A stretch of DNA of 64,000 nucleotides. It comes from a virus. The translations under genes and the position numbers were made by a program. The stretch spans positions 1 to 64,000 of the IMG/VR virus record IMGVR_UViG_3300024495_000023; one strand, 5' to 3'. The notes beneath the pieces were generated by a model. It had not been told where the DNA came from. It ran no database searches and worked only from the letters and a program-made list of their open reading frames with translations. Within the stretch, counting starts at the first letter, position 1; each line of letters begins with the position of its first letter. Shown in pieces: positions 1 through 64,000 of this stretch.

Positions 1-3000
1 GTAAATGTAGGATTAGCCAATACACTAGATCCAGCTCTTACTTGTATAGGGGCAGCAAACACACGGTTCGGATCAGTTATAGTTATAGCACCGCCTGCGT
101 TATAAAAAGCATTCACCAAACTAGATGCTGGTGTGGTCAGCGTTGCCGCTGTCGAAGATACTGTATTTTGTGAAACTCTGAAGCTGGTAGTAGTGATACT
201 ACCGCTGATCACATAGTATGCTTTATTAGTAGACAAGCCAACCGCAGCTAAATTGGTAAAGTTCACAGGTTGACCATTGACTAGATTATCAGTTTGATCA
301 ACTTTGATCACGCTAGCAGTAGTACCAGTGATAGTACCAGATGCTGTGCCTACAGTGAAAGCAGTTCCTTGTAAGCTAGAGCTAATAGTCATCGATGTGC
401 CACTAGCCGTTAACACATAATATGTACTGCCGCCGACGATATTGCCTAATCCTGCGCTGAATACTATAGGTTGATCTGATAGTATACCAGCAGTAGTCAA
501 GTTTGTTGAAGTGGTTATAGTAGTTCCTGATACGCTGGTTACTGTGATAGTTGTTGTAGGTCCTACGTTAGTTACAGATCCGAACGGATATCCCGAACCA
601 GGTTCAACGATTCTAGTTTGAGAAATACTGTTGTTAGTTACTAAAACTCTGCCTGTAGCAGTAGCACCAGTTTTTGCTATGATACCTGTAGTAGTAGCAC
701 TCGACGGTAGAACTATCCAGCTTGGTACATTGTTTGGATCACCAAAGAATGGGAATGCTCTCGTATCGCTGGTAGCAAATGTCCTGTTAGTCCAATTGAT
801 ACCATCTTGCGATGTCCATACAGTATTAGCACTACCGCTAGTTATCATCATAAACAGACCTTGAGCATATCTGATCTTGGTCATAGTTCCATTCGGTAGT
901 GTTACTGCTGTCCAGTTTACACCATCTATGCTGATAGCACCTGCTCTATTAGTTGACGCTATGGCTACAAATCTTCCATTACCATATGCTATACCAGACC
1001 ATGTCTGGCTGGAAGGTAATGTCGTAGCCACAAATGTAGTGCCGTTATTGAGACTGTATGATGCTGTTGTGTTAGCTGCTGATCCTGGCAATACCATAAA
1101 TCTACCCAATCCGTAAGCAACTCCTACTAAATTAGTAAAAGCGCCAAGGTTTCCGGCTGTAACAGCCCAGCTCGTACCATTTGATGATGTTATAGGTGTA
1201 TTAGATGTGCTGGACACTGCCATGAATACACCATTACCAAATGCGGAACTGGTCCATGATTGTGTAGTTGGCAGCGTAGAACTTGTCCACGTTTGTCCTC
1301 CATTGGTGCTGTATTGGAAATTAGCCGATCCACTACCTGGCAATATTTGTACATAATCCACGTTACTAATAGTACCAGTAGCTACTGTTCCCCAAGATTG
1401 GTTAGTGATAGTAGTAGATGTCCATGTACTGCCATCCCTTGAATATGCACCTGTTGCTCCACTGTTTGGTAAAGCAAAGAACTGTCCACCTCTACCTAAA
1501 CCAGTAGAGCTGAACGCACTGATAACTCCTGTAGGACTTGTAACTTTTGTAACTGTTATCGTGATGTCATTCCTTGGAGTAGCACCGTCGACACTGGTTC
1601 CTAAAATAGTTAGAGTATTTCCCACAGCATAGCCCGTACCACCGTTGTTTAATGTTACAGTATAAACCAATCCTACTCTAGTAATGTTGAAGGTTGCGCT
1701 TGAACCAGCGCCACCGCTCGCTGACACTCCTGTATGAGTAGATCTTGTCTGACTAAACACACCATCTTTATATCCAACAGCTACGGTCGGTAGTGTGCCT
1801 GTAGCGTTTTGTTTAAATCCTGGAGCAGCAAATGTTACTCTCGGTTCGATCAAATATAATGTAGAAGGATCCGGTGATGTGATAGTGGTACCGTTGATAG
1901 CTCCTTCCCAACCTGCTTGATATAATGTGACGTTTTGTCCTGTTGTTGTAGCTGTTATCGTAGCAGCAGATCCGCTCGGTGCTGTTGAAACTTGGAAAGT
2001 AGTTCCGGGTGTAGCGATACTAGAACCAACCACATAATATAAAGAGTTAGCACTCAACCCACCAATAGCTGCGCTAAGATACAATGGCATGTTAGCATAC
2101 AATCTATCTTGTTCTGCGGCAGTAGTAGTCAAAGTGTTACCACTGATAGTGCTACCAGTAACTGTGATATCTGCGAATGATTCTTTAGCCACAAGAGCGA
2201 TCTTGTTACCTGCGTTGTAGTTGATGATCTTAGCCTGTTGAGCTGCACCAGTACCTGATACAGTGACTATTCTCATTCCCAGATAACCGCTAGAAGTTTG
2301 GCTATCTGTAGCAGCTAGCGTGATCTGATATAGACCGCCCGCCTGGGCAACGTTCTGTGCTGTATAGTATGATGATCCGCCATACATGCCATCTGAACCA
2401 TCTGCTGCTAACTGTAATTGTCTAGCTTCAAAAATAGCATTATCTCTAGTTTCGTCAAATACTGCTGCCGCATTAATACCTGCCCCGTTGAAAGTAAATG
2501 TAGCAGAATTATTATAGTTTATACCAGCATTAGTAAATTCTAATCTCTGTATAGCATTGCCGTTTTGTACTGTCAACCCAACTTGTGCTGCGGATGCTCT
2601 ATTGTCAATCTGAGCAGTGATCGGAACTTCTGTCGCATCAACACCCTCAGACACAGTACCGTAATCACCATATGATGAGTTACCGTTAGTAGCACGTATC
2701 TTACCACCAGCTTCTGCTAGGTATCCCATGTGTCCATAATACGAGAACACAGACACAAGTTCTGTCAACCCATTATTGGTACACCATACACCGATACCAT
2801 CGCTGATGACCTGTGTAAAGTCGTTAGCAACAACAGATTTATTGCCACCGTTATGTAAATTACCATCGATCTTAAGACCGATTGCCGCCGTGCCAAATGT
2901 AGTCACGTTTTGTACATATGTAGATCTTGTGGTTACCCAAGCATCCGAATCGTTTGGTCCATAGCCTGGATCTAGGCTGACATAGGCTCCAGCACTAGGT

Positions 3001-6000
3001 CTCTTAGTTCCATATGCGTTGGCTGATCCTAATGTACCTGTCAATCCTTGTACGGTACAATTTCTTAGACCACAGGCATTTCTTACCAAGAACATATTTT
3101 GTAAGAGACTGCCAGTTACCGCATTGACATATAGTTTTGCGTATGTTAATGTTTTATAATTTCCTGTATAGACTAGATCATATTTAAGAGCATCTATATA
3201 ACGATTAACGTCCCTAGAACATGATGCCACATTGTAACTATAAGCAGGATATGTCGCTGCTATATAGGCATTAGTTTGAGCTACGATAAAGTTTCTGTTC
3301 AATTCTAACAATCTAGCAGCGGCATACGGATCGTAAGTGCTAGCCGGTGTGTTGGTACCAGTCATAGCTGGAGCACTGCCTGTGCTATTGATATAGAAAT
3401 TAATATAGTCGATGATATTTTGTACAAGATTCTGTACGGTAGTTCCTTCAGTACCTGTAGCCAAAGGCAGTGTTTTATCTTGTGAATATGTGATTTGATT
3501 AGTAGTTACTGTGGTACCAGTCACTACATTGCTGATTATAGTCTTGATATAAGCCAATGCTGCTAGACTGTAAGTGACATCACCAGCAGCTACTTGCGAA
3601 GCAGCTGGACGTATGTTTGTAGATCTTAATTCGTCTCCTACTATCGCGGTAAACGCTGGCACAACGATAGGTAATGTTTCATAATATACTCCAGTTTTAG
3701 CCAAGATAGTATAATTTGGTTGTACCTGAGCAGGAATATTAGTAGATACACCTGCTGTTATAGCATCTGTGATTATTTTTAATAAAGCAGTAATATCTGA
3801 TGATACAGTTTCTGAAGTATAATTTGTATTGATAACTTGATTGATACGAGAACCAACAGCTACTCCATTTAGTACTTGATAGTTTTGGAAAGGTGCTGCG
3901 TTAGCTAATACTGCGGCGACTAACACATTATTGATAGCATAATTTAGTGCTGCGTTGGTTTGTGTTTTCTGTGAAGATAATAAAGTATATGTTCCGCCAA
4001 CATAGCTTAATGCTGCCGCTCTAGATCTCACATTGCCGCCGTGTGTTAAGTCCCAGACTAAAGCATCGATTACATAACCTGTATCTCTTTCGCATTTGGT
4101 TTGATCATAAGTGAAACCAGTAGTGAAAGGAGATATATTGTTAGCGATTTGATAGTTGATCCAATTTACAGTTTCTCGTTGGATGAACTGTCTGTTAACA
4201 TTTATAAGATAAGCAGCATTAGGATTTCTAGGTCCTGCTAATATCTGTTCGCAAGCATATCTGATAGTCTTCCATGGTTTGTCTAATGTAGCACCATAGA
4301 TAGGATAAGCACTGTCTGTACCTGAAGTAGCTACATAATAAACTTGATCGATGCTGCCCCAGAACTTCCAATTTGGAGCCAATGTATTACCATTGACTGT
4401 CAGCACTTGACCATCTTGCCCTATTGGCAATCTTGTAGGTCCAGAACCGCCGAAGTAAACTAGATCACCTTGTGTGGTCAATACTGATGATTCCTGACCA
4501 TTAGCCAACAAGTTCCAGAAAGTTCCTGTCACATCATTGTCTGGTCTGTTGCTGGTCAATGAATGATGTTGTTGTATACAGATGTAACTATTTGGTCCAT
4601 AGCGAACAGCATCACCTAAGAAATAGTCTATGTCGGTTACCCAAGAATTAGTCCATTTAATGCCTGAATTCAATCTACCCCAGAATGTGTCATTTGGTGG
4701 TTCTGCTACTATTTCAGCAGTCATCGAACCAGTCTGTGTCTGAGGTACAAAATATGAACTGAATGTAATTGCTCCAGTTCCTGTAGTGATATTGCTGGTA
4801 TTAGGTTGACTGAGTGTGACAACATAGCCTACTATGCTGACTACAGTTGCTCCGCTACCGATACCATTGCCAGTCACTTGGAACCCTACGGCTATACCAG
4901 TCAAGCTAGTCACGGTGATCGTAGACTGACCATTAGTACCGGTAGCTGTAGTAGAAACAGGAGAACCATACTGTGTCGTAGAAATCTTTAGAGTATTAAG
5001 ACCGTCTACAGAATAGATCCAATAGGTTTGTTTTGGTGTTGATCCTGTCTGTATATTTCCGAATGTCGTACCGCTAAATCTAATAGCTTGTCCTACAAAA
5101 TAAGTTTCACCAGCTGATACTCCCATCGAACCTGACGCAGTAGTCAATGTCAATGGAGATCCGTTATAGCTAGATGAAATAATAATCTGTGCTGCCGGTG
5201 TTACTGTACCAGACACTGTAGTAGTAGGTACTGTGTTGCTGGCTAGATCATAGGTAAATGTATAAGCATTAGGCACAGCAGTTATCACCACATTGGCAGC
5301 ATCTACTAGGCTGGTTCCTGTTACCGTGACTGTCTGTCCGGCAGTATATCCATGTACTAGATTAGTTGTTACTGTAACTATAGTGCTGGCCTGTGCCACT
5401 GAAACGATAGTCTGTGGTGTTGTAGTAGGTAATCCTACGATATAATAAGTTTGATTTGCCGTGATACCACCAAATGTGGTACCAGTGAATACGATAGATC
5501 TACCAATGCTAAGTCCTGTACCACTGTTAACTCGAACATAATTATAAGTTACAGAATTTACAGTCACGCTGGTTGTTGCTGTAGATGTAGTGGTAGCCAG
5601 ACTGTTGTTTATAGTTAATTGACCAGTAGACTGACTAGTAGCTGTTACCGTAGTTGTGTATTTTGTAGTATCGGCTATACAAGCATAAGAATACCCGTTG
5701 AGTCTAACTACTTCACCTACTTTATAATTTGTGTCTTGATCCCAATTGTTTTTAAGAGTAAATCCAGTAGTGTATAAACTCCAATTGATTCCACCAGCCA
5801 CTGCTGCGATCGGTGAAACGTTGCTGTGATTAGTCTTTGCCACATAAGCATAACCACCATATGTTACGATGTCACCTGGTTCATACACTGTTGAGCTATT
5901 CCATGAATCTTGGAATTTAAGACCTTCGACGAATTTCTTCCAACGTCCTGCGGCTTCTTCTGTTTGGAAAAGAGTAGAAGTGTTCGACTTGTGTTTTTTG

Positions 6001-6830
6001 GTACAGATCCAAAGATCTCCACCATATTTTACCACATCGTTGATCTTATAGTTTACATCGCCATTATCCCAATCGTAGAGATATTGTATACCTTGATTGA
6101 AATAATCCCATTTTGTCTGGTCAGCTTCTAACCCAAGGTCAAATGTAGCAGCAGAAGTATGACCTAGATTACAAACATAAGTGGTACCACCAAATCTTAC
6201 CACATCGTGTAATTTATATCGTGTGCTAGGTGCCCAGTCAGTCTTCCATTCGAAAGATTCTGAATATAGATCCCACTTGCCTATATCTGCTTGAACACCA
6301 GGTGTGACTAATCCTAGACCTTCTAGACCATATGTATAATCAGATGCGGAAGTGTGTCCAGTATTACAAAGGTATGTGTTACCACCATACTTGACGATAT
6401 CGTGTCTCTTATATCTATAATTTGGTACCCAATCATTTTTCCAATCAAAAGATTCGGCAAAAATGTGCCATTTAGAAACTGTGCTGTCACCAAGATCTAG
6501 ATCTTGTTCTAGACCGAGAGCATAGGTAGCTGCCGAAGTGTGTCCTTGTGTACAGATATAGACTTGTCCGCCATATTTTACTATGTCATTGAGATAGTAA
6601 ACTGTATCTGGAGACCAATCTGAACGCCATGTTTGGCCGTCACTCATTTGATTCCAACGAGCTGGAATATTGTCTGCGTCTACGTAAAAATCCGAAGCGG
6701 CTGTGTGCCCGATCACGCAGATGTAAACTTTACCATTTTTGCGAACTACATCATCTTTGAGATACGTGGTTCCTGCTGCCCACTGATCTTTCCAAATAAA
6801 ACGTATTCTACCTAATTTATACTCAGCCAT
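1..6830 (-). CDS. Giant tail fibre/adhesin A, partial (C-terminus beyond window)
   Basis: The frame is open from an ATG at 6830 to the window edge, so at least 2276 residues are encoded and the C-terminus is missing. The first ~380 residues hold seven tandem ~45-residue modules (W..DW...T.Y...D.VKYGG..Y.C...HTS) that resemble CBM5/12-type carbohydrate-binding repeats; an eighth lies near residue 710-765. From ~830 a pectin-lyase-like beta-helix begins (YYVATSGTD, then KPWKTIRYAC). Two helical inserts interrupt it, each with the pattern NR.FI...C.RD...IDAL..DL. The helix resumes at ~1240-1410 with a stretch nearly identical to adhesin B (FTQVISDGIGVWCTNNGLT). Residues ~1770-2065 form seven propeller blades with Asp-box-like S.DG..W motifs. 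The protein probably binds surface polysaccharide at the tail tip. This role is inferred from domains and from homology to the next gene; no enzymatic residues were identified. Confidence 0.85.
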   Translation of the reverse strand, partial: MAEYKLGRIRFIWKDQWAAGTTYLKDDVVRKNGKVYICVIGHTAASDFYVDADNIPARWNQMSDGQTWRSDWSPDTVYYLNDIVKYGGQVYICTQGHTSAATYALGLEQDLDLGDSTVSKWHIFAESFDWKNDWVPNYRYKRHDIVKYGGNTYLCNTGHTSASDYTYGLEGLGLVTPGVQADIGKWDLYSESFEWKTDWAPSTRYKLHDVVRFGGTTYVCNLGHTSAATFDLGLEADQTKWDYFNQGIQYLYDWDNGDVNYKINDVVKYGGDLWICTKKHKSNTSTLFQTEEAAGRWKKFVEGLKFQDSWNSSTVYEPGDIVTYGGYAYVAKTNHSNVSPIAAVAGGINWSLYTTGFTLKNNWDQDTNYKVGEVVRLNGYSYACIADTTKYTTTVTATSQSTGQLTINNSLATTTSTATTSVTVNSVTYNYVRVNSGTGLSIGRSIVFTGTTFGGITANQTYYIVGLPTTTPQTIVSVAQASTIVTVTTNLVHGYTAGQTVTVTGTSLVDAANVVITAVPNAYTFTYDLASNTVPTTTVSGTVTPAAQIIISSSYNGSPLTLTTASGSMGVSAGETYFVGQAIRFSGTTFGNIQTGSTPKQTYWIYSVDGLNTLKISTTQYGSPVSTTATGTNGQSTITVTSLTGIAVGFQVTGNGIGSGATVVSIVGYVVTLSQPNTSNITTGTGAITFSSYFVPQTQTGSMTAEIVAEPPNDTFWGRLNSGIKWTNSWVTDIDYFLGDAVRYGPNSYICIQQHHSLTSNRPDNDVTGTFWNLLANGQESSVLTTQGDLVYFGGSGPTRLPIGQDGQVLTVNGNTLAPNWKFWGSIDQVYYVATSGTDSAYPIYGATLDKPWKTIRYACEQILAGPRNPNAAYLINVNRQFIQRETVNWINYQIANNISPFTTGFTYDQTKCERDTGYVIDALVWDLTHGGNVRSRAAALSYVGGTYTLLSSQKTQTNAALNYAINNVLVAAVLANAAPFQNYQVLNGVAVGSRINQVINTNYTSETVSSDITALLKIITDAITAGVSTNIPAQVQPNYTILAKTGVYYETLPIVVPAFTAIVGDELRSTNIRPAASQVAAGDVTYSLAALAYIKTIISNVVTGTTVTTNQITYSQDKTLPLATGTEGTTVQNLVQNIIDYINFYINSTGSAPAMTGTNTPASTYDPYAAARLLELNRNFIVAQTNAYIAATYPAYSYNVASCSRDVNRYIDALKYDLVYTGNYKTLTYAKLYVNAVTGSLLQNMFLVRNACGLRNCTVQGLTGTLGSANAYGTKRPSAGAYVSLDPGYGPNDSDAWVTTRSTYVQNVTTFGTAAIGLKIDGNLHNGGNKSVVANDFTQVISDGIGVWCTNNGLTELVSVFSYYGHMGYLAEAGGKIRATNGNSSYGDYGTVSEGVDATEVPITAQIDNRASAAQVGLTVQNGNAIQRLEFTNAGINYNNSATFTFNGAGINAAAVFDETRDNAIFEARQLQLAADGSDGMYGGSSYYTAQNVAQAGGLYQITLAATDSQTSSGYLGMRIVTVSGTGAAQQAKIINYNAGNKIALVAKESFADITVTGSTISGNTLTTTAAEQDRLYANMPLYLSAAIGGLSANSLYYVVGSSIATPGTTFQVSTAPSGSAATITATTTGQNVTLYQAGWEGAINGTTITSPDPSTLYLIEPRVTFAAPGFKQNATGTLPTVAVGYKDGVFSQTRSTHTGVSASGGAGSSATFNITRVGLVYTVTLNNGGTGYAVGNTLTILGTSVDGATPRNDITITVTKVTSPTGVISAFSSTGLGRGGQFFALPNSGATGAYSRDGSTWTSTTITNQSWGTVATGTISNVDYVQILPGSGSANFQYSTNGGQTWTSSTLPTTQSWTSSAFGNGVFMAVSSTSNTPITSSNGTSWAVTAGNLGAFTNLVGVAYGLGRFMVLPGSAANTTASYSLNNGTTFVATTLPSSQTWSGIAYGNGRFVAIASTNRAGAISIDGVNWTAVTLPNGTMTKIRYAQGLFMMITSGSANTVWTSQDGINWTNRTFATSDTRAFPFFGDPNNVPSWIVLPSSATTTGIIAKTGATATGRVLVTNNSISQTRIVEPGSGYPFGSVTNVGPTTTITVTSVSGTTITTSTNLTTAGILSDQPIVFSAGLGNIVGGSTYYVLTASGTSMTISSSLQGTAFTVGTASGTITGTTASVIKVDQTDNLVNGQPVNFTNLAAVGLSTNKAYYVISGSITTTSFRVSQNTVSSTAATLTTPASSLVNAFYNAGGAITITDPNRVFAAPIQVRAGSSVLANPTF

Positions 6831-6856
6831 TTATTGCTCCGAACTGTTCGTTAATA

Positions 6857-6864
6857 TATTTAGT
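6857..6864 (-). promoter_or_regulatory. Possible T4-type late promoter of adhesin A
   Basis: The minus strand reads ACTAAATA, matching 6 of 8 positions of the T4 late consensus TATAAATA. It lies about 27 bases before the ATG at 6830, in the short gap behind adhesin B. It is weaker than the other late promoters of this window. Confidence 0.4.
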
Positions 6865-6888
6865 TGTTTTTTTAATAGCATGTTTTTA

Positions 6889-9800
6889 TCAAAACTGTCT
6901 CACAGGATCCACGAAATCTAATCTAGAATCAAATGTTTCTGTAAAGAAAGTCATCGCTGTAATGCTACCCCCTAATCCCTTGATAAATCTCATTTTTACG
7001 GGTATTCTTACCACTGTATTTGTGGTGCTGCCTATGCTAGTCGGTCCTATCGAAACTGTACCAGCAACTAGAGTACCCGTAGCAGCATTAGATCCACCGC
7101 CTGAAATACGTCTAGCGATATACTGTTTGATCGCTTTTTGCGTAGGTATGATCGAGTTTGAATCCGCAGTAAACGTAGCATCTGTGCTAAACTCATTGAT
7201 GATCGTAGCATTTCCGCCCACAGCGATACCACCCAGTGTCAGACTGCTTAGACCATTTAGATTAAAATAATCAGCACTAATAGTGATAATACCTGTTGCT
7301 TGCTGTACAGCAAATAACTGTCCTACACGGAAATTACCATCTTGGTCAGTAGTGGTATAGAAAACTCGTCCACCGCCTCTGAAATAAGTTTCATTTCCTG
7401 GTAGATAATCATTAACATCAACATAAGGATAGTTGGTTTCTGTTTTATTACCAGTACCGATAGCCAACATGTCGTGTCCTGTTAGACGTACTTGGCTGTA
7501 TTTTTCTCGAACTTCGATAGCCACTCCATTTACAGGCGAGGTAGTTTTGTTTAGTGTAGGACTGACTGTGAATGTTGCTCGATAATTGTTAGCAGATCCA
7601 CTAGTTTCGGTGATGGTTAACACTTTGTATTGTATGTCAGTGCTACCATCTGAACCTCTGGCTGCTGTATTAGTTCCTAATACTGTGAAATAACCATTAC
7701 CGTTTGCCAATGCTGTGTTTGTGGTCTGTGTATATGATCTTGCTGTCCAAGTTATTCCGTCTTTGCTAGTTAACAAATTAGCAGAGTCAGCAGCCACTAA
7801 CACGAATTTCTGATAGCCAAATAATATTTTACTCCAGTTAGCACTGACCGGCAGTGTTACTGTAGTAAAATTGGCTCCTGAATCGACAGTATAGATTAAA
7901 CTGTTACCTGTGGCTGCGAATACATATGTGGAAATACCGCTAGCATAGGTAGCAGATGTCCAGGCGGCTGTTATTGGAAGATTCCTAACAGCCCAAACTG
8001 TGCCGTCTGAACTATAAGCAGCCTGATTGCTGCCCGATCTCAACGCAAAGAAATCGTTGGCTCCTGAAACTACCTTGATCCACGCACCAGAACTTGGCAA
8101 TGTTGTTGATGTCCACGTAGTGCCGTTGTCTACACTCCATATGACTGTGTTACTACCGGAAGCTACTACTACAAATTTACCCGAACCGTATGCTACAGAA
8201 GTCCATGCTAGTGCTCCAGGTAGTGTAATACTAGTCCACGTGATGCCGTCGCTACTGATAGCCGCTGTAGCCGAACCGTTAGCTACAGCCATGTATATTC
8301 CATTACCGAATACAACCGATGACCAATTAACTGACGCTGGCAGTATTGATGCTGACCATGATGATCCGTCTGTACTGTAAGCACCAGCGTTGCTACCTGA
8401 TCTAACTGCTACAAATTTTGTACCATATACAGCATCACTCCAAGTACCACTAGAAGGCAAGCCGTATGAACTCCAGATTATCTGATCAAATATCAAGTTA
8501 GCACCAGGTTTAGGTAATCGAGTTAGATTTTTTAGATACATCGTATTACCGAAAGGATAGATATCTGCAAATCCGTCACCTGTTGCTGTTACTACTGTAG
8601 TCGATGTCTTGTAACCTATACCTCTGTTGACAAAAGAAGGATTTGCTAAAACTCCGTTTGCTATCCTATTGTTGACTACTGCGGCTGTAATTGCGCTAGG
8701 ATCTGTTATTGTACAAGTAGCAGAAGTGTAACTGCTGCCCGGTTCCCACAATTTTATCAAGGATAATGTACTACCGCTTAATTCTATGCGTCCTCTCGTG
8801 GTAGAACCTGAGGATACTATATCGATAGCATTACCGCTGGCCGGAAATACTATCCAACGACCTACTCCTGATATAGATCCAAACGTAGCACTAGATCTTC
8901 CTTGGCTTTGCGAACTGGTTCTTTGGGTCCAATAGATACCATTGTCGCTGGTAGCAAAATTAGCTGTAACATCTGAACATACTGCTAGCCAAGAACCTTG
9001 TCCATACGATATGTCGACCCAGTTAGCTGAAAATGGTAATGGAGGATTTTGTGTCCATGTTGAACCATTATATGTCTGTGCCACTATGGTATTTGCCTGT
9101 GCTACTGCTAAAAATCTGCCATCCCCATAGTTTACTGCGCTCCAAGTAGCAGAAGTAGGTAACGTAGCTGCTGTCCATGTCTGTCCACCATTGGTACTGT
9201 AAGCGGCAGCAGTACTGCCTGAAGCTATTGCCACAGTGATACCTGAGCCACAGGCTACACTAGCCCAGTTGCCAGTAGTTGGCAGTGTTGATGATAACCA
9301 GCTAGCACCATTATCTGTGCTGTAAGCTGCTATGGTTCCAGAACTTCCTGATACCGCTACCCATCTATTGTTAAAATTACAATAGGCAGCAGAACTCCAA
9401 GAAGTATTAGTTGGTAATACCGAGGTAGACCAATTGATACCGTCTGTGCTGTATGCTGCTGTACTAGAAGGAGCAGCTACAGCCACGAATCTGCCATTAC
9501 CGAATGTAACAAACGCCCACGAGCCACCACCACTCGAAGGCATAGTGGCATTAGTCCAAGTTGTACCATCGGTACTATAAACTACACTTCCGCTAGTAGT
9601 AATAGCGAGATATCTACCATTACCAAAACAGCCGCTGCCTTCTGCTATCCATGTACCCGAGCTTGATACTGTACCGGTGGTGATTGAAAAAGGTGGTCTA
9701 GACCAACTTGGTCTAGGTTCAATCCTATATACACTGGTAGTATCCAATAAAGCTACAGCAGGAAATCCTAAATTAACATGATCCCACCCAGCAGCATTGG

Positions 9801-12800
9801 TTCTCATAGCACCTGCACCATCGGTTAAGTTGATAGTAGCTCCGCCTGGTAAGCTAGATATAGAAAATGTTGTAGCTGATGGAACAGTTTTTATATAATA
9901 AAGAGTACCTAAAGATACACCTCCTATATTACTATTAGCAGTGCCGGTCATAGTTATGTTGGCAAATGCTGTAACTGTAAATGTAGCACCATTGAAGTTT
10001 TGGCTGATCGTGATGATGTTACCGTTAATGGTCTTGATATAATAGGTAAAGTTCTGTTGTATACCACCATAAACTGTTGCGCTGGTAAAAGTGATAGTCA
10101 TTCCTACAGACAATCCTGTCACGGATGATAAAATAATACCATTTGAAACATTTATACCAGTAGCTGTAACTGCGATAGGTTCGAAATCAAAATAGACAGG
10201 TTGGTTAACATATAACTTGTAAGGATAAGTTGCTCCGTCTGTAGTAAACAAATTAGTGCTAGAACTGCTGCTGGCAGCTATAACTGGTTGAAAACTTTCT
10301 TTAGCTACGCTGAGTACTTTACTGCTAGTATTAAACCCTACCACATAACCATATTGTCCTGTACCTGTACCGCTTTGTATGATCGCTCTCATACCTCTAT
10401 AGGTGTTGAAAGTATTTTGATCACCAGTAGCCAATGTTACTGTGGTTAGATCTCCTGCCTGCGCATTGTTACCTATGTTATAGTAACCGTTTCCACCAAA
10501 AGATCCTGTAGTACCTGTGTTGTCTATTAACTGAGCTTCAAATACAGCACTGTCTCTAAATTCATCGTTGACCGTTGAAATGTTTACACCGCTACCTACT
10601 ACTGTGTAATTTACTGTTGTATAATTTTGTCCAGCATTAGAATATTCATACCTTAATACAAAATCGTTGGCTTCACCGGAAAATGCTGATCTTATCTGCG
10701 CTTGCTTTGTTCTATTATCTACTATACCGGTGATAGGTGTTTCTGTTTGATCAAATCCTAGTGCCACAGTTCCGTAAGCACCATATGATGAGTTACCATT
10801 AGTAGCACGTATCTTACCACCGTTTTCTGCTAGATAACCGATGTGTCCGTAGTATGAAAACACAGAAACAAGTTCTGTTAATCCTAGATTTGTACACCAT
10901 ACGCCAATACCATCACTTAGTACTTGCGTAAAGTCGTTAGACACTATAGATCTATTACCACCATTATGTAAGCTGCCATCGATCTTACAGCCTGTACATC
11001 CTGTACCGAAAGTAGTCACATTCTGTACATATGGCGATCTCGTAGTGATCCATGTAGAAGTGTCCGCAGGACCATATCCTGGATCTAGACTGACATAAGC
11101 TCCTGCGGTAGGACGACGAGTGATATAAGTGTCAAATGGCCCTAGTGTGCCTGTCAATCCCGAAAGGGTACAGTTTCTTAATCCTGAACCATTCCTCATA
11201 TAAAACATATTCGAAGTTTCATAGCCGGCAGCTGGTTGTATTAACGTGCTTCTTAATTCTTCTCCTACCACAGCTACATCTGCCGGTATACTGATAGGCA
11301 ATATTTCTGAATAAGAACCTGTCTTGACAAAGATAGTAGCAGGACCACTGACTCTACCGCAGGCATATCTAATAGTTCTCCAAGGATTTTGTAGTGTTGT
11401 TCCGTTGTTTGGTTGGTCGATACCTTCTGGAGCCACATAATACACAGCCGCAGCAGAATTAAATGAATACCATGAAGCTGTACCTGTCACTACTCTCAAG
11501 GCCTGACCTTCAGTGCCTAATGCTATCCTATCTTGTGTGGTAGAATATGTTTTTAGATCACCCTGTGTTATCAGACTGTTAGTTGGTTCACCCTTGATAT
11601 ACAATTTCCAATAGGTGCCTACCACAGTTCCGTCTGTAGTGTCTGTATCTGGTCTGTTAGCCAACACAGGAGTATGCTGTAGTATACAAACATAGGTATT
11701 TTGTTTGTAAGTTACGATGTCACCTATTTCATAGGTAGTAGTTGTATTCCAGAAATTTTGGAATTTTTCACCAGGTATTAATAATTCCCATTCTGTGGAA
11801 TTGCTGTTAGGATCCTTGCCTACATTATCCTGTTTGGCTAGATAAACTTGACCTTCTCGTCTAGTGACGCTGCCTATCCTGTAATTGAATATATTGGACC
11901 AATCACCAGTGACCTGGTAATTTTTAGTCAATAGTTGCCATACATCTATTGTGCTATCACCTACGGCTGTAGTCGGAGTTACACCTACATTGTTTACCAA
12001 TGCTGTATAAAAATAACCACCATATCTTACCACATCGCCCTTTTGATAAACTACAGTACCATCCCAACCATTTTCAAATTGAAATCCCGGAACATACAAA
12101 GTCCATTTAGTATCTTGAAAAGAAGTTGTCGAAGTGTGATATACTGTACAAATCCAAAGACTACCACCATATTTGACTACGTCATTTAACTTGTATCTAG
12201 TAGAAGCAGTCCAGTCTGTCTTATATTCAATATTTGAATGAACTACTTCCCATTTGGTTAATGTACTGTCTTGTAAATCTAGATCTTGTTCTAGACCGGC
12301 TGCTATAGTAGATGCTGAAGTATGTCCTTGCTTACATCTATATACGATACCGCCGTATTTGACAACATCATTTTCTCTATATCTCGTAGATGTTTGCCAG
12401 TCTTGTCTCCACTGTTCTGCTGCTAGAACTGTGTCCCAGAAATTACTGTCGATTTCTAGACCGGTGATAATATCCGCAGATTGATGCGAATAATTACACC
12501 TATATAAAAATCCATTGTATTTGACTACATCTCCGATCTGATATCTAGTGTTAGTCTGCCAATCATTTCTCCAGTAGTCTGATTTGACATAGACGATCCA
12601 TTTAGTGTAATCATGATAAAGGCCGATGCTATTAGAAGTATGATGTACGACACAGATATAGATCATACCGTTATATTTGACTATGTCGCCTAGATTATAA
12701 AATTCATTAGGTACCCATTCTTTCTTGTAAGTATATCCATCTACCTGTAATGCCCACTTTGGTGCTGGTACATTGGGAATTTGTGTGATATCTACGAAAT

Positions 12801-12957
12801 CTAAATCGGTATAAAAATTGGCAGCAGCGGTATGTCCTACCAAACAGACAAACGTTTTAGCTCCGTAGGTAACTATGTCATCTTTGACGTAAGCAGTACC
12901 CGTAGACCATTCCCCTCTCCAGGTAAATCGCATTTTGTAAAATCTAAAATCTGCCAT
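6889..12957 (-). CDS. Giant tail fibre/adhesin B with two seven-bladed propellers
   Basis: This complete 2022-residue protein is a paralogue of adhesin A. Residues 1 to ~455 hold eight CBM5/12-like modules (W...T.Y..GD.VKY...Y.C...HTS). Residues ~500-750 form a pectin-lyase-like beta-helix (YYVAPEGID, NPWRTIRYAC, GYLAENGGKIRATNG). Two separate blocks, at ~1100-1376 and ~1490-1773, each contain seven blades of ~40 residues. Each blade pairs a G.GRF.AVA strand with an Asp-box-like YSTDG..W turn; SVDNGTTW matches S.D.G..W exactly. The C-terminal ~240 residues include DGNFRVGQLFAVQQATG, a motif also found in the neighbouring fibres, and could be the virion anchor or trimerisation end. The gene follows its own late promoter. 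Its role as a host-binding adhesin is inferred from domain types; no sugar specificity can be read. Confidence 0.85.
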   Translation of the reverse strand: MADFRFYKMRFTWRGEWSTGTAYVKDDIVTYGAKTFVCLVGHTAAANFYTDLDFVDITQIPNVPAPKWALQVDGYTYKKEWVPNEFYNLGDIVKYNGMIYICVVHHTSNSIGLYHDYTKWIVYVKSDYWRNDWQTNTRYQIGDVVKYNGFLYRCNYSHQSADIITGLEIDSNFWDTVLAAEQWRQDWQTSTRYRENDVVKYGGIVYRCKQGHTSASTIAAGLEQDLDLQDSTLTKWEVVHSNIEYKTDWTASTRYKLNDVVKYGGSLWICTVYHTSTTSFQDTKWTLYVPGFQFENGWDGTVVYQKGDVVRYGGYFYTALVNNVGVTPTTAVGDSTIDVWQLLTKNYQVTGDWSNIFNYRIGSVTRREGQVYLAKQDNVGKDPNSNSTEWELLIPGEKFQNFWNTTTTYEIGDIVTYKQNTYVCILQHTPVLANRPDTDTTDGTVVGTYWKLYIKGEPTNSLITQGDLKTYSTTQDRIALGTEGQALRVVTGTASWYSFNSAAAVYYVAPEGIDQPNNGTTLQNPWRTIRYACGRVSGPATIFVKTGSYSEILPISIPADVAVVGEELRSTLIQPAAGYETSNMFYMRNGSGLRNCTLSGLTGTLGPFDTYITRRPTAGAYVSLDPGYGPADTSTWITTRSPYVQNVTTFGTGCTGCKIDGSLHNGGNRSIVSNDFTQVLSDGIGVWCTNLGLTELVSVFSYYGHIGYLAENGGKIRATNGNSSYGAYGTVALGFDQTETPITGIVDNRTKQAQIRSAFSGEANDFVLRYEYSNAGQNYTTVNYTVVGSGVNISTVNDEFRDSAVFEAQLIDNTGTTGSFGGNGYYNIGNNAQAGDLTTVTLATGDQNTFNTYRGMRAIIQSGTGTGQYGYVVGFNTSSKVLSVAKESFQPVIAASSSSSTNLFTTDGATYPYKLYVNQPVYFDFEPIAVTATGINVSNGIILSSVTGLSVGMTITFTSATVYGGIQQNFTYYIKTINGNIITISQNFNGATFTVTAFANITMTGTANSNIGGVSLGTLYYIKTVPSATTFSISSLPGGATINLTDGAGAMRTNAAGWDHVNLGFPAVALLDTTSVYRIEPRPSWSRPPFSITTGTVSSSGTWIAEGSGCFGNGRYLAITTSGSVVYSTDGTTWTNATMPSSGGGSWAFVTFGNGRFVAVAAPSSTAAYSTDGINWSTSVLPTNTSWSSAAYCNFNNRWVAVSGSSGTIAAYSTDNGASWLSSTLPTTGNWASVACGSGITVAIASGSTAAAYSTNGGQTWTAATLPTSATWSAVNYGDGRFLAVAQANTIVAQTYNGSTWTQNPPLPFSANWVDISYGQGSWLAVCSDVTANFATSDNGIYWTQRTSSQSQGRSSATFGSISGVGRWIVFPASGNAIDIVSSGSTTRGRIELSGSTLSLIKLWEPGSSYTSATCTITDPSAITAAVVNNRIANGVLANPSFVNRGIGYKTSTTVVTATGDGFADIYPFGNTMYLKNLTRLPKPGANLIFDQIIWSSYGLPSSGTWSDAVYGTKFVAVRSGSNAGAYSTDGSSWSASILPASVNWSSVVFGNGIYMAVANGSATAAISSDGITWTSITLPGALAWTSVAYGSGKFVVVASGSNTVIWSVDNGTTWTSTTLPSSGAWIKVVSGANDFFALRSGSNQAAYSSDGTVWAVRNLPITAAWTSATYASGISTYVFAATGNSLIYTVDSGANFTTVTLPVSANWSKILFGYQKFVLVAADSANLLTSKDGITWTARSYTQTTNTALANGNGYFTVLGTNTAARGSDGSTDIQYKVLTITETSGSANNYRATFTVSPTLNKTTSPVNGVAIEVREKYSQVRLTGHDMLAIGTGNKTETNYPYVDVNDYLPGNETYFRGGGRVFYTTTDQDGNFRVGQLFAVQQATGIITISADYFNLNGLSSLTLGGIAVGGNATIINEFSTDATFTADSNSIIPTQKAIKQYIARRISGGGSNAATGTLVAGTVSIGPTSIGSTTNTVVRIPVKMRFIKGLGGSITAMTFFTETFDSRLDFVDPVRQF

Positions 12958-12983
12958 TTTTCATCCTAATTTTGCGTTGAAAA

Positions 12984-12991
12984 TATTTATA
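12984..12991 (-). promoter_or_regulatory. T4-type late promoter of adhesin B
   Basis: The minus strand carries a perfect TATAAATA, 27 bases before the ATG at 12957. It overlaps the end of the upstream 121-codon gene. The late sigma factor that would read it, gp55, is encoded at 47037-47900. Confidence 0.75.
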
Positions 12992-13352
12992 TACCACTAG
13001 GATAGTTGTAATTTCCGTTTATCCTAACTACTAACTCACCATCATCATTGATGTAATACCAAAGTGATCGTCCATCCCATCGGTATTGTTCATAATTTAA
13101 ATTTTCATAGACTAGCTCGTGATTAACGTCTCTTCCTTCGAAGAAATCTACACCAGTTTCGAATTGGTCATAATTGCCGTCAGTGGTTCCGTTTTGATTT
13201 ATAGTGATAGAATCTGTGTTGCTCAACTGATCAAACCTATTCACGTATAATTCACCGTCATCTGTTCTTCTCATAGCATACAGATATCTAGGTACACCTA
13301 CACCTAACAATTCTTCTTGATTAATTTCACCTAAATTAAATGGTCCGGCCAT
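12987..13352 (-). CDS. Small virion-associated protein of unknown function, 121 aa
   Basis: The family is not recognised. The protein is acidic and rich in Asn, Asp and Tyr (GNYDQFETGVDFFEG, YRWDGRSLWYYINDDG). It has no signal peptide or membrane segment. It starts at an ATG 12 bases after the 109-codon gene stops and ends just before the adhesin B promoter, so it is probably co-transcribed with the fibre genes. A role as a fibre connector or baseplate-peripheral protein would fit the location but is only inference. Confidence 0.75.
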   Translation of the reverse strand: MAGPFNLGEINQEELLGVGVPRYLYAMRRTDDGELYVNRFDQLSNTDSITINQNGTTDGNYDQFETGVDFFEGRDVNHELVYENLNYEQYRWDGRSLWYYINDDGELVVRINGNYNYPSGI

Positions 13353-13363
13353 GATATTTTTCC

Positions 13364-13693
13364 TTATACGATTTCAACATAACTGATAATCACATCTACA
13401 GCAGCAGCTTGATCAGCAAATGCTGATAGTGAACTGTTTTCCGCCATGATCAGTTTTTCACCACCATTGACTATTCTTAAACTTTGATTAGGAGGTATCT
13501 GTACATCCTTGACATAATATCCTGTAGTAGAAGTCGAATCAGTTAGTGTTACACTTACTTTTACCAATTGAGGCAACAGATTACAAAGGCTCATACCAAT
13601 AACAGTGATCCTGCTAGCAGGCTGTGTGGCGATCAGTTGTGTAGGGCTAGTGCCTAATTGATTTTCTATTTTATTTTTAAATGCTGTTGCCAT
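13364..13693 (-). CDS. Small beta-rich structural protein, 109 aa
   Basis: No named family is recognised. After a short helix (FKNKIENQLG) the protein alternates beta-type stretches and has a motif IPPNQSLRIVNGGEKLIMAE. The same layout (IPAGETLFFDTERIVLAAGD) occurs in the 117-residue protein at 25620-25973, so the two look like distant paralogues. Both sit beside giant fibre genes, which suggests a small capping, collar or connector protein repeated at both ends of the fibre cluster. The gene lies 5 bases downstream of adhesin C. Confidence 0.75.
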   Translation of the reverse strand: MATAFKNKIENQLGTSPTQLIATQPASRITVIGMSLCNLLPQLVKVSVTLTDSTSTTGYYVKDVQIPPNQSLRIVNGGEKLIMAENSSLSAFADQAAAVDVIISYVEIV

Positions 13694-13698
13694 GTTTT

Positions 13699-16600
13699 TT
13701 ATCCAAAAATTAATGCGTTTACAATGGCTACATCAGTAGCTTCAGTAATAGTTATTCCTTGCCCAGTGCTGCCAGCTGCTGATCCCCACTGAGTACCATC
13801 GTAAATTTCCATTCTGTTGTCTGTGGTATTAAAACGAATCATACCAGTTTCAACTATACCACCGCGTTGTCCACTAGTTCCTGTAGGTATAACAAATCCG
13901 TTAGTACCTGAAATTTTAAAATATCCGTTACCTGTTTGATTAAAATAAGTGATACTGTCAGTCACAGTATTTGTGATCAAGTTATTCTTGAAGGCAAAAT
14001 TTCCAATAACAGTAGATCCAGAACCTGTAGGAGCGAATGTTATATTTGAATTGCCAGTAGAACTGATAGTATCTCCAGTGATATTGATATTGCTAATGTC
14101 CAAAGACGGTACTCGGAATCTGCTAGCATTTAGATCAGCTATAGCAGTTCCACCATTGACATAGAATCTTATAATATTATCATTGGCACCTGGTGTTAAT
14201 TCTCCAGTGATATAGGTAGTCTGTGCTACATCATAAACACCGTCTATCCTTCTCCAATAGGTACCATCATAACCTTCATAGCCATTTGTTTGGGTGTTAT
14301 AACGTATCATACCAGCTTGTCCGGCAGGCCTTTGGCTGTCATTGCCCGCAGGTAATTTCAATGCCTGTGTGGTGTTGATATTTACGATACCTGTGCCAGT
14401 CGGCTGTAATACTAGATCAGTATTAGAAGGTGTTGTTATAGTATTACCTCTAATTAATACCTGTTCTATTTCAATAAACCCGGTACCGTTGGCTGTCAAC
14501 TGTAAGTTAGTATTAGACGCATTAGTTGTGATACTGTTGCCGTTTATCTGTACATTACCTACAACAAAAGTAGGTGCTGTGATTCTGTCAGATGCTGTTA
14601 CAGAATTAGCAGAAATATTGCCTAGCACTGAAAGATTTTTAGACATAGATACATTGTTTGTTGGCATAGAAATTATGCCTGTACCTGTGGCTATCATCAC
14701 TAGGTCGTTATTACCTAAAGTGGTTGTTATAAAATTATCTTGTATTCTAACATCTTTAAACTGAGCAGTACCGTTGATATTAAACAGACCGTTAACTGTA
14801 TAGTTTCCAGTTTGATTGACTGTGCCTGTTTGTGTAACAGTACCGACTTGTGTTAATGTTCCTGTGATGTTTGTGGTAGCTAGATTAGTCGTGCCAGTAA
14901 CATAAAGAGATTGTCCTAGATTTAGAACATTGTTAGGTATCGACACAGATCCGGTGCCATTGGCTCTTAGTTCTAGATCACTGTTACTTAAAGTTGTTGT
15001 GATCAGATTACCTTGTATGTCTATATTGCCATTGCTGAGATTGTCAGTTACAAGATTTTGATTGATAGTTGCTGAGGTAGCAGTTATGTTTCCAGTGACT
15101 GTGAGATTTTTTTCTACAACAACATCATTATTAGGCACATAAATCTTGCCTGTGCCTGCTGCTATAAGATTTAAATCACTATTTCCTGTTCTGCTTGAAA
15201 TATTGTTAGTCTGTACGTTGACATTAGCAAAATTGCTAATACCATCTACAGTCAATGTACCTTGTAGTGTAAAATTGCCTACTTCTGTTAGGTTACCGGT
15301 TTGTATAGTATTGCCAGTATGATTAATAGTACCAGTAACATTTACTGAAGAAAGATAGCTAGTGCTGTTAACCGTTAATGTGTTTGCGATATCGACATTG
15401 TTATTTGGTACTACTACTTTGCCTGTACCGTTAGCAGCTAATTCAAGATCACTATTGCTTAATGTAGTAGTGATCAAATTACCTTCGATGCGTATATCAC
15501 CGTCTGTGAACACTGGTGATGTGATGGTGTTAGTCGCAGTGATATTCTGTGACTGTGTATTTCCTATAACTGTCAATCCGTTATTGATGATAACATTGTT
15601 GTTTGGTACTATTACCTTACCAGTACCGTTAGCGATTAGAGTTAAATCGCTATTAGCCAATGTGGTTGTTATAGAATTGTTGTTGATGCGCACATCAGCA
15701 AACTGCGCATAATCACCTATAGTGATAGATCCAGATATATTGGCTGTACCTGTTTGTATCAAGTTACCTGTGGCGTTGGTGTTGCCTGTATGGGTTACAG
15801 TACCTACTATATTTGTGTTCTTGAGATAGCTAGTTCCGTTGACTGTGAGATCCTGATCTAATCGTGTATTGTTATTAGGTATTAGTACACGACCAGTTCC
15901 GTTTGCTCTTAATTCTAAATCGCTGTTAGAAAGAGTAGTTGTAATAAAATTATCTTTTATATAAACATCGCTGGTCGCAAAAGAATCCGCAGTCAGTTTG
16001 TTGTTGACTGTAAAATTATTAACAGTAGCAGTGCCGTTTACTGTTAGATTATTATCTATCACGACATTGTTATTTGGCACATATATTTTACCAGTGCCTG
16101 CCGCAGAAAGAACTAGATTTTCATTACCTTGCGTTGAACGTAACTGATTGCCCTGTAGACTTAATCTATTCAAAAATAAATTATCAGCAGTTACCACACC
16201 ATTGACTGTGTAATTGCCGGTTTGTGTTATAGTACCGGTTAGTGTAGAATTTCCTACAAGTGTGAAACTGCCTGTGATATCGGTATTTGCTAGATAACTA
16301 GTACCTTGTACAGTTAAATTTTGTTGTGCTAATAGATCATTAGTAGGTATCGAAATCTTACCGGTACCATTAGCAGTTAATTCGAGATCGCTGTTGCTGG
16401 TAACAGTGGTAATCACATTGTCAAATATTCTTATATCGCCTGTATCTAATTCAGTAGAATAAAGATTATTCCATCGATAGCTGTTGGATCCGAGATTAAA
16501 TCTAGAATCGATAGTTGGTATGATGTCACTGGTTACTTTAGCGGTAATATTAACAGTGTCTGTGGTTTGATCACCGATGGTAATATTACCGCCTACGGTA

Positions 16601-19332
16601 ACATTGCCAGTGACATCTAGATTGCCAGATACTGTTACATTGCTTAAAAGATTGATCTGATTAGAAAATGCGTTAATGTTTACGTCGCCGGCAACACTGC
16701 TGATAGTATTTCCAGCGATTTCGATATTGCCCGTGTCTATTTTAGTAGGATCGATATAGGTAACATTACCTAGACCGTCATCTAATAATATGTTGCCTGT
16801 CACACTGACATTAGAATTACTAAAACTAACTTCACCAGTCTGCTGATTGATGTAGAAATAATCTCCTACTCTAAAATCTCCACGAGCATCAACAGAGTTA
16901 AAGAATATTTTTGCTCCGTTTAGTTTTACTACTTCGTTAGCCTGTATCACTGACAACGGATCGTTATCTGTACTCCTGCCTAAACCTATGTAAGCAAGAT
17001 TCTGACCGATCAGATATCCAATAACACCAACACCGTCACCGTAAATTCCATACTGTCCATAAACACAAGCAGAACCGATGCTACGAAGCTCAGCACCAAA
17101 GTCTGTATAATCTACATTATCTAATCTTGTAGAAACACCACCGCTAGATGATCTAATATCCTGGCCAGTGTAGCCGTCATCTGTTATGATAGTTGATGCG
17201 TTTGGTCCATTAAAATGTAATAGCAATACTGTTGAAAGATCTCCAACAAACGCATTAGTCGGTACTGAAAAATTTGATGTATATCTTCCGACGCCTTTTG
17301 AAATTCTTACATCATCTACATAACCTGTAAAAGCATATTGTCCAGCAGGATCTGCTCCGATACGAACTGCTCTCTGAGCATAGTTATTGCTATCTGTATA
17401 ATTTACACCGATCTGAGTTCCGTTGACGAACGCTCTAGTTACTCCAGACACTCTAGATAAAGCTATATGACTCCATTGATTCAATGGTACAGAACCAGCA
17501 GCACCTATTCTAAAACCAAAATTGTAATAAAAATACAATTGATCAAGGTTGTTTATACCTATAATGATCCCGCCACCATCGCCGGGTGTAGTAGTTCTTA
17601 GATCAAACAATGTTCTATAGGTGCCAGAAGCGGTAGGATAGAACCAACCTTCCATGGTAAAATCGCCTGTACCAAACGCAAAATCTGGTTGGCTAGCGAT
17701 GTTGATATAGTCTGTTGTTCCATCTAATGATAAACTGGCTGTGCCAAATTTTTTCAAAGATGTTGTTAACTTGGCATCGCCTGACACTACAACCTGTTTG
17801 CCGCCGCGGTCAGTAATAGTTTCCCAATTATTAGATTTTCCATCTATAGTATAAACATTACCTGATTTACTTTCTATCAATCCGCTGGCTAATACTGTGG
17901 TTCCGTCTGTATCATAGTATGTGACTGTATCACCGACATTAAATGTGCCAGATGTTGTGGAAAATTCTATCCTAGTCTTACCGTCATTGGCAAAACCTGT
18001 GCTGCCACTGTAAAGATTTATACCTTTAGAAGCAAAATATGTAAAACAATTGAGCCATTCTATCCTAACACCATTAGTACATTTTAATCCATCAGCACCA
18101 GGAGTTAAAAATGTTACAGAATGAAACAGCATACTAGCTTTTATACTAGTAGGATCTGCTAGACTACCATCTGCGAATGCTCCACGTCCTGCATCACCGG
18201 CTAGATATCCACGCGGATCATCTAGAGGATTAGTGCCTAATCTTACAGTACTACCAAATGTCAACACAGTGACATTTTTGATATATGGACTTCTAGTAGT
18301 GACTTTAAATCCCGGAGCGAATACAAATCCATGTCCGGTATTATTAACAGAATCGTATTCAAAATTGCCAACAGTGATGTCTTCTATGGTAGTTTCACCA
18401 TTTAATTGAAAAGCGTCTTTGTTTCTAGTACCGCTAGTAGGTTGGATGAATACAGATCTTAGTCCTATACCTTTTACGCTAACACCAACAGGCACAGTTA
18501 GAGGAAATATTTCTGTGTAAGTTCCTGGGTATATGTACACAGTATCTCCACTGACTGCCATAGTTAATGCTTTTTTCACTGTAGCATACGGATCGTTTTC
18601 GTGTGTACCTGAGTATGTGTCGTTGCCGTTGGTAGCTACATAATAAATCTTTCCCTGTCTTAGGGTAAGATTGATACCATTAACTACTAGGTTAGAAGTA
18701 AAAATTGCGTCTGCGTATAGATTTTTAGCCCAAACATCATTCCAACGATTGCCTCCAGCTCCTGGATCTGATCCAAGACTATAAGTTTCATTAAATTTAG
18801 GAATGATGTCGCTGACTATTTCAGCAGTGAATGACACAGTATCAGTAGTTTGATTACCGATCTGTATGTCGCCGTCTGCTGTGACATTACCGGTGACGTG
18901 TAGATCTCCATTAACTGTAGCATTGCTATAGATATCTACGCTACCAGTACCGTGTGGACGGAATTCTAGATTTGCGTTTGAAATGTTAGTAGAAATAGTA
19001 TTGTTAAAAATATCTATTTCGTCTGCTGTGATCTTGCCAGAAAATACGGTACCACCACCTGCGGGATTAAGCTGTATCTCGCCCTGTGTGCTACTGATAG
19101 TGTTATTACCAAACGTGAGATTGCCTACTGTTAGGCTGTTGGTTAATTCTAAGTTTGTGGTTCTTGTTGTGCCGTTGACTGTAAGATCGTGTGTGGGGTT
19201 GGCTGTCTTTATTCCGACGCGGAGATTTTTAACATCTAGATAGAGTAGGTCAGTCTCGAAAGCCAGATCAACTCCATTACGAAGTAGATTCGCCTTCAAG
19301 AGCGGCCCAGATATACGACCAAGCTGGCTCAT
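13699..19332 (-). CDS. Giant tail fibre C with beta-helix, LamG-like domain and superrepeats
   Basis: The protein has 1877 residues. Its N-terminus (MSQLGRISGPLLKANLLRNG) matches that of fibre D and is the likely attachment domain. A pectin-lyase-like beta-helix starts at ~228 (YYVATNGNDTYSGTHENDPY, SGDTVYIYPGTYTE). Residues ~518-692 form a LamG/concanavalin-like lectin domain (FGTASLSLDGTTDYI, GDFTMEGWFYP, GYVDDVRISKGVGRYT). Next comes a conserved block with RSIGSACVYGQYGIYGDG and RGDFRVGDYFYINQQTG. From ~880 to ~1630 the protein is repetitive (SNSDLELRANGTGKV.IPNNNV, NLTVNGTSYL). The C-terminus has two fibre-tip motifs (RPAGQAGMIRYNT and GMIRFNTTDNRMEIYDGTQW), typical of phage fibres. Start: ATG at 19332, behind GGAG. 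Host recognition is inferred. Confidence 0.87.
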   Translation of the reverse strand: MSQLGRISGPLLKANLLRNGVDLAFETDLLYLDVKNLRVGIKTANPTHDLTVNGTTRTTNLELTNSLTVGNLTFGNNTISSTQGEIQLNPAGGGTVFSGKITADEIDIFNNTISTNISNANLEFRPHGTGSVDIYSNATVNGDLHVTGNVTADGDIQIGNQTTDTVSFTAEIVSDIIPKFNETYSLGSDPGAGGNRWNDVWAKNLYADAIFTSNLVVNGINLTLRQGKIYYVATNGNDTYSGTHENDPYATVKKALTMAVSGDTVYIYPGTYTEIFPLTVPVGVSVKGIGLRSVFIQPTSGTRNKDAFQLNGETTIEDITVGNFEYDSVNNTGHGFVFAPGFKVTTRSPYIKNVTVLTFGSTVRLGTNPLDDPRGYLAGDAGRGAFADGSLADPTSIKASMLFHSVTFLTPGADGLKCTNGVRIEWLNCFTYFASKGINLYSGSTGFANDGKTRIEFSTTSGTFNVGDTVTYYDTDGTTVLASGLIESKSGNVYTIDGKSNNWETITDRGGKQVVVSGDAKLTTSLKKFGTASLSLDGTTDYINIASQPDFAFGTGDFTMEGWFYPTASGTYRTLFDLRTTTPGDGGGIIIGINNLDQLYFYYNFGFRIGAAGSVPLNQWSHIALSRVSGVTRAFVNGTQIGVNYTDSNNYAQRAVRIGADPAGQYAFTGYVDDVRISKGVGRYTSNFSVPTNAFVGDLSTVLLLHFNGPNASTIITDDGYTGQDIRSSSGGVSTRLDNVDYTDFGAELRSIGSACVYGQYGIYGDGVGVIGYLIGQNLAYIGLGRSTDNDPLSVIQANEVVKLNGAKIFFNSVDARGDFRVGDYFYINQQTGEVSFSNSNVSVTGNILLDDGLGNVTYIDPTKIDTGNIEIAGNTISSVAGDVNINAFSNQINLLSNVTVSGNLDVTGNVTVGGNITIGDQTTDTVNITAKVTSDIIPTIDSRFNLGSNSYRWNNLYSTELDTGDIRIFDNVITTVTSNSDLELTANGTGKISIPTNDLLAQQNLTVQGTSYLANTDITGSFTLVGNSTLTGTITQTGNYTVNGVVTADNLFLNRLSLQGNQLRSTQGNENLVLSAAGTGKIYVPNNNVVIDNNLTVNGTATVNNFTVNNKLTADSFATSDVYIKDNFITTTLSNSDLELRANGTGRVLIPNNNTRLDQDLTVNGTSYLKNTNIVGTVTHTGNTNATGNLIQTGTANISGSITIGDYAQFADVRINNNSITTTLANSDLTLIANGTGKVIVPNNNVIINNGLTVIGNTQSQNITATNTITSPVFTDGDIRIEGNLITTTLSNSDLELAANGTGKVVVPNNNVDIANTLTVNSTSYLSSVNVTGTINHTGNTIQTGNLTEVGNFTLQGTLTVDGISNFANVNVQTNNISSRTGNSDLNLIAAGTGKIYVPNNDVVVEKNLTVTGNITATSATINQNLVTDNLSNGNIDIQGNLITTTLSNSDLELRANGTGSVSIPNNVLNLGQSLYVTGTTNLATTNITGTLTQVGTVTQTGTVNQTGNYTVNGLFNINGTAQFKDVRIQDNFITTTLGNNDLVMIATGTGIISMPTNNVSMSKNLSVLGNISANSVTASDRITAPTFVVGNVQINGNSITTNASNTNLQLTANGTGFIEIEQVLIRGNTITTPSNTDLVLQPTGTGIVNINTTQALKLPAGNDSQRPAGQAGMIRYNTQTNGYEGYDGTYWRRIDGVYDVAQTTYITGELTPGANDNIIRFYVNGGTAIADLNASRFRVPSLDISNINITGDTISSTGNSNITFAPTGSGSTVIGNFAFKNNLITNTVTDSITYFNQTGNGYFKISGTNGFVIPTGTSGQRGGIVETGMIRFNTTDNRMEIYDGTQWGSAAGSTGQGITITEATDVAIVNALIFG
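14411..16420 (-). repeat. Two-part superrepeat in fibre C
   Basis: The motif encoding SNSDLELxANGTGxV recurs with alternating spacing. Its positions are near 14500, 14703, 14973, 15173, 15449, 15648, 15918, 16110 and 16386, giving steps of about 200 and 273 bases in turn. The true unit is therefore a ~473-base dyad (about 157 residues), present four times. Long members carry a THTGN..TQTG linker; short members carry a TxxxVTxxxI linker. A further truncated copy lies near 14411. Confidence 0.75.
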
Positions 19333-19400
19333 TCGCTCTCCTTAACCCCGTGTTTCACGGTTAACCACCTTACATTGCGGGTTTACCACAGTTTAGCCAT

Positions 19401-19423
19401 ACAAGAGACTGGTCCTCTCTTGT
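19401..19423 (-). other. Leader hairpin of fibre C mRNA
   Basis: ACAAGAGA and TCTCTTGT form an 8-bp stem with a 7-base loop. It lies in the untranslated leader between the late promoter at 19433-19440 and the fibre C start. A second hairpin, CCGTG-TTT-CACGG at 19348-19360, sits just upstream of the GGAG ribosome-binding site. Confidence 0.55.
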
Positions 19424-19432
19424 AATCACAAG

Positions 19433-19440
19433 TATTTATT
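19433..19440 (-). promoter_or_regulatory. T4-type late promoter of fibre C
   Basis: The minus strand reads AATAAATA followed by C, matching 7 of 8 consensus positions. It lies about 100 bases before the fibre C start, leaving an unusually long, structured leader. Confidence 0.6.
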
Positions 19441-19460
19441 CGTTTAAACAAAATGCGTGA

Positions 19461-22400
19461 TTAGCCAAAAATCAAGCTGTAAACTTGATCAAGGTCGTTG
19501 AATTCGCTGGCACTAATACCTACAGCATCACCTGCTAATGAAGCCCATGCTACTCCGTTCCAAACTTCAGGAGCAGCTAGATCTGTGTTAAATCTAAAAT
19601 CTCCCACTTCTGGTCCAGCTGGACGTTCACTGGTATTACCTACTGGAATAACCAGTGCTTTGTTGTTATTGAATTTTACATAGCCCTGTCCGTTTGATGC
19701 GACTGTTAACGGTAATGTGTTATCTAGATTTATAAAAGCATCGCCTACTATTGTAGTTTTATCGAAGATCGGCTGGCCTGTACCGCCCGGTGTTATAAAG
19801 ATGTTTTCATTCAGAGCATTGCTAAATGTGTTATTAGACACCGTCATATAAGTGTTTACTTGTACAGCTTCGGTAATAGCTTTACTGCTAGTTATGGACA
19901 TCTTGTTAGCATTGTTAACAGTAAATCTTAAAGACTGTGTATCAAGGGCAGTTACTGAAGTTTTTAGATCCGCAGAATATACGCCATTAAATGGTTTAGT
20001 TGCCGCAGAATTCCATCCCCTAAATTGCTGTGCTGTAGTGTTATATCGTATCTGACCGGCTACTCCTGAAGGTCTATTAGCTGTAGTTCCTGTTGGTAAT
20101 TTCATAGCAGAAACACTGTCTACAGTAACGATGCCATTTGGTTGTATCAATAGATCATTAAATGTAACCGGAGAAATAACATTGTTGTTAATCAATACAT
20201 TTTGAGATGCTACGCCGCCTAGGAGATTACCTGTTAATTTTAAATTGCTGTTTGAATTTGTAGTCCTAATAAAGTTGTCTTTGATTAATATCTCACCATC
20301 ATACAAGCTATCAGCATAACTTGTAGAAGATGTGTTGATAATGCTAGAGGTTATATCTTGAGAAACTGAAAGATTGTTGTTAATTAAAACATTGTTATTA
20401 GTAAAACTGATTAATCCTGAACCAGATGCTCGCAATTCAAGGTCACTACTACTGAGGGTAGTCAATATGGTATTGTTGACTATGTGTATATTGTCTAGTC
20501 TTATTTCATTATTATTAGTAAAATCACCTGTTTGATAGTAACTGCCATTTACTGTTCTATTACCGGTGATTGAAAAATTACCTAAGTGATTGCCTCCACC
20601 TAAAAACGTATTGTTAAAATAGCTAGTGCCAGCTACAGTTAATCCGTATGTTCTTAAATCATTGCTAGGTATTCTTACGATCCCAGTGCCGTGGCTTGTG
20701 AGATCTAGGTCTGCGTTTGAATCTACGGTAGTGATAAAATTATCTTTTACTAAAACCGTGCCATCAGTTAAACTATTGAATGTTACTTTATTAACTGTTA
20801 GATTATTGACTGTTAAAGTATCATTTACTGATAAATTTTTGTTAAATGTAGTCTGTGATTTTAATCTAATACTGCCTGTGCCGCTGGCATTTAAAGTTAA
20901 ATCACTGTTTGATTCTGTAGTCTTAACAGCATTGTTCAAGAATACGATATTGCCAAAATTTGCCTGTGTTACTGAAGTATTGGTAAAATCACCAGTTACA
21001 TATCCAGTACCATAAAGTTGATATGATCCTGTATGTGTGATACTGCTAGATGATAGATTTTGTACAGTAACATCTCCAACTATATTTGTTGCCTGTAGAT
21101 CACTAATTCCTGTAACAGACAATTGATTGTTAAATGTCGCAGCGGTAAATCTTATGATACCGGTACCGTTGGCTCTGAGATCTAGATCGCTATTACTCTG
21201 TGTAGTAGTAACTAGATTACCTTCGATCTTTATATCGCCGTCTGAAAAAACTCCCGAGGATGTTGTTGAAATCGCTGTTAAATTTGTAGATGTTGTAGTA
21301 TTGGTAGTTAGATTATTATTAAATCTAGCTATATCGTTTATCACTATATTGCCTGTGGCTGCTAATTCTAGGTCACTGTTAGATACGGTAGTTCTTATTG
21401 TATTATTGCTTACAGTGATAGAATCTGTGACAAAATTTCCGTTAGAAGTCAACGAACTAGTAACATTTACATCACCGGTTCTTGTAGTATTACCTGTCTG
21501 ATTGTAATCTCCAGTCTGTGTCACTGTACCTTGTATCTGTGTAGATTTTAACGAGCTCAAAGCCATGACTGTGAGATCGTTGAGTATTTCTAGATTTTGT
21601 ACAAAATCAACTTGACCTGTACCGCTGGCTTTTAACTCAAGATCGCTGTTTGATTGTGTAGTTTCAATTACATTATCGTAGACAACTATGTTATTGTCTG
21701 AAATAACCGGAGCTGTTACTTGATTTACAGAAATCGCTGCGGCATTAAATGATCCTACTTGTAGATTTTTATCTAGCTGAACATTTTTATCTGGTATAGA
21801 AATAACACCGGTGCCCGCAGCTACTAATTCTAGATCACTATTGGAAGAAACAGTGCTAACTTGATTTAGATTGAGATAGATGTCGTTGAAAGCATAGTAG
21901 TTGTTGTTTACTATGAAATCTCCCGAGATGTTTATATCTCCAGTTTGATTGATATCACCAGTTATCAGAGAGGTGCCGTTTTTAGCAAATGATCCTGTGA
22001 TAAAAGTGTTAGCAAAACTAGAAGTTTGAGAAACAGTTAATGTATTTGATATTTCAGTATTTTTTACAAATACCACAGACCCGCTAGCATTTGCTCGTAA
22101 TTCTAAATCACTGTTTGTATCTACAGTCTGTATATTGTTATCATAAATTTTAATGTTAGGCAAATCTGATCTGATATTTTTTAGAGATGTCCAACGTAAA
22201 GTTTCACTACCAAGATTATATGTAGAAGTTGAATTAGGTAAAATATCACTGTCAACATCGGCTACAAAACTGATAGTATCGACCACTTGATTGCCTAAAG
22301 TTAACTGGCCATCTATGACAAAATTTCCAGTCACTGAAAGATTCTGTGGTATAGAAACATTTTCGAGATTGAGTTGATTGCTAGCAGGATCTATATTAAC

Positions 22401-24716
22401 TTCAGCATCTAGGCCATAGATAGTATTTCCACTGATTTTTATTCCGCCTGTTTGGATGAACTGTGGATCTAATATAGTGTCTTGACCAGAATTATTGCTT
22501 AAAGTGATCCTAGTGATACCGTTAGCATTTTGTCCTATGCCGTTTAGTGTGACAAAACCAGTTTCTTGGTTGACTGTGAATACATCACCAACTCTAAAAT
22601 CTCCTCGTTGATCTAGACTTTGATAGTAAATTTCTCCACCATTGTGTTTGCTAGCTTCATTAGTCTGTATGACTGCTGTAGGGTCGTTGGATGTATCTGT
22701 GCCTGCTCCGATATACGCAAAATTATGATTAATCAAATACATCAATGTATCCGAACCATCGGCATAAGCACCATAGGTACCGTAGACATTGGCTGAACCT
22801 ATGCTTCGTACTTCAGCACCAAATTTTACTCCTTGGTTGGCAAATCCTAGTGTGCCATTTATAGCATAAAGCCCTTTGTTGGCAAAATATGTAAAGCTAT
22901 TGAGCCATTCCACACGAACACCATTAGTCATAGTCAACGCATCTACTTCAGTGGTGATAAATGTACAGCTATGAAATAGCATACTTGCTTCTTTGCTGTC
23001 GGGATTAGCTACACTACCATCAACTAGTGCTCCTTTACCTGCCGGTAGTGGTATTACTGGTGTGCCGTCTGGAGCAACAGGGGACACAAAAAGTACTTGG
23101 CCAAGAGAAGGAGTTGCTATAGTCTGTGTAAAGTTTATCCTCCACCTTGTTCCTTGATCAGAAATACTGTCAATGATATAGCTAGTTCCGCCATAGTAAT
23201 TAACGTCAACAGTATAAATCCAATTAGTTCCAACAGTTGTGCCAAAATCTACAGGCAAATCAGATTTATTATAATCTAGATAATAGTAACCAGCTTCAGC
23301 AAATAAAGCATTTGAAACGATGAAAGAAGCTCCTACACTGTACAAAGTTAATGAAAGTCCAGGTTGAGAAGGATTAAATTCTTCCGCAGTATGTATAAAC
23401 CAATTATCTGTATTAGTAGGATCTACTTCTATTGATGTTACTGTGTAGTATCCTGGAGGATCTATATAACCAGATTGTATCACTGCTGTCAGAGGAGCAT
23501 AGGCTGTTATATAACCGCCAATATCTCCATAATCGGATGCTCTAATAGTAAATCCAAAAGTAGAATATGAAGATGTAGAAATTGGGCCTGTGCCATGTAC
23601 TACTGATGCTGGAATTTCAGTACCTGTTCCTGGTTCTGTTATAACAGATACATTTTGTACGTAAGGACTTCTTGAGGTTACTGTAAAACCTGGAGCAAAT
23701 CTAAAGGCATAGCCTGTGTCTGTAACTGAATTATAATAAAAATCTACCACTGACAGATCGTCTATTGTAGTTTCTCCGTTGAGCAAGAAACAGTCCTGGG
23801 TGTTAGTACTTACAGTTGGTTTGACAGTAACTGCTCTTATACCTGCGCCTCGTACAGTAACTCCTTGTGGAACTGTCAATGGAAATATTTCTGTATAGGT
23901 TCCTGGGTATATGTAAACTGTATCGCCGGATGTTGCTACGCTCAAGGCTTTAGCTATTGTAGCAAATGGACCATGTTGATGAAATCCTACATTCGTATCA
24001 TCACCATTTGTAGCCACGAACCATTGCTTGCCTACATCGAGTCCTATATCATACAGACTAGGAAATGAAACTGATCCAGTTGATAGCAGCTGACCATTAA
24101 CTAGATGTGTGTGTAAATCTAACCATTTTTTGCTGCTAGATCCTAGATTAAAATAATCGGTGCTATCTGGTATCAAGTCTGTGTTTACTTCAGCAGTTAT
24201 GCTAACAGTATCTGTAGTCTGATTACCAAAAAATATCTGTCCGTCGATTAATATATCTCCGGTACTATGTAGATTTCCATCTACCATTACATCGGAATCG
24301 AATATAGTTTCTCCAATACCGTGTGGTTTTAATTCTATGTTATCATTGCTGTTTAAAGAACTGATAGTATTGTTAGAAAAACGTAAATTATCGGTCCTTA
24401 ATTGAGGTACTATCGTTTGATTAGACGCTGGAGAAATATAGATAGGACCATTAACACTGGATAATATGCTGTTAGCACCATCGAAATTAAATCCAGAAAG
24501 ATTTAGATTATTGTCTATTATGAGATCCGAAGTCTTGATAGCTGTGAGTACAGTTAGATCTCTAGTAGGAGCATCTGTATTGATGCCGATCCTGTTAGTT
24601 TCTACATCTATATAGAGTAGACTATCGCTTAGGGAATTTTGAAAGACCAGATTCTCGCCACCTCGCAAGAGGTTTTCTTTGAGCATCGATCCGGAGATTC
24701 TACCTAGGTCAGACAT
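19461..24716 (-). CDS. Giant tail fibre D, paralogue of fibre C
   Basis: The protein has 1751 residues. The N-terminus (MSDLGRISGSMLKENLLRGG) parallels fibre C. The pectin-lyase-like beta-helix starts at ~231 (WFVATNGDDTNVG, SGDTVYIYPGTYTE, VPQGVTVRGAGIRAVTV). Between the helix halves it carries an insert rich in Tyr and Ser instead of the LamG domain of fibre C, so the insertion point appears variable. The conserved blocks VEWLNSFTYFANKGLYA and RGDFRVGDVFTVNQETG follow. The same two-part superrepeat occupies 20243-22106. The C-terminus has RPSGVAGQIRYNTTAQQF and a second tip motif RPAGPEVGDFRFNTDL. The gene is 40 bases downstream of the 288-codon gene. The function, receptor binding in a heteromeric fibre with C, is inference. 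Confidence 0.87.
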   Translation of the reverse strand: MSDLGRISGSMLKENLLRGGENLVFQNSLSDSLLYIDVETNRIGINTDAPTRDLTVLTAIKTSDLIIDNNLNLSGFNFDGANSILSSVNGPIYISPASNQTIVPQLRTDNLRFSNNTISSLNSNDNIELKPHGIGETIFDSDVMVDGNLHSTGDILIDGQIFFGNQTTDTVSITAEVNTDLIPDSTDYFNLGSSSKKWLDLHTHLVNGQLLSTGSVSFPSLYDIGLDVGKQWFVATNGDDTNVGFHQHGPFATIAKALSVATSGDTVYIYPGTYTEIFPLTVPQGVTVRGAGIRAVTVKPTVSTNTQDCFLLNGETTIDDLSVVDFYYNSVTDTGYAFRFAPGFTVTSRSPYVQNVSVITEPGTGTEIPASVVHGTGPISTSSYSTFGFTIRASDYGDIGGYITAYAPLTAVIQSGYIDPPGYYTVTSIEVDPTNTDNWFIHTAEEFNPSQPGLSLTLYSVGASFIVSNALFAEAGYYYLDYNKSDLPVDFGTTVGTNWIYTVDVNYYGGTSYIIDSISDQGTRWRINFTQTIATPSLGQVLFVSPVAPDGTPVIPLPAGKGALVDGSVANPDSKEASMLFHSCTFITTEVDALTMTNGVRVEWLNSFTYFANKGLYAINGTLGFANQGVKFGAEVRSIGSANVYGTYGAYADGSDTLMYLINHNFAYIGAGTDTSNDPTAVIQTNEASKHNGGEIYYQSLDQRGDFRVGDVFTVNQETGFVTLNGIGQNANGITRITLSNNSGQDTILDPQFIQTGGIKISGNTIYGLDAEVNIDPASNQLNLENVSIPQNLSVTGNFVIDGQLTLGNQVVDTISFVADVDSDILPNSTSTYNLGSETLRWTSLKNIRSDLPNIKIYDNNIQTVDTNSDLELRANASGSVVFVKNTEISNTLTVSQTSSFANTFITGSFAKNGTSLITGDINQTGDINISGDFIVNNNYYAFNDIYLNLNQVSTVSSNSDLELVAAGTGVISIPDKNVQLDKNLQVGSFNAAAISVNQVTAPVISDNNIVVYDNVIETTQSNSDLELKASGTGQVDFVQNLEILNDLTVMALSSLKSTQIQGTVTQTGDYNQTGNTTRTGDVNVTSSLTSNGNFVTDSITVSNNTIRTTVSNSDLELAATGNIVINDIARFNNNLTTNTTTSTNLTAISTTSSGVFSDGDIKIEGNLVTTTQSNSDLDLRANGTGIIRFTAATFNNQLSVTGISDLQATNIVGDVTVQNLSSSSITHTGSYQLYGTGYVTGDFTNTSVTQANFGNIVFLNNAVKTTESNSDLTLNASGTGSIRLKSQTTFNKNLSVNDTLTVNNLTVNKVTFNSLTDGTVLVKDNFITTVDSNADLDLTSHGTGIVRIPSNDLRTYGLTVAGTSYFNNTFLGGGNHLGNFSITGNRTVNGSYYQTGDFTNNNEIRLDNIHIVNNTILTTLSSSDLELRASGSGLISFTNNNVLINNNLSVSQDITSSIINTSSTSYADSLYDGEILIKDNFIRTTNSNSNLKLTGNLLGGVASQNVLINNNVISPVTFNDLLIQPNGIVTVDSVSAMKLPTGTTANRPSGVAGQIRYNTTAQQFRGWNSAATKPFNGVYSADLKTSVTALDTQSLRFTVNNANKMSITSSKAITEAVQVNTYMTVSNNTFSNALNENIFITPGGTGQPIFDKTTIVGDAFINLDNTLPLTVASNGQGYVKFNNNKALVIPVGNTSERPAGPEVGDFRFNTDLAAPEVWNGVAWASLAGDAVGISASEFNDLDQVYSLIFG
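20243..22140 (-). repeat. Two-part superrepeat in fibre D
   Basis: The SNSDLELxAxGTG motif occurs near 20243, 20440, 20706, 20898, 21184, 21371, 21640, 21830 and 22106. Steps alternate at about 190 and 275 bases, the same dyad period as in fibre C. This points to expansion before the two genes separated, or to strong structural constraint. Confidence 0.7.
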
Positions 24717-24732
24717 AGTTAATCCTTTTAAC

Positions 24733-24740
24733 TATTTACC
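24733..24740 (-). promoter_or_regulatory. Weak late-promoter-like site before fibre D
   Basis: The minus strand reads GGTAAATA (6 of 8 consensus positions), about 17 bases before the fibre D ATG. Readthrough from upstream could serve instead. Confidence 0.3.
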
Positions 24741-24756
24741 GCAGGTAGATTTTGGA

Positions 24757-25623
24757 TTACTGGTCGAAACCGTATAAAACTGTTACTGGTTTTGTGTCAG
24801 GTACGGCTGTATAGAATCTGATAAACCATCCAGCTTTAGCAATATAAGCTAGATATGTGCCGCCTGCTCCTCCTGCTATCGATACAGAAGGAATAGTAGT
24901 ATAATTAGTTCCGCCTGATGTTATACTGATAGATTCTATATTACCACTGCTGTCAGTAGTAGCTGTACCTGTCGCAGTAGTGCCACCGCCGCTAGGAGCA
25001 GCTACAGTTATAGGAACTGTGCTGTTAGGTGTATAACCGGTACCTGGTGATACTACTTCTACTCCCACTACTTGTCCTGCGCTTTGGACTAGTTCATAGT
25101 TTGTATTGGCAATTTGAAACACATTTTCTACTAACACGATCATGTTGTTAACATAATCTTGTGGATCATATCCTTGTGCTAGTCCTGGCACATAGGGCAA
25201 TGGATTGCCATCGCTAGGAAACCATCTGCTGATATCGCTGTTAGGTTGGGTGATTATATTATAAGTACCTGCTCCTAGGATCTCTTGTATCACTCTAGCA
25301 GGACCTTGTGTTCTTATCTGTGTCCAAGATCCTGATTGATATACTTCTAGACCTGTATCGTTTTCAGGAAAATATCTAACAACTTCTCCTGCTGGATTAG
25401 AAACAGCAGCCGAAGTGTTATATCTCAAAGAACCATTAGCATCAGTGGGCTGTCTAACTCCAGTCGTTTTTGGTCTATTGCTGGTCGTGCCTTTAGGCAA
25501 CATGACTGATCCAGTAGCATTAAACACTACTCTGTTGCCTGTACCGACGTCGTTAGGATATACTATGACTGCTCGATCATTAGAACTAAACTTAGAAAGT
25601 GTTTTTGTTTTTAAAAACTTCAT
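24757..25623 (-). CDS. Fibre-associated structural protein, 288 aa
   Basis: The N-terminal half carries the fibre-tip-type motif seen at the ends of fibres C and D (LPKGTTSNRPKTTG, SLRYNTSA). The C-terminal half has a glycine-rich beta repeat (VEVVSPGTGYTPNSTVPITV, ISITSGGTNYTTIPSVSIAG), common in structural proteins of aquatic T4-like phages. It could be a short fibre, a hinge or a cap. Its ATG overlaps the stop of the upstream 117-codon gene in an ATGA, so translation is probably coupled. No exact family name can be given. Confidence 0.75.
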   Translation of the reverse strand: MKFLKTKTLSKFSSNDRAVIVYPNDVGTGNRVVFNATGSVMLPKGTTSNRPKTTGVRQPTDANGSLRYNTSAAVSNPAGEVVRYFPENDTGLEVYQSGSWTQIRTQGPARVIQEILGAGTYNIITQPNSDISRWFPSDGNPLPYVPGLAQGYDPQDYVNNMIVLVENVFQIANTNYELVQSAGQVVGVEVVSPGTGYTPNSTVPITVAAPSGGGTTATGTATTDSSGNIESISITSGGTNYTTIPSVSIAGGAGGTYLAYIAKAGWFIRFYTAVPDTKPVTVLYGFDQ

Positions 25624-25973
25624 ACTGGTAACACGCTCACGGTTGCGACAACTGCGCTGTTTTGACTACATGAAGCTTGTATAGAATCGCCGGCAGCTAA
25701 CACGATTCTTTCTGTATCAAAAAATAAAGTTTCACCAGCCGGTATAGTCAAGCTAGAGATGATTTTATTAGTCAATGTAACTGGTGAAGCTCCATATGCT
25801 ACAGCAAATACATCAATAGTTACAGCATTTACTGTTTCGTCTGAGGCATTAGGTGCGAGTGTATTACAAAAGATCATTGTAGTGATAGCACTCTGCGTGT
25901 TCATATCACCCGGAGTACCCGGTGCTGTAAAAAGTGATGCTGTGCTAGTTGTTAGTTGTGTGTTTACTATCAT
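25620..25973 (-). CDS. Small beta-rich structural protein, 117 aa
   Basis: The protein is predicted to be mainly beta, with the motif IPAGETLFFDTERIVLAAGD. It appears to be a distant paralogue of the 109-residue product of 13364-13693 (IPPNQSLRIVNGGEKLIMAE). It sits between the 512- and 288-codon genes in an uninterrupted minus-strand run. A small head- or tail-decorating or fibre-connecting role is possible; the family is not recognised. Confidence 0.75.
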   Translation of the reverse strand: MIVNTQLTTSTASLFTAPGTPGDMNTQSAITTMIFCNTLAPNASDETVNAVTIDVFAVAYGASPVTLTNKIISSLTIPAGETLFFDTERIVLAAGDSIQASCSQNSAVVATVSVLPV

Positions 25974-25982
25974 CTTCGATCC

Positions 25983-27521
25983 TTAAAATATCATGCTCAT
26001 AGCCAGTGCTTTTTGTTTACTTATTAATTCATTCTTGACAGGATACAGTGACAGATTGCTAAGATTATATTCTACAGGATGTGGATGATTAGTCATGTAA
26101 CTCTGCCAATACAAAGTCTGCGTCCTGTTGTTATAATACAAAGCTGTACCACCAGGACTGAATGTATTAGACGAATCACCAGCATCGAAAGAATATAATA
26201 CAGAAGAAGCATTGACATAAGATGGCACTACATCTATATCATTGATCTGTAACGGTGTTTGAAATTCAGTTTTACCTGTACCTTGTGGTCTAAAAATTAT
26301 GTTAGTATTGCTGTTGTTATTAGAAATAATATTATTTGATATTTCTAATGCGCCTAACTCTATCCTATTTTTGTAGAAAGTAGTTGAGATAACATTGTCA
26401 ACTACTACTTGTGCTAAACTTTCTGTCAGTGCTGTATTAAGTCCTGCGGAAAATGTAACTGTAGGCACTGTATAATATGTGCCCCTATCGCCGGGTAATA
26501 TAGTGACTGCTGTTATTTGTCCTGCTGTCGGTGACGATGGGTTTGTATCCACTGTCACTGTACCTGTAGCGGTACTACCTGGTCCTAGAGCTCCTGTGCT
26601 TATAGTGACTGTAGCAGATGCATAATCACTACCGCCACTGATAATATCAACAGCTATCACTTCCCATCTTAAATCTAGAGTAGCACCTGCTCCGTTGAGA
26701 CTATTTGTGATAGTGGCTACGTTGTTATTTGATGGTGGTAAAACTGTGTATCTTCCTGGAACAGTAAGATTGAATGATGTTATCTTGCCAGTACCATCAA
26801 CTCCTGTGACTGTTGCATTGGCTGTTAATTGAGCAGTACCGCCTACTATAGAAATAACATCTCCGACAACATAGTTAAGACCTTGATTGTTGATTATGGC
26901 ATTAGAGATGCCCATAACAGCTATACCAACTGCGCCACCGGCAGTATCTTTTACGATAACGTAAGTATTGTCTCTCTTGATTTCGTTGTCAGGTTCTCTG
27001 TTTCTGATAGCTAGATCTACGAATCTTTTATTTGGTATGTGATCGTCTGCGGTTACTCTTGATTCATAGTTAGAAATACCTGTAACTTTAACAACACCTG
27101 TTCCTGATCCTATCAGTGTTAGATCTCCACCGTCAGTGCCAGGATCTGTCACGACCTTTCTTACTTTTATTTTACTATTGACATAGCTTTTAGCTATGCC
27201 ACCAAAACTTTCAATGATTTCCCAATCGTTGTTAGTTTCATTATATAGGAATGAAGGTAGAGGGTTTGCTACTCCTGGAGATACAAACCCCCTATCTATT
27301 TCAAGTCCAGACACTATCTTGGTAACACCATTACCGGTTTCACCTTTGTTCAATCGTATGATATTATCTTGGATCGAAAGATTAGCGACATCTACAGATA
27401 CAGTATTACCCGTTACTACAAGATTCCCTACTACGTTTACTTCTGAGGTAACGAATGTGATCTTGTTAGCATTGGGCGTCTTGATCTTGTAGTCGCCGTT
27501 AGTCTGGATTACCTGACTCAT
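25983..27521 (-). CDS. Tail-fibre-like structural protein, 512 aa
   Basis: The N-terminus (ANKITFVTSEVNVVGNLVVT, VANLSIQDNIIRLNKGETG) resembles the start of neck or fibre proteins in aquatic T4-like phages. The middle holds the glycine-rich beta repeats GLNYVVGDVISIVGG and ISGGSDYASATVTIS, also present in the 288-residue protein. A segment SNTNIIFRPQGTGKTEF near residue 400 is a single copy of the repeat that dominates fibres C and D, linking this gene to them. The C-terminus ends in a short helix (KNELISKQKALAMSMIF). Probably a fibre or a fibre-attachment protein. Confidence 0.75.
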   Translation of the reverse strand: MSQVIQTNGDYKIKTPNANKITFVTSEVNVVGNLVVTGNTVSVDVANLSIQDNIIRLNKGETGNGVTKIVSGLEIDRGFVSPGVANPLPSFLYNETNNDWEIIESFGGIAKSYVNSKIKVRKVVTDPGTDGGDLTLIGSGTGVVKVTGISNYESRVTADDHIPNKRFVDLAIRNREPDNEIKRDNTYVIVKDTAGGAVGIAVMGISNAIINNQGLNYVVGDVISIVGGTAQLTANATVTGVDGTGKITSFNLTVPGRYTVLPPSNNNVATITNSLNGAGATLDLRWEVIAVDIISGGSDYASATVTISTGALGPGSTATGTVTVDTNPSSPTAGQITAVTILPGDRGTYYTVPTVTFSAGLNTALTESLAQVVVDNVISTTFYKNRIELGALEISNNIISNNNSNTNIIFRPQGTGKTEFQTPLQINDIDVVPSYVNASSVLYSFDAGDSSNTFSPGGTALYYNNRTQTLYWQSYMTNHPHPVEYNLSNLSLYPVKNELISKQKALAMSMIF

Positions 27522-27534
27522 TATTGATTCCTAA

Positions 27535-27930
27535 TTATACGTAGTCGGTTGTACCGTTAGCCTTGACATACAATTGGATGTAGTCAGATGATGAATCATT
27601 TACTAGTGCCCATCTGTAGCGTGTGCCATCAAAACCTGTCATGATGCGAGCTGTTAGTTTCTTTATAGTAACTCTTGTAGCATCATTACCCGGATCTCTG
27701 TAACCTACCATGACTGCTGTTCCTGCTGTGTCGGCAGCAAAACTTGTACCTTCTGCTAGTGTTACACGGAATGTACCGTCTGTAGCATTGTATACATCGT
27801 ATTTGTTTGAACCACGTTGTGCTACGATGTAGCTAGTACGAGCTGTGCTAGTTTTCATAGCAGATACCAAAATACCTGAATCTGATCCTGCCGCTGTACC
27901 AAAATTAATCTTTTTTACTGGACGTCCCAT
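27535..27930 (-). CDS. Small structural protein, 131 aa
   Basis: The N-terminus is basic (MGRPVKKINFGTAAG) and the rest is predicted beta (TSYIVAQRGSNKYDVYNA, TIKKLTARIMTGFDGTRYRW). The strong Shine-Dalgarno (GGAG) and a late promoter at 27998-28005 suggest high late expression, as for an abundant virion protein such as a decoration or neck protein. The family is not recognised with certainty. Confidence 0.75.
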   Translation of the reverse strand: MGRPVKKINFGTAAGSDSGILVSAMKTSTARTSYIVAQRGSNKYDVYNATDGTFRVTLAEGTSFAADTAGTAVMVGYRDPGNDATRVTIKKLTARIMTGFDGTRYRWALVNDSSSDYIQLYVKANGTTDYV

Positions 27931-27997
27931 TTGTTTTCTCCTTATGTTGACGTTCTAGGTCTACGCGGTGGGTGCCGCATAATAAACTTAGATACTT

Positions 27998-28005
27998 TAT
28001 TTATC
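27998..28005 (-). promoter_or_regulatory. T4-type late promoter of the 131-aa gene
   Basis: The minus strand reads GATAAATA (7 of 8 consensus positions), overlapping the stop codon of the upstream gene. The leader to 27930 is about 60 bases and contains a short GCGG/CCGC hairpin. Confidence 0.55.
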
Positions 28006-28276
28006 TACGGGCTAACAATGCTATCAACTGTACTTTTTCCACAGTATTAATCACTCTGTCTATCTCATCTATGTGATTTTGTGCTTGTTCTAGATATTTT
28101 TTCTGCTTGGTCTGTCTATAATAGACTAACGCTGTGCTGTATTCTTGTATATGATTTTCTACTATTCGTTCTATCCGTTTAACATCATGGTTAAACATAG
28201 GAAAGCGTCTGCGCCAGTCGTTTATACGATCTCTTATTTCTTTAAAATCTCTTGGTTGATCAAGCGCCGTCGTCAT
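28001..28276 (-). CDS. Small helical protein downstream of the capsid gene, ~91 aa
   Basis: The protein is almost entirely helical and charged (FKEIRDRINDWRRRFPMF, then DVKRIERIVENHIQEYSTAL). It has no membrane segment or known motif. The ATG at 28276 is preferred over an in-frame GTG at 28285, because the GTG would deepen the overlap with the preceding gene from 17 to 26 bases; neither start has a decisive ribosome-binding site. The location in the head module suggests a minor head or head-completion factor, which is unproven. Confidence 0.65.
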   Translation of the reverse strand: MTTALDQPRDFKEIRDRINDWRRRFPMFNHDVKRIERIVENHIQEYSTALVYYRQTKQKKYLEQAQNHIDEIDRVINTVEKVQLIALLARR

Positions 28277-28814
28277 AGTAAACACGCATTCTCAGTTGGT
28301 CGACATAAGCTGTGTCTCTATGAGGAAAATGCGGATGGCTTCTAAATTGTAGCATGATTCCAAATAATGGATCATTAATTTTAGCTGCTGTAAGATTGCT
28401 AAGATGATTTTGATCCTGCCAAAGATCAGTAGGGCCACCATAGGAAAAATAATTTTCATTTATATCTGATAACTGCTTCATGTTTTGACCTATGCGTTCA
28501 TTTAGGTGTAACTGTACGATCTGATCAGTAACTCTAGAATAACGCTGACCTTTTATTTCTAATTCTATTCCTAGTATATTACCTGTGACAGAAAAATTAA
28601 AACCAGTAAAAACCAATTTGTTTGTTTCCATTATAGTCATGCCATCTCTATTAAACGTAGTATTAGAAATGCCCTGTAACGGTTCGTGTGTTTTAATCTG
28701 TTTAAAATCTAGTTTGTCGAGATTATTAAAAGCAGATAGATCCCAAGATATTCCGTCGTCAACGACTATCTCTTGTACAGCTATCGGAGTTTTCCAGGTA
28801 GTAATTTGTTCCAT
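28260..28814 (-). CDS. Putative virion protein, 184 aa
   Basis: This is a predicted beta-sandwich-like protein (VFTGFNFSVTGNILGIELEI, IVQLHLNERIG, DQLRMRVYYDDGA). The ending DQLRMRVYY is typical of strand-rich virion proteins, but no family is recognised. The gene begins just beyond the capsid terminator, so it needs either readthrough or a weak promoter. A CTTAAATA at 28820-28827 lies too near the ATG for a normal leader. Confidence 0.7.
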   Translation of the reverse strand: MEQITTWKTPIAVQEIVVDDGISWDLSAFNNLDKLDFKQIKTHEPLQGISNTTFNRDGMTIMETNKLVFTGFNFSVTGNILGIELEIKGQRYSRVTDQIVQLHLNERIGQNMKQLSDINENYFSYGGPTDLWQDQNHLSNLTAAKINDPLFGIMLQFRSHPHFPHRDTAYVDQLRMRVYYDDGA

Positions 28815-28829
28815 ATCAATATTTAAGTC

Positions 28830-28856
28830 AAAAAGAAAGGCCCCGTAGGGCCTTTC
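28830..28856 (-). terminator. Rho-independent terminator after the major capsid gene
   Basis: GAAAGGCCC and GGGCCTTTC form a perfect 9-bp stem with a CGTA-type loop. On the minus strand it is followed directly by five T residues. It lies 22 bases beyond the gp23 stop and should end the abundant head transcript. Confidence 0.9.
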
Positions 28857-28878
28857 GAACAGACGAATCTGTTTTTGA

Positions 28879-30057
28879 TTACTTGAAGCTTACGCTTGTG
28901 TCTGTGATTTCAACACGAGCCAAGTAGTCAGCAGCATTACCAAGAGATGATGCTGTGTTGCTTAGTTCAACATAGCCATATCTTGTCATGAAGCTCACGA
29001 CTGGTTCGAAAGTTGTTGGATCAAGCACAACACCACTTGACATCAATGGGATGTATGGGCAGTAGAATGCTGGAGCATCACTTTCACTTGAGCCCTTGTA
29101 GCCAACTAGCACAGGTGCGTTGTTAGCAGCATAGGCGTCTACGTACACTTTCATTGCGCTGTTCAAAGTACCAACGAACTTGGTGTTTGTTGGAGCTTCG
29201 AATGTGCCTTCTGTAGTGCGAGCAAAAGCAGAAGTTGTTGCGCTCTGTAGGATTGTTAGTGCGAATGGTGAAACTACAGCGTAGTTACCAGCACCACGAC
29301 GTGTACGCTGAGCGATTAGGTTTGCTTGACGATTGATTAGAACAGCTAGGGCAGCATGTTCGTCACCAACGAATGTAGCAGTACCTGACACAGCGGTCTG
29401 GTCGTATGTTTCTGATCCTGTACCAGCTAGGTTACGTAGTGAACCTAGAACTTCTTGGTCGATTTCAGCAGTGATTTCTTGAGCCAAAGCAGCCATGATT
29501 TCTGCTTCGATGTCAATGCCTTGTTGGGCTTGTGCATCTTGAGCAGCTTCAAAAGTCCAACGAGCTGATAGCTTGCGGGTCTTTGCTTCTACTGTTTGCT
29601 TCAAGATTTGGATGCTCATCTTCTTACCAGCAACGCCTTCTAGTGCTGCTGTTGTAGCACCTGCGGCGGCTGTTGATGAAGAACCAGCAGCATTACCAGA
29701 ATATGAAGCAGCGATCTTGAATGGGCTCAATGCTTCTTCACCAGCTGTTACACCACCTGCGCTGTCCGCATAGCGAACACGTAGGGTGTGGATTTGACCA
29801 ACTGGACCAGTCATTGGTTGTACACCAACTAGTTCATTTGCGATGACAGTTGGCATTACACGTCTGATCACTGGAAGGATCACACGATTTAGGGTTGCGA
29901 CGTTACCGGCAGAAGTAGCACCAGCGGTGGCTGACTCCGACAAATACTTGCGGGTATTTTCCAGAGTTGTTGCCATCACCGTACGACGAGTTCCTTGAAG
30001 GCCTTCAAGTAGTGCCTCTTTGGTTTCCTGCCAGCGTGACTCTAATAGTTCTGACAT
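28879..30057 (-). CDS. gp23: Major capsid protein
   Basis: This is the gp23-type HK97-fold shell protein, which forms the hexamers of the T4-like head. It has 392 residues, shorter than T4 gp23 (521). The N-terminal arm (LENTRKYLSESATAGATSAG) and the segment LNRVILPVIRRVMPTVIANE with VQPMTGPVGQIHTLRVRY are characteristic of the family. The near-C-terminal PYIPLMSSGVVLDPTTFEP and FMTRYGYVELS also match it. A likely gp21 cleavage site of L-x-E type lies at residues 39-41 (LSE, then S), which would remove a 41-residue propeptide. The ATG follows AAGGAG. It is the last gene of the portal-to-capsid run and is followed by a strong terminator. Confidence 0.95.
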   Translation of the reverse strand: MSELLESRWQETKEALLEGLQGTRRTVMATTLENTRKYLSESATAGATSAGNVATLNRVILPVIRRVMPTVIANELVGVQPMTGPVGQIHTLRVRYADSAGGVTAGEEALSPFKIAASYSGNAAGSSSTAAAGATTAALEGVAGKKMSIQILKQTVEAKTRKLSARWTFEAAQDAQAQQGIDIEAEIMAALAQEITAEIDQEVLGSLRNLAGTGSETYDQTAVSGTATFVGDEHAALAVLINRQANLIAQRTRRGAGNYAVVSPFALTILQSATTSAFARTTEGTFEAPTNTKFVGTLNSAMKVYVDAYAANNAPVLVGYKGSSESDAPAFYCPYIPLMSSGVVLDPTTFEPVVSFMTRYGYVELSNTASSLGNAADYLARVEITDTSVSFK

Positions 30058-30068
30058 TATTGTTCTCC

Positions 30069-31160
30069 TTAAACTTTAAGTCCCGCGAGCTTGCGGATGG
30101 TAAAAATCTCAGCGGTCTTTTCTTCTCCGCTGACTGTAGTAGCCTGCTTGTTGCCTGTAACTTCAATGCCTTCTGTAATTGCCTTCTTTTTAGGAGCCTC
30201 GCCGGCCATAACGGCTGGGAGATACTTGTCAAATGCACCACGGAGTTTTTCTGTTTGAACGGATTCAAGCAGTTCGCTCATCACCGTTTTCTTCTCTCCG
30301 GCGAGTGGGCTTAACAGTTCGCTCATAATTTCTCTACGTTGTACCGTATCTTTCATGATACGAATTTCGCGGTCCTTGCTTTCGACAACGGACTGCTTAT
30401 CATCAATGGCTTTCTTAGCCTCTGCTAGAGCAGCTTCTTTCTCCCTAACTACACGAAGTAGTTTTGAAGTTTCAGACTTCTCATTTAAGTGGCTAGAAGC
30501 ATATTCGCTAGCATAAGCTTCGAAGATTCTGCGACCGAAATCATTCTTGCGAGCGACTTCGATGTCTTCTTTCAGTTGGCTCATCTCTGAAGCTAGCTTG
30601 TTGGTAACAGTAGCTTCAACGACTTTGGTAGCCTTCTTAACGAAATCAGACTTGACTTGTTCAAATTTTGCTTTGGCTTCACGGACTAGTTTGACTTTTG
30701 TTTCTGCTAGGTCTTTCTTGTCAGTGTGGAATTCAGCAATTTCTTTAGCTAGAGCGTTAACAATGAACGTTTCTAGTTTAGCAAAATTTTCTGCTACAGA
30801 CTTGCGATCTTCGTGTAGTTCTGAAAGTTCGCCAGCGAGTCTAGAAAGCACAAAGCTCTCCATCTTCTTAGCATCATCTTTCATTTTCTTAGCGTACTTG
30901 GCTTTGGCTTCGACTAATTGATTTCTGTCTTCAGCAAGCTCTTCGAGCTCACCTTGTAGACGATCACTGATCATTTTGTCAATAGCTTCAACCATCACGC
31001 CCTTATCGTGTTCGTACTTTTGTGCGAACTCTTCACGAAGTGTAGCTGTAACTTCATCGCGATTTTCTTGAATCTTTGTTTGCCAAGCGGATTCAATTTC
31101 CGACTTGATCTCTTCGGAAATCACATTGTTTTCGAATAATTGTTTTACTATATCTAGCAT
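30069..31160 (-). CDS. gp22: Prohead core scaffolding protein
   Basis: The 363-residue protein is highly charged and predicted to be helical or coiled coil almost throughout (QLVEAKAKYAKKMKDDAKKM, LVREAKAKFEQVKSDFVKK), as expected for the gp22 internal scaffold. The C-terminus FTIRKLAGLKV resembles the conserved capsid-interacting tail of the family. The gene lies between the protease and capsid genes as in T4, 11 bases before the gp23 start, with TAGGAG ahead of its own ATG. It would be cut into peptides by gp21 during head maturation. Confidence 0.9.
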   Translation of the reverse strand: MLDIVKQLFENNVISEEIKSEIESAWQTKIQENRDEVTATLREEFAQKYEHDKGVMVEAIDKMISDRLQGELEELAEDRNQLVEAKAKYAKKMKDDAKKMESFVLSRLAGELSELHEDRKSVAENFAKLETFIVNALAKEIAEFHTDKKDLAETKVKLVREAKAKFEQVKSDFVKKATKVVEATVTNKLASEMSQLKEDIEVARKNDFGRRIFEAYASEYASSHLNEKSETSKLLRVVREKEAALAEAKKAIDDKQSVVESKDREIRIMKDTVQRREIMSELLSPLAGEKKTVMSELLESVQTEKLRGAFDKYLPAVMAGEAPKKKAITEGIEVTGNKQATTVSGEEKTAEIFTIRKLAGLKV

Positions 31161-31176
31161 GTGATTCTCCTACAAA

Positions 31177-31809
31177 TTATTTGAGGGTCTTGATGATTCT
31201 CATCAAGCTCTCTGCTACGTATTTCTGTGCCTTAGGATCGCCTTGGACTTCCCTTGCTATATTCAATGCCTTATAACCGCCTGTTGTGTTCATTAATGCT
31301 TCGTAAACTGGTGTGGGATACGCTCCCGGGGCGCTTGGTTGTGCGACAATGTCAACGGTAATGATTTCAAAATCAGAAACCTTACCGCTGCCATCTTCTG
31401 AAACGTTACCGGAACCCCTGCTTGATACGCCTAGTTTCACTCCGTTCTCCAACATGGTTTGAATTAATTGTCCCATAGGAGTTGGAAGTATTTTTATCTT
31501 ACCGTAACCATTTGGGCCGTCCATCCACATCTTAGTGATCATGTGACTAACACGGTCCAAATTTATGCGTAGATCAGCAGGATGATCCACTTCCCCTAGA
31601 ACTGAATATCCACCCGCAATCTGTTCGTTGATAGTTTTGACAGCCCGAGCAATTTCAGTAGAGGGATAAACACGCTGATTCTGGTTTCTGATATCACCTT
31701 GGATACAGATACCGTGGAGATGCAGGGTCTTTCTATCCCCTTCCTCGGAACTTTCAAGAACCAATTGCGCTTGGTCGAAACTCAGATTTTCTCTAAGGTA
31801 GTTTTTCAC
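31177..31809 (-). CDS. gp21: Prohead core protease
   Basis: This is the serine protease of the T4 prohead (MEROPS S80-type fold, related to herpesvirus assemblins). It has 210 residues, the usual length. Visible landmarks are LHGICIQGDIRNQNQRVYPS, the catalytic histidine in EVDHPADL and the catalytic serine in LGVSSRGSG, followed by the strand VDIVAQPSAPGAYPTPVYEA. The start codon is GTG at 31809, with GGAG about nine bases upstream and only 14 bases after the preceding stop. It would process gp22, gp23 and the acidic core protein during head maturation. Confidence 0.94.
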   Translation of the reverse strand: MKNYLRENLSFDQAQLVLESSEEGDRKTLHLHGICIQGDIRNQNQRVYPSTEIARAVKTINEQIAGGYSVLGEVDHPADLRINLDRVSHMITKMWMDGPNGYGKIKILPTPMGQLIQTMLENGVKLGVSSRGSGNVSEDGSGKVSDFEIITVDIVAQPSAPGAYPTPVYEALMNTTGGYKALNIAREVQGDPKAQKYVAESLMRIIKTLK

Positions 31810-31823
31810 CTAAAGGGCTCCGA

Positions 31824-32720
31824 TTACTTCTTACCGCGGAAAAGACTTGCTGTGTTATCAGCTGATTCGCCTGAACCTTTCTTTTCTGCGCCATGTCCTG
31901 GTTCTTTCTTAGAAAAAGCACTGCCTGCTTTTCCACCAGGAACATTGATGTTACCTGTGTTCATGTCTTGTGGCTTGTTCTTGCTTAGACCTGTTTCTGA
32001 ACCACCGCCTTCGCCGCCTTTTGCGATGTTAGCAGTTGTTCCGCCCATGTCATTCTTGCCAGCTACTGTGCTCTTGGTATTTGTAGCACCTGTTACTGAA
32101 CCAGACTGTGCGCCTACGGCCTTGCCTTCGCCTTTCTGATTGTTTTTGTCCCAATCGTTACCAACTTTTTCTACGTATTCACGTACTGTGTCTAGGTCTT
32201 CGACTGTTTCAAATTCTTCTGAACCATCTAGTGCGTCAGCAGCAGCGTCCATGTGTCCTGCGTGGTCACCTGGTTCGCCTGTTTCTTCTTCATGCTGTTC
32301 GCCTTGTAGGAATTGGTCAAAAGCTGCTTGTAGTTCGTCGATAGCAGAAGCTAGGTCTTTGATATCGCCCTTGGTTGCTTCAGCATCTTCGTCATGGCCT
32401 TCTTCGCCTTCTTCGTCACCGAATGGGTTTTCTTCGCCTTCTTCACCGCCTTCATCATCGCCTTCCATATCGTCGATCATGTCGTCAGTTTCATCATCAG
32501 CTTCGCCCATTTCGACGTCTTCAAATGACTCATCCATGTCATCATTTTCTTCGTCGTCTTCTTCGCCTAGATCTTCTTCTTCTAATTCGCTTTCGATTAG
32601 ATTTTCGTAAATTTCACGGGATTTTTCCACTACGTAGTTGTGGAAGATTTCTTCTGCTTTAGCGGTATCGTTGTTTACGATATGCTCTAGCATTTCTGCG
32701 ATTTTATTCTTGTCTGCCAT
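31824..32720 (-). CDS. Acidic prohead core-type protein (gp67/gp68-like)
   Basis: The 298-residue protein begins with a ~45-residue helix (IAEMLEHIVNNDTAKAEEIF, then NYVVEKSREIYENLIESE). This resembles the start of small prohead core proteins in T4-like phages. A long Glu/Asp tract (~45-110; EEEDLGEEDDEENDDMDE) and a Gly/Lys/Asn-rich tail follow. T4 has two small core genes (67 and 68) in this place; here one protein is much enlarged by disordered sequence. Start: ATG behind AGGAGG, the strongest Shine-Dalgarno of the head module. It is probably an internal core protein processed by gp21. Assignment rests on position, N-terminal pattern and composition. Confidence 0.75.
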   Translation of the reverse strand: MADKNKIAEMLEHIVNNDTAKAEEIFHNYVVEKSREIYENLIESELEEEDLGEEDDEENDDMDESFEDVEMGEADDETDDMIDDMEGDDEGGEEGEENPFGDEEGEEGHDEDAEATKGDIKDLASAIDELQAAFDQFLQGEQHEEETGEPGDHAGHMDAAADALDGSEEFETVEDLDTVREYVEKVGNDWDKNNQKGEGKAVGAQSGSVTGATNTKSTVAGKNDMGGTTANIAKGGEGGGSETGLSKNKPQDMNTGNINVPGGKAGSAFSKKEPGHGAEKKGSGESADNTASLFRGKK

Positions 32721-32756
32721 GTTAATTCCTCCTGAATATTGTGGGGCTGTCGAATA

Positions 32757-32764
32757 TATTTAAT
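32757..32764 (-). promoter_or_regulatory. Possible late promoter within the head operon
   Basis: The minus strand reads ATTAAATA (6 of 8 consensus positions) in the 93-base gap upstream of the acidic core gene, about 37 bases before its ATG. It could raise expression of the core, protease, scaffold and capsid genes over the portal. Confidence 0.4.
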
Positions 32765-32813
32765 GCTAAGATAATATTTGGGTATTAAATGATGCTTTTT
32801 TGATCAATTTTGA

Positions 32814-33443
32814 TTATTTAAATACGCAACCAGGAAAATCCTCTTCGAACTGTTCAAAATTGATATGTCGGAGATTGCCTGTTATATCAGACAGATTCTT
32901 AGGGCAGAAAGCATCTTTTTCTGCTACCCTTGTAAATATTACTTTTTGATTTTCCTTGATCACACGTTCAGTTTGATTGCTCCAGTTGCCAAAATAGGTA
33001 GCAGGTTCGCTGCTACACTTGTAATTTGGAGTGTCTGCGTATACATTATTGAATTTTTGATCTATTCCTTGATAGTCAAAACCCAGAATATAGATGTTGG
33101 TTATGCCGTGGCTAGCAGCTAACCAAAGTGCTGTAGGACCTGAGCTCCAACCTTTATGAGGGTTAAAAAAGTTTATACCCTGCTCATTTAACACTTCTTT
33201 ATTAGGATTAGTCCATACAGGACGCTTGTATTGATAGCCCGCGGCTACTATTTCTTTGATCATTTTGACATCTACTGCCACTAGAAAGTCTGGATCAAAT
33301 TCTCGATATAGTGCGTTACAGCCGTAGATCTTGCCCCATTTTTTCATCTCAGCAAGATTTACACGCAGTCTACTGCGTCCGTTACCGAGTACAAATGCTG
33401 TGTTATTAGGCTGCGGGCTGTTCTGCTTCAGGTTTCTGTCCAT
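32814..33443 (-). CDS. Glycosyltransferase-fold protein (GT42/DUF115-like) in the head operon
   Basis: The 209-residue protein has a nucleotide-sugar-type N-terminus (FVLGNGRSRLRVNLAEM, then YGCNALYREFDPDFLVAVD). A second conserved segment is WSSGPTALWLAASHGITNIY with LGFDYQG. The GNG.S, GCN.LY, SSG..A...A...G and G.D spacing resembles bacterial sialyltransferases of the CstII/GT42 type and DUF115 proteins. No signal peptide or membrane segment is present. It overlaps the preceding small gene by 38 bases. It might glycosylate a virion protein or host surface sugars; both are speculation. The family assignment is from pattern only. Confidence 0.6.
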   Translation of the reverse strand: MDRNLKQNSPQPNNTAFVLGNGRSRLRVNLAEMKKWGKIYGCNALYREFDPDFLVAVDVKMIKEIVAAGYQYKRPVWTNPNKEVLNEQGINFFNPHKGWSSGPTALWLAASHGITNIYILGFDYQGIDQKFNNVYADTPNYKCSSEPATYFGNWSNQTERVIKENQKVIFTRVAEKDAFCPKNLSDITGNLRHINFEQFEEDFPGCVFK

Positions 33444-33654
33444 ACATCTGCTGTATAAATTCTAGCTCAGCAGCCTGTTCGAACTGATGGGCTTCGCTTT
33501 GCTTGCGAAGCTGATTGATTTGTCGAAGAGTCAATGAAATCTTACGTGTGTCGTCTTTTCTTAAGACACTGGTATCAGCACGATTTTCGTAGCGTTTGTC
33601 GTCTACGTACTCGTTTTGTTGGTCGTTGAAATAGAAGAATTCGTAAAGTTTCAT
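33406..33654 (-). CDS. Small protein downstream of the portal (gp67 position), 82 aa
   Basis: The protein is hydrophilic and mostly helical (RKISLTLRQINQLRKQSEAH, then FEQAAELEFIQQMYGQ). Its size and place after the portal gene match the T4 prohead core protein gp67 (80 residues), but sequence similarity cannot be judged, so the link is positional. An AATAAATA late-promoter-like site at 33659-33666 lies so close to the ATG that it would yield an almost leaderless transcript. It more likely helps downstream genes, or is chance. Confidence 0.7.
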   Translation of the reverse strand: MKLYEFFYFNDQQNEYVDDKRYENRADTSVLRKDDTRKISLTLRQINQLRKQSEAHQFEQAAELEFIQQMYGQKPEAEQPAA

Positions 33655-33664
33655 CTTGTATTTA

Positions 33665-35398
33665 TTAGATAGTCTGCTGAGTCGGTGGTGCTGGCGGTGC
33701 TGCTGTAGCTGCTGCTGTTTCTGGTGCTTCTGAGGTTCCTGGTTCAGCAGCCGCTGCCATATCTTCTGGTGCTTCTGCTGTTTGATCGCCTAGATCGCCT
33801 GAAATACCGTCCGGTGTAACTCCTACTCCACGCAATTCTGCTGCTGCGTTTAGAGCTGCTGCTACAGTAGAACCATTTTCTTCTTTCCACATACGTTCGT
33901 TTTCTACGATCTCTTCTTGGCTCAATCCTAAGAAACGTTTCATAGAGAAACGCTTGCTGAGGTAAGGCACTTCTTGTAAAGCAGCAAACGTCTGTACTCT
34001 AGCGTTGTCCAGTTCGCTCTGACGATAAGCTGCGAAGTTTTGTGGAGGATTAAATTTAAGTTCAAACAGAGAATTGTCAATATTGATGCCTTGATCTATC
34101 AACCATCTCTTGTATTCTAGATCAAACTCTCCGATCATCAGGCTCTGTAGACGTTCGCAATATTTGTTAAAACGCAGTTCTTGAATGTAGGCTGTGCCTA
34201 CTTTGCCATCCACATGCTGTGCTTGACTGTCGTCAGGCATGGTTGGCAAGTAGCTGCTAGGTATGCGCAAAGCACGGAATAGTTTATTAGTAAAGTAGCG
34301 TAGATCGTCGATTTCGCCTAGATTAGTACCACCTGGTAGAACATCTACTTTTGATCCTCGACCTTCTGCGGTCTGGGGAAAGAAGTAGTCTTCAGAGATG
34401 CTCAACGGATTATAGCTAGCATCTATGATGTTCTGTCCGCCGCCTGCTTGGCTAGGTATACGACGTTGATTGATTTCATTTTTCACACGCTCAACAAAGC
34501 TCATGGCCATGTGTGCGGGCATGTTACCAACGTCTACATAAAACACACGACGTTCCGGAGCACGTTGTATACGATAGATAACGATAGCATCTTCAAGCAA
34601 TTCTTTTTGCTTGTAGACTTTGAATACAGATTCTAACAGGCTGTTGCCAAATGGATAGTTGTTATCTAGTCCTTCTGATAAGCTGATGTGTATAACATGT
34701 TCAGCATCTATAGCGATTTCGTTTTGATTTACGCTGAATCTGCTGCCAGTCTGTGTAGGTGCTGCTCCTACCATGCCTCTTCCTAGTGCGCCACCGCTGA
34801 TATAGTTGGCTGTGCCTGCGGGTGTGTTGCTAGTGTTAGGGCTTATGTTTGTAGCTACGAGATGCTTAAAGTTGAGATTAAAATCTCTAACAACATACTG
34901 TTCTGGTTTTTTGCCTTCGCTTTCGTTGACGATGATCTTGGTAACTTTACCTGGATCTACATAAAACCATTTTTTAGTTTCTGGATCACGTACAAAGAAC
35001 GCATCACCGTATTTGAATATATTTCTAATGATCCTAAACAGTCTAGTATCGAACTGATTCTGTTTGTGCCATTTTTGTAAACTGTCTTTTAATATCTTGA
35101 CTTCAGTGGCTGTAGGTGTGCCTTTAAACTGGAATTGGAATCCTGTATAGTTGTCTCTGTTGTCCTGCGTACAAAACTCTGCTAGAATATCTAACGCTGC
35201 GTTGACTTCTGAATCCATGTCCATAGTGTCATATTGCATATAACGTTCTGTACGATTAGGTGTACCTGCGTAGACGTCGGGCAGGTAAGAACTATAATTT
35301 ACTTTGGCTGGACCCGGACGAGAACCATTGCCCAGTGGGCTGAATGTCCCTGTTTGCGCTCCAACTGTAACGGGTGTAAAATATTTTTTCCAGCTCAC
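33665..35398 (-). CDS. gp20: Portal vertex protein
   Basis: This is the dodecameric portal through which DNA is packaged and the neck attaches. Family landmarks are TERYMQYDTMDMDSEVNAAL, DILAEFCTQDN, LFRIIRNIFKYGDAFFVRDP, IYRIQRAPERRVFYVDVGNM and DVLPGGTNLGEIDDLRYFTN. The C-terminus is an Ala/Pro/Glu-rich disordered tail. The frame is open from a TTG at 35410. However, a GTG at 35398 is the better start: a GGAG lies nine bases upstream of it, inside the short stretch after the previous stop, and the protein then begins SWKKYFTPV. That gives 577 residues, slightly longer than T4 gp20 (524). Confidence 0.94.
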   Translation of the reverse strand: MSWKKYFTPVTVGAQTGTFSPLGNGSRPGPAKVNYSSYLPDVYAGTPNRTERYMQYDTMDMDSEVNAALDILAEFCTQDNRDNYTGFQFQFKGTPTATEVKILKDSLQKWHKQNQFDTRLFRIIRNIFKYGDAFFVRDPETKKWFYVDPGKVTKIIVNESEGKKPEQYVVRDFNLNFKHLVATNISPNTSNTPAGTANYISGGALGRGMVGAAPTQTGSRFSVNQNEIAIDAEHVIHISLSEGLDNNYPFGNSLLESVFKVYKQKELLEDAIVIYRIQRAPERRVFYVDVGNMPAHMAMSFVERVKNEINQRRIPSQAGGGQNIIDASYNPLSISEDYFFPQTAEGRGSKVDVLPGGTNLGEIDDLRYFTNKLFRALRIPSSYLPTMPDDSQAQHVDGKVGTAYIQELRFNKYCERLQSLMIGEFDLEYKRWLIDQGINIDNSLFELKFNPPQNFAAYRQSELDNARVQTFAALQEVPYLSKRFSMKRFLGLSQEEIVENERMWKEENGSTVAAALNAAAELRGVGVTPDGISGDLGDQTAEAPEDMAAAAEPGTSEAPETAAATAAPPAPPTQQTI

Positions 35399-35410
35399 TG
35401 TATTCTCCAA

Positions 35411-38092
35411 TTATGCCATGTAAGGCATTTTAACTCCTTTTTGAACATGTGCTTTGTTTTGATCTATATATAGTTCTTGTCTGGCTATTTCTAGAAGATT
35501 GGCCATATTAGTATTTAAACTAGAAATGAATTGTACCATCTCGATTTGATCTTTGCTATTAACTATTCCTTCCAGCTGTTGAGGTGTAACTACAGCTTCT
35601 CTGCCATGTAGAATCGCTTTTGTACCTGCTCCAAATTCTTCAAACAGCTTGCCTGTAGCACCTAGAGATCCATACGCACGAGAAGCGGGCGGTGCTCCCG
35701 GAGCTGCTCGAGTCGATGCTGCTGGATTATTTGCTTTTGGTCCTTCACCTGGAAAAAATATTCTAGGATCAAACGTCCTTTCATTTTCTGGTTTTCCTCT
35801 AAATCCTTGTACTTGTACAGTATTAGGTGTTAGATAACTAAACCAAGACCCTGTTAACAGGTTGTTTGGTCCTATACCTATAGTCTGTCCAGCAGTTACT
35901 GGTTTTCCTCGTATAGCATCAAAAATAGCTTTACTTTTTTCTTTATCAAATCCCGAAATCCTTAGAGTTATACCTTCTCCGGAATTAGCTTTTTCATCCC
36001 ATAATTCTACAATTTGTTTTTCGATGTCAGCTACAGTGATCAAACCATTAAATGGAGCACCAAATGGTTCATGACCTTTAGCGAATTCCCATCTTCTTGT
36101 GGAATTTTCTAATGGAACCGTAGCAGATCCAAACTCAGAAGCGCCGGGCACCACCAGTTCTCTAGTTTGATCTTGTGTAAGATATGTACCGGTCATCTTG
36201 CCACCAGCAGACGGAGCGACAAATTGTTGAGTATTAACACCAATAGTGTTAGCTATTGTCATAGTTTCTGATTCAGTTGATGCGTCTGGTGCTATCACAG
36301 AACCAGCATCTCTTTGTATTGTTGTAGCTCCTCCAGAAGAAGTCATGCCGCCTCCGGCTGCTGCTCTTCCTAACGCATTTTTCATTTGAGCTCTTCGTAA
36401 ATTATCGTCATATTTTCCTAAAAATAAACTTACGACACTGTCTGGAGCTCCTTGGGCTACAAGAAAATCAGATATAAGCCTTTTTATTTCTACATACATC
36501 AATCTTGCCCAGCCTTCGAGATGTACAAATATCTTGTTCCTGCCTTCTTCGCTAAACATATTATCATATACAGCAGTCATAGCGGGCATAGCAACATCTT
36601 TGATCCATTTAGAAAGATCTTCACCTGCTTGTTTTAATAAAGCAGGTAGAGGTTTTAATGCTTCTCCCATACCTTTTAATACAGGTATCAATGTGTCAAA
36701 AAAGTTTTTCCTAGCATCTTTGAATGCTAAACTAAATGTATCTAGGATTTTTGTTATACCTTCGTATTTGTTTTTTTTATTTCTACTGTCTTCTATAGCT
36801 TTCCTAAGTTCAGCATCAGTCATCTTGCTGATATCACCAAAACTAAGAAGATCTTGTAACATTTTAGTCATGCCAGGGCCTAATTGTCGTTGACCTTCAG
36901 CTGTGGCCAGTGTGGCCATAAAGAACGACCTGTTGTTTTTAAAATGCTGTAATCCTACTCGATACAATTTAAAAGTTCTTTCAGATTCACCTTTGTTGTA
37001 TTCTTCTTCGGTTACATTATGATCTCTAGCCTGTCTTAGATCTTCTTCTAGAACCTGTCTCATACCCTGTGCTAATCCCAATATTTGGAAAGCACCTTGC
37101 GTGACTGGTGTAGTGTTTGCCGCCTGTGCTTTGTGTAAGTCGGCACCTTGGTCTCCAAACAGAGCTATCATCCTAGTCAGTCTAGTTCTCATCTTGCCTT
37201 GTTCTTGTGGATCTAATTTTGCCAATGATCTTTGATAGATCACATCTTGTTCAACTGCTGCTACTTTTTGAGCTAGAGATTTTCTGTCAACTCCTGACAT
37301 AGATGCTAGCGCATCTAGGTTTTCTATATAACCAACAAACGCTTTGTTAAGATTAGCTGTCCTCTGTGTATTTTCTTGATTGCCCTGATTGGTCATTATC
37401 AACCATTTAGCAAACATATCTCCAGATTCTTCTTGATTTATTCCCAGCTGTAACAGTCTTTCTCTAGCACCACTAGTTCCATTATATAGATTTTCAAAAC
37501 TCATAGATAGGCGTTCAGCGCCTGATCTAACATCTCCAGATAATAGAGATAACCCTTGAGCATTAGAAACTACCAGATTAGCAAATTCATCTAAATCCAT
37601 CCTGGCATTAGCAGCAGCATGACGTAGAGCCAACGCACTATTACCAAAGTTAGCACCAACAGCAGAAGTCTTTTTAAGAGTCGAGTTCCAACCTTCTACT
37701 ACCGCTGTGGTCATCACAAATATATCAAGGAAACCTCCAACTAGCCCGCCAACTAACGGAACTTTCTTGATAAAAGTATCGTTCATTACTCTGGCAAAAT
37801 CACTAAAAGTATTAGTGTTTCTGTCCATAGCACCTTTGAACATGTCTACGCTTTTTTTGATAGCATTAGCAGCTTTGCTGTCTAATTTTGATATAGAATC
37901 CGCTATTTCGCTTGAGCTTTTTTCGTAAGCTGCGGCAGCACCGGCAGTGCTTCCTCTGTTAGTTTCTCCACCTGAATTTTTGTCAAGTTTCTGTATAGCT
38001 TTAAGAAGTTCTTGTAAGCTGGCTTCAGAAACTGCGTTGTCTATAACGCCTCTGGTTCCTGATATGATTATTTCTACATTGCTATTAGGCAT
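35411..38092 (-). CDS. Tape-measure-like protein 1, with degenerate M23-like domain
   Basis: The 893-residue protein is a paralogue of its upstream neighbour. Shared parts are the N-terminus (GVIDNAVSEASLQELLKAI), a hydrophobic segment (KVPLVGGLVGGFLDIFVMTT, ~115-135), EGWNSTLKKTSAVGANFGNS and a C-terminal block typical of tape-measure proteins (GKLFEEFGAGTKAILHGREA). The long centre is helical. Residues ~680-790 (FGAPFNGLITVADIE, then PVTAGQTIGIGPNNLLTGSW) resemble the LytM/M23 peptidase fold, but no HxH or HxxxD zinc motif is visible, so it is probably inactive. It may measure tail length and enter the host with the DNA. It overlaps the upstream gene by 8 bases. Confidence 0.75.
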   Translation of the reverse strand: MPNSNVEIIISGTRGVIDNAVSEASLQELLKAIQKLDKNSGGETNRGSTAGAAAAYEKSSSEIADSISKLDSKAANAIKKSVDMFKGAMDRNTNTFSDFARVMNDTFIKKVPLVGGLVGGFLDIFVMTTAVVEGWNSTLKKTSAVGANFGNSALALRHAAANARMDLDEFANLVVSNAQGLSLLSGDVRSGAERLSMSFENLYNGTSGARERLLQLGINQEESGDMFAKWLIMTNQGNQENTQRTANLNKAFVGYIENLDALASMSGVDRKSLAQKVAAVEQDVIYQRSLAKLDPQEQGKMRTRLTRMIALFGDQGADLHKAQAANTTPVTQGAFQILGLAQGMRQVLEEDLRQARDHNVTEEEYNKGESERTFKLYRVGLQHFKNNRSFFMATLATAEGQRQLGPGMTKMLQDLLSFGDISKMTDAELRKAIEDSRNKKNKYEGITKILDTFSLAFKDARKNFFDTLIPVLKGMGEALKPLPALLKQAGEDLSKWIKDVAMPAMTAVYDNMFSEEGRNKIFVHLEGWARLMYVEIKRLISDFLVAQGAPDSVVSLFLGKYDDNLRRAQMKNALGRAAAGGGMTSSGGATTIQRDAGSVIAPDASTESETMTIANTIGVNTQQFVAPSAGGKMTGTYLTQDQTRELVVPGASEFGSATVPLENSTRRWEFAKGHEPFGAPFNGLITVADIEKQIVELWDEKANSGEGITLRISGFDKEKSKAIFDAIRGKPVTAGQTIGIGPNNLLTGSWFSYLTPNTVQVQGFRGKPENERTFDPRIFFPGEGPKANNPAASTRAAPGAPPASRAYGSLGATGKLFEEFGAGTKAILHGREAVVTPQQLEGIVNSKDQIEMVQFISSLNTNMANLLEIARQELYIDQNKAHVQKGVKMPYMA

Positions 38093-40595
38093 AGATCATA
38101 TTACCTGATTGATGTCTTAAAGTTTCTAGGTGAGATTTATTAATGTCTATTTTTTCTTTATAGATGCTGATAAGAGTGTTCATCTTAGAATTTAGATCAT
38201 TGATCATTTCTCCTACATTAACCTTGCCGCCTGTTGAGATTATATCTTCCATCTGGCTAGGTGTGATAACAGCTTCTCGTCCGTGTAGTTCGACAGGAGT
38301 TCCTGCTCCAAACTCTCCAAACAATTTTCCCATAGTACCTAAGGTACCAGTACTCATTCCTTTAAATTGCCAATGCCATGGTTCGTATGGTTGTTGTAAA
38401 GGCCCTTCCCATCCAAATCTAGTAGCATTCCTTTTTAGCCAATCAAAAACTTTAGGATCACGTACATTGATATCTGTTGCTAATCCCCAACCATGTTTAG
38501 AAAATCCTGGTCGAGCAGCCAGTGTGGGTTTTCTATTTTTAACGTCTACTTGTTCTGCGAATGTTCTATATGAATCAGTTACATTTAGATTGATACCTTC
38601 TCGACGAGCAGCATCAGCCATGGCTATAAAAGCTCTAGCCGCGCTTGGTTGTAATCTATGACGTCCTTGTCCTATGCTAGCTAATGCGCTGTCTGGTAGT
38701 CGACCGTTGCTGCCGTCGGTCATGTTTTCCTGAGGACCATAAGTATAACCTTGTGGAGCAGGTCCAGGTCCTCCGGGAATAGGAGCACCGCCGCCAGCGG
38801 CTGCTTCACGTGCTTCTCTTCTTTGTGTTTCTAATGCCGCAGCATAACCACGTCTTGCTGCGTCAGCTATCGGTGTTGCTGGTTTAGGAATAGCTGCTAG
38901 ATCACGTTCTTTCTGTTTGAGTACTTCTTCTAATTCTTGTTTTAGTTGATTATCTGCTTCAGGACTTTCAAAGGCTTTCCTTATAGCATATCTTAGATAA
39001 GCAGTTATAGTGCTAAACCATGATTCGATCTTGACATTCCATCTTTTCCACCCATTAGCATCTGTAAGTTCTTCAAAAAATCCTACAGCATCGGGTAGAT
39101 ACTCACCTACCCATCGGCCTAGTGTCGTGCCCATTTCTTTCATCTTGTCAGCTACACCAGCTTTGATCAATTCGCTACCTATACCTTCTAATATCGGCAA
39201 TAGCACATCTATCACTTTTGTCTGGAAGTCGTGTGCGCTGAGTCCAAACGCATTTAATATCCTAGTTAATGGATCACCTTCTTTATTTTGATTTTCAAGC
39301 TGTAACAAGAATCCTTCTATCTCATCTACAGATTTCATGTTCGCAATTTTTAGAGTAGTCCTGTTTAATGCTTCCGTGGACTGCCCTATTTCTTTCATGC
39401 CAGGCGCACCACTGGCTATCATAGAATAAAGTGCGTCATTGGCTTTACCTAGTCTAGCAGATTGGAATAGACTTTCGGCTCTGCTTCTTCTCATACGCTT
39501 GCCGTATTCTTCTTCATCTAGTCCTGATTTAGCTAGAGCTTGTCCTCGTCTTGCTTCTGCTACCAGTTGAGGATTTAGTGTCATTAACAATTGAGCAGCA
39601 TCAGTCTGTGGTGCTACTCCTAGATACAGTGCTCTAAACAGTTCAGCTCCAGTTTCGCCATACATGCTTTGGAAATAGGTCATCTGTTGCATGATACGGT
39701 TTCTAGCTTCAGGAGCCAAGCTGTTTAATTTTAATTGGAAAGCTGCGTTTTGACTTTCTTTTTCAGCTTTTGCCTGTAGATCCTCTACGCTTTCTCCAGT
39801 CATCCTAGAAATCAACATGATGTTTTTCATGTAACTTTCAAAGGCTTGGGCTGCTGCTGGTCCTTGTATCCTATTGTCTCTCACACCTCGGTTGACCATG
39901 GTATACCAAGAGGTCATGTTGTCTGCTAGTTGGTCAACAGTTCTGCCCAAGTTAAGCATCCTTTCACCAACACCGCCTGAACCTTTATAAACTTCTCGAG
40001 AAAAATCTGAAACTTCTCTCGCACCTTCAGTGACTCCTCGTCCTAGCATAGCAAAATCTTTGCTGCGTTTAGCTATTAATTGACTAAGTCCGTCCATGTC
40101 TAGGTAAAGACCGGCTGCTACTGATCTCATTTCCATGATGCTGTTGTTAAAATTAGCACCATATGACGATGATTTTTTAAGATTATCGTTCCAACCTTCT
40201 AGTACTTTAACACCTTGGACAAACACATCTCCTAGAGCACCAAGTGTTTCTCCAACGAAAGGCAAATTCTTGATCAGTCCATTATTCAGCGCCGCTGAAT
40301 ATTCACTCATCTTGTCGCTGCCGCTGGCTATCATGCCAGCGAGATTAGTAGTAGTTCCTGCTAAAGCACCTATGCCTTTAGCTAGTTTTTTACCCCATTC
40401 AGATTTGGCTTTATCAGTATTGTCTGCTCTGTTAGCAGCACCACCGCCTCCACCGCCACCAGAACTGCCGCCCATGGATTTGTTGATAGAATTGACCGAT
40501 TTGATAATTTCCTGTAAGGTAGCTTCGCTGGCAGCGTTTTCAATAACGACACCGTCTAGTTCACCACCCAGGATTTGTACTTTTTGTATGGCCAT
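38085..40595 (-). CDS. Tape-measure-like protein 2, with M15 peptidase domain
   Basis: The frame opens at a TTG (40607), but the ATG at 40595 has AGGAAAG directly before it. Its product (MAIQKVQILGGELDGVVIEN) aligns with the start of its paralogue, giving 836 residues. A hydrophobic segment (KNLPFVGETLGALGDVFVQG) and long helices follow. Residues ~630-745 form a peptidase M15 (VanY/D,D-carboxypeptidase) domain: SYRTFAEQ, the zinc motif SKHGWGLATDIN with His and Asp, and YEPWHWQF supplying the catalytic Glu and third ligand His. The C-terminal GKLFGEFGAGTPVELHGREA is shared with paralogue 1. It probably cuts peptidoglycan cross-links during DNA entry. The M15 assignment is firm; the tape-measure role is inferred. 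Confidence 0.8.
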   Translation of the reverse strand: MAIQKVQILGGELDGVVIENAASEATLQEIIKSVNSINKSMGGSSGGGGGGGAANRADNTDKAKSEWGKKLAKGIGALAGTTTNLAGMIASGSDKMSEYSAALNNGLIKNLPFVGETLGALGDVFVQGVKVLEGWNDNLKKSSSYGANFNNSIMEMRSVAAGLYLDMDGLSQLIAKRSKDFAMLGRGVTEGAREVSDFSREVYKGSGGVGERMLNLGRTVDQLADNMTSWYTMVNRGVRDNRIQGPAAAQAFESYMKNIMLISRMTGESVEDLQAKAEKESQNAAFQLKLNSLAPEARNRIMQQMTYFQSMYGETGAELFRALYLGVAPQTDAAQLLMTLNPQLVAEARRGQALAKSGLDEEEYGKRMRRSRAESLFQSARLGKANDALYSMIASGAPGMKEIGQSTEALNRTTLKIANMKSVDEIEGFLLQLENQNKEGDPLTRILNAFGLSAHDFQTKVIDVLLPILEGIGSELIKAGVADKMKEMGTTLGRWVGEYLPDAVGFFEELTDANGWKRWNVKIESWFSTITAYLRYAIRKAFESPEADNQLKQELEEVLKQKERDLAAIPKPATPIADAARRGYAAALETQRREAREAAAGGGAPIPGGPGPAPQGYTYGPQENMTDGSNGRLPDSALASIGQGRHRLQPSAARAFIAMADAARREGINLNVTDSYRTFAEQVDVKNRKPTLAARPGFSKHGWGLATDINVRDPKVFDWLKRNATRFGWEGPLQQPYEPWHWQFKGMSTGTLGTMGKLFGEFGAGTPVELHGREAVITPSQMEDIISTGGKVNVGEMINDLNSKMNTLISIYKEKIDINKSHLETLRHQSGNMIYA

Positions 40596-40633
40596 CTTTC
40601 CTACCAATTATGAAAATGCCAGAAATCTACGCA

Positions 40634-40641
40634 TATAAATA
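40634..40641 (+). promoter_or_regulatory. Late promoter of gp26 (plus strand)
   Basis: A perfect TATAAATA, followed by TCTG, lies 33 bases before the gp26 ATG. The expected start site is near 40647, on top of the opposing promoter at 40656-40663. Confidence 0.8.
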
Positions 40642-40655
40642 TCTGAACACTATTA

Positions 40656-40663
40656 TATTTATA
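40656..40663 (-). promoter_or_regulatory. Late promoter of the tape-measure genes (minus strand)
   Basis: The minus strand carries a perfect TATAAATA, followed by TAATAG. The expected start site is near 40650, giving a leader of about 55 bases to the ATG at 40595. It faces the gp26 promoter. Confidence 0.8.
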
Positions 40664-40673
40664 GGTATAGAAA

Positions 40674-41579
40674 ATGGCAGAATTTATCAACAACTTAAAC
40701 CCAACATCTGCGCAGCCAGCACCTGCTGTGAAAACAGATAAAAATCCTCTAGCAGCATTTTTTCGACAGCCCAAAATTTGGATTTCGCTGCCTAGCAAAG
40801 GAGAGTTTTACCCAGAAGGTGCTTTAGAAAAAACTATCAACAACGAGTATCCTGTGTTTGCTATGACAGCTCGAGATGAACTGTTGTTTAAAACACCAGA
40901 TGCGCTGATGAACGGTGCTGCTACTGTAGAAGTTATACGTAGCTGTGTACCTAACATCAAAGATGGTTGGGCAGTGCCTAGCTTAGATGTTGATGCTATC
41001 TTAGTAGCTATCCGTATCGCTACCTACGGCGAAGAAATGGATGTCACCGCAGGTTGTCCTAAATGCGAAACTGTAAATGATCTAGCTGTTGATCTAAGGA
41101 ATGTGTTAGATAGTCTTAACAAAGTAAATTTCAATAAAACTGTCGAGATAGGCGATAGTATGTTGGTTCATCTACGTCCTATGGACTACAATCAATTGAC
41201 CAAAGTCAGCTTAAAAGCATTTGAACACCAGCGTATATTTTCTATCATCAATGATGATCGTATCGAGGAACAGGAAAAAGTTAGGATGTTCCAAGAAAGT
41301 TTTGTCAAGCTCACTGATTTGACTATCGATTCTGCTGTTAATTGTATTAGTAAGATCGAAAGTACAGAAGGTAGCACAGATAATCCAGAGTTTATCAGAG
41401 AATTTTTAACCAACGCTGATAAATCTATATTCCAATCTATCACTGATGCTGTAAACAAAAGCAAAGAAAGCGGAACTATGAGCTCATTTAAAGCCAAATG
41501 TTCCAAATGCGAGCACGAATGGTCCGTAGATCTTAACATGGACAGCTCGGATTTTTTCGGTTCAGGCTTTCGTCGTTAA
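40674..41579 (+). CDS. gp26: Baseplate hub assembly protein / putative tail assembly chaperone
   Basis: The 301-residue protein resembles the T4 base-plate gp26 family. Landmarks are FFRQPKIWISLPSKGEFYPE, MTARDELLFKTPDALMNGAA, VIRSCVPNI and IRIATYGEEMDV. Two CxxC pairs (C128/C131 in GCPKCE; C276/C279 in CSKCEHEW) probably share one zinc ion. The last codons overlap a second frame: TTTTTTC at 41552-41558 is read as TTT TTC in frame 0, and a stable hairpin begins six bases later. A -1 slip would fuse residues 1-295 to a 76-residue gp51-like extension. The gene lies opposite the tape-measure genes, a usual place for tail assembly chaperones. It starts behind the late promoter at 40634. Confidence 0.88.
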   Translation: MAEFINNLNPTSAQPAPAVKTDKNPLAAFFRQPKIWISLPSKGEFYPEGALEKTINNEYPVFAMTARDELLFKTPDALMNGAATVEVIRSCVPNIKDGWAVPSLDVDAILVAIRIATYGEEMDVTAGCPKCETVNDLAVDLRNVLDSLNKVNFNKTVEIGDSMLVHLRPMDYNQLTKVSLKAFEHQRIFSIINDDRIEEQEKVRMFQESFVKLTDLTIDSAVNCISKIESTEGSTDNPEFIREFLTNADKSIFQSITDAVNKSKESGTMSSFKAKCSKCEHEWSVDLNMDSSDFFGSGFRR

Positions 41580-41611
41580 CGATTGATGAAATCCTGGCTG
41601 AGACGAAAGCC
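41552..41611 (+). promoter_or_regulatory. Putative -1 programmed ribosomal frameshift signal
   Basis: The heptamer TTTTTTC (41552-41558) fits X XXY YYZ in the gp26 frame. After six bases comes the stem GGCTTTCGTC (41565-41574), perfectly complementary to GACGAAAGCC (41602-41611), with a 27-base loop. Heptamer, spacer and 10-bp stem are the canonical parts of a -1 frameshift signal. Slippage would move ribosomes into a frame that stays open to 41788. Confidence 0.85.
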
Positions 41612-41788
41612 CTTGACGAACAGGCCAAAGACGTTAAACTTGAAGCTTTTAGATGTATATGGTACCTGCGTGGAGGAATGTCTTATACCGAAGCCATGAA
41701 CCTCAGCTATGAGGAAAGAGAAATAATACAGAAGTTAGTAAAAGAAAATATAGAAATCGCTAAGACTTCTGGACTGCCTTTCTTTTAA
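41558..41788 (+). CDS. gp51-like: gp51-like extension, made only by frameshift from gp26
   Basis: This frame encodes 76 residues after the slip. It includes LSSLTIDEILAETKALDEQA, EAFRCIWYLRGGMSYTEAM and a C-terminus KENIEIAKTSGLPFF. A stop at 41534-41536 closes the frame upstream. Between it and residue 41 of the extension there is no ATG, GTG or TTG, and no Shine-Dalgarno is seen, so independent translation is unlikely. The predicted fusion with gp26 has 371 residues. The pattern equals the G/GT chaperone pair of lambda-like phages, in which the longer product loads the tape measure. Calling it gp51-like is from position and partial memory of T4-type sequences; the frame and signal are directly visible. 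Its stop overlaps the convergent gene's stop by four bases. Confidence 0.82.
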   Translation, partial: RFRLSSLTIDEILAETKALDEQAKDVKLEAFRCIWYLRGGMSYTEAMNLSYEEREIIQKLVKENIEIAKTSGLPFF

Positions 41789-43038
41789 GCCTGTATTCGT
41801 TTTAACAGCGTGAATGCTTTTTGTGTAGTAGCAGGATCAGCTTTCATCAGATCGATCATAGCAGATGCTAGCACTGCTTGATGTGTCCTACTTAACTGTC
41901 CACCGCTCTTGACCGTGCTCACAGCCATTTTTAATTGAGCTGGATTGACATTAGGCAATAGCTGTGTTAACGCATTGACGTTTAGCGAACCTTGTATACC
42001 GCTTTGTCCGCCACCAGAAGCATCGCCTGCTTGCTGTCCAGTTAGACCTCCAGCGACACCTTGTTTAAAACTGTCCCAAGCACTGCCACCGCCCTGGGCA
42101 GCACCTTGATTGCCTCCACCCATAGGACCTTGTGCGGCACCACCTTGGTCAACGATATTACCTGTGTTTGGATCTAGTCCATAGCCCATCTTGGCAGCAT
42201 CATGAGCAGCTTGCATGAATGCTTTGTCTAGTGTAGCTTGTGGAAGAGCTTCTTCAGTGTACATGCTCATGTTTAGACCTTTAGAACGGATTTTAGCTGC
42301 TCCTGACTTAAAAGATCCGGCAGCATTAGCATTAACACCTTTTGCGGCCTGTATTCTTATCTTATCATCAGCGGTCCGTGCCCATCCAGGTTTGTTCTGA
42401 GCGTCAGCTGCAGCCTGCTGTGTAGCCATAGCAGCTTTACCTGCGGCTTTACGTGCTTTTTTATCAATTTTATTAGTGTTCTGTTGCGCTGGCGTTTGTG
42501 TTTGTGATGCGCTAGGTTTTGTTGTTGGTTGTGCTGCTGCTGTTGGTTGTGCTGTTGCTGTTGGTTGTGCTGTTGGTTGTGCTTGTGATGCGCTAGGTTG
42601 AGCTGTAGCTGTCGCATCGTCGTCTCCTGTTGGCTCAATCCTGTCTTGTGGCTGTTCAGGATTAGCTTTTAGCCTGTTGCCTAAAGAGCCAGCAGCGCCT
42701 TTCATCTTGCCCATGATGCCACCGCCCATAGGACCTTTCGGAGCTCTGTTACCAGTAGCAGAGTTAGCTTCTTTGTCTAAAACCATCTTAGCGCCATCAG
42801 ATGGATAACCTTTGCTTTGTAGGAAACGTAGTACAGCATCAGCATCAGGTTCTAGCTTAGTAGCACCAAGGAATCTGTTAAAATCTCTCATTAGAGCATT
42901 AGCGATAGCACCAGTATCTAGTTTACCAGCAGCTTTATCACTGCCAAATTTACTCATTATACCAAGTCCAGCTCGTTTGAGCATGCCTTGTGGTGCTTCT
43001 TTGACCTGTGATTCGATTAAGATATCATTGATTCTCAT
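41785..43038 (-). CDS. Low-complexity Ala/Gln/Gly-rich protein, 417 aa
   Basis: The N-terminal ~95 residues are helical (MRINDILIESQVKEAPQGML, then LGIMSKFGSDKAAGKLDTG). The middle (~130-195) is an Ala-Gln-Pro-Thr repeat, followed by Lys/Ala-rich sequence and a Gly/Gln-rich stretch (GGAAQGPMGGGNQGAAQGGG). The C-terminus is a compact helical domain (LNVNALTQLLPNVNPAQLKM, SAMIDLMKADPATTQKAFTL). No family is recognised. A late promoter at 43066-43073 implies late expression and probably a virion or assembly role. Its stop codon overlaps the stop of the convergent gp51-like frame. Confidence 0.75.
   Translation of the reverse strand: MRINDILIESQVKEAPQGMLKRAGLGIMSKFGSDKAAGKLDTGAIANALMRDFNRFLGATKLEPDADAVLRFLQSKGYPSDGAKMVLDKEANSATGNRAPKGPMGGGIMGKMKGAAGSLGNRLKANPEQPQDRIEPTGDDDATATAQPSASQAQPTAQPTATAQPTAAAQPTTKPSASQTQTPAQQNTNKIDKKARKAAGKAAMATQQAAADAQNKPGWARTADDKIRIQAAKGVNANAAGSFKSGAAKIRSKGLNMSMYTEEALPQATLDKAFMQAAHDAAKMGYGLDPNTGNIVDQGGAAQGPMGGGNQGAAQGGGSAWDSFKQGVAGGLTGQQAGDASGGGQSGIQGSLNVNALTQLLPNVNPAQLKMAVSTVKSGGQLSRTHQAVLASAMIDLMKADPATTQKAFTLLKRIQA
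42483..42604 (-). repeat. Tandem Gln-Pro-Thr-Ala coding repeat
   Basis: About ten short units encode AQPT, TAQPT or AAQPT in a row. The block is flanked by two copies of TGTGATGCGCTAGGTT, which encode PSASQ. Such arrays can change length by slippage. Confidence 0.7.
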
Positions 43039-43065
43039 AGTGAACGTTTCCTAAATTCTATTTTA

Positions 43066-43073
43066 TATTTATT
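43066..43073 (-). promoter_or_regulatory. T4-type late promoter of the 417-aa gene
   Basis: The minus strand reads AATAAATA followed by TAAAATAG, matching 7 of 8 consensus positions. It lies 28 bases before the ATG at 43038. Confidence 0.6.
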
Positions 43074-43080
43074 CTTTTTG

Positions 43081-43541
43081 AAGTGAGCTACGCTCACTTG
43101 TGTCTATCGCTTTCGCTCAGCCACATTTTATTTCTTCTGATAGTATTTAATCTTAGATGCGAAGCATTTAAGTATTATCTAGATAGTATGGTCACACTTA
43201 GCCCGTCGCCGGGCTAAAAATAAAACTGAGCATTATCTGAGTAGCACAGTCACACAGCAGTAGAGCATTACAGAGGCGGTCATCCGGTACCTCGAGCTCC
43301 GTCTTATCATGACGGCGGCATACGCTAATCTGCTATCACTAGCGTATACGTGGGGTTTTTCTCCCCTCATTTAGCCTATATTGACTCCGTTCAAACAGCA
43401 AAACCGCAGGCTTTTTTGCGATCGACGTCCTGTAAAGGATAGTTGCTGAGTACCTCTTCGCCAAGGTAGAGTTCCTTACCGCCACACATCAGAGCGGATT
43501 TTGGGCACCATAACAGTCACCGGTGCGGGTTTTTTTGGCGA
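43081..43541. other. Hairpin-rich non-coding region of about 460 bp
   Basis: No gene was found here. Perfect or near-perfect stems are AAGTGAGC-TAC-GCTCACTT (43081-43099), CTTAGATGC-GAA-GCATTTAAG (43152-43172, one G-T pair), TTAGCCCG-TCGC-CGGGCTAA (43198-43217), CCGTC/GACGG (43299-43315), ATACGCTA/TAGCGTAT (43320-43347), CCGC/GCGG (43479-43497) and GCACC/GGTGC (43505-43526), the last followed by seven T on the plus strand. A 27-base direct repeat lies at 43171-43197 and 43229-43255. Both flanking genes are on the minus strand. The region could encode a structured RNA, hold terminators, or serve replication or packaging. No tRNA cloverleaf with a GGTTCGA-type arm was recognised. Confidence 0.6.
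43505..43536 (+). terminator. Possible plus-strand terminator at the end of the non-coding region
   Basis: The stem GCACC/GGTGC is followed by GGG and then seven T. It would end a plus-strand transcript through the hairpin-rich region, although no plus-strand gene precedes it nearby. The short stem makes this uncertain. Confidence 0.4.
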
Positions 43542-43976
43542 TTATTTTGCCTTTTCGTGCTCTAAAAGACGCTGCCTAAGTATGTTTGAGCCGCCTACTC
43601 TGACGTTTATAATGCCATTATAATAGTCATCTGTTTCTAAAACTCGGCGTTCAAACTGCTCTCTTGCCTCTAAATAGCCCATTTCTGCCTTGCTTTTACA
43701 GTAATAAAGTATTTCTCTGGTGAAGTTTTCCGGACCTAATGCTTGGACGTCTGCGTTTAACCTGTCGCTAGAACCCCAGTAATCGCGCCAATCGCTTTCT
43801 ACTGTGCTTCTGCGCTTGAGTTTTTTGCCTTTGAGAGGAGGTTTAGTACGTTTAAATTGTGCTAGTTTCTTGCCTATGTACTTCTGGCCGGTAGTAAGAT
43901 TCGTGATGAGATAAACAAAGCCAATATAGCCTTCGGGTATTTCTTCTACGATTTGATTTTGATATGTCCAAAGCAC
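43542..43976 (-). CDS. GIY-YIG domain nuclease-like protein
   Basis: The 144-residue protein has the GIY-YIG signature in GFVYLITNLTTGQKYIGKK (residues ~18-36). The conserved DWRDYWGSS element and REILYYCKSKAEMGYLEA follow, the latter probably supplying the metal-binding Glu. GIY-YIG proteins cut DNA; in T4-like phages they include homing endonucleases (Seg) and stand-alone nucleases. Here the gene is neatly embedded after gp46 and starts with a GTG immediately following the previous stop, suggesting a resident operon gene and not a recent homing insertion. It ends at the hairpin-rich region. Confidence 0.78.
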   Translation of the reverse strand: MLWTYQNQIVEEIPEGYIGFVYLITNLTTGQKYIGKKLAQFKRTKPPLKGKKLKRRSTVESDWRDYWGSSDRLNADVQALGPENFTREILYYCKSKAEMGYLEAREQFERRVLETDDYYNGIINVRVGGSNILRQRLLEHEKAK

Positions 43977-44207
43977 TCACTTAGTTATTTTCGGTGGCCT
44001 TCCTAGCTTGCCTTTTCTGGATTCCTTACGGTTTTGCCTTTTGTTTTGTATTTCTACTCGCCTTACACTTGCCTCATTGCGTATTTCTGATAACCAATAT
44101 CGTGCCTTTATACCAGCAGCATCGCTTGTGCCGTACTCAAACTTGTCCTGCCATTTAAAATATTCCTGGAAGGCTTTGATCAAGCGATCATGCGTATCTG
44201 TGCTCAT
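43977..44207 (-). CDS. Small basic protein with AT-hook-like motif, 76 aa
   Basis: The first ~50 residues are helical (RLIKAFQEYFKWQDKFEYG, ARYWLSEIRNEASVRRVEIQ). The C-terminus is strongly basic and contains an AT-hook-like core, GKLGRPPKITK. AT-hooks bind the minor groove of AT-rich DNA. The ATG overlaps the stop of gp46 by four bases, so it is probably translated with the recombination nuclease and could help it on DNA. The family is not named with confidence. Confidence 0.72.
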   Translation of the reverse strand: MSTDTHDRLIKAFQEYFKWQDKFEYGTSDAAGIKARYWLSEIRNEASVRRVEIQNKRQNRKESRKGKLGRPPKITK

Positions 44208-45982
44208 TGTAGTATTTCTACATCGTTAGAATATGAAGTGAAACCGTTTTCCTTGATGACCTTGAGCACCTGATTAACCCTGCTGGTTAGATCGTCTCTA
44301 TGGCTGATCAAAAACACATTCTTCTCGCGTTCACGTGTCATCTTCTTTAGGATAGCTATGCTGGATTCTACACCACTAGCATCCATGCCTGAATCGATCA
44401 TTTCGTCGATAAACAGTAAATTGATGCTTTGATATAGGTTTTCCCACACATCACGGAACGCCCAGCTCAAGCTCAAGATCAATCTATTGCGTTCTCCTCG
44501 GCTTAGATTGTCAAAATCTAGATCTTGTCCTAGTTGTGTGATAAGCACAGTAAGATCGCTTTGGAATTCCACAGTATGTGGCAATCCTATCTTATCCAGA
44601 TAATAAGTTAGACGTGTGTTTAGATAGTTTAAATTCTGATCAATGATTTTTTTACGTACAAAACTATCTTTGTTAGTCAGTAATTTGTACAAAAACTCCT
44701 GATGATCTTTGACTTTGGTTAGATCATTGACCTTGCTCCAGTCTATTTCCTGTACCGCTGTGTTTCTAAGTTCATCGATTTGTTCTTGATACGGATCTTG
44801 TTCAGCTTGTTTGGCTGCTAGATCTTTTTCTAGACCGCTAAGAGTAGTCTTGTGATTATAAGCATCGTCGATATTGTCGTAATTAACCAGAGGTGCTGCT
44901 CCTAGCTCGCCTATTTCTGCGATAGCGTCTAGTAGTTCTGCTATTTGTTTTTCTGATTCAGCAACGGCAGCTTGGCTTTCTTCTACTTGCTGTGCTTTTT
45001 TCTCGACCATAACCATGTGTTTCTCGTCATGAATGTCTTGTCCACAGCTATGACATTTGTGTTCAGCTAAAGTCAGCAGTTCGCTTTCTAGTTTATCTAG
45101 ATTTTTCTGTTCTCTATCTTTGGTCGCAGACTGTCTAGACATCTGCGAATTGAGACTGTCTAGATCTTTTTTGTTCTTGCTCCATTCTGCCAGTGCTTTT
45201 TGATTTTCAATCTCTTGATCGATGTCTATCAAACCAAGTTTCTTGATAGCTTTTTCTAGATCATTGATAGAATTATCTTTGTTAGTTTGCCATAGTTTGA
45301 GTTTTCTTTCTAATGCTTCGATACTTTGCTGTATGCGCTCATTAGATACCTTGATAGTTTCTATCTTGGTATTTTCGGCAGCGATCATGTCTTTAGAAAT
45401 GCGTATGCCTTCTTTTAACAGTTCGGCTTTTTCGCTCAAGATAGTGATTCCTAACAACTGTTCGATAATAGCACGTTGGTCGTTGGGTTTCATGCTAAGG
45501 AAAGGCTCGGTATAGGTATTCAAAGCCACGATGTGTTTGAACATGTCGTGGCTCATACCTATTACTTTTTCGATTTCTTTCTGTGTTTCTCTAGAATCGC
45601 CTTGACTTTCGTCTTTATCGTCTGGGTTTTGTTCTTGACCGTTAATGCTAAACTTCAGTAGATTGGGTTTACGTCCGCGCTCAATATGATATTCTTGCCC
45701 ATCCTTGTCAAACGTGATAGTAACTAGCATGTTTTTGCTATTGATCTTGTTGATAAGATTATCACGTTTGATATTTGTCAGTGCTTGTCCATAGATAGCA
45801 TAACTTAAACCATTGATGATAGTAGTTTTACCTGTGCCGTTGCGGGCTCCTATATCATCGCCGCCGAGATCTAGATTTTCACCTAGCACCAAAGTTAGCA
45901 GACCCTTGTCAAAATCCACAGCTTGGGTTTGATTACCCACACTCATAAAGTTTTTAACAGTTAAATTCTTGATCTTTATCAT
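44204..45982 (-). CDS. gp46: Recombination endonuclease subunit, SbcC/Rad50-like
   Basis: This is the ATPase subunit of the gp46/gp47 complex, which resects DNA ends for recombination-dependent replication and host DNA breakdown. The Walker A is in GARNGTGKTTIINGLSYAIY (~45-65). A long coiled coil surrounds a zinc hook, CHSC, near residue 310. The ABC signature LSRGERNRLILSLSWAF and Walker B INLLFIDEMIDSG are near the C-terminus, followed by LISHRDDL. The length, 592 residues, is near T4 gp46 (560). The ATG overlaps the gp47 stop in an ATGA, so subunits are made together. Confidence 0.95.
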   Translation of the reverse strand: MIKIKNLTVKNFMSVGNQTQAVDFDKGLLTLVLGENLDLGGDDIGARNGTGKTTIINGLSYAIYGQALTNIKRDNLINKINSKNMLVTITFDKDGQEYHIERGRKPNLLKFSINGQEQNPDDKDESQGDSRETQKEIEKVIGMSHDMFKHIVALNTYTEPFLSMKPNDQRAIIEQLLGITILSEKAELLKEGIRISKDMIAAENTKIETIKVSNERIQQSIEALERKLKLWQTNKDNSINDLEKAIKKLGLIDIDQEIENQKALAEWSKNKKDLDSLNSQMSRQSATKDREQKNLDKLESELLTLAEHKCHSCGQDIHDEKHMVMVEKKAQQVEESQAAVAESEKQIAELLDAIAEIGELGAAPLVNYDNIDDAYNHKTTLSGLEKDLAAKQAEQDPYQEQIDELRNTAVQEIDWSKVNDLTKVKDHQEFLYKLLTNKDSFVRKKIIDQNLNYLNTRLTYYLDKIGLPHTVEFQSDLTVLITQLGQDLDFDNLSRGERNRLILSLSWAFRDVWENLYQSINLLFIDEMIDSGMDASGVESSIAILKKMTREREKNVFLISHRDDLTSRVNQVLKVIKENGFTSYSNDVEILQ

Positions 45983-46992
45983 AGGTTATTGTAGATCTCC
46001 AACAGCAGCTTCTTGTCATATGTTTCGGAATCTATACTGGTTATCTGATTCATCACGATAGTGTCTACACTTTCAAACTGTAGATCCACAGGAACAGCAT
46101 TACTAGATTCGATTTCTGTTTTTTCCGGTATCAACATCAGCTCTCGAAGATCATATTGCTTTATAAAAGTTTCTTTGATAAAGTTAGCTTCTTCGAAAGT
46201 GATAGGAACGTCTATGGTAACACGACAGTGCATCTTAGACTTTAACAGTGTATCTGGAGAATCTATGATGCGGCTGAGTTTGTAGTGTCTGTAAACAGGC
46301 TGTTGTTGCCAAGTTCGATATTCCGGCGCACCTCCCCACTCTAACAACATCATACCTCGATCATCATCGCCGGCATCTGCGTAGTTGTGTGGAAAAGCAT
46401 TACCAATATAAGTAATATTGCCTTGTGTTTGACGTTTGTGAAAATGTCCGCTAAACACATATTCTTGGTTAACGAAATGGTTGCTTTGTAATTGACCGTG
46501 ATCAGGCATCTGTACCATAGCGTTCATATAGAATAATGGCAATTCAAAGTGTCCAAAAATGTAACGACTTTTGATATCTGGCACAGTACGCCATTCATCG
46601 CCTACTAACCATGGTAAAAAAGTCACACCGTCTAATGTTAGCGGATCCTTGATAGGCACAACGTTTGGAAACAGGCGCATGAATTCAATAGAATTAATTT
46701 CTCGCTTGTCTTTGTAGAATAGATCGTGATTGCCTAAAATGAAATAGACTTTTTCAAAGTTAGCATTCAGTCTTTCGATGTTGCTAACTGTATAGTTCAT
46801 GGTGCTGACATCAGTAGTTGACCTGTTATGATGCCAGTCACCTAAGAAGATACAAGTTTCAGCTCCTGCTTTTTTAGCTTCTTCACAGAACCATATGACA
46901 AAATCTTCACAATCTATGTTGTGGATCCTGCTACCTGATTTAAGGCCAAAATGGATATCTGTGAAACAAGCGACTTTGTTGAATAATCCCAT
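45979..46992 (-). CDS. gp47: Recombination endonuclease subunit, SbcD/Mre11-like
   Basis: This is the metallophosphoesterase nuclease subunit paired with gp46. Metal-binding motifs appear in order: DIHFG (~12-16), GDWHHNR (~51), LGNHD (~86) and SGHFHKRQ (~180). The 337-residue length matches T4 gp47 (339). It is upstream of and coupled to gp46, as in most T4-like phages. The C-terminal ~100 residues are the less conserved capping and gp46-contact part. Confidence 0.95.
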   Translation of the reverse strand: MGLFNKVACFTDIHFGLKSGSRIHNIDCEDFVIWFCEEAKKAGAETCIFLGDWHHNRSTTDVSTMNYTVSNIERLNANFEKVYFILGNHDLFYKDKREINSIEFMRLFPNVVPIKDPLTLDGVTFLPWLVGDEWRTVPDIKSRYIFGHFELPLFYMNAMVQMPDHGQLQSNHFVNQEYVFSGHFHKRQTQGNITYIGNAFPHNYADAGDDDRGMMLLEWGGAPEYRTWQQQPVYRHYKLSRIIDSPDTLLKSKMHCRVTIDVPITFEEANFIKETFIKQYDLRELMLIPEKTEIESSNAVPVDLQFESVDTIVMNQITSIDSETYDKKLLLEIYNNL

Positions 46993-47036
46993 CGACGAAA
47001 CTCCTAATTAAATTGTAGACGGCAACGTTGACAAAG

Positions 47037-47900
47037 TCAATCGTCGCTGCCCCAATCCATGTTAAAATTTGCGTCGCTCACTACAGGACTAACAGGCCCT
47101 GCGCTAGTTGATTTACCGCTGTTCTGTCTGGTCCAACTGGGATTCATACCATTCATTTCAAGGATGTCATCTCTAATATTTTGATTACGCTTTTCAATGT
47201 TAATGATCCGTACAAAACTGTTAGTAACGGCAGCAGTATAGTAAGCGAAAGGGTTATTAGACTTGCTTTCATCGAACTGAAGGCCAATTTGAGTAAGCTG
47301 TAAGATCGCTTGTCCTCGCATTTCATCGTTGTAGGTATATCCTCTGACATTACCTCTGGTAGCGTAACGCTCGCAGAGTTTGATAAACATCCTAGCAAGA
47401 TTATCAGTCATGCGTCCGTGTTCTTTGCTAAAGTGTCCGTTTTCCATACCACCGATCCAGTGGCTTTTGCCTACGCAGATTAGGTTATCATTGTCATCAA
47501 ACTTCCAATGTTGGAATGGAGGAAAGTTGATTTTTTCGTGACTGTCTGCGGTATTTTTAACAGTCTTTTTCCGACCAGGTGCCAATGGAATATGTTCCCA
47601 CGACACGATCCTAAAAACAACATCGGTCTTTAGTATCTTTTTATAATCGATTTCAAAGTTTTTAGCAGAAGCTTTTTTATCTGTTAGAGCTGCTTTTTCA
47701 TATGCTTGTTTGGATAGACGTGCTGCCCTTACTCGTTTAGCTTCGGCAATAGTACGAATATTGATTTTTTCCAAGCTGGGCAGTATTAAATCATAGTCCG
47801 AAAATTCAGGTGCTACATATGAACAGTATGTATTTTTGCTTCGGTGTATTTCTTTGAGTAGGTCCTTGTTAGTTAAGTATTTTATTTTAGTTGTGGTCAT
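47037..47900 (-). CDS. gp55: Late-transcription sigma factor
   Basis: gp55 replaces host sigma-70 and directs RNA polymerase to TATAAATA promoters. The protein (287 residues) contains a sigma region-2-like core with DNLARMFIKLCERYATRG, YTYNDEMRGQAILQL and NNPFAYYTAAVTNSFVRIIN. It is longer than T4 gp55 (185), mostly through a Lys-rich N-terminal part of ~110 residues. The tail SDANFNMDWGSDD is acidic and resembles the clamp-binding end of T4 gp55. It is transcribed toward gp47. The many late-type promoters in this window are its expected targets. Confidence 0.88.
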   Translation of the reverse strand: MTTTKIKYLTNKDLLKEIHRSKNTYCSYVAPEFSDYDLILPSLEKINIRTIAEAKRVRAARLSKQAYEKAALTDKKASAKNFEIDYKKILKTDVVFRIVSWEHIPLAPGRKKTVKNTADSHEKINFPPFQHWKFDDNDNLICVGKSHWIGGMENGHFSKEHGRMTDNLARMFIKLCERYATRGNVRGYTYNDEMRGQAILQLTQIGLQFDESKSNNPFAYYTAAVTNSFVRIINIEKRNQNIRDDILEMNGMNPSWTRQNSGKSTSAGPVSPVVSDANFNMDWGSDD

Positions 47901-47909
47901 TCAATGGTC

Positions 47910-47945
47910 CTCAGAATTACTTATATAATAGCACATTTTTAAGGA
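47910..47945 (-). promoter_or_regulatory. Possible host-type promoter of gp55
   Basis: The AT-rich minus-strand stretch CTATTATATAAG contains candidates for a sigma-70 -10 box (TATTAT or TATAAG). No late motif serves gp55 on this strand, which fits expression before the late phase. No clear -35 box is seen. Confidence 0.3.
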
Positions 47946-47953
47946 AATAAATA
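47946..47953 (+). promoter_or_regulatory. T4-type late promoter of the baseplate operon
   Basis: AATAAATA, followed by GAGT, lies 22 bases before the first baseplate gene and matches 7 of 8 consensus positions. The RBS AAAGGA follows. Confidence 0.6.
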
Positions 47954-47974
47954 GAGTAAAGGATACCAAAAGAC

Positions 47975-49033
47975 ATGGCTTTACCTACAACAACGCAATC
48001 GACAGCAGGAACCACAACTAAACCGACGATCTATGCGGCTACAGATAAAGGTTATACTGGCTTCTTGACTGGTTACAGTGCTCCTAAGGAGTATTTGTAC
48101 TCTAGCAATATAAACTATGCTAATCAGCTAGGTGGCCTGGCTGGCAGTTCACTTAATGGTGGTGGCAGCGGCAGCGGCGGTGGCGGCGGACTAAGATTGC
48201 CTAGTCTGAATCTAACTGGTCTAGACAAAGCTCTCGGAGTACTAGGAGCTGCGGCAGCATTGATGCAGCTACCTCAAGCTATCGGTAACGCGGTAACAGG
48301 TCTAGCACAGACCGCAGCAGGTATTGCCAAAGCAGGTTTTGATTTGGTAGAATCTATCAGAAATATAAGATTCAGCTTGCCAGATTTTTCTAACATATTC
48401 GATGGGGCTACTACAGCATTTTCTACGATAGCAAGTCCTGCCAATCCTAACGATTGGCGTGTGAGATTGAATACTAATTTTGCCTTATTAGGCAATGGTG
48501 CCACACCTGACATATTAGAGCCGTTGAAAAAAACCAATGGTATGATTTTTCCTTTTACACCGTCTGTTATGGTCACACATAAAGCAAACTATAACACGAC
48601 AGAGCCGATGCATAATAACTTTGCTGTACAATCTTATAAAAACAGCAACGTAGAAGATATAACAATCACTGGAGATTTCGCAGTACAAAATGATGACGAT
48701 GCCAAATATTTTGTAGCAGTGGTAGCATTTTTAAGAGGTGCTACTAAGATGTTTTATGGAAAAAGTACACCAGCTGGAAATCCACCTATTGTTTGTACTT
48801 TATCCGGATACGGTACATATTTCTTTAACAATGTTCCTGTAGTGATTAAAAGTTTTAGTACAGAAATGCCTAAAGATGCCAACTATAAAAAGATTGTCGT
48901 GGGAGGAACCCCACATTGGGTACCAATGACTAATTCGATTACTGTTATAGTATCGCCTGTTTATAACAGAGCTCAACTGCGAGAATTTTCTATAGCAGAT
49001 TATGTTAGCGGAACCGCTCAAGGAATTCTATAA
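47975..49033 (+). CDS. Baseplate tail-tube junction protein (gp48/gp54-like)
   Basis: The 352-residue protein opens the baseplate operon. A Gly/Ser linker (~60-72, GGGSGSGGGGG) precedes a hydrophobic helix (LGVLGAAAALMQLPQAIGN, ~87-106). The second half is a tail-tube-like beta fold (MIFPFTPSVMVTHKANYNTT, DITITGDFAVQNDDDAKYFV, STEMPKDANYKKIVV). T4 gp48 (364) and gp54 (320) cap the hub and start the tube; the size, fold and operon position fit one of these, but which one cannot be told. No second copy is in the window, so it may serve both roles or the other lies elsewhere. Confidence 0.7.
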   Translation: MALPTTTQSTAGTTTKPTIYAATDKGYTGFLTGYSAPKEYLYSSNINYANQLGGLAGSSLNGGGSGSGGGGGLRLPSLNLTGLDKALGVLGAAAALMQLPQAIGNAVTGLAQTAAGIAKAGFDLVESIRNIRFSLPDFSNIFDGATTAFSTIASPANPNDWRVRLNTNFALLGNGATPDILEPLKKTNGMIFPFTPSVMVTHKANYNTTEPMHNNFAVQSYKNSNVEDITITGDFAVQNDDDAKYFVAVVAFLRGATKMFYGKSTPAGNPPIVCTLSGYGTYFFNNVPVVIKSFSTEMPKDANYKKIVVGGTPHWVPMTNSITVIVSPVYNRAQLREFSIADYVSGTAQGIL

Positions 49034-49335
49034 TGACTGCTACCTACACTAGAACTTCACCTTGGTATACGACCAAGATAGTAAACAATTATCTTGATAC
49101 ATTGACTATCAGGCAGATACCGGCAGCTGATTCGGATGTTAAGTATTCTATCGGTAGTCAATATGATCATAGACCGGATCTACTAGCTTATGATCTATAT
49201 GGTGACGCTGCTTTATGGTGGGTGTTTGCTCAGAGAAATATGGATGTCCTAAAAGATCCTGTTTACGATTTTGAAACTGGAACAGTGATTTCTATACCAA
49301 AAAAAACTGACCTGTTAAGATATTTAGGATTATAA
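49033..49335 (+). CDS. gp53: Baseplate wedge protein, gp53-like
   Basis: The 100-residue protein contains the typical gp53/LysM-type motif RPDLLAYDLYGDAALWWVFA followed by VYDFETGTVISIP. T4 gp53 is about twice as long (196), so this is the core domain only, as in many short wedge proteins of other contractile phages. In T4 it clamps adjacent wedges to the hub. The ATG overlaps the TAA of the preceding gene (TAATG), giving tight coupling. Confidence 0.82.
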   Translation: MTATYTRTSPWYTTKIVNNYLDTLTIRQIPAADSDVKYSIGSQYDHRPDLLAYDLYGDAALWWVFAQRNMDVLKDPVYDFETGTVISIPKKTDLLRYLGL

Positions 49336-49336
49336 T

Positions 49337-51463
49337 ATGGCAGAAGGCTCAACTCTACCTCAGACATTTGTTTCGTCTTCTAATGTAGTACGAGTTACAG
49401 CGACGTCTAACGCAGCGACAGTTGCTGTCACGCCTAGCAGTTCTACAAACCCCGATAGTCTGTTTCCTAATCTAATACCTAATCCTTTAAAAAAATATGC
49501 CAGTTATACATATCTGTTCAGCATAGCTTGTTTAACTCCTGCTCAATTAAACGATCCTACAAGTTATAGAAAAGAGGGCGGATCGTTAACTTATATCATG
49601 TTGTCAGAAGGTGGTAGAGACAACAACAAGAGAGTAGGAAACTATTATGGCAAAACAGAATTCTTCATTAACAATGTTGAATTTATGCAGATAACAAATT
49701 CTAGCGGTATCGAACCTGTAGCTAATTTTAAATTTGACATTTATGAACCTTATAGTATGGGTTTGTTTTTACAAACTTTACAGGTAGCATCGTTAAAAGC
49801 AGGATGGGGAAATTATACTACAGATGCTAGATATGTTTTAAAACTAGAATATGTTGGCTGGACAGCGGAAGGAAACAGTGCTAAGATACCAGCAGCTACT
49901 AGATATTTGCCGTTTAGTTTTACGGAAATAAGTTTTACATATACAGATAGCGGTACAATCTATAAAGTCAAAGGAATGCCGGCCGGCCAAGAAGCTTTTA
50001 ATAATGTAAACAATTCATTAAAAAATACAGTAGCACCTTTTGGTAAAACTGTAGAAGAAGCATTAGGGGGTGAGGATCCTATCGAAGGTTCTCTTTCAAA
50101 ATTACTAGATGACATTTTTATAGAATTAAAAGAAAAAGGAGTTATAGGCCAGACAGATAATTTTGTTATAAAATGTGTAGATGGTGAATTTAATGATGGA
50201 AATCATGAAAGTCTTCCGCGTTGGGCTGCGATGGCCGATTCTGCTTTTGCTTTTTCAGAAAATACAGGCAGCAGACCATTTGCCAGTGACGCAACGAGAG
50301 TAAGTCAACAAGATAGAGATGCTGCTAGTTCTAGAGACGCAGTAAATTCTGGAGACAAGAAACAAAAAAGTTTTACATTTACAGTAGGTACTGCTGATGA
50401 AAGCTCAGGTTTAAGAACCATCACAGCCTGTGTGAGAGAGATAGTATTAAACAGCGAGTTTTGTGCTAAAGCCTTTGAAAAAGTAGAAAATGGTTTCATC
50501 AATTGGTTCACTATTAGAGCTGTTGTGAAACCAAAACCTGAATTAGGTCCGGATGCTAAACGTGGCGGACAATTAGGTAAGACCTTTTATTATTATGTCA
50601 TGCCTTATAGAGTAAATGCTGCTATGGTAAAAAATCCTGCTGTACCAGCCGAAGGATTAGATCCGACTCTAGTAAGAAAGAAATACGATTTTCTCTATAC
50701 AGGACAAAACGATGATATCATCAGTTGGAATATAACTCTAGATAACACCTATTACCAAACTATATTCACAGGGGTTCCAGAATATGCTTCTGGATCAAAC
50801 CCATCCGCAGCTAACGCATCTACACCTGTTACTGTTATAAGACAAGATAGTTCAGGAGTCAGTGGAGCAGTGACAACAAGTGCTACTAGCTCAGCACCAG
50901 CAAATTTAGATCCTTCGGCAGTGCCGGCACCAAATTCAGGCGCAGCAGCCGATAGTCCTGAAGTATTAGTAGCAAGACAGATGCAGAAAAATTTAATAGA
51001 CACTTATGATCAACTGACTGCTGATCTCGAAATATATGGAGATCCGTATTATTTTAGTGATGAAGGATACGGTGGTTATTTTCCTGCGAAACAAGGAGAC
51101 GGCATCAATTCAGATGGAGCAGCAGCTTATAATTCTCAAGAAGTTAGGATTTATATAAGATTTAAAACACCAAACGATGCTCCTCGTAGAGGACAAGCGA
51201 CTTATCCTTTCCCCAACAGCGGAGCATCGGATAGTCCTTTCAGCGGATTTTTTAGAATAACAAAGAGTTATGCTATTTTCAAAGACGGTATGTATACAAA
51301 CAAATTAAGATTAATGAGAGATAAAGGCCAAGTTAGCGATGCTATTAATGCTACAAGAACAGATGCTTCTTTAGCACCGGGTGCCGGTCTACCTAAGAAA
51401 CAGGGAGAAGATCCGCAAGGTGATACAGTACCAGAAGGTCCAACAGCAAGTGGAGGCAATTAA
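49337..51463 (+). CDS. Baseplate hub protein (gp27 position), 708 aa
   Basis: Its place directly before the gp5-type spike is that of a hub protein. Beta-rich landmarks are YASYTYLFSIACLTPAQLND, FFINNVEFMQITNSSG, PVANFKFDIYEPYSMGLFLQ and WNITLDNTYYQTIFTGVPEY. A disordered Ser/Ala/Pro region spans ~495-550. The C-terminal ~150 residues form a separate domain (DPYYFSDEGYGGYFPA, GFFRITKSYAIFKDG). T4 gp27 has 391 residues, so this protein is much larger and may have an added domain. The gp27 identity is inferred from order and fold type, not from clear sequence identity. Confidence 0.68.
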   Translation: MAEGSTLPQTFVSSSNVVRVTATSNAATVAVTPSSSTNPDSLFPNLIPNPLKKYASYTYLFSIACLTPAQLNDPTSYRKEGGSLTYIMLSEGGRDNNKRVGNYYGKTEFFINNVEFMQITNSSGIEPVANFKFDIYEPYSMGLFLQTLQVASLKAGWGNYTTDARYVLKLEYVGWTAEGNSAKIPAATRYLPFSFTEISFTYTDSGTIYKVKGMPAGQEAFNNVNNSLKNTVAPFGKTVEEALGGEDPIEGSLSKLLDDIFIELKEKGVIGQTDNFVIKCVDGEFNDGNHESLPRWAAMADSAFAFSENTGSRPFASDATRVSQQDRDAASSRDAVNSGDKKQKSFTFTVGTADESSGLRTITACVREIVLNSEFCAKAFEKVENGFINWFTIRAVVKPKPELGPDAKRGGQLGKTFYYYVMPYRVNAAMVKNPAVPAEGLDPTLVRKKYDFLYTGQNDDIISWNITLDNTYYQTIFTGVPEYASGSNPSAANASTPVTVIRQDSSGVSGAVTTSATSSAPANLDPSAVPAPNSGAAADSPEVLVARQMQKNLIDTYDQLTADLEIYGDPYYFSDEGYGGYFPAKQGDGINSDGAAAYNSQEVRIYIRFKTPNDAPRRGQATYPFPNSGASDSPFSGFFRITKSYAIFKDGMYTNKLRLMRDKGQVSDAINATRTDASLAPGAGLPKKQGEDPQGDTVPEGPTASGGN

Positions 51464-51465
51464 TA

Positions 51466-53100
51466 ATGCCAAGAGTCTATCAGACCAATCCTAACGTAGC
51501 CACAGCAGGCAAACTTTCTGGCCCTAGGTTAGCAAAAGTAGTAGGTCATGCTGATACTACATTTATGGGAGGACTACTAGTCAGCCTCATAGGACAAAAC
51601 AGTTCTAGTTATGGTAAGACTGGGCAAAATATTATCGTAAAATATTGTCCACCTTTCTTTGGCGCAACTAATGTGGGCTTCACTGGCAGTAATTCTGGAA
51701 ACGCAGCAGCTTTCCAAGATACACAAAAAAGTTATGGAATGAGCTTTGTCCCGCCAGATGTTGGAGTCACTGTTCTCTGTATATTTGTTGAAGAAACAGG
51801 AGAAGGTTATTGGTTAGGATGTGTACCTGATACATATGTCAATCATATGGTCCCGGGTATCGCAGCTTCTTCGGCAACTGATATGAGTCCTGAAGATAAA
51901 GCCAAATATGGTTCTGGACTAGCGTTGCCTACAGGCGAAATGAACAGATCGACAAACAAAGATAGAACTAGCACAGATGTAGATAAAGTAGCTAAACCAG
52001 TACATCCGATGGCAGGTGTTTTTCTAAACCAAGGTTTAATCAAAGATTATTTCCGCGGTCCTACTACATCTACTATGCGTAGAAGTGCGCCATCTAATGT
52101 TTATGGGATATCTACACCGGGTCCTTTAGATAAAAGATCTGGAGCTAAAAAAGCTAGAATAGGTGAAAGCGAAGATATTTCTCAGCCAACATATGTGAGT
52201 AGAGTTGGAGGATTTCAGTTCGTCATGGATGACGGCGACGAACGATATGTTAGAAAGAAACCAGCAGGCGAAGGCCCGCCGGAGTATGTTCCTGCTAATG
52301 AAGGCGGAGATGTTAGGATTCCTATCAGCGAATACTTCCGTGTGCGTACTAGGACAGGACACCAGATACTGTTACACAATTCCGAAGACTTGATCTACAT
52401 TGGTCACGGATCGGGCACATCGTGGATAGAAATGAGCAGCAATGGTAAGATAGATATCTATGCCGGAGATAGTGTCAGCATTCATTCTGAAAACGATTTT
52501 AATTTCTGTGCGGATAGAGATATCAATATTGAAGCAGGACGCAATATCAATATCAAAGCTGCCGAAAAAATGCAAACAGAAACAGGTAAAGAAAACACAT
52601 TAATAGTGGGCACAGACAACAAGATCTATATCAAAGGAAATAGTGAAACTACAGTAGACGGTGCTAGTAAATTTGGATATAAAGATTATGAAATAAACGC
52701 ATCTGGTGCTATGAAACTGAATGCCAAGGGTGTCAATATGACCAGTAGCGATAATATGTTTTTGACCACTAGCGGAGGTAATCTCAACCTATTGACCACA
52801 GGCAATCATATTGAAACAGCTGACAAGATCTACATGAATTCTATTCCTGCTATTCCTGCTACACCGGCAGGCTCTATAGAATCGAAGCCCGAAACATTGC
52901 CTACTTTTGATAATCCTTCTACTAACCCAAGGCAGGATTTTAAAGCTACACAATATCAAAACGTAGAGCCGAAGAAAAGTATCATGCGCAGGATACCGAT
53001 GCATGAACCCTGGGGCGGCCACGAAAACGTCGATCCTACTAAAGCAACACCGGAAAAGACCGATAGAGAACAAAAAGATACAGGAACTCAAACAGCATGA
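51466..53100 (+). CDS. gp5: Baseplate central spike, gp5-type, without lysozyme domain
   Basis: The N-terminal ~130 residues form an OB-fold-type domain (AKVVGHADTTFMGGLLVSLI, FVPPDVGVTVLCIFVEETGE, YWLGCVPDTYVNHM). A middle segment has YVSRVGGFQFVMDDGDERYV and FRVRTRTGHQILLHNSEDLI, as in VgrG/gp5 spikes. From ~320 to ~455 is a beta-helical needle with short repeats (GKIDIYAGDSVSIHS, DINIEAGRNINIKAAEKM). T4 gp5 carries a lysozyme domain between OB fold and helix; no such catalytic region (E...D/C..T) is seen here. It would pierce the outer membrane. Three bases separate it from the hub gene. Confidence 0.88.
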   Translation: MPRVYQTNPNVATAGKLSGPRLAKVVGHADTTFMGGLLVSLIGQNSSSYGKTGQNIIVKYCPPFFGATNVGFTGSNSGNAAAFQDTQKSYGMSFVPPDVGVTVLCIFVEETGEGYWLGCVPDTYVNHMVPGIAASSATDMSPEDKAKYGSGLALPTGEMNRSTNKDRTSTDVDKVAKPVHPMAGVFLNQGLIKDYFRGPTTSTMRRSAPSNVYGISTPGPLDKRSGAKKARIGESEDISQPTYVSRVGGFQFVMDDGDERYVRKKPAGEGPPEYVPANEGGDVRIPISEYFRVRTRTGHQILLHNSEDLIYIGHGSGTSWIEMSSNGKIDIYAGDSVSIHSENDFNFCADRDINIEAGRNINIKAAEKMQTETGKENTLIVGTDNKIYIKGNSETTVDGASKFGYKDYEINASGAMKLNAKGVNMTSSDNMFLTTSGGNLNLLTTGNHIETADKIYMNSIPAIPATPAGSIESKPETLPTFDNPSTNPRQDFKATQYQNVEPKKSIMRRIPMHEPWGGHENVDPTKATPEKTDREQKDTGTQTA

Positions 53101-53546
53101 CAGTCAGAATATACAACGTAACACAGGTAGCCACTGCTCAGGCACAGGCTGGCAATCTAGATCAAGATATTTTTGCCTACAAGGGCTTTAATTCGTATAG
53201 TGTAGCCACTGGCTGGAAACAGCACGATATGGACTTGGTTAAACAGGATCTGCTCAATCATTTCAATATTAGGAAAGGCGAAAAACTGATGAATCCGGAT
53301 TTTGGAACTATTATCTGGAACATGATCTACGAACCTTTGACAGGTGTGAATATACAAGCTATCAGCGACGATGTGACAGAGATAGTCAACAGAGATCCCA
53401 GAGTTAATGTACAGAATGTGACTGTAGATACTACACAATATGGTATACGAGTCATGGTTGATCTCTTTTATGTTGAATTTAACCTATCGGAAAAAATAGC
53501 TATTGATTTTGATAATAGGAAAGAAAGTAAAACTACTGCTCAATGA
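53097..53546 (+). CDS. gp25: Baseplate wedge protein
   Basis: This is the gp25-like wedge protein (149 residues; T4 gp25 has 132). The conserved motif is LLNHFNIRKGEKLMNPDFG, followed by TIIWNMIYEPL. DDVTEIVNRDPRVNVQNVTV and the C-terminal LSEKIAIDFDNR complete the fold. In contractile tails gp25 joins the wedge core bundle with gp6 and gp53 and starts sheath assembly. Its ATG overlaps the spike stop in an ATGA. Confidence 0.93.
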   Translation: MTVRIYNVTQVATAQAQAGNLDQDIFAYKGFNSYSVATGWKQHDMDLVKQDLLNHFNIRKGEKLMNPDFGTIIWNMIYEPLTGVNIQAISDDVTEIVNRDPRVNVQNVTVDTTQYGIRVMVDLFYVEFNLSEKIAIDFDNRKESKTTAQ

Positions 53547-53570
53547 TAATATGCGCAGTTTTTAAAACCA

Positions 53571-53578
53571 AATAAATA
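53571..53578 (+). promoter_or_regulatory. T4-type late promoter of gp6
   Basis: AATAAATA, followed by TAAGATAG, lies 20 bases before the gp6 ATG (7 of 8 consensus positions). It would give gp6 and the giant wedge gene a supply beyond the operon promoter at 47946. Confidence 0.6.
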
Positions 53579-53597
53579 TAAGATAGGATGCTAATTC

Positions 53598-56500
53598 ATG
53601 ACAACCACAGCTAGACAAAATAATTTAATATTGGCAGAAGATTGGAAGAGGATTTACCAAACTTTCAAAAATGCTGATTTTACCAGTTACGATTTTGAAA
53701 ATCTCAGAAGGGTAATGACCGCTTATCTGAGAGAAAACTATGCTGAAGATTTTAACGATTATATTGAGTCTAGCGAATATGTCGCCTTAATTGATCTTAT
53801 CGCCTTCTTGGGACAAAATCTTGCGTTCCGTATTGATTTAGCATCTAGAGAAAATTTCATAGAATTAGCCAGCAGAAAAGACAGCGTGTTAAGGTTGGCA
53901 CGTATGTTATCTTATAATGCCAAGAGAAATAAAGCTGCCCAGGGGCTACTAAAATTTGACACGGTTTCTACTACAGAAACACTTACAGATGCCAACGGTA
54001 TCAATCTTGCTAAACAGACCGTGATATGGAATGATCCTACAAATACCAATTGGTATCAACAGTTTATCGCTGTTTTAAATGCTGCTATGCCGTCTACTAC
54101 TGAATTTGGCAAGAGTCAAGGCACTGCTTCTATCGACGGTATCACTACCGATCAGTACAGATTTAATGCTTCAAATACCGGGGTTCCTATCTATACTTTT
54201 AGTAAGGTAGCAGGCGGCCGTTCTATGAATTTTGAATTGGTTAGTACTAGCATAATCGGAAAAGATTATATCTATGAAGAAGATCCTATTCCGGGCAATA
54301 AGTTAGGTTTTGTCTACAGACAAGACGGAAAAGGTAATGCTAGCAGCAATACTGGATTTTTCTTACTGTTCAAGCAAGGTAGCATGACTACGGCTGATTT
54401 TACGATCACACAGCCGACAGTTAACGAAATAATCAATATCACTACCAATGGTATTAACAATGATGACCTTTGGCTATATGCTGTCGATGCCGCAGGAAAT
54501 CAAGGAGAAAAATGGACACAGGTTTCTTCTTTGACAGGCAACAATATTGTTTATAATAGTGTTAGCAACGGCGTCAAGAATATCTATTCTGCTATTACAA
54601 AAAATAATGATCAGGTAGATCTTTTATTTGCTGACGGTGTGTATGGCAATTTGCCTAGAGGTTCTTTTAAGATTTATTATAGAGTCAGCAATGGTTTAAG
54701 ATATATTATTTCTCCTAACGAATTACGAGGAGTAACTTTATCAATTCCTTATACTAGTTCTAGAGGTACTGCTGAAACCTTGACAGTGACCTGTAGCCTC
54801 TATTACAGCGTGGATAACAGCGCCGCATCTGAAGACATGGACACTATCCGTGCTAATGCTCCTGCTGTCTATTATACACAGAATAGAATGATCACAGGAG
54901 AAGATTATAATCTAGCTCCGCTATCTAGCAGCCAAGATATTCTCAAGGTAAAATCGATCAACAGAAGTAGCAGCGGTATAAGCAGGAATTTTGATATCAT
55001 TGATGCTAGCGGAAAGTACAGTGGTGTAAATGTATTTGCCGACGACGGAATCATCTATCGATATGACAACGAAAGAACTTTTAGTTTTACACTTTCTAAT
55101 AAAACTATTTTGTTGAATTATATCAAGGATGTCATAGAACCAGCAGTAGCTGATTTTCAAACTTATAATTTTTATCTTACTAACTTTGATAAAATTTTCC
55201 TTTCAGACGTTAACGTTAAATGGTTACAGAGCACAGCAGATACTGGATCAAGTACGGGTTATTTTGGCAACGCATTTGACAGTTTTCCTATACGTGTAGG
55301 ATCTTATACTACCAGTAACTTAAAATATCTAACAGTAAATGCTCTAATTAAATTTGTACCACCTAGCAGCACGAAAGCATTTTACAAAGGCAAAGTCGTT
55401 GATTATGATCCCATGAATACTGATCATAAGACATATATCTGGGCCAAAGTTGTACAGGTTGTAGGTGATGGCACAAACGCAGGTAAAGGTAATTTATCAA
55501 CAGGCAGAGGCCCGATTACAGTCAGCTCGGTTATTCCTACAGGTGCTGTACCATCGCAGGTAGTTCCTAAATTTGATAATAAATTTACCAGCGATATAGA
55601 ATCAGAAATAATCAACCTCTGTTTCCTAAATCAAACTTTTGGTATAAGATATGTAAGAACAACCAATTCTTGGGCGATAGTAACAGCTAGTAACATAGAT
55701 CAAACTAGTAATTTTAATCTAGGTCAAGCAGGCGATTCTACCAACAAGAGCCTAGATGCTTCTTGGTTGATAGCATTTATTTTTGATGGTGAAACTTACA
55801 AAGTAAGACTGAGAGGAACAGATTATGTTTTCACCAGTGTTGAACAAAATAGATTTTATTTTGATAAGAATCAAAAAATCTATGATAGCAAAACAAGAAC
55901 AGTTATCAAAGATGCTGTCAAGGTATTATCAGTAAACACAGCACCGGTGGCATTGAATGTAGGATCATTAGAAGTGGCTAATGCTATCCTAGCTTTAAAG
56001 ACTAATAAACCTCAGTTTACTCTTGCTGATGTATTATCTATAGTTGATTCTAAACAGACTATCAAAGAAGACGTTTCATTTACTGTTTCGGATAGTGTGC
56101 GCTATGATGATGGATATCAAGCCAATGACTCGATCAAGATCAGTTTTATTGATTCTAACGATGACGGAGTCATAGATAATCCTGATGCTTTTGATGAAAT
56201 AGTGGGAACCAATAATACTACCAAATATGTATTCTTTAAAGAGGATGTTGATGAATTTGGTGCTAAAACTTACGTGTTTGTGCCAAACAAGAACGATTAC
56301 ATATTGGTACGAGACAAAGAAGCTAATACAGCAGTAAATGATTATGCTCACAATCAATTGATATATTTTTATGATCAGTTAGAAAATTTTGTCAAGCGAG
56401 TAGATTTGGTAACCAATACCTTTATTTTAGAACCTTCGTATGTGGGATATGTAGGACGCAGCGATTTAAAGTTCCAGTATATTCACACTTCTGGTGAAGG

Positions 56501-57107
56501 AAGAAGAATAGATCCTTCTGTGACCAATATCATTGATGTTTATCTATTGACAAGAAATTACGACAACAACTATAGACTTTGGTTGAAAGGTGCTATCGCT
56601 ACAGAGCCACAAGCACCGACCGCAGAAGCTTTAAGAGTAGAATTTGGTAATAATCTAGCTCCTATCAAGGCTATCAGTGACGAAATAGTATATCATCCTG
56701 TGAGCTATTTTCCGTTATTTGGATCTAAGGCAAGAGCAGAATTCCAAGCAAGGATTAAGGTTGTAAAAAATCCTAACAGAAGTATCAACGATAATGATCT
56801 TAAAGTTAGAATTGTCAATGCTATTTCTGATTTCTTTGATGTACAGAATTTTGATTTTGGTGATAGATTCCACGCAAGTGAGTTAATCACATATGTGGTT
56901 AAAGAAAATTCACCAGACATCAGCAACATGGTAATAGTTCCTGTACAAACAACGCAGGCATTTGGCAGTCTTTTAGAAATACAAAGTAAACCCGATGAAC
57001 TGTTAGTCAGTGCTGTAACTGTGGATACCATTGATATACTAACTAATATAACAGCTTCAGATCTTAAACTTACAACGTCGTCGATCGTAACTAGCACGAG
57101 CATTTAA
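53598..57107 (+). CDS. gp6: Baseplate wedge protein
   Basis: The 1169-residue protein has the gp6 N-terminal signature YVALIDLIAFLGQNLAFRID followed by ASRKDSVLRLARMLSYNAKR. The C-terminal gp6 part is also clear: YFPLFGSKARAEFQARIKVV, VRIVNAISDFFDVQNFDFGD and FHASELITYVVKENSPDISN. T4 gp6 has 660 residues; the extra ~500 are mostly a central beta-rich insertion. gp6 dimers form the iris ring that holds wedges together and opens on contraction. It has its own late promoter and ends two bases before the next ATG. Confidence 0.92.
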   Translation: MTTTARQNNLILAEDWKRIYQTFKNADFTSYDFENLRRVMTAYLRENYAEDFNDYIESSEYVALIDLIAFLGQNLAFRIDLASRENFIELASRKDSVLRLARMLSYNAKRNKAAQGLLKFDTVSTTETLTDANGINLAKQTVIWNDPTNTNWYQQFIAVLNAAMPSTTEFGKSQGTASIDGITTDQYRFNASNTGVPIYTFSKVAGGRSMNFELVSTSIIGKDYIYEEDPIPGNKLGFVYRQDGKGNASSNTGFFLLFKQGSMTTADFTITQPTVNEIINITTNGINNDDLWLYAVDAAGNQGEKWTQVSSLTGNNIVYNSVSNGVKNIYSAITKNNDQVDLLFADGVYGNLPRGSFKIYYRVSNGLRYIISPNELRGVTLSIPYTSSRGTAETLTVTCSLYYSVDNSAASEDMDTIRANAPAVYYTQNRMITGEDYNLAPLSSSQDILKVKSINRSSSGISRNFDIIDASGKYSGVNVFADDGIIYRYDNERTFSFTLSNKTILLNYIKDVIEPAVADFQTYNFYLTNFDKIFLSDVNVKWLQSTADTGSSTGYFGNAFDSFPIRVGSYTTSNLKYLTVNALIKFVPPSSTKAFYKGKVVDYDPMNTDHKTYIWAKVVQVVGDGTNAGKGNLSTGRGPITVSSVIPTGAVPSQVVPKFDNKFTSDIESEIINLCFLNQTFGIRYVRTTNSWAIVTASNIDQTSNFNLGQAGDSTNKSLDASWLIAFIFDGETYKVRLRGTDYVFTSVEQNRFYFDKNQKIYDSKTRTVIKDAVKVLSVNTAPVALNVGSLEVANAILALKTNKPQFTLADVLSIVDSKQTIKEDVSFTVSDSVRYDDGYQANDSIKISFIDSNDDGVIDNPDAFDEIVGTNNTTKYVFFKEDVDEFGAKTYVFVPNKNDYILVRDKEANTAVNDYAHNQLIYFYDQLENFVKRVDLVTNTFILEPSYVGYVGRSDLKFQYIHTSGEGRRIDPSVTNIIDVYLLTRNYDNNYRLWLKGAIATEPQAPTAEALRVEFGNNLAPIKAISDEIVYHPVSYFPLFGSKARAEFQARIKVVKNPNRSINDNDLKVRIVNAISDFFDVQNFDFGDRFHASELITYVVKENSPDISNMVIVPVQTTQAFGSLLEIQSKPDELLVSAVTVDTIDILTNITASDLKLTTSSIVTSTSI

Positions 57108-57109
57108 TA

Positions 57110-60100
57110 ATGGATAAAAAAGTTTTTAAACAAAGTGGTTTACCTCTAAGGAGGACCGTAGAACTATTACCTGAAATTTTTAGGTCTTCGTCTAATGACA
57201 AATTTTTGTCAGCTACTTTAGATCCTTTAATACAGCCAGGTACCTTAGATAGATTAAACGGTTACATTGGGCGCAATTATGGTCGCACATATAATACTAG
57301 TGACGTTTACTTAGATGTCGCTCAAAGCCTAAGACACGCTTATCAATTTGAACCCGGCGTAGTGATCTACGATGAAAATAAAAAACCTAAAAATCTTTTT
57401 GATTATGTAGATCTAAAAAATCAATTAAAATTTTTTAATAACAAAAATGAAAGAGATGATCTAACTACAGGTCAGCAGCACTATACATGGACTCCACCTC
57501 TCGACCTAGACAAGTTTGTTAATTATAGAGAATACTATTGGCTTCCTGCCGGACCAGATCCTGTACAGGTATTAGGACAAGAACAATCAGTAGTATCTTC
57601 ATACAAAGTAGTAACCGAAGGACAGAATGAATGGTTATTTTTTCCTGACGGATTAAAAAGAAATCCTGCGATAACTTTGTATCGAGGGCAGACATATGAA
57701 TTTAATGTTAATTGTCCAGGCGACGGTTTCCATATTAGAACTTCAGACACGATCGATTATCTTACAACACTGCTAGGAACACCATCAGATTACAACAAGG
57801 GTGTTACTAATAACGGCATTGAAGTTGGCAAAATCACATTTAAAGTTCCTAATGATGCACCAGACATGCTCTACTATCAAAGTGGAACTAATATCAACCG
57901 TATAGGTTCTTTTAGGATAGCTAACGTATTAGATAATACATATCTCGATGTAGAAAAAGATATTATCGGTAAGCTCAATTATCAAAGCAGCAACGGTGTA
58001 AAATTTACCAATGGACTACGAGTAGAATTTGTAGGCAAAACTTCTCCGGAAATCTACAGAAAAGGTTATTGGATAGTAGAAGGAGTAGGCACAGGTATCA
58101 AACTGATTAATTTGTCAGATTTAGAGTTACCTCCCATACCAAATCCTTACGGAGCATTGGTGTTTGACGATCAGCCTTTTGACACAGAACCATTCGATGA
58201 TGCTTCTACCTATCCGTCTAAAAAAGATTATATAACCATCAATCGTGCCAGCTTGGATAAGAATCCATGGAGTCGTTACAATCGTTGGTTCCATAGAAGT
58301 GTCATAGAATATTCTGCCCAATTAAATGGCACCACGGCGGGATTAGCTGAAGACAGCAGAGCTAAACGTCCTATCATAGAATTCCAAACTAATCTACAGC
58401 TTTTCAACCATGGTTCTAAAGCCAAGAACAGCGTAGATCTAATCGATGATTTTACCACTGATGTGTTTTCTACTATAGAAGGCACTGCTGGATATAATAT
58501 CGACAATGTGCCGTTGTTTGAAGGAGCTAGAGTTCTGTTTACAGCAGACAACGACAATATGGTCAATAACAAGATCTATGTTGTTAAATTTGTCACGATC
58601 CAGACTAGCACTAACACAGTTAACAGAAAACAAATAAATCTAGTAGAAGCAGATGACAGTGAAACACTAGCTGGAGAATGTCTTATCGTTACTAAAGGCA
58701 AAACAAATGCCGGCAAGATGTATCATTTTGATGGAACAGTATGGAAGAAGAGCCAGGAAAAACTAGCAGTCAACCAAGCACCATTATTCGATATATTTGA
58801 TAGCGATAATGTCAGCCTTTCAGATACACAAAAATATGTAACATCTAGTTTCCAAGGAACTAGATTGATAAGTTACAAAGTTGATCCTGCGGGAGTAGTG
58901 GACAAAGAATTAGGATTCGCAGTCAGTTACCTTAATATCAATAATACTGGCGATATACTTTTTGATTTTGATTTTGAAACACAGAACTTTACCTATCAGT
59001 CCGGACCAACAGTCGTAACAAGAAATATAAATTTTGGTTATTACAGACTGTTAAAAGAGCTAGGCAGTTGGGTACATAAGAATTCTTGGTCATTGTTTGA
59101 TGAAGATTATTGTCAGGCAGTAATACAGACTCATACCTTTACTGAAGTTACAAACACAGTGGAGTTTGATGCTGTTTTTTGGGATCAAGTTACTAGAGAA
59201 AAAATTCTCTTCTATCTCAACGGAGATTTAATCAAAGATTCGTACACAGATACTGTCATCAACGATAAAAGAACTTTTACATTTATCAGAGAGTTTGCTG
59301 TAAATGATGTACTGATGATTAAAGTTTATTCTGATGCTGAACCTAATTTAGGTTTTTATGAATTTCCGTTGCCATTAGAAAGAAATCCACTTAATGAAGA
59401 TGTAGCACAATTCACTTTAGGCCAGGTTAATGATCATCTAAGATCTATGGTAGAATTATCTAGAGATTTTTCTGGACAATTTCCTGGTATAAGCAATCTT
59501 AGAGATATAGATGATTACCTCTATTACGGTAGAAGATTTATAAAACATTCTGGAGTACCTTCTATATCATTACCTTTGGTCTGTGATAGACAGATTAATG
59601 TAATCAAGGCTATTTCTTATGCTGCTTTAGAATATGACAAATATAAATCAGAATTTTTAAATTTAGCTGTAGAATTACCGTTTGAACTAGATACAGTAAA
59701 ATTTGTTGATCAGATCATCGATCATATTAGCAAATCAAAAAATAGTAATTCGCCTTTTGCTAATTCAGACATGATTGGTAGCGGTGCGTATAATTCTATC
59801 GATTATACTGTAGAAGACGAAGGTATAAAAGTTTTTGCTCTTTCTCAGAAATTTGACTTATCTACTGAATCATTAAAAGCTGTTTATGTTTATCGCAACA
59901 ACGTACAGCTTTTAGTTGGTAGAGATTATGAATTTGATTCTACATTTGGGTTTGTTCGTTTACTGATAGACTTAGTAGAAAATGATCAGATACAGATAAA
60001 AGAATATTATACAACGGCATTTAATTTTATGCCGATGACTCCTACTAAATTAGGATTATATAAAAAATTTACACCTGAGATTTATCTCGACGACACATAT

Positions 60101-63100
60101 CTAGAACCTACTAGAGTGATAAGAGGGCATGACGGTAGTATTATAGTAGCTTATGATGATTTCAGAGATGAACTACTTTTAGAATTAGAAAAAAGAATTT
60201 ATAACAATATCAAGATTCAATACAATCCTGATTTCTTAGATCTTGATAATCTTTTGGGCGGTTATGGAAAGACTGGTGAATTCACTAAAGCACAATTAGA
60301 CAGTGTATTAAATCAAGAATTTTTAAGATGGGCTAATCCATTAGGAATAGATCCTTATGCTAATAACTATTTTGAAAGCGAAAATCAGTACACCTATAGC
60401 TTTTCTAAAGCCACAGATATAACTCGAACTGAAAAAATGCCAGCATACTGGCGAGGCATTTATATCTATCTATATGATACTGATGCTCCTCATACTCGAC
60501 CATGGGAAATGCTAGGTTTTAGTGAAAAACCAACATGGTGGGAAGAAGAGTATGGTCCAGCACCGTACACTAGTGGAAACTTATTGTTGTGGGAAGATAT
60601 AAGAGACGGTGTAATTAGACAAGGTAATAGAGCAGGTACTCATATTAGATTCAAGAGACCAAACTTGCTTTCTTATCTTCCAGTTGACGATGAGGGTAGA
60701 TTATTAGATCCTGTGTCATCTGGATCGATTATAAATTATGCTATCATACAGCCTGCCGAAGCATTTGTATTTGGCGACATAGGTCCGGCTGAATCTGCTT
60801 GGAGAAAAAGTGGCAGATATCCTTTCGCTCTATTACAAGCAATTATTTTATTACGACCATTACAGACTGTATCATTGAATTTTGACAGAACGCTGTTGAC
60901 TAAAAATGATATGGATCAAATGGTGTCTACGTCTACAGGAAAATTCCTTAGTTTAGATGAAGTTTATCAATCAACACTAGATGTTACAAAACCAAAAGGT
61001 CTCGTAAATTATGTCGTTGATTATCTAAAATCTAATTCTGTAGCATCTGTAGAATTAGCTTCAAAATTTAATTCTGATAATTTTAAAGTAAAATTATCTA
61101 ACAAGATAGGTGGGTTCGTAGATAAAAATCAACAGAAGTATTTGTTAGATAGCAAGAGTCCTCAATCTAAAACTTCAGGAATTTTTGTTCCTTCTGAAGA
61201 TTATGAGATATTTTTTAATGTTAGCACACCAGTAGAAACTGTTTCTTATTCGGCTGTAATTATCGAAAAAACATCTTCGGGTTGGAAACTCACAGGCTAT
61301 GACACATTAGTTTCTGCTTTTACATATTATCATCCATTGACTACAGCTAGTGATCCTGTATTTTCTGTAGGCGGTGTTAGCGAAACTTTTGTAGAGTGGA
61401 CTGCTAATCAATACTATCCATCAGGAACATTGATTAGATATCAAAGTAAATTTTACAGATCTAGACAGGCTCATACTAGCTCAGAAAATTTTGAAAGTTC
61501 TCTTTGGGTATCTATACTGTCGGTTCCCATAGTTGGATCGATTACAGCTATTAACAGAAGTAAATTTTCTAAGTATCAGCCGGCTGTGCTGCCATATAAT
61601 ACTGTATTCGCTGATTTACAGTCTGTAGTAGATTTCCTTCTTGGTTATGGAGAATATCTCAAAGACCAGGGAATGGTATTTGAATCTTTTAATACAGATT
61701 TACAAGTACCCAATGATTGGGAAACTAGTTGCAAAGAATTCATGTTCTGGACTACTCATAATTGGGCCAATGGTTCTATCATTTCACTAAGCCCGTCTGC
61801 GTCTGCGATCACTATAGAAAAAGTTGGTCGAGTCGCTGATAATCTACTTGATAATTTTTATGATTATAATATACAAAGAAGTGACGGGACAAAAATACAA
61901 CCTAAGGACATACAGGTTTATAGGACATTTAACAAGTTTATACTAACACCTCTTGATAGCACAGACGGAATTTATTTTGCTAAAATCAATTATGTGACCA
62001 AAGAACACGTAGTTGTATTCAATGATAGAACTGTGTTTGGTGATGTTATATTTGATAAGGCACCAGGATATCGACAAGAAAGAATCAAAGTCGCAGGTTT
62101 CCGTACCACCGACTGGGATGGTGACTACACAAGTCCGGGATTCATCTATGACGATGTTAATATAGAAACTTGGAAACCGTTTACTGATTATAGATTAGGA
62201 GATATAGTACAATACAAACAGTTTTACTATACCAGCTTGAAGTTTCAAAAAGGTTCCGTTGAATTTAATTCTAATAATTGGGAAAGATTAGATAATCTTC
62301 CTCAGAAAGGTCTAGTATCTAATTTTGATTATAAAATCAATCAAATAGAAGATTATTTCGAACTAGACTATATCGGTATCGATAACGAACAGAAAAAGTT
62401 AGCACAACACTCTATTGGGTATCAACAAAGAGAATACCTACAGGATATAGCAGAAGATGAAGTAACTCAATTTAGATTATACCAAGGCTTCATAAGAGAA
62501 AAAGGTACAGCAAATTCTATCACTAAGATATTTGACAAGGTGAGTGCTATCGAAGCAGATGCTGTCGTTCTTGATGAAGAATGGGCATTTCTTGTAGGTA
62601 GACTAGGTGGTATTGATCAGTCTAATGAAATAGAAGTTTCGATCAAAAAAGAAAATATCAATATCAATCCGCAACCTGTGTTATTAGATACAACAGGAAT
62701 AGATATTAAGCAGTATCAAACATCTGTATTGGTAAAAGACTCTGATTATAAGATAGGATCTAGGAAATTTAAATTTCCTACAAAATACTATCCTATAAAC
62801 AATATGTCTGCGGGGTATGTAAATCCTGCCGACGTCGATTTTACAGTTACTACACTTGACGAATTATACAGTCTTGATATAACAATATTTAAAGAAGGTT
62901 CGTTAGTATGGTTGACCTCCCTACCAACAGGCTGGGATGTATATAGATATACTATAACATCAATCTTAGTAGGTAAAGCAGTAGCAGTCGAAACAGGATT
63001 TGTTTCGTTAATCACTAATATTGTACACAATTTTAAAGTAGGCGATATTATTGGATTGACTAACATAGAAAACCTAACAGGTTTTTATCAGGTAGCCGGA

Positions 63101-64000
63101 GTTAATCCTAAGACGATTATCATAGCTGTAGCAGGTACTACTAAAGAACCTGTTATAGATCAAAGTAGTTTCTGTTATATCTCTACATTTGAAACAGTAA
63201 GGATTGATGATCAATCTTATCTTACATCTAAGAAAATTGCTTTATTACCGGTAGGATCTAAGATATGGTTAGATGATAGTGGAGATGGATATTGGCAAGT
63301 ATTGAATAGACAGAAACAATATAATCCTACACAGATATCCGAATACGGTATCGCTTTCCCGACAGGTACAGGAGCCAGTGTGATCTATCTAGCCAGCAGA
63401 GGAAACACTATTGTTGGTAACCCTGGCGCAGTTGTTACTTCTGGTGATGTTACTAGAGAGTCGGCAGTTATAGTATATTCTCAGGGCCAGGGTGGCTTGA
63501 TACCGTTACAGGTATTAGTACCTAATTCTGGTCTTCAAAGCACATATCTGGGTTCTTATGCTACAGTAATGACAACTAGCGAAGATGGTCGCTGGTTGAT
63601 GATAGGCTCACCTAACGTTTCTTATGTGCCTAGTAATTATAGAGAAACATTTGATCCAAATGCTACCTATCAGCAAGACGACACTGTTCTTTATGCTGGC
63701 AAACTATGGAGAGCGGTTAGATCTATTTACGGTGATGGTAGTACGATAAATCTTAATTCTCAAGATTGGGAACCAGCTGTAATTCATAAAGCCAACCCAT
63801 TAGGCAAATCTATCTATGATATAAATCAAGGTTATAGAAATCAAGGTGCTATCGATATCTTTGAATATTCCGAAGGACAATATGTTTTACGAGATACCAT
63901 TATAAGTCCTCGCCCGGGACACGGTGAATACTTTGCTTCTGGTATATCTATAGCTAAAGTAGCTGGAATTGAAGGAACTAGTGGTGATGTTACATTGACG
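57110..64000 (+). CDS. Giant baseplate wedge/structural protein, gp7 position, partial
   Basis: The frame is open from the ATG at 57110 to the window edge, at least 2297 residues. It follows gp6, where T4 has gp7 (1032 residues). Early segments are RTVELLPEIFRSSSNDKFLS and YTWTPPLDLDKFVNYREYYW. Residues ~183-263 look like a cupredoxin-type beta-barrel (RGQTYEFNVNCPGDGFHIRT, YNKGVTNNGIEVGKITFKVP, NDAPDMLYYQ). Three CBM5/12-like modules, related to those of adhesins A and B, lie at ~1428-1470 (WTANQYYPSGTLIRYQSKFY), ~1686-1730 (WKPFTDYRLGDIVQYKQFYY) and ~2180-2223 (FDPNATYQQDDTVLYAGKLW). It is probably a peripheral wedge protein fused to surface-binding modules. The gp7 name rests on position. 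Confidence 0.8.
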   Translation, partial: MDKKVFKQSGLPLRRTVELLPEIFRSSSNDKFLSATLDPLIQPGTLDRLNGYIGRNYGRTYNTSDVYLDVAQSLRHAYQFEPGVVIYDENKKPKNLFDYVDLKNQLKFFNNKNERDDLTTGQQHYTWTPPLDLDKFVNYREYYWLPAGPDPVQVLGQEQSVVSSYKVVTEGQNEWLFFPDGLKRNPAITLYRGQTYEFNVNCPGDGFHIRTSDTIDYLTTLLGTPSDYNKGVTNNGIEVGKITFKVPNDAPDMLYYQSGTNINRIGSFRIANVLDNTYLDVEKDIIGKLNYQSSNGVKFTNGLRVEFVGKTSPEIYRKGYWIVEGVGTGIKLINLSDLELPPIPNPYGALVFDDQPFDTEPFDDASTYPSKKDYITINRASLDKNPWSRYNRWFHRSVIEYSAQLNGTTAGLAEDSRAKRPIIEFQTNLQLFNHGSKAKNSVDLIDDFTTDVFSTIEGTAGYNIDNVPLFEGARVLFTADNDNMVNNKIYVVKFVTIQTSTNTVNRKQINLVEADDSETLAGECLIVTKGKTNAGKMYHFDGTVWKKSQEKLAVNQAPLFDIFDSDNVSLSDTQKYVTSSFQGTRLISYKVDPAGVVDKELGFAVSYLNINNTGDILFDFDFETQNFTYQSGPTVVTRNINFGYYRLLKELGSWVHKNSWSLFDEDYCQAVIQTHTFTEVTNTVEFDAVFWDQVTREKILFYLNGDLIKDSYTDTVINDKRTFTFIREFAVNDVLMIKVYSDAEPNLGFYEFPLPLERNPLNEDVAQFTLGQVNDHLRSMVELSRDFSGQFPGISNLRDIDDYLYYGRRFIKHSGVPSISLPLVCDRQINVIKAISYAALEYDKYKSEFLNLAVELPFELDTVKFVDQIIDHISKSKNSNSPFANSDMIGSGAYNSIDYTVEDEGIKVFALSQKFDLSTESLKAVYVYRNNVQLLVGRDYEFDSTFGFVRLLIDLVENDQIQIKEYYTTAFNFMPMTPTKLGLYKKFTPEIYLDDTYLEPTRVIRGHDGSIIVAYDDFRDELLLELEKRIYNNIKIQYNPDFLDLDNLLGGYGKTGEFTKAQLDSVLNQEFLRWANPLGIDPYANNYFESENQYTYSFSKATDITRTEKMPAYWRGIYIYLYDTDAPHTRPWEMLGFSEKPTWWEEEYGPAPYTSGNLLLWEDIRDGVIRQGNRAGTHIRFKRPNLLSYLPVDDEGRLLDPVSSGSIINYAIIQPAEAFVFGDIGPAESAWRKSGRYPFALLQAIILLRPLQTVSLNFDRTLLTKNDMDQMVSTSTGKFLSLDEVYQSTLDVTKPKGLVNYVVDYLKSNSVASVELASKFNSDNFKVKLSNKIGGFVDKNQQKYLLDSKSPQSKTSGIFVPSEDYEIFFNVSTPVETVSYSAVIIEKTSSGWKLTGYDTLVSAFTYYHPLTTASDPVFSVGGVSETFVEWTANQYYPSGTLIRYQSKFYRSRQAHTSSENFESSLWVSILSVPIVGSITAINRSKFSKYQPAVLPYNTVFADLQSVVDFLLGYGEYLKDQGMVFESFNTDLQVPNDWETSCKEFMFWTTHNWANGSIISLSPSASAITIEKVGRVADNLLDNFYDYNIQRSDGTKIQPKDIQVYRTFNKFILTPLDSTDGIYFAKINYVTKEHVVVFNDRTVFGDVIFDKAPGYRQERIKVAGFRTTDWDGDYTSPGFIYDDVNIETWKPFTDYRLGDIVQYKQFYYTSLKFQKGSVEFNSNNWERLDNLPQKGLVSNFDYKINQIEDYFELDYIGIDNEQKKLAQHSIGYQQREYLQDIAEDEVTQFRLYQGFIREKGTANSITKIFDKVSAIEADAVVLDEEWAFLVGRLGGIDQSNEIEVSIKKENININPQPVLLDTTGIDIKQYQTSVLVKDSDYKIGSRKFKFPTKYYPINNMSAGYVNPADVDFTVTTLDELYSLDITIFKEGSLVWLTSLPTGWDVYRYTITSILVGKAVAVETGFVSLITNIVHNFKVGDIIGLTNIENLTGFYQVAGVNPKTIIIAVAGTTKEPVIDQSSFCYISTFETVRIDDQSYLTSKKIALLPVGSKIWLDDSGDGYWQVLNRQKQYNPTQISEYGIAFPTGTGASVIYLASRGNTIVGNPGAVVTSGDVTRESAVIVYSQGQGGLIPLQVLVPNSGLQSTYLGSYATVMTTSEDGRWLMIGSPNVSYVPSNYRETFDPNATYQQDDTVLYAGKLWRAVRSIYGDGSTINLNSQDWEPAVIHKANPLGKSIYDINQGYRNQGAIDIFEYSEGQYVLRDTIISPRPGHGEYFASGISIAKVAGIEGTSGDVTLT

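Follow-up and report, generated by a model that had tools for sequence, protein, structure and literature searches.

The gp26-like gene of this virus very probably encodes a tail assembly chaperone that is produced in a short and a long form by −1 ribosomal frameshifting, like G and GT of phage lambda. An earlier note on this DNA had proposed a programmed −1 frameshift of this lambda kind, with a short and a long gp26 product, and the comparative data favour it. According to the proposed mechanism, most ribosomes would terminate at position 41579 and release the 301-residue short form. A fraction of the ribosomes would pause at a stem 6 nt past the heptamer T_TTT_TTC, with Phe-tRNAs on both slippery codons, slip back by one base and read 76 more codons, and the resulting long form of 371 residues would consist of the short-form sequence followed by a helical C domain. 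By analogy with lambda G and GT, the role of the two forms is presumably to coat the tape measure protein and to bring in subunits of the tail tube. We infer slippage, its rate and the chaperone role as parts of the best explanation for what can be read from the sequences, namely the heptamer, its register, an open −1 frame of coding character, the conservation of this arrangement and, in subgroups, the covariation of the stem.

The window, i.e., the whole stretch of 64,000 nucleotides that was analysed, is part of an 88,166-base IMG/VR virus record in which T4-type portal and major capsid genes are present. The gp26 gene lies on the plus strand and is flanked by minus-strand genes (Table 1). 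Its product matches PF12322 (T4_baseplate) with an E-value of 6.1e-17 and 62.5 bits (61.9 in a second run; curated cut-off, 24.5) and phrog_150 (baseplate hub) with 6.4e-23, and its two CxxC pairs, at residues 128 and 276, are both upstream of the heptamer. The −1 frame comprises 78 codons, i.e., the two Phe codons and 76 codons after them, and its first ATG, GTG or TTG is found 42 codons past the heptamer start and 40 past the Phe-Phe pair (FF). When the coordinates were re-read, the heptamer proved correct to the base in the gp26 register, and the perfect 10-bp stem, its spacer and its loop were as the earlier note had described them. The 76 codons past FF, the first 40 of them free of ATG, GTG and TTG, and the two product sizes, with both CxxC pairs kept in each product, were likewise borne out. 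The description of the immediate neighbours as divergent and tape-measure-like applies to the upstream gene; the downstream gene converges on gp26 and has no tail match.

Table 1. Features of the gp26 locus in the window
Feature	Position	Strand	Remarks
Divergent neighbour, tape-measure-like with VanY peptidase domain	38085–40607	−	phrog_16823, PF02557
gp26-like gene, short form, proposed TAC-N	40674–41579	+	301 aa; PF12322 and phrog_150 matches
Putative slippery heptamer T_TTT_TTC	41552–41558	+	in gp26 register; kept in 96/96 distinct giant-phage loci
−1 frame C domain (end includes the stop)	41552–41788	+	substitution pattern; helical model; with gp26, the proposed TAC-NC
6-nt spacer GGTTCA	41559–41564	+	coordinates re-read
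Stem 5′ arm GGCTTTCGTC	41565–41574	+	perfect 10-bp stem with the 3′ arm
gp26 0-frame stop TAA, within the stem loop	41577–41579	+	coordinates re-read
Stem 3′ arm GACGAAAGCC	41602–41611	+	loop 27 nt
Downstream neighbour, convergent	41785–43038	−	without tail match

The upstream neighbour matches phrog_16823 (tape measure) with 1.7e-17 over residues 621–747 and PF02557 (VanY) with 4.6e-15 over residues 644–744, and the tape measure match overlies the VanY peptidase part of the protein. A VanY D-Ala-D-Ala carboxypeptidase domain is carried by this tape-measure-like minus-strand gene. The sequence TATAAATA, which we take to be T4 late-promoter-like, occurs only three times in the 64-kb window (7.5 expected), at 40634–40641 (+), 40656–40663 (−) and 12984–12991 (−), each time shortly upstream of a gene start, and two of these sites, in divergent orientation, separate gp26 from the tape-measure-like gene.

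The sequence TTTTTTC alone is barely informative, and its count (26 in the window versus 15 expected) was rejected as stand-alone evidence. As is expected of a frameshift site, an X_XXY_YYZ heptamer lies in the zero frame close to the 3′ end of the first ORF, gp26. Among the 26 window ORFs of at least 150 aa, only two have an in-register heptamer of this form in the last ~60 nt, and the −1 opening behind it extends over 78 codons in gp26 versus 2 in the other ORF. The same arrangement was found in Phosso, Atu_ph07, XaC1, CBB, PA5oct, PAC2, 121Q, RaK2, Vibrio 2.275.O, RAS14, Kaldavass, XacN1, BF, Munch, GAP32 and XbC2, the 16 named phages that were examined out of 63 named records matched, and their gp26 proteins are 26–34% identical to that of the window (12 of the 16 aligned). 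Together with IMG/VR loci, the giant-phage set comprises 105 loci, of which 96 are distinct in the sense of not being identical over 210 nt around the heptamer, and close relatives remain among them; the locus scans covered the best 80 of at least 597 and the best 80 of at least 594 relatives, and these samples lean to close relatives. Eleven of the 19 loci of one set (L017–L020, L024–L027, L029, L030 and L033) were omitted from the count as repeats of loci or contigs already included, and all 19 carry the heptamer followed by an open −1 frame, with L025, L026 and L030 ending at contig ends. In the distinct giant-phage loci, the heptamer always coincides with the last conserved Phe-Phe of gp26 and is always in register (94 TTTTTTC and 2 TTTTTTT), and the −1 frame is open in 96 of 96, one of which is cut by a contig end. 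A cyanophage-type set of 83 loci, 79 of them distinct, has the heptamer in 79 of 79, with seven T in one. Relatives without the slippery site and with gp51 behind its own ATG, which the earlier note had named as counter-evidence, were not found: none of the distinct loci of either set lacks the heptamer. On this comparative evidence, we consider the arrangement of the heptamer to be more than chance. A base-calling error in the T run was also considered and rejected: the run is six T or longer in all distinct loci of the two sets, and because four additional IMG/VR records whose gp26 protein is identical to that of the window (L017–L020) also have six T, a miscalled run length is unlikely.

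Codon choice provides a further comparison. In an alignment of 71 giant-phage sequences, 13 columns have a two-fold residue in at least 90% of the rows. The two Phe codons of the site are fixed, with TTT in 71 of 71 sequences and TTC in 69 of 71, whereas the main codon of the 11 other columns accounts for 54–87% (69% and 87% at the two other Phe columns). In the cyanophage-type alignment of 33 sequences, the site codons are TTT in 33 and TTC in 32, versus main codons of 52% to 97% at 27 other two-fold columns; because these other columns range so high, the contrast is real but less complete in the cyanophage-type loci. The probabilities calculated for the synonymous choices, 10^-34.9 and 10^-27.7, assume independence and ignore descent, and the comparison with the other two-fold columns is the better control.

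In 2004, Xu, Hendrix and Duda reportedly described lambda G/GT and other tail assembly chaperones that arise through a −1 frameshift. The locus studied here resembles the lambda type in that a short form would be accompanied by a −1 extension, a slippery run lies at the 3′ end of the first ORF, the second ORF has no proper start, and tail tube or tape-measure-like genes lie close by. It differs in encoding a homologue of T4 gp26, in having a divergent gene beside it instead of a downstream one, and in its heptamer, T_TTT_TTC. The frameshift chaperones of Xu, Hendrix and Duda are mentioned in a passage of PMC10885494, and a passage of PMC12846349 reports tail assembly chaperones made by −1 frameshift in Adele and in Vandenendeviridae. 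As in such chaperones, two forms with a common N part, the long one arising by frameshifting, are predicted for gp26.

A real frameshift might nevertheless yield structural parts of the baseplate hub rather than assembly chaperones. The database names (baseplate hub) agree with such a role, the CBB record names gp250, its gp26 homologue, a "structural protein", and an excerpt of a T4 review states that genetic studies support the presence of gp26 in the hub (PMC3004832). However, the same review lists T4 gp26 and gp51 as hub assembly chaperones and gp51 as absent from the particle. The homologues of XacN1 and RaK2 were not detected in virions, according to a passage of PMC5852040; the CBB virion table, as excerpted from PMC5259590, runs from CBB_247 to CBB_251 without 250; and the PA5oct record notes detection by MS for the portal and a large neighbour and not for the gp26 homologue. 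The gp26 homologues of LIS04, SP-15 and immuto are located between the tail tube and tape measure genes, where tail assembly chaperones are usually encoded; the tape-measure-like gene that adjoins gp26 in the window is divergent. The production of two forms is, moreover, typical of tail assembly chaperones according to a passage of PMC12846349. From the listing of the T4 proteins as chaperones, the position between the tube and tape measure genes, and the virion lists, a chaperone in two forms is favoured, and we regard structural hub parts as rather unlikely.

Past the heptamer, the −1 frame of the giant-phage loci encodes a conserved domain of 70–80 residues. In 621 giant-phage pairs, the substitutions past the gp26 stop fall at −1-frame codon positions 1, 2 and 3 in proportions of 28, 17 and 55%, a pattern typical of coding DNA. 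The C domain could be a separate small protein translated from a coupled or non-standard start of its own, with the T run reflecting a codon habit. The C part, or a piece of it, is indeed listed as a gene of its own in 13 of the 16 giant-phage records examined and omitted in the other 3, and the joined product is annotated in none of them. In six loci (L001, L002, L007, L011, L013 and L016), an ATG is adjacent to the gp26 stop codon or overlaps with it. In 50 of 95 giant-phage loci and 65 of 76 of the cyanophage type, a candidate start is found no more than 20 codons from the heptamer, and the domain might be started separately there; many of these cyanophage-type loci have an ATG soon past the gp26 stop, and the domain of S-SCSM1 lies out of the −1 frame and behind an ATG. 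However, the first 20 codons past the heptamer lack any start in 45 of the 95 giant-phage loci and in only 11 of the 76 cyanophage-type loci, the first 30 lack one in 24 of the 95, and the −1 frames of PA5oct and PAC2 lack ATG, GTG and TTG altogether. The conservation of the −1 frame begins at FFR, upstream of most candidate starts, and the codon choice at the site is fixed. In the window, an own start would drop half of the C domain because the first one lies so far past FF. We consider separate translation quite improbable. The frameshift would explain why the small downstream ORF frequently lacks a proper start, and it would assign a complete product, along with a likely function, to a gene that is split or incomplete in the giant-phage records. 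The PAC2 record places a hypothetical minus-strand gene over the C domain of the chaperone (L006 3836–3967, −), and this annotation is probably not a gene.

The AlphaFold model of the C domain is confident and helical with a mean pLDDT of 89.6, and that of gp26, also confident, reaches 87.9. Matches were found to predicted viral structures named T4-like baseplate hub proteins, e.g., those of SP-15 (5.5e-11) and Aeromonas phage 25 gp26 (2.9e-6). Fold searches of the PDB with the gp26 and C-domain models matched no solved structure, and a PDB sequence search with the gp26 profile gave no result. A Pfam and PHROG search with the −1 ORF of the window gave no match over the cut-off; the RaK2 and 121Q versions of the C domain match phrog_18291, a family of unknown function.

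For the downstream stem, the best helix with its 5′ arm 3–13 nt past the heptamer was compared with the same measure inside gp26 in 95 giant-phage loci, one locus being too short. The mean helix score was 20.2 versus 12.6 (sd 2.6) at the control places. No control place was as good in 52 of the 95 loci, and at most 5% of the controls were as good in 64; in the other 31, more than 5% of the controls equalled the site helix, and some loci have no stem. Stem geometry varies among subgroups, with the 5′ arm mostly starting 3–7 nt past the heptamer. Covariation was assessed in subgroups of 34, 6 and 18 loci, which were chosen after the helix positions were seen and in which members without the helix were kept. 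In the 34-locus subgroup, 26 cells change on both sides versus 7.0 in shuffles (0 of 500 as many), and pairing falls from 86% to at most 51% when the partner is slid; the 18-locus subgroup has 10 both-side changes versus 3.0 (0 of 500). In the window's own six-locus group, 97% of the cells pair, and covariation does not exceed the shuffles (one both-side pair, equalled in 108 of 500). The fold z-score is −2.81 for the window, −2.3 for L021, −4.0 for Phosso, −6.7 for Atu_ph07, −4.1 for S-PM2 and −5.1 for L113, and only −1.4 for L087, where the folded piece began inside the 5′ arm. The cyanophage-type stems are weaker (17.6 versus 13.3, with no control as good in 22 of 77 loci). The conservation of the heptamer and the compensatory stem changes that had been suggested as a check in related phages were found, the heptamer in every distinct locus and covariation in two subgroups. 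Taken together, these comparisons suggest a short-spaced downstream stem under selection, with a mixed picture across loci.

The cyanophage-type loci appear to use an additional signal. In S-PM2 and P-SSM3, the same heptamer lies one codon before the gp26 stop, and a small gene (named gp51 in S-PM2) follows gp26 in the −1 frame, i.e., the two ORFs have the same relation as in the window. The cyanophage-type gp26 is, on average, ~40 residues shorter than the giant-phage gp26, and a Shine-Dalgarno-like GGAGGG or GAGGG is found ~9 nt upstream of the heptamer in cyanophage-type loci (e.g., at about 21161–21176 in L038). The best duplex upstream of the heptamer averages −7.43 versus −1.39 in controls, and values of −5 or lower are reached in 89% versus 11%. 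Within the element, Glu is encoded by GAG in 61 of 74 cases; outside it, GAG accounts for 575 of 1902 Glu codons of the same genes. Because the element of S-PM2 is 24 nt from the annotated ATG of gp51, it would be too far away to serve that start in the usual way. In the giant-phage set, the element is absent upstream of the heptamer (mean −1.36 versus −1.55 in controls). A bacterial frameshift signal of the dnaX type combines a Shine-Dalgarno-like element, an A-run heptamer and a downstream stem. Many cyanophage-type loci have all three parts, but with a T run instead of an A run, and the window's group differs in lacking the Shine-Dalgarno-like part. RNA polymerase slippage on the six-T run, which would yield a mixed mRNA population encoding the long form, agrees with a T run kept in every distinct locus of both sets and with seven T in two giant-phage loci and one cyanophage-type locus, but it would need neither the stem and its covariation nor the Shine-Dalgarno-like element of the cyanophage-type loci, a six-base run is short for it, and we hold it to be extremely improbable.

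Of the distinct cyanophage-type loci, 76 have a fully open −1 frame, two are cut by contig ends and one, S-SCSM1, is closed: its heptamer is kept, and the −1 frame closes after 6 codons. The C domain of S-SCSM1 is found in the +1 frame behind an ATG (L039 2671–2874), and this frame change is either a real loss or a sequencing indel. Because the domain lies in another frame and behind an ATG, it is probably not made by −1 slippage.

In T4, genes 26 and 51 are separate, as the earlier note had stated, and lie on opposite strands. The N part of T4 gp51 resembles both T4 gp26 (1.7e-6 by blastp of the two sequences alone) and the gp26 profile of the cyanophages (2.8e-7), and its C end matches the cyanophage −1 domain (hhalign, 1.3e-7, 94%). 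Therefore, T4 gp51 resembles a frameshift product that is encoded in one continuous gene, with the layout of the predicted fusion. The giant-phage gp26 matches the cyanophage gp26 nearly end to end (1.8e-13) and the N part of T4 gp51 over 75 columns (6.1e-5, 65%). In profile comparisons of the hhalign type, the C domain of the window's group matches the cyanophage C domain weakly (4e-4, 34%), and it has no direct match in register to the T4 gp51 profile, which was built from 7 of 11 available sequences. The −1 ORF had been called gp51-like, and this holds for the C-terminal part of gp51 (well for the cyanophage version, weakly for the window's group) and not for the whole of gp51. The likeness to T4 consists of a gp26 homologue and a gp51 with the layout of the predicted long form; the difference is that the two forms are separate opposite-strand genes in T4 and would here come from one gene with a slippery site. 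These relations would connect genes 26 and 51, which T4 uses for hub assembly, with the tail chaperone strategy in general.

A possible, if tentative, reading is that frameshifting is ancestral for the long chaperone of the gp26 superfamily, that the divergent genes 26 and 51 of T4 are derived, a duplicated copy having been fused in frame, and that lineages have switched both the slip and its stimulator. The slip would be −1 in the giant phages and cyanophages and +1 or −2 in SP-15, LIS04, RM378, BRock and immuto, and the stimulator would be a stem without an upstream element in some and a Shine-Dalgarno-like element, often with a stem, in others. If this reading is true, the loss and re-tuning of programmed frameshifting could be tested within one gene family.

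Frameshifted tail chaperones are already known as a kind. The earlier note knew of no description of the frameshift for this group; the idea of tail assembly chaperones in T4-like phages has been published (Vladimirov, Gautam and Davidson 2022). According to a passage of PMC10885494, Vladimirov et al. (2022) found that some T4-like phages have a short gene and a fused long gene and no frameshifting, and a passage of PMC12846349 refers to the same work for −1 signals of the poly-T kind in the TAC-N genes that T4-like phages have. From these passages, the kind, and probably part of this family, has already been described. Among the matches listed, no open paper reports a frameshift at gp26 of giant T4-like phages, which Vladimirov et al. 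(2022) may cover, and the word "frameshift" does not occur in the Atu_ph07, XacN1, CBB, RaK2 and MIJ3 papers or in a jumbo-phage overview. The present analysis adds the giant-phage scope, the covariation of the stem, the Shine-Dalgarno-like element of the cyanophage-type loci, and a fusion that the 16 records leave unannotated.

Two further arrangements were observed among gp26 homologues. In LIS04, SP-15, BRock, RM378 and immuto, the gp26 homologue is followed by an overlapping ORF in the +1 (= −2) frame instead of the −1 frame (L041 3123–3431, L042 3090–3413, L044 2973–3215, L045 3174–3404 and L046 3138–3443), and a slip in these phages would be +1 or −2, judging from the frames; the overlapping ORFs of LIS04 and SP-15 are alike from shortly past a T6 run. 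A huge uncultured phage of 595 kb, LR756511, likewise has T_TTT_TTC at its gp26 homologue, 66 nt before the gp26 stop, with an open −1 frame (L043 3154–3426).
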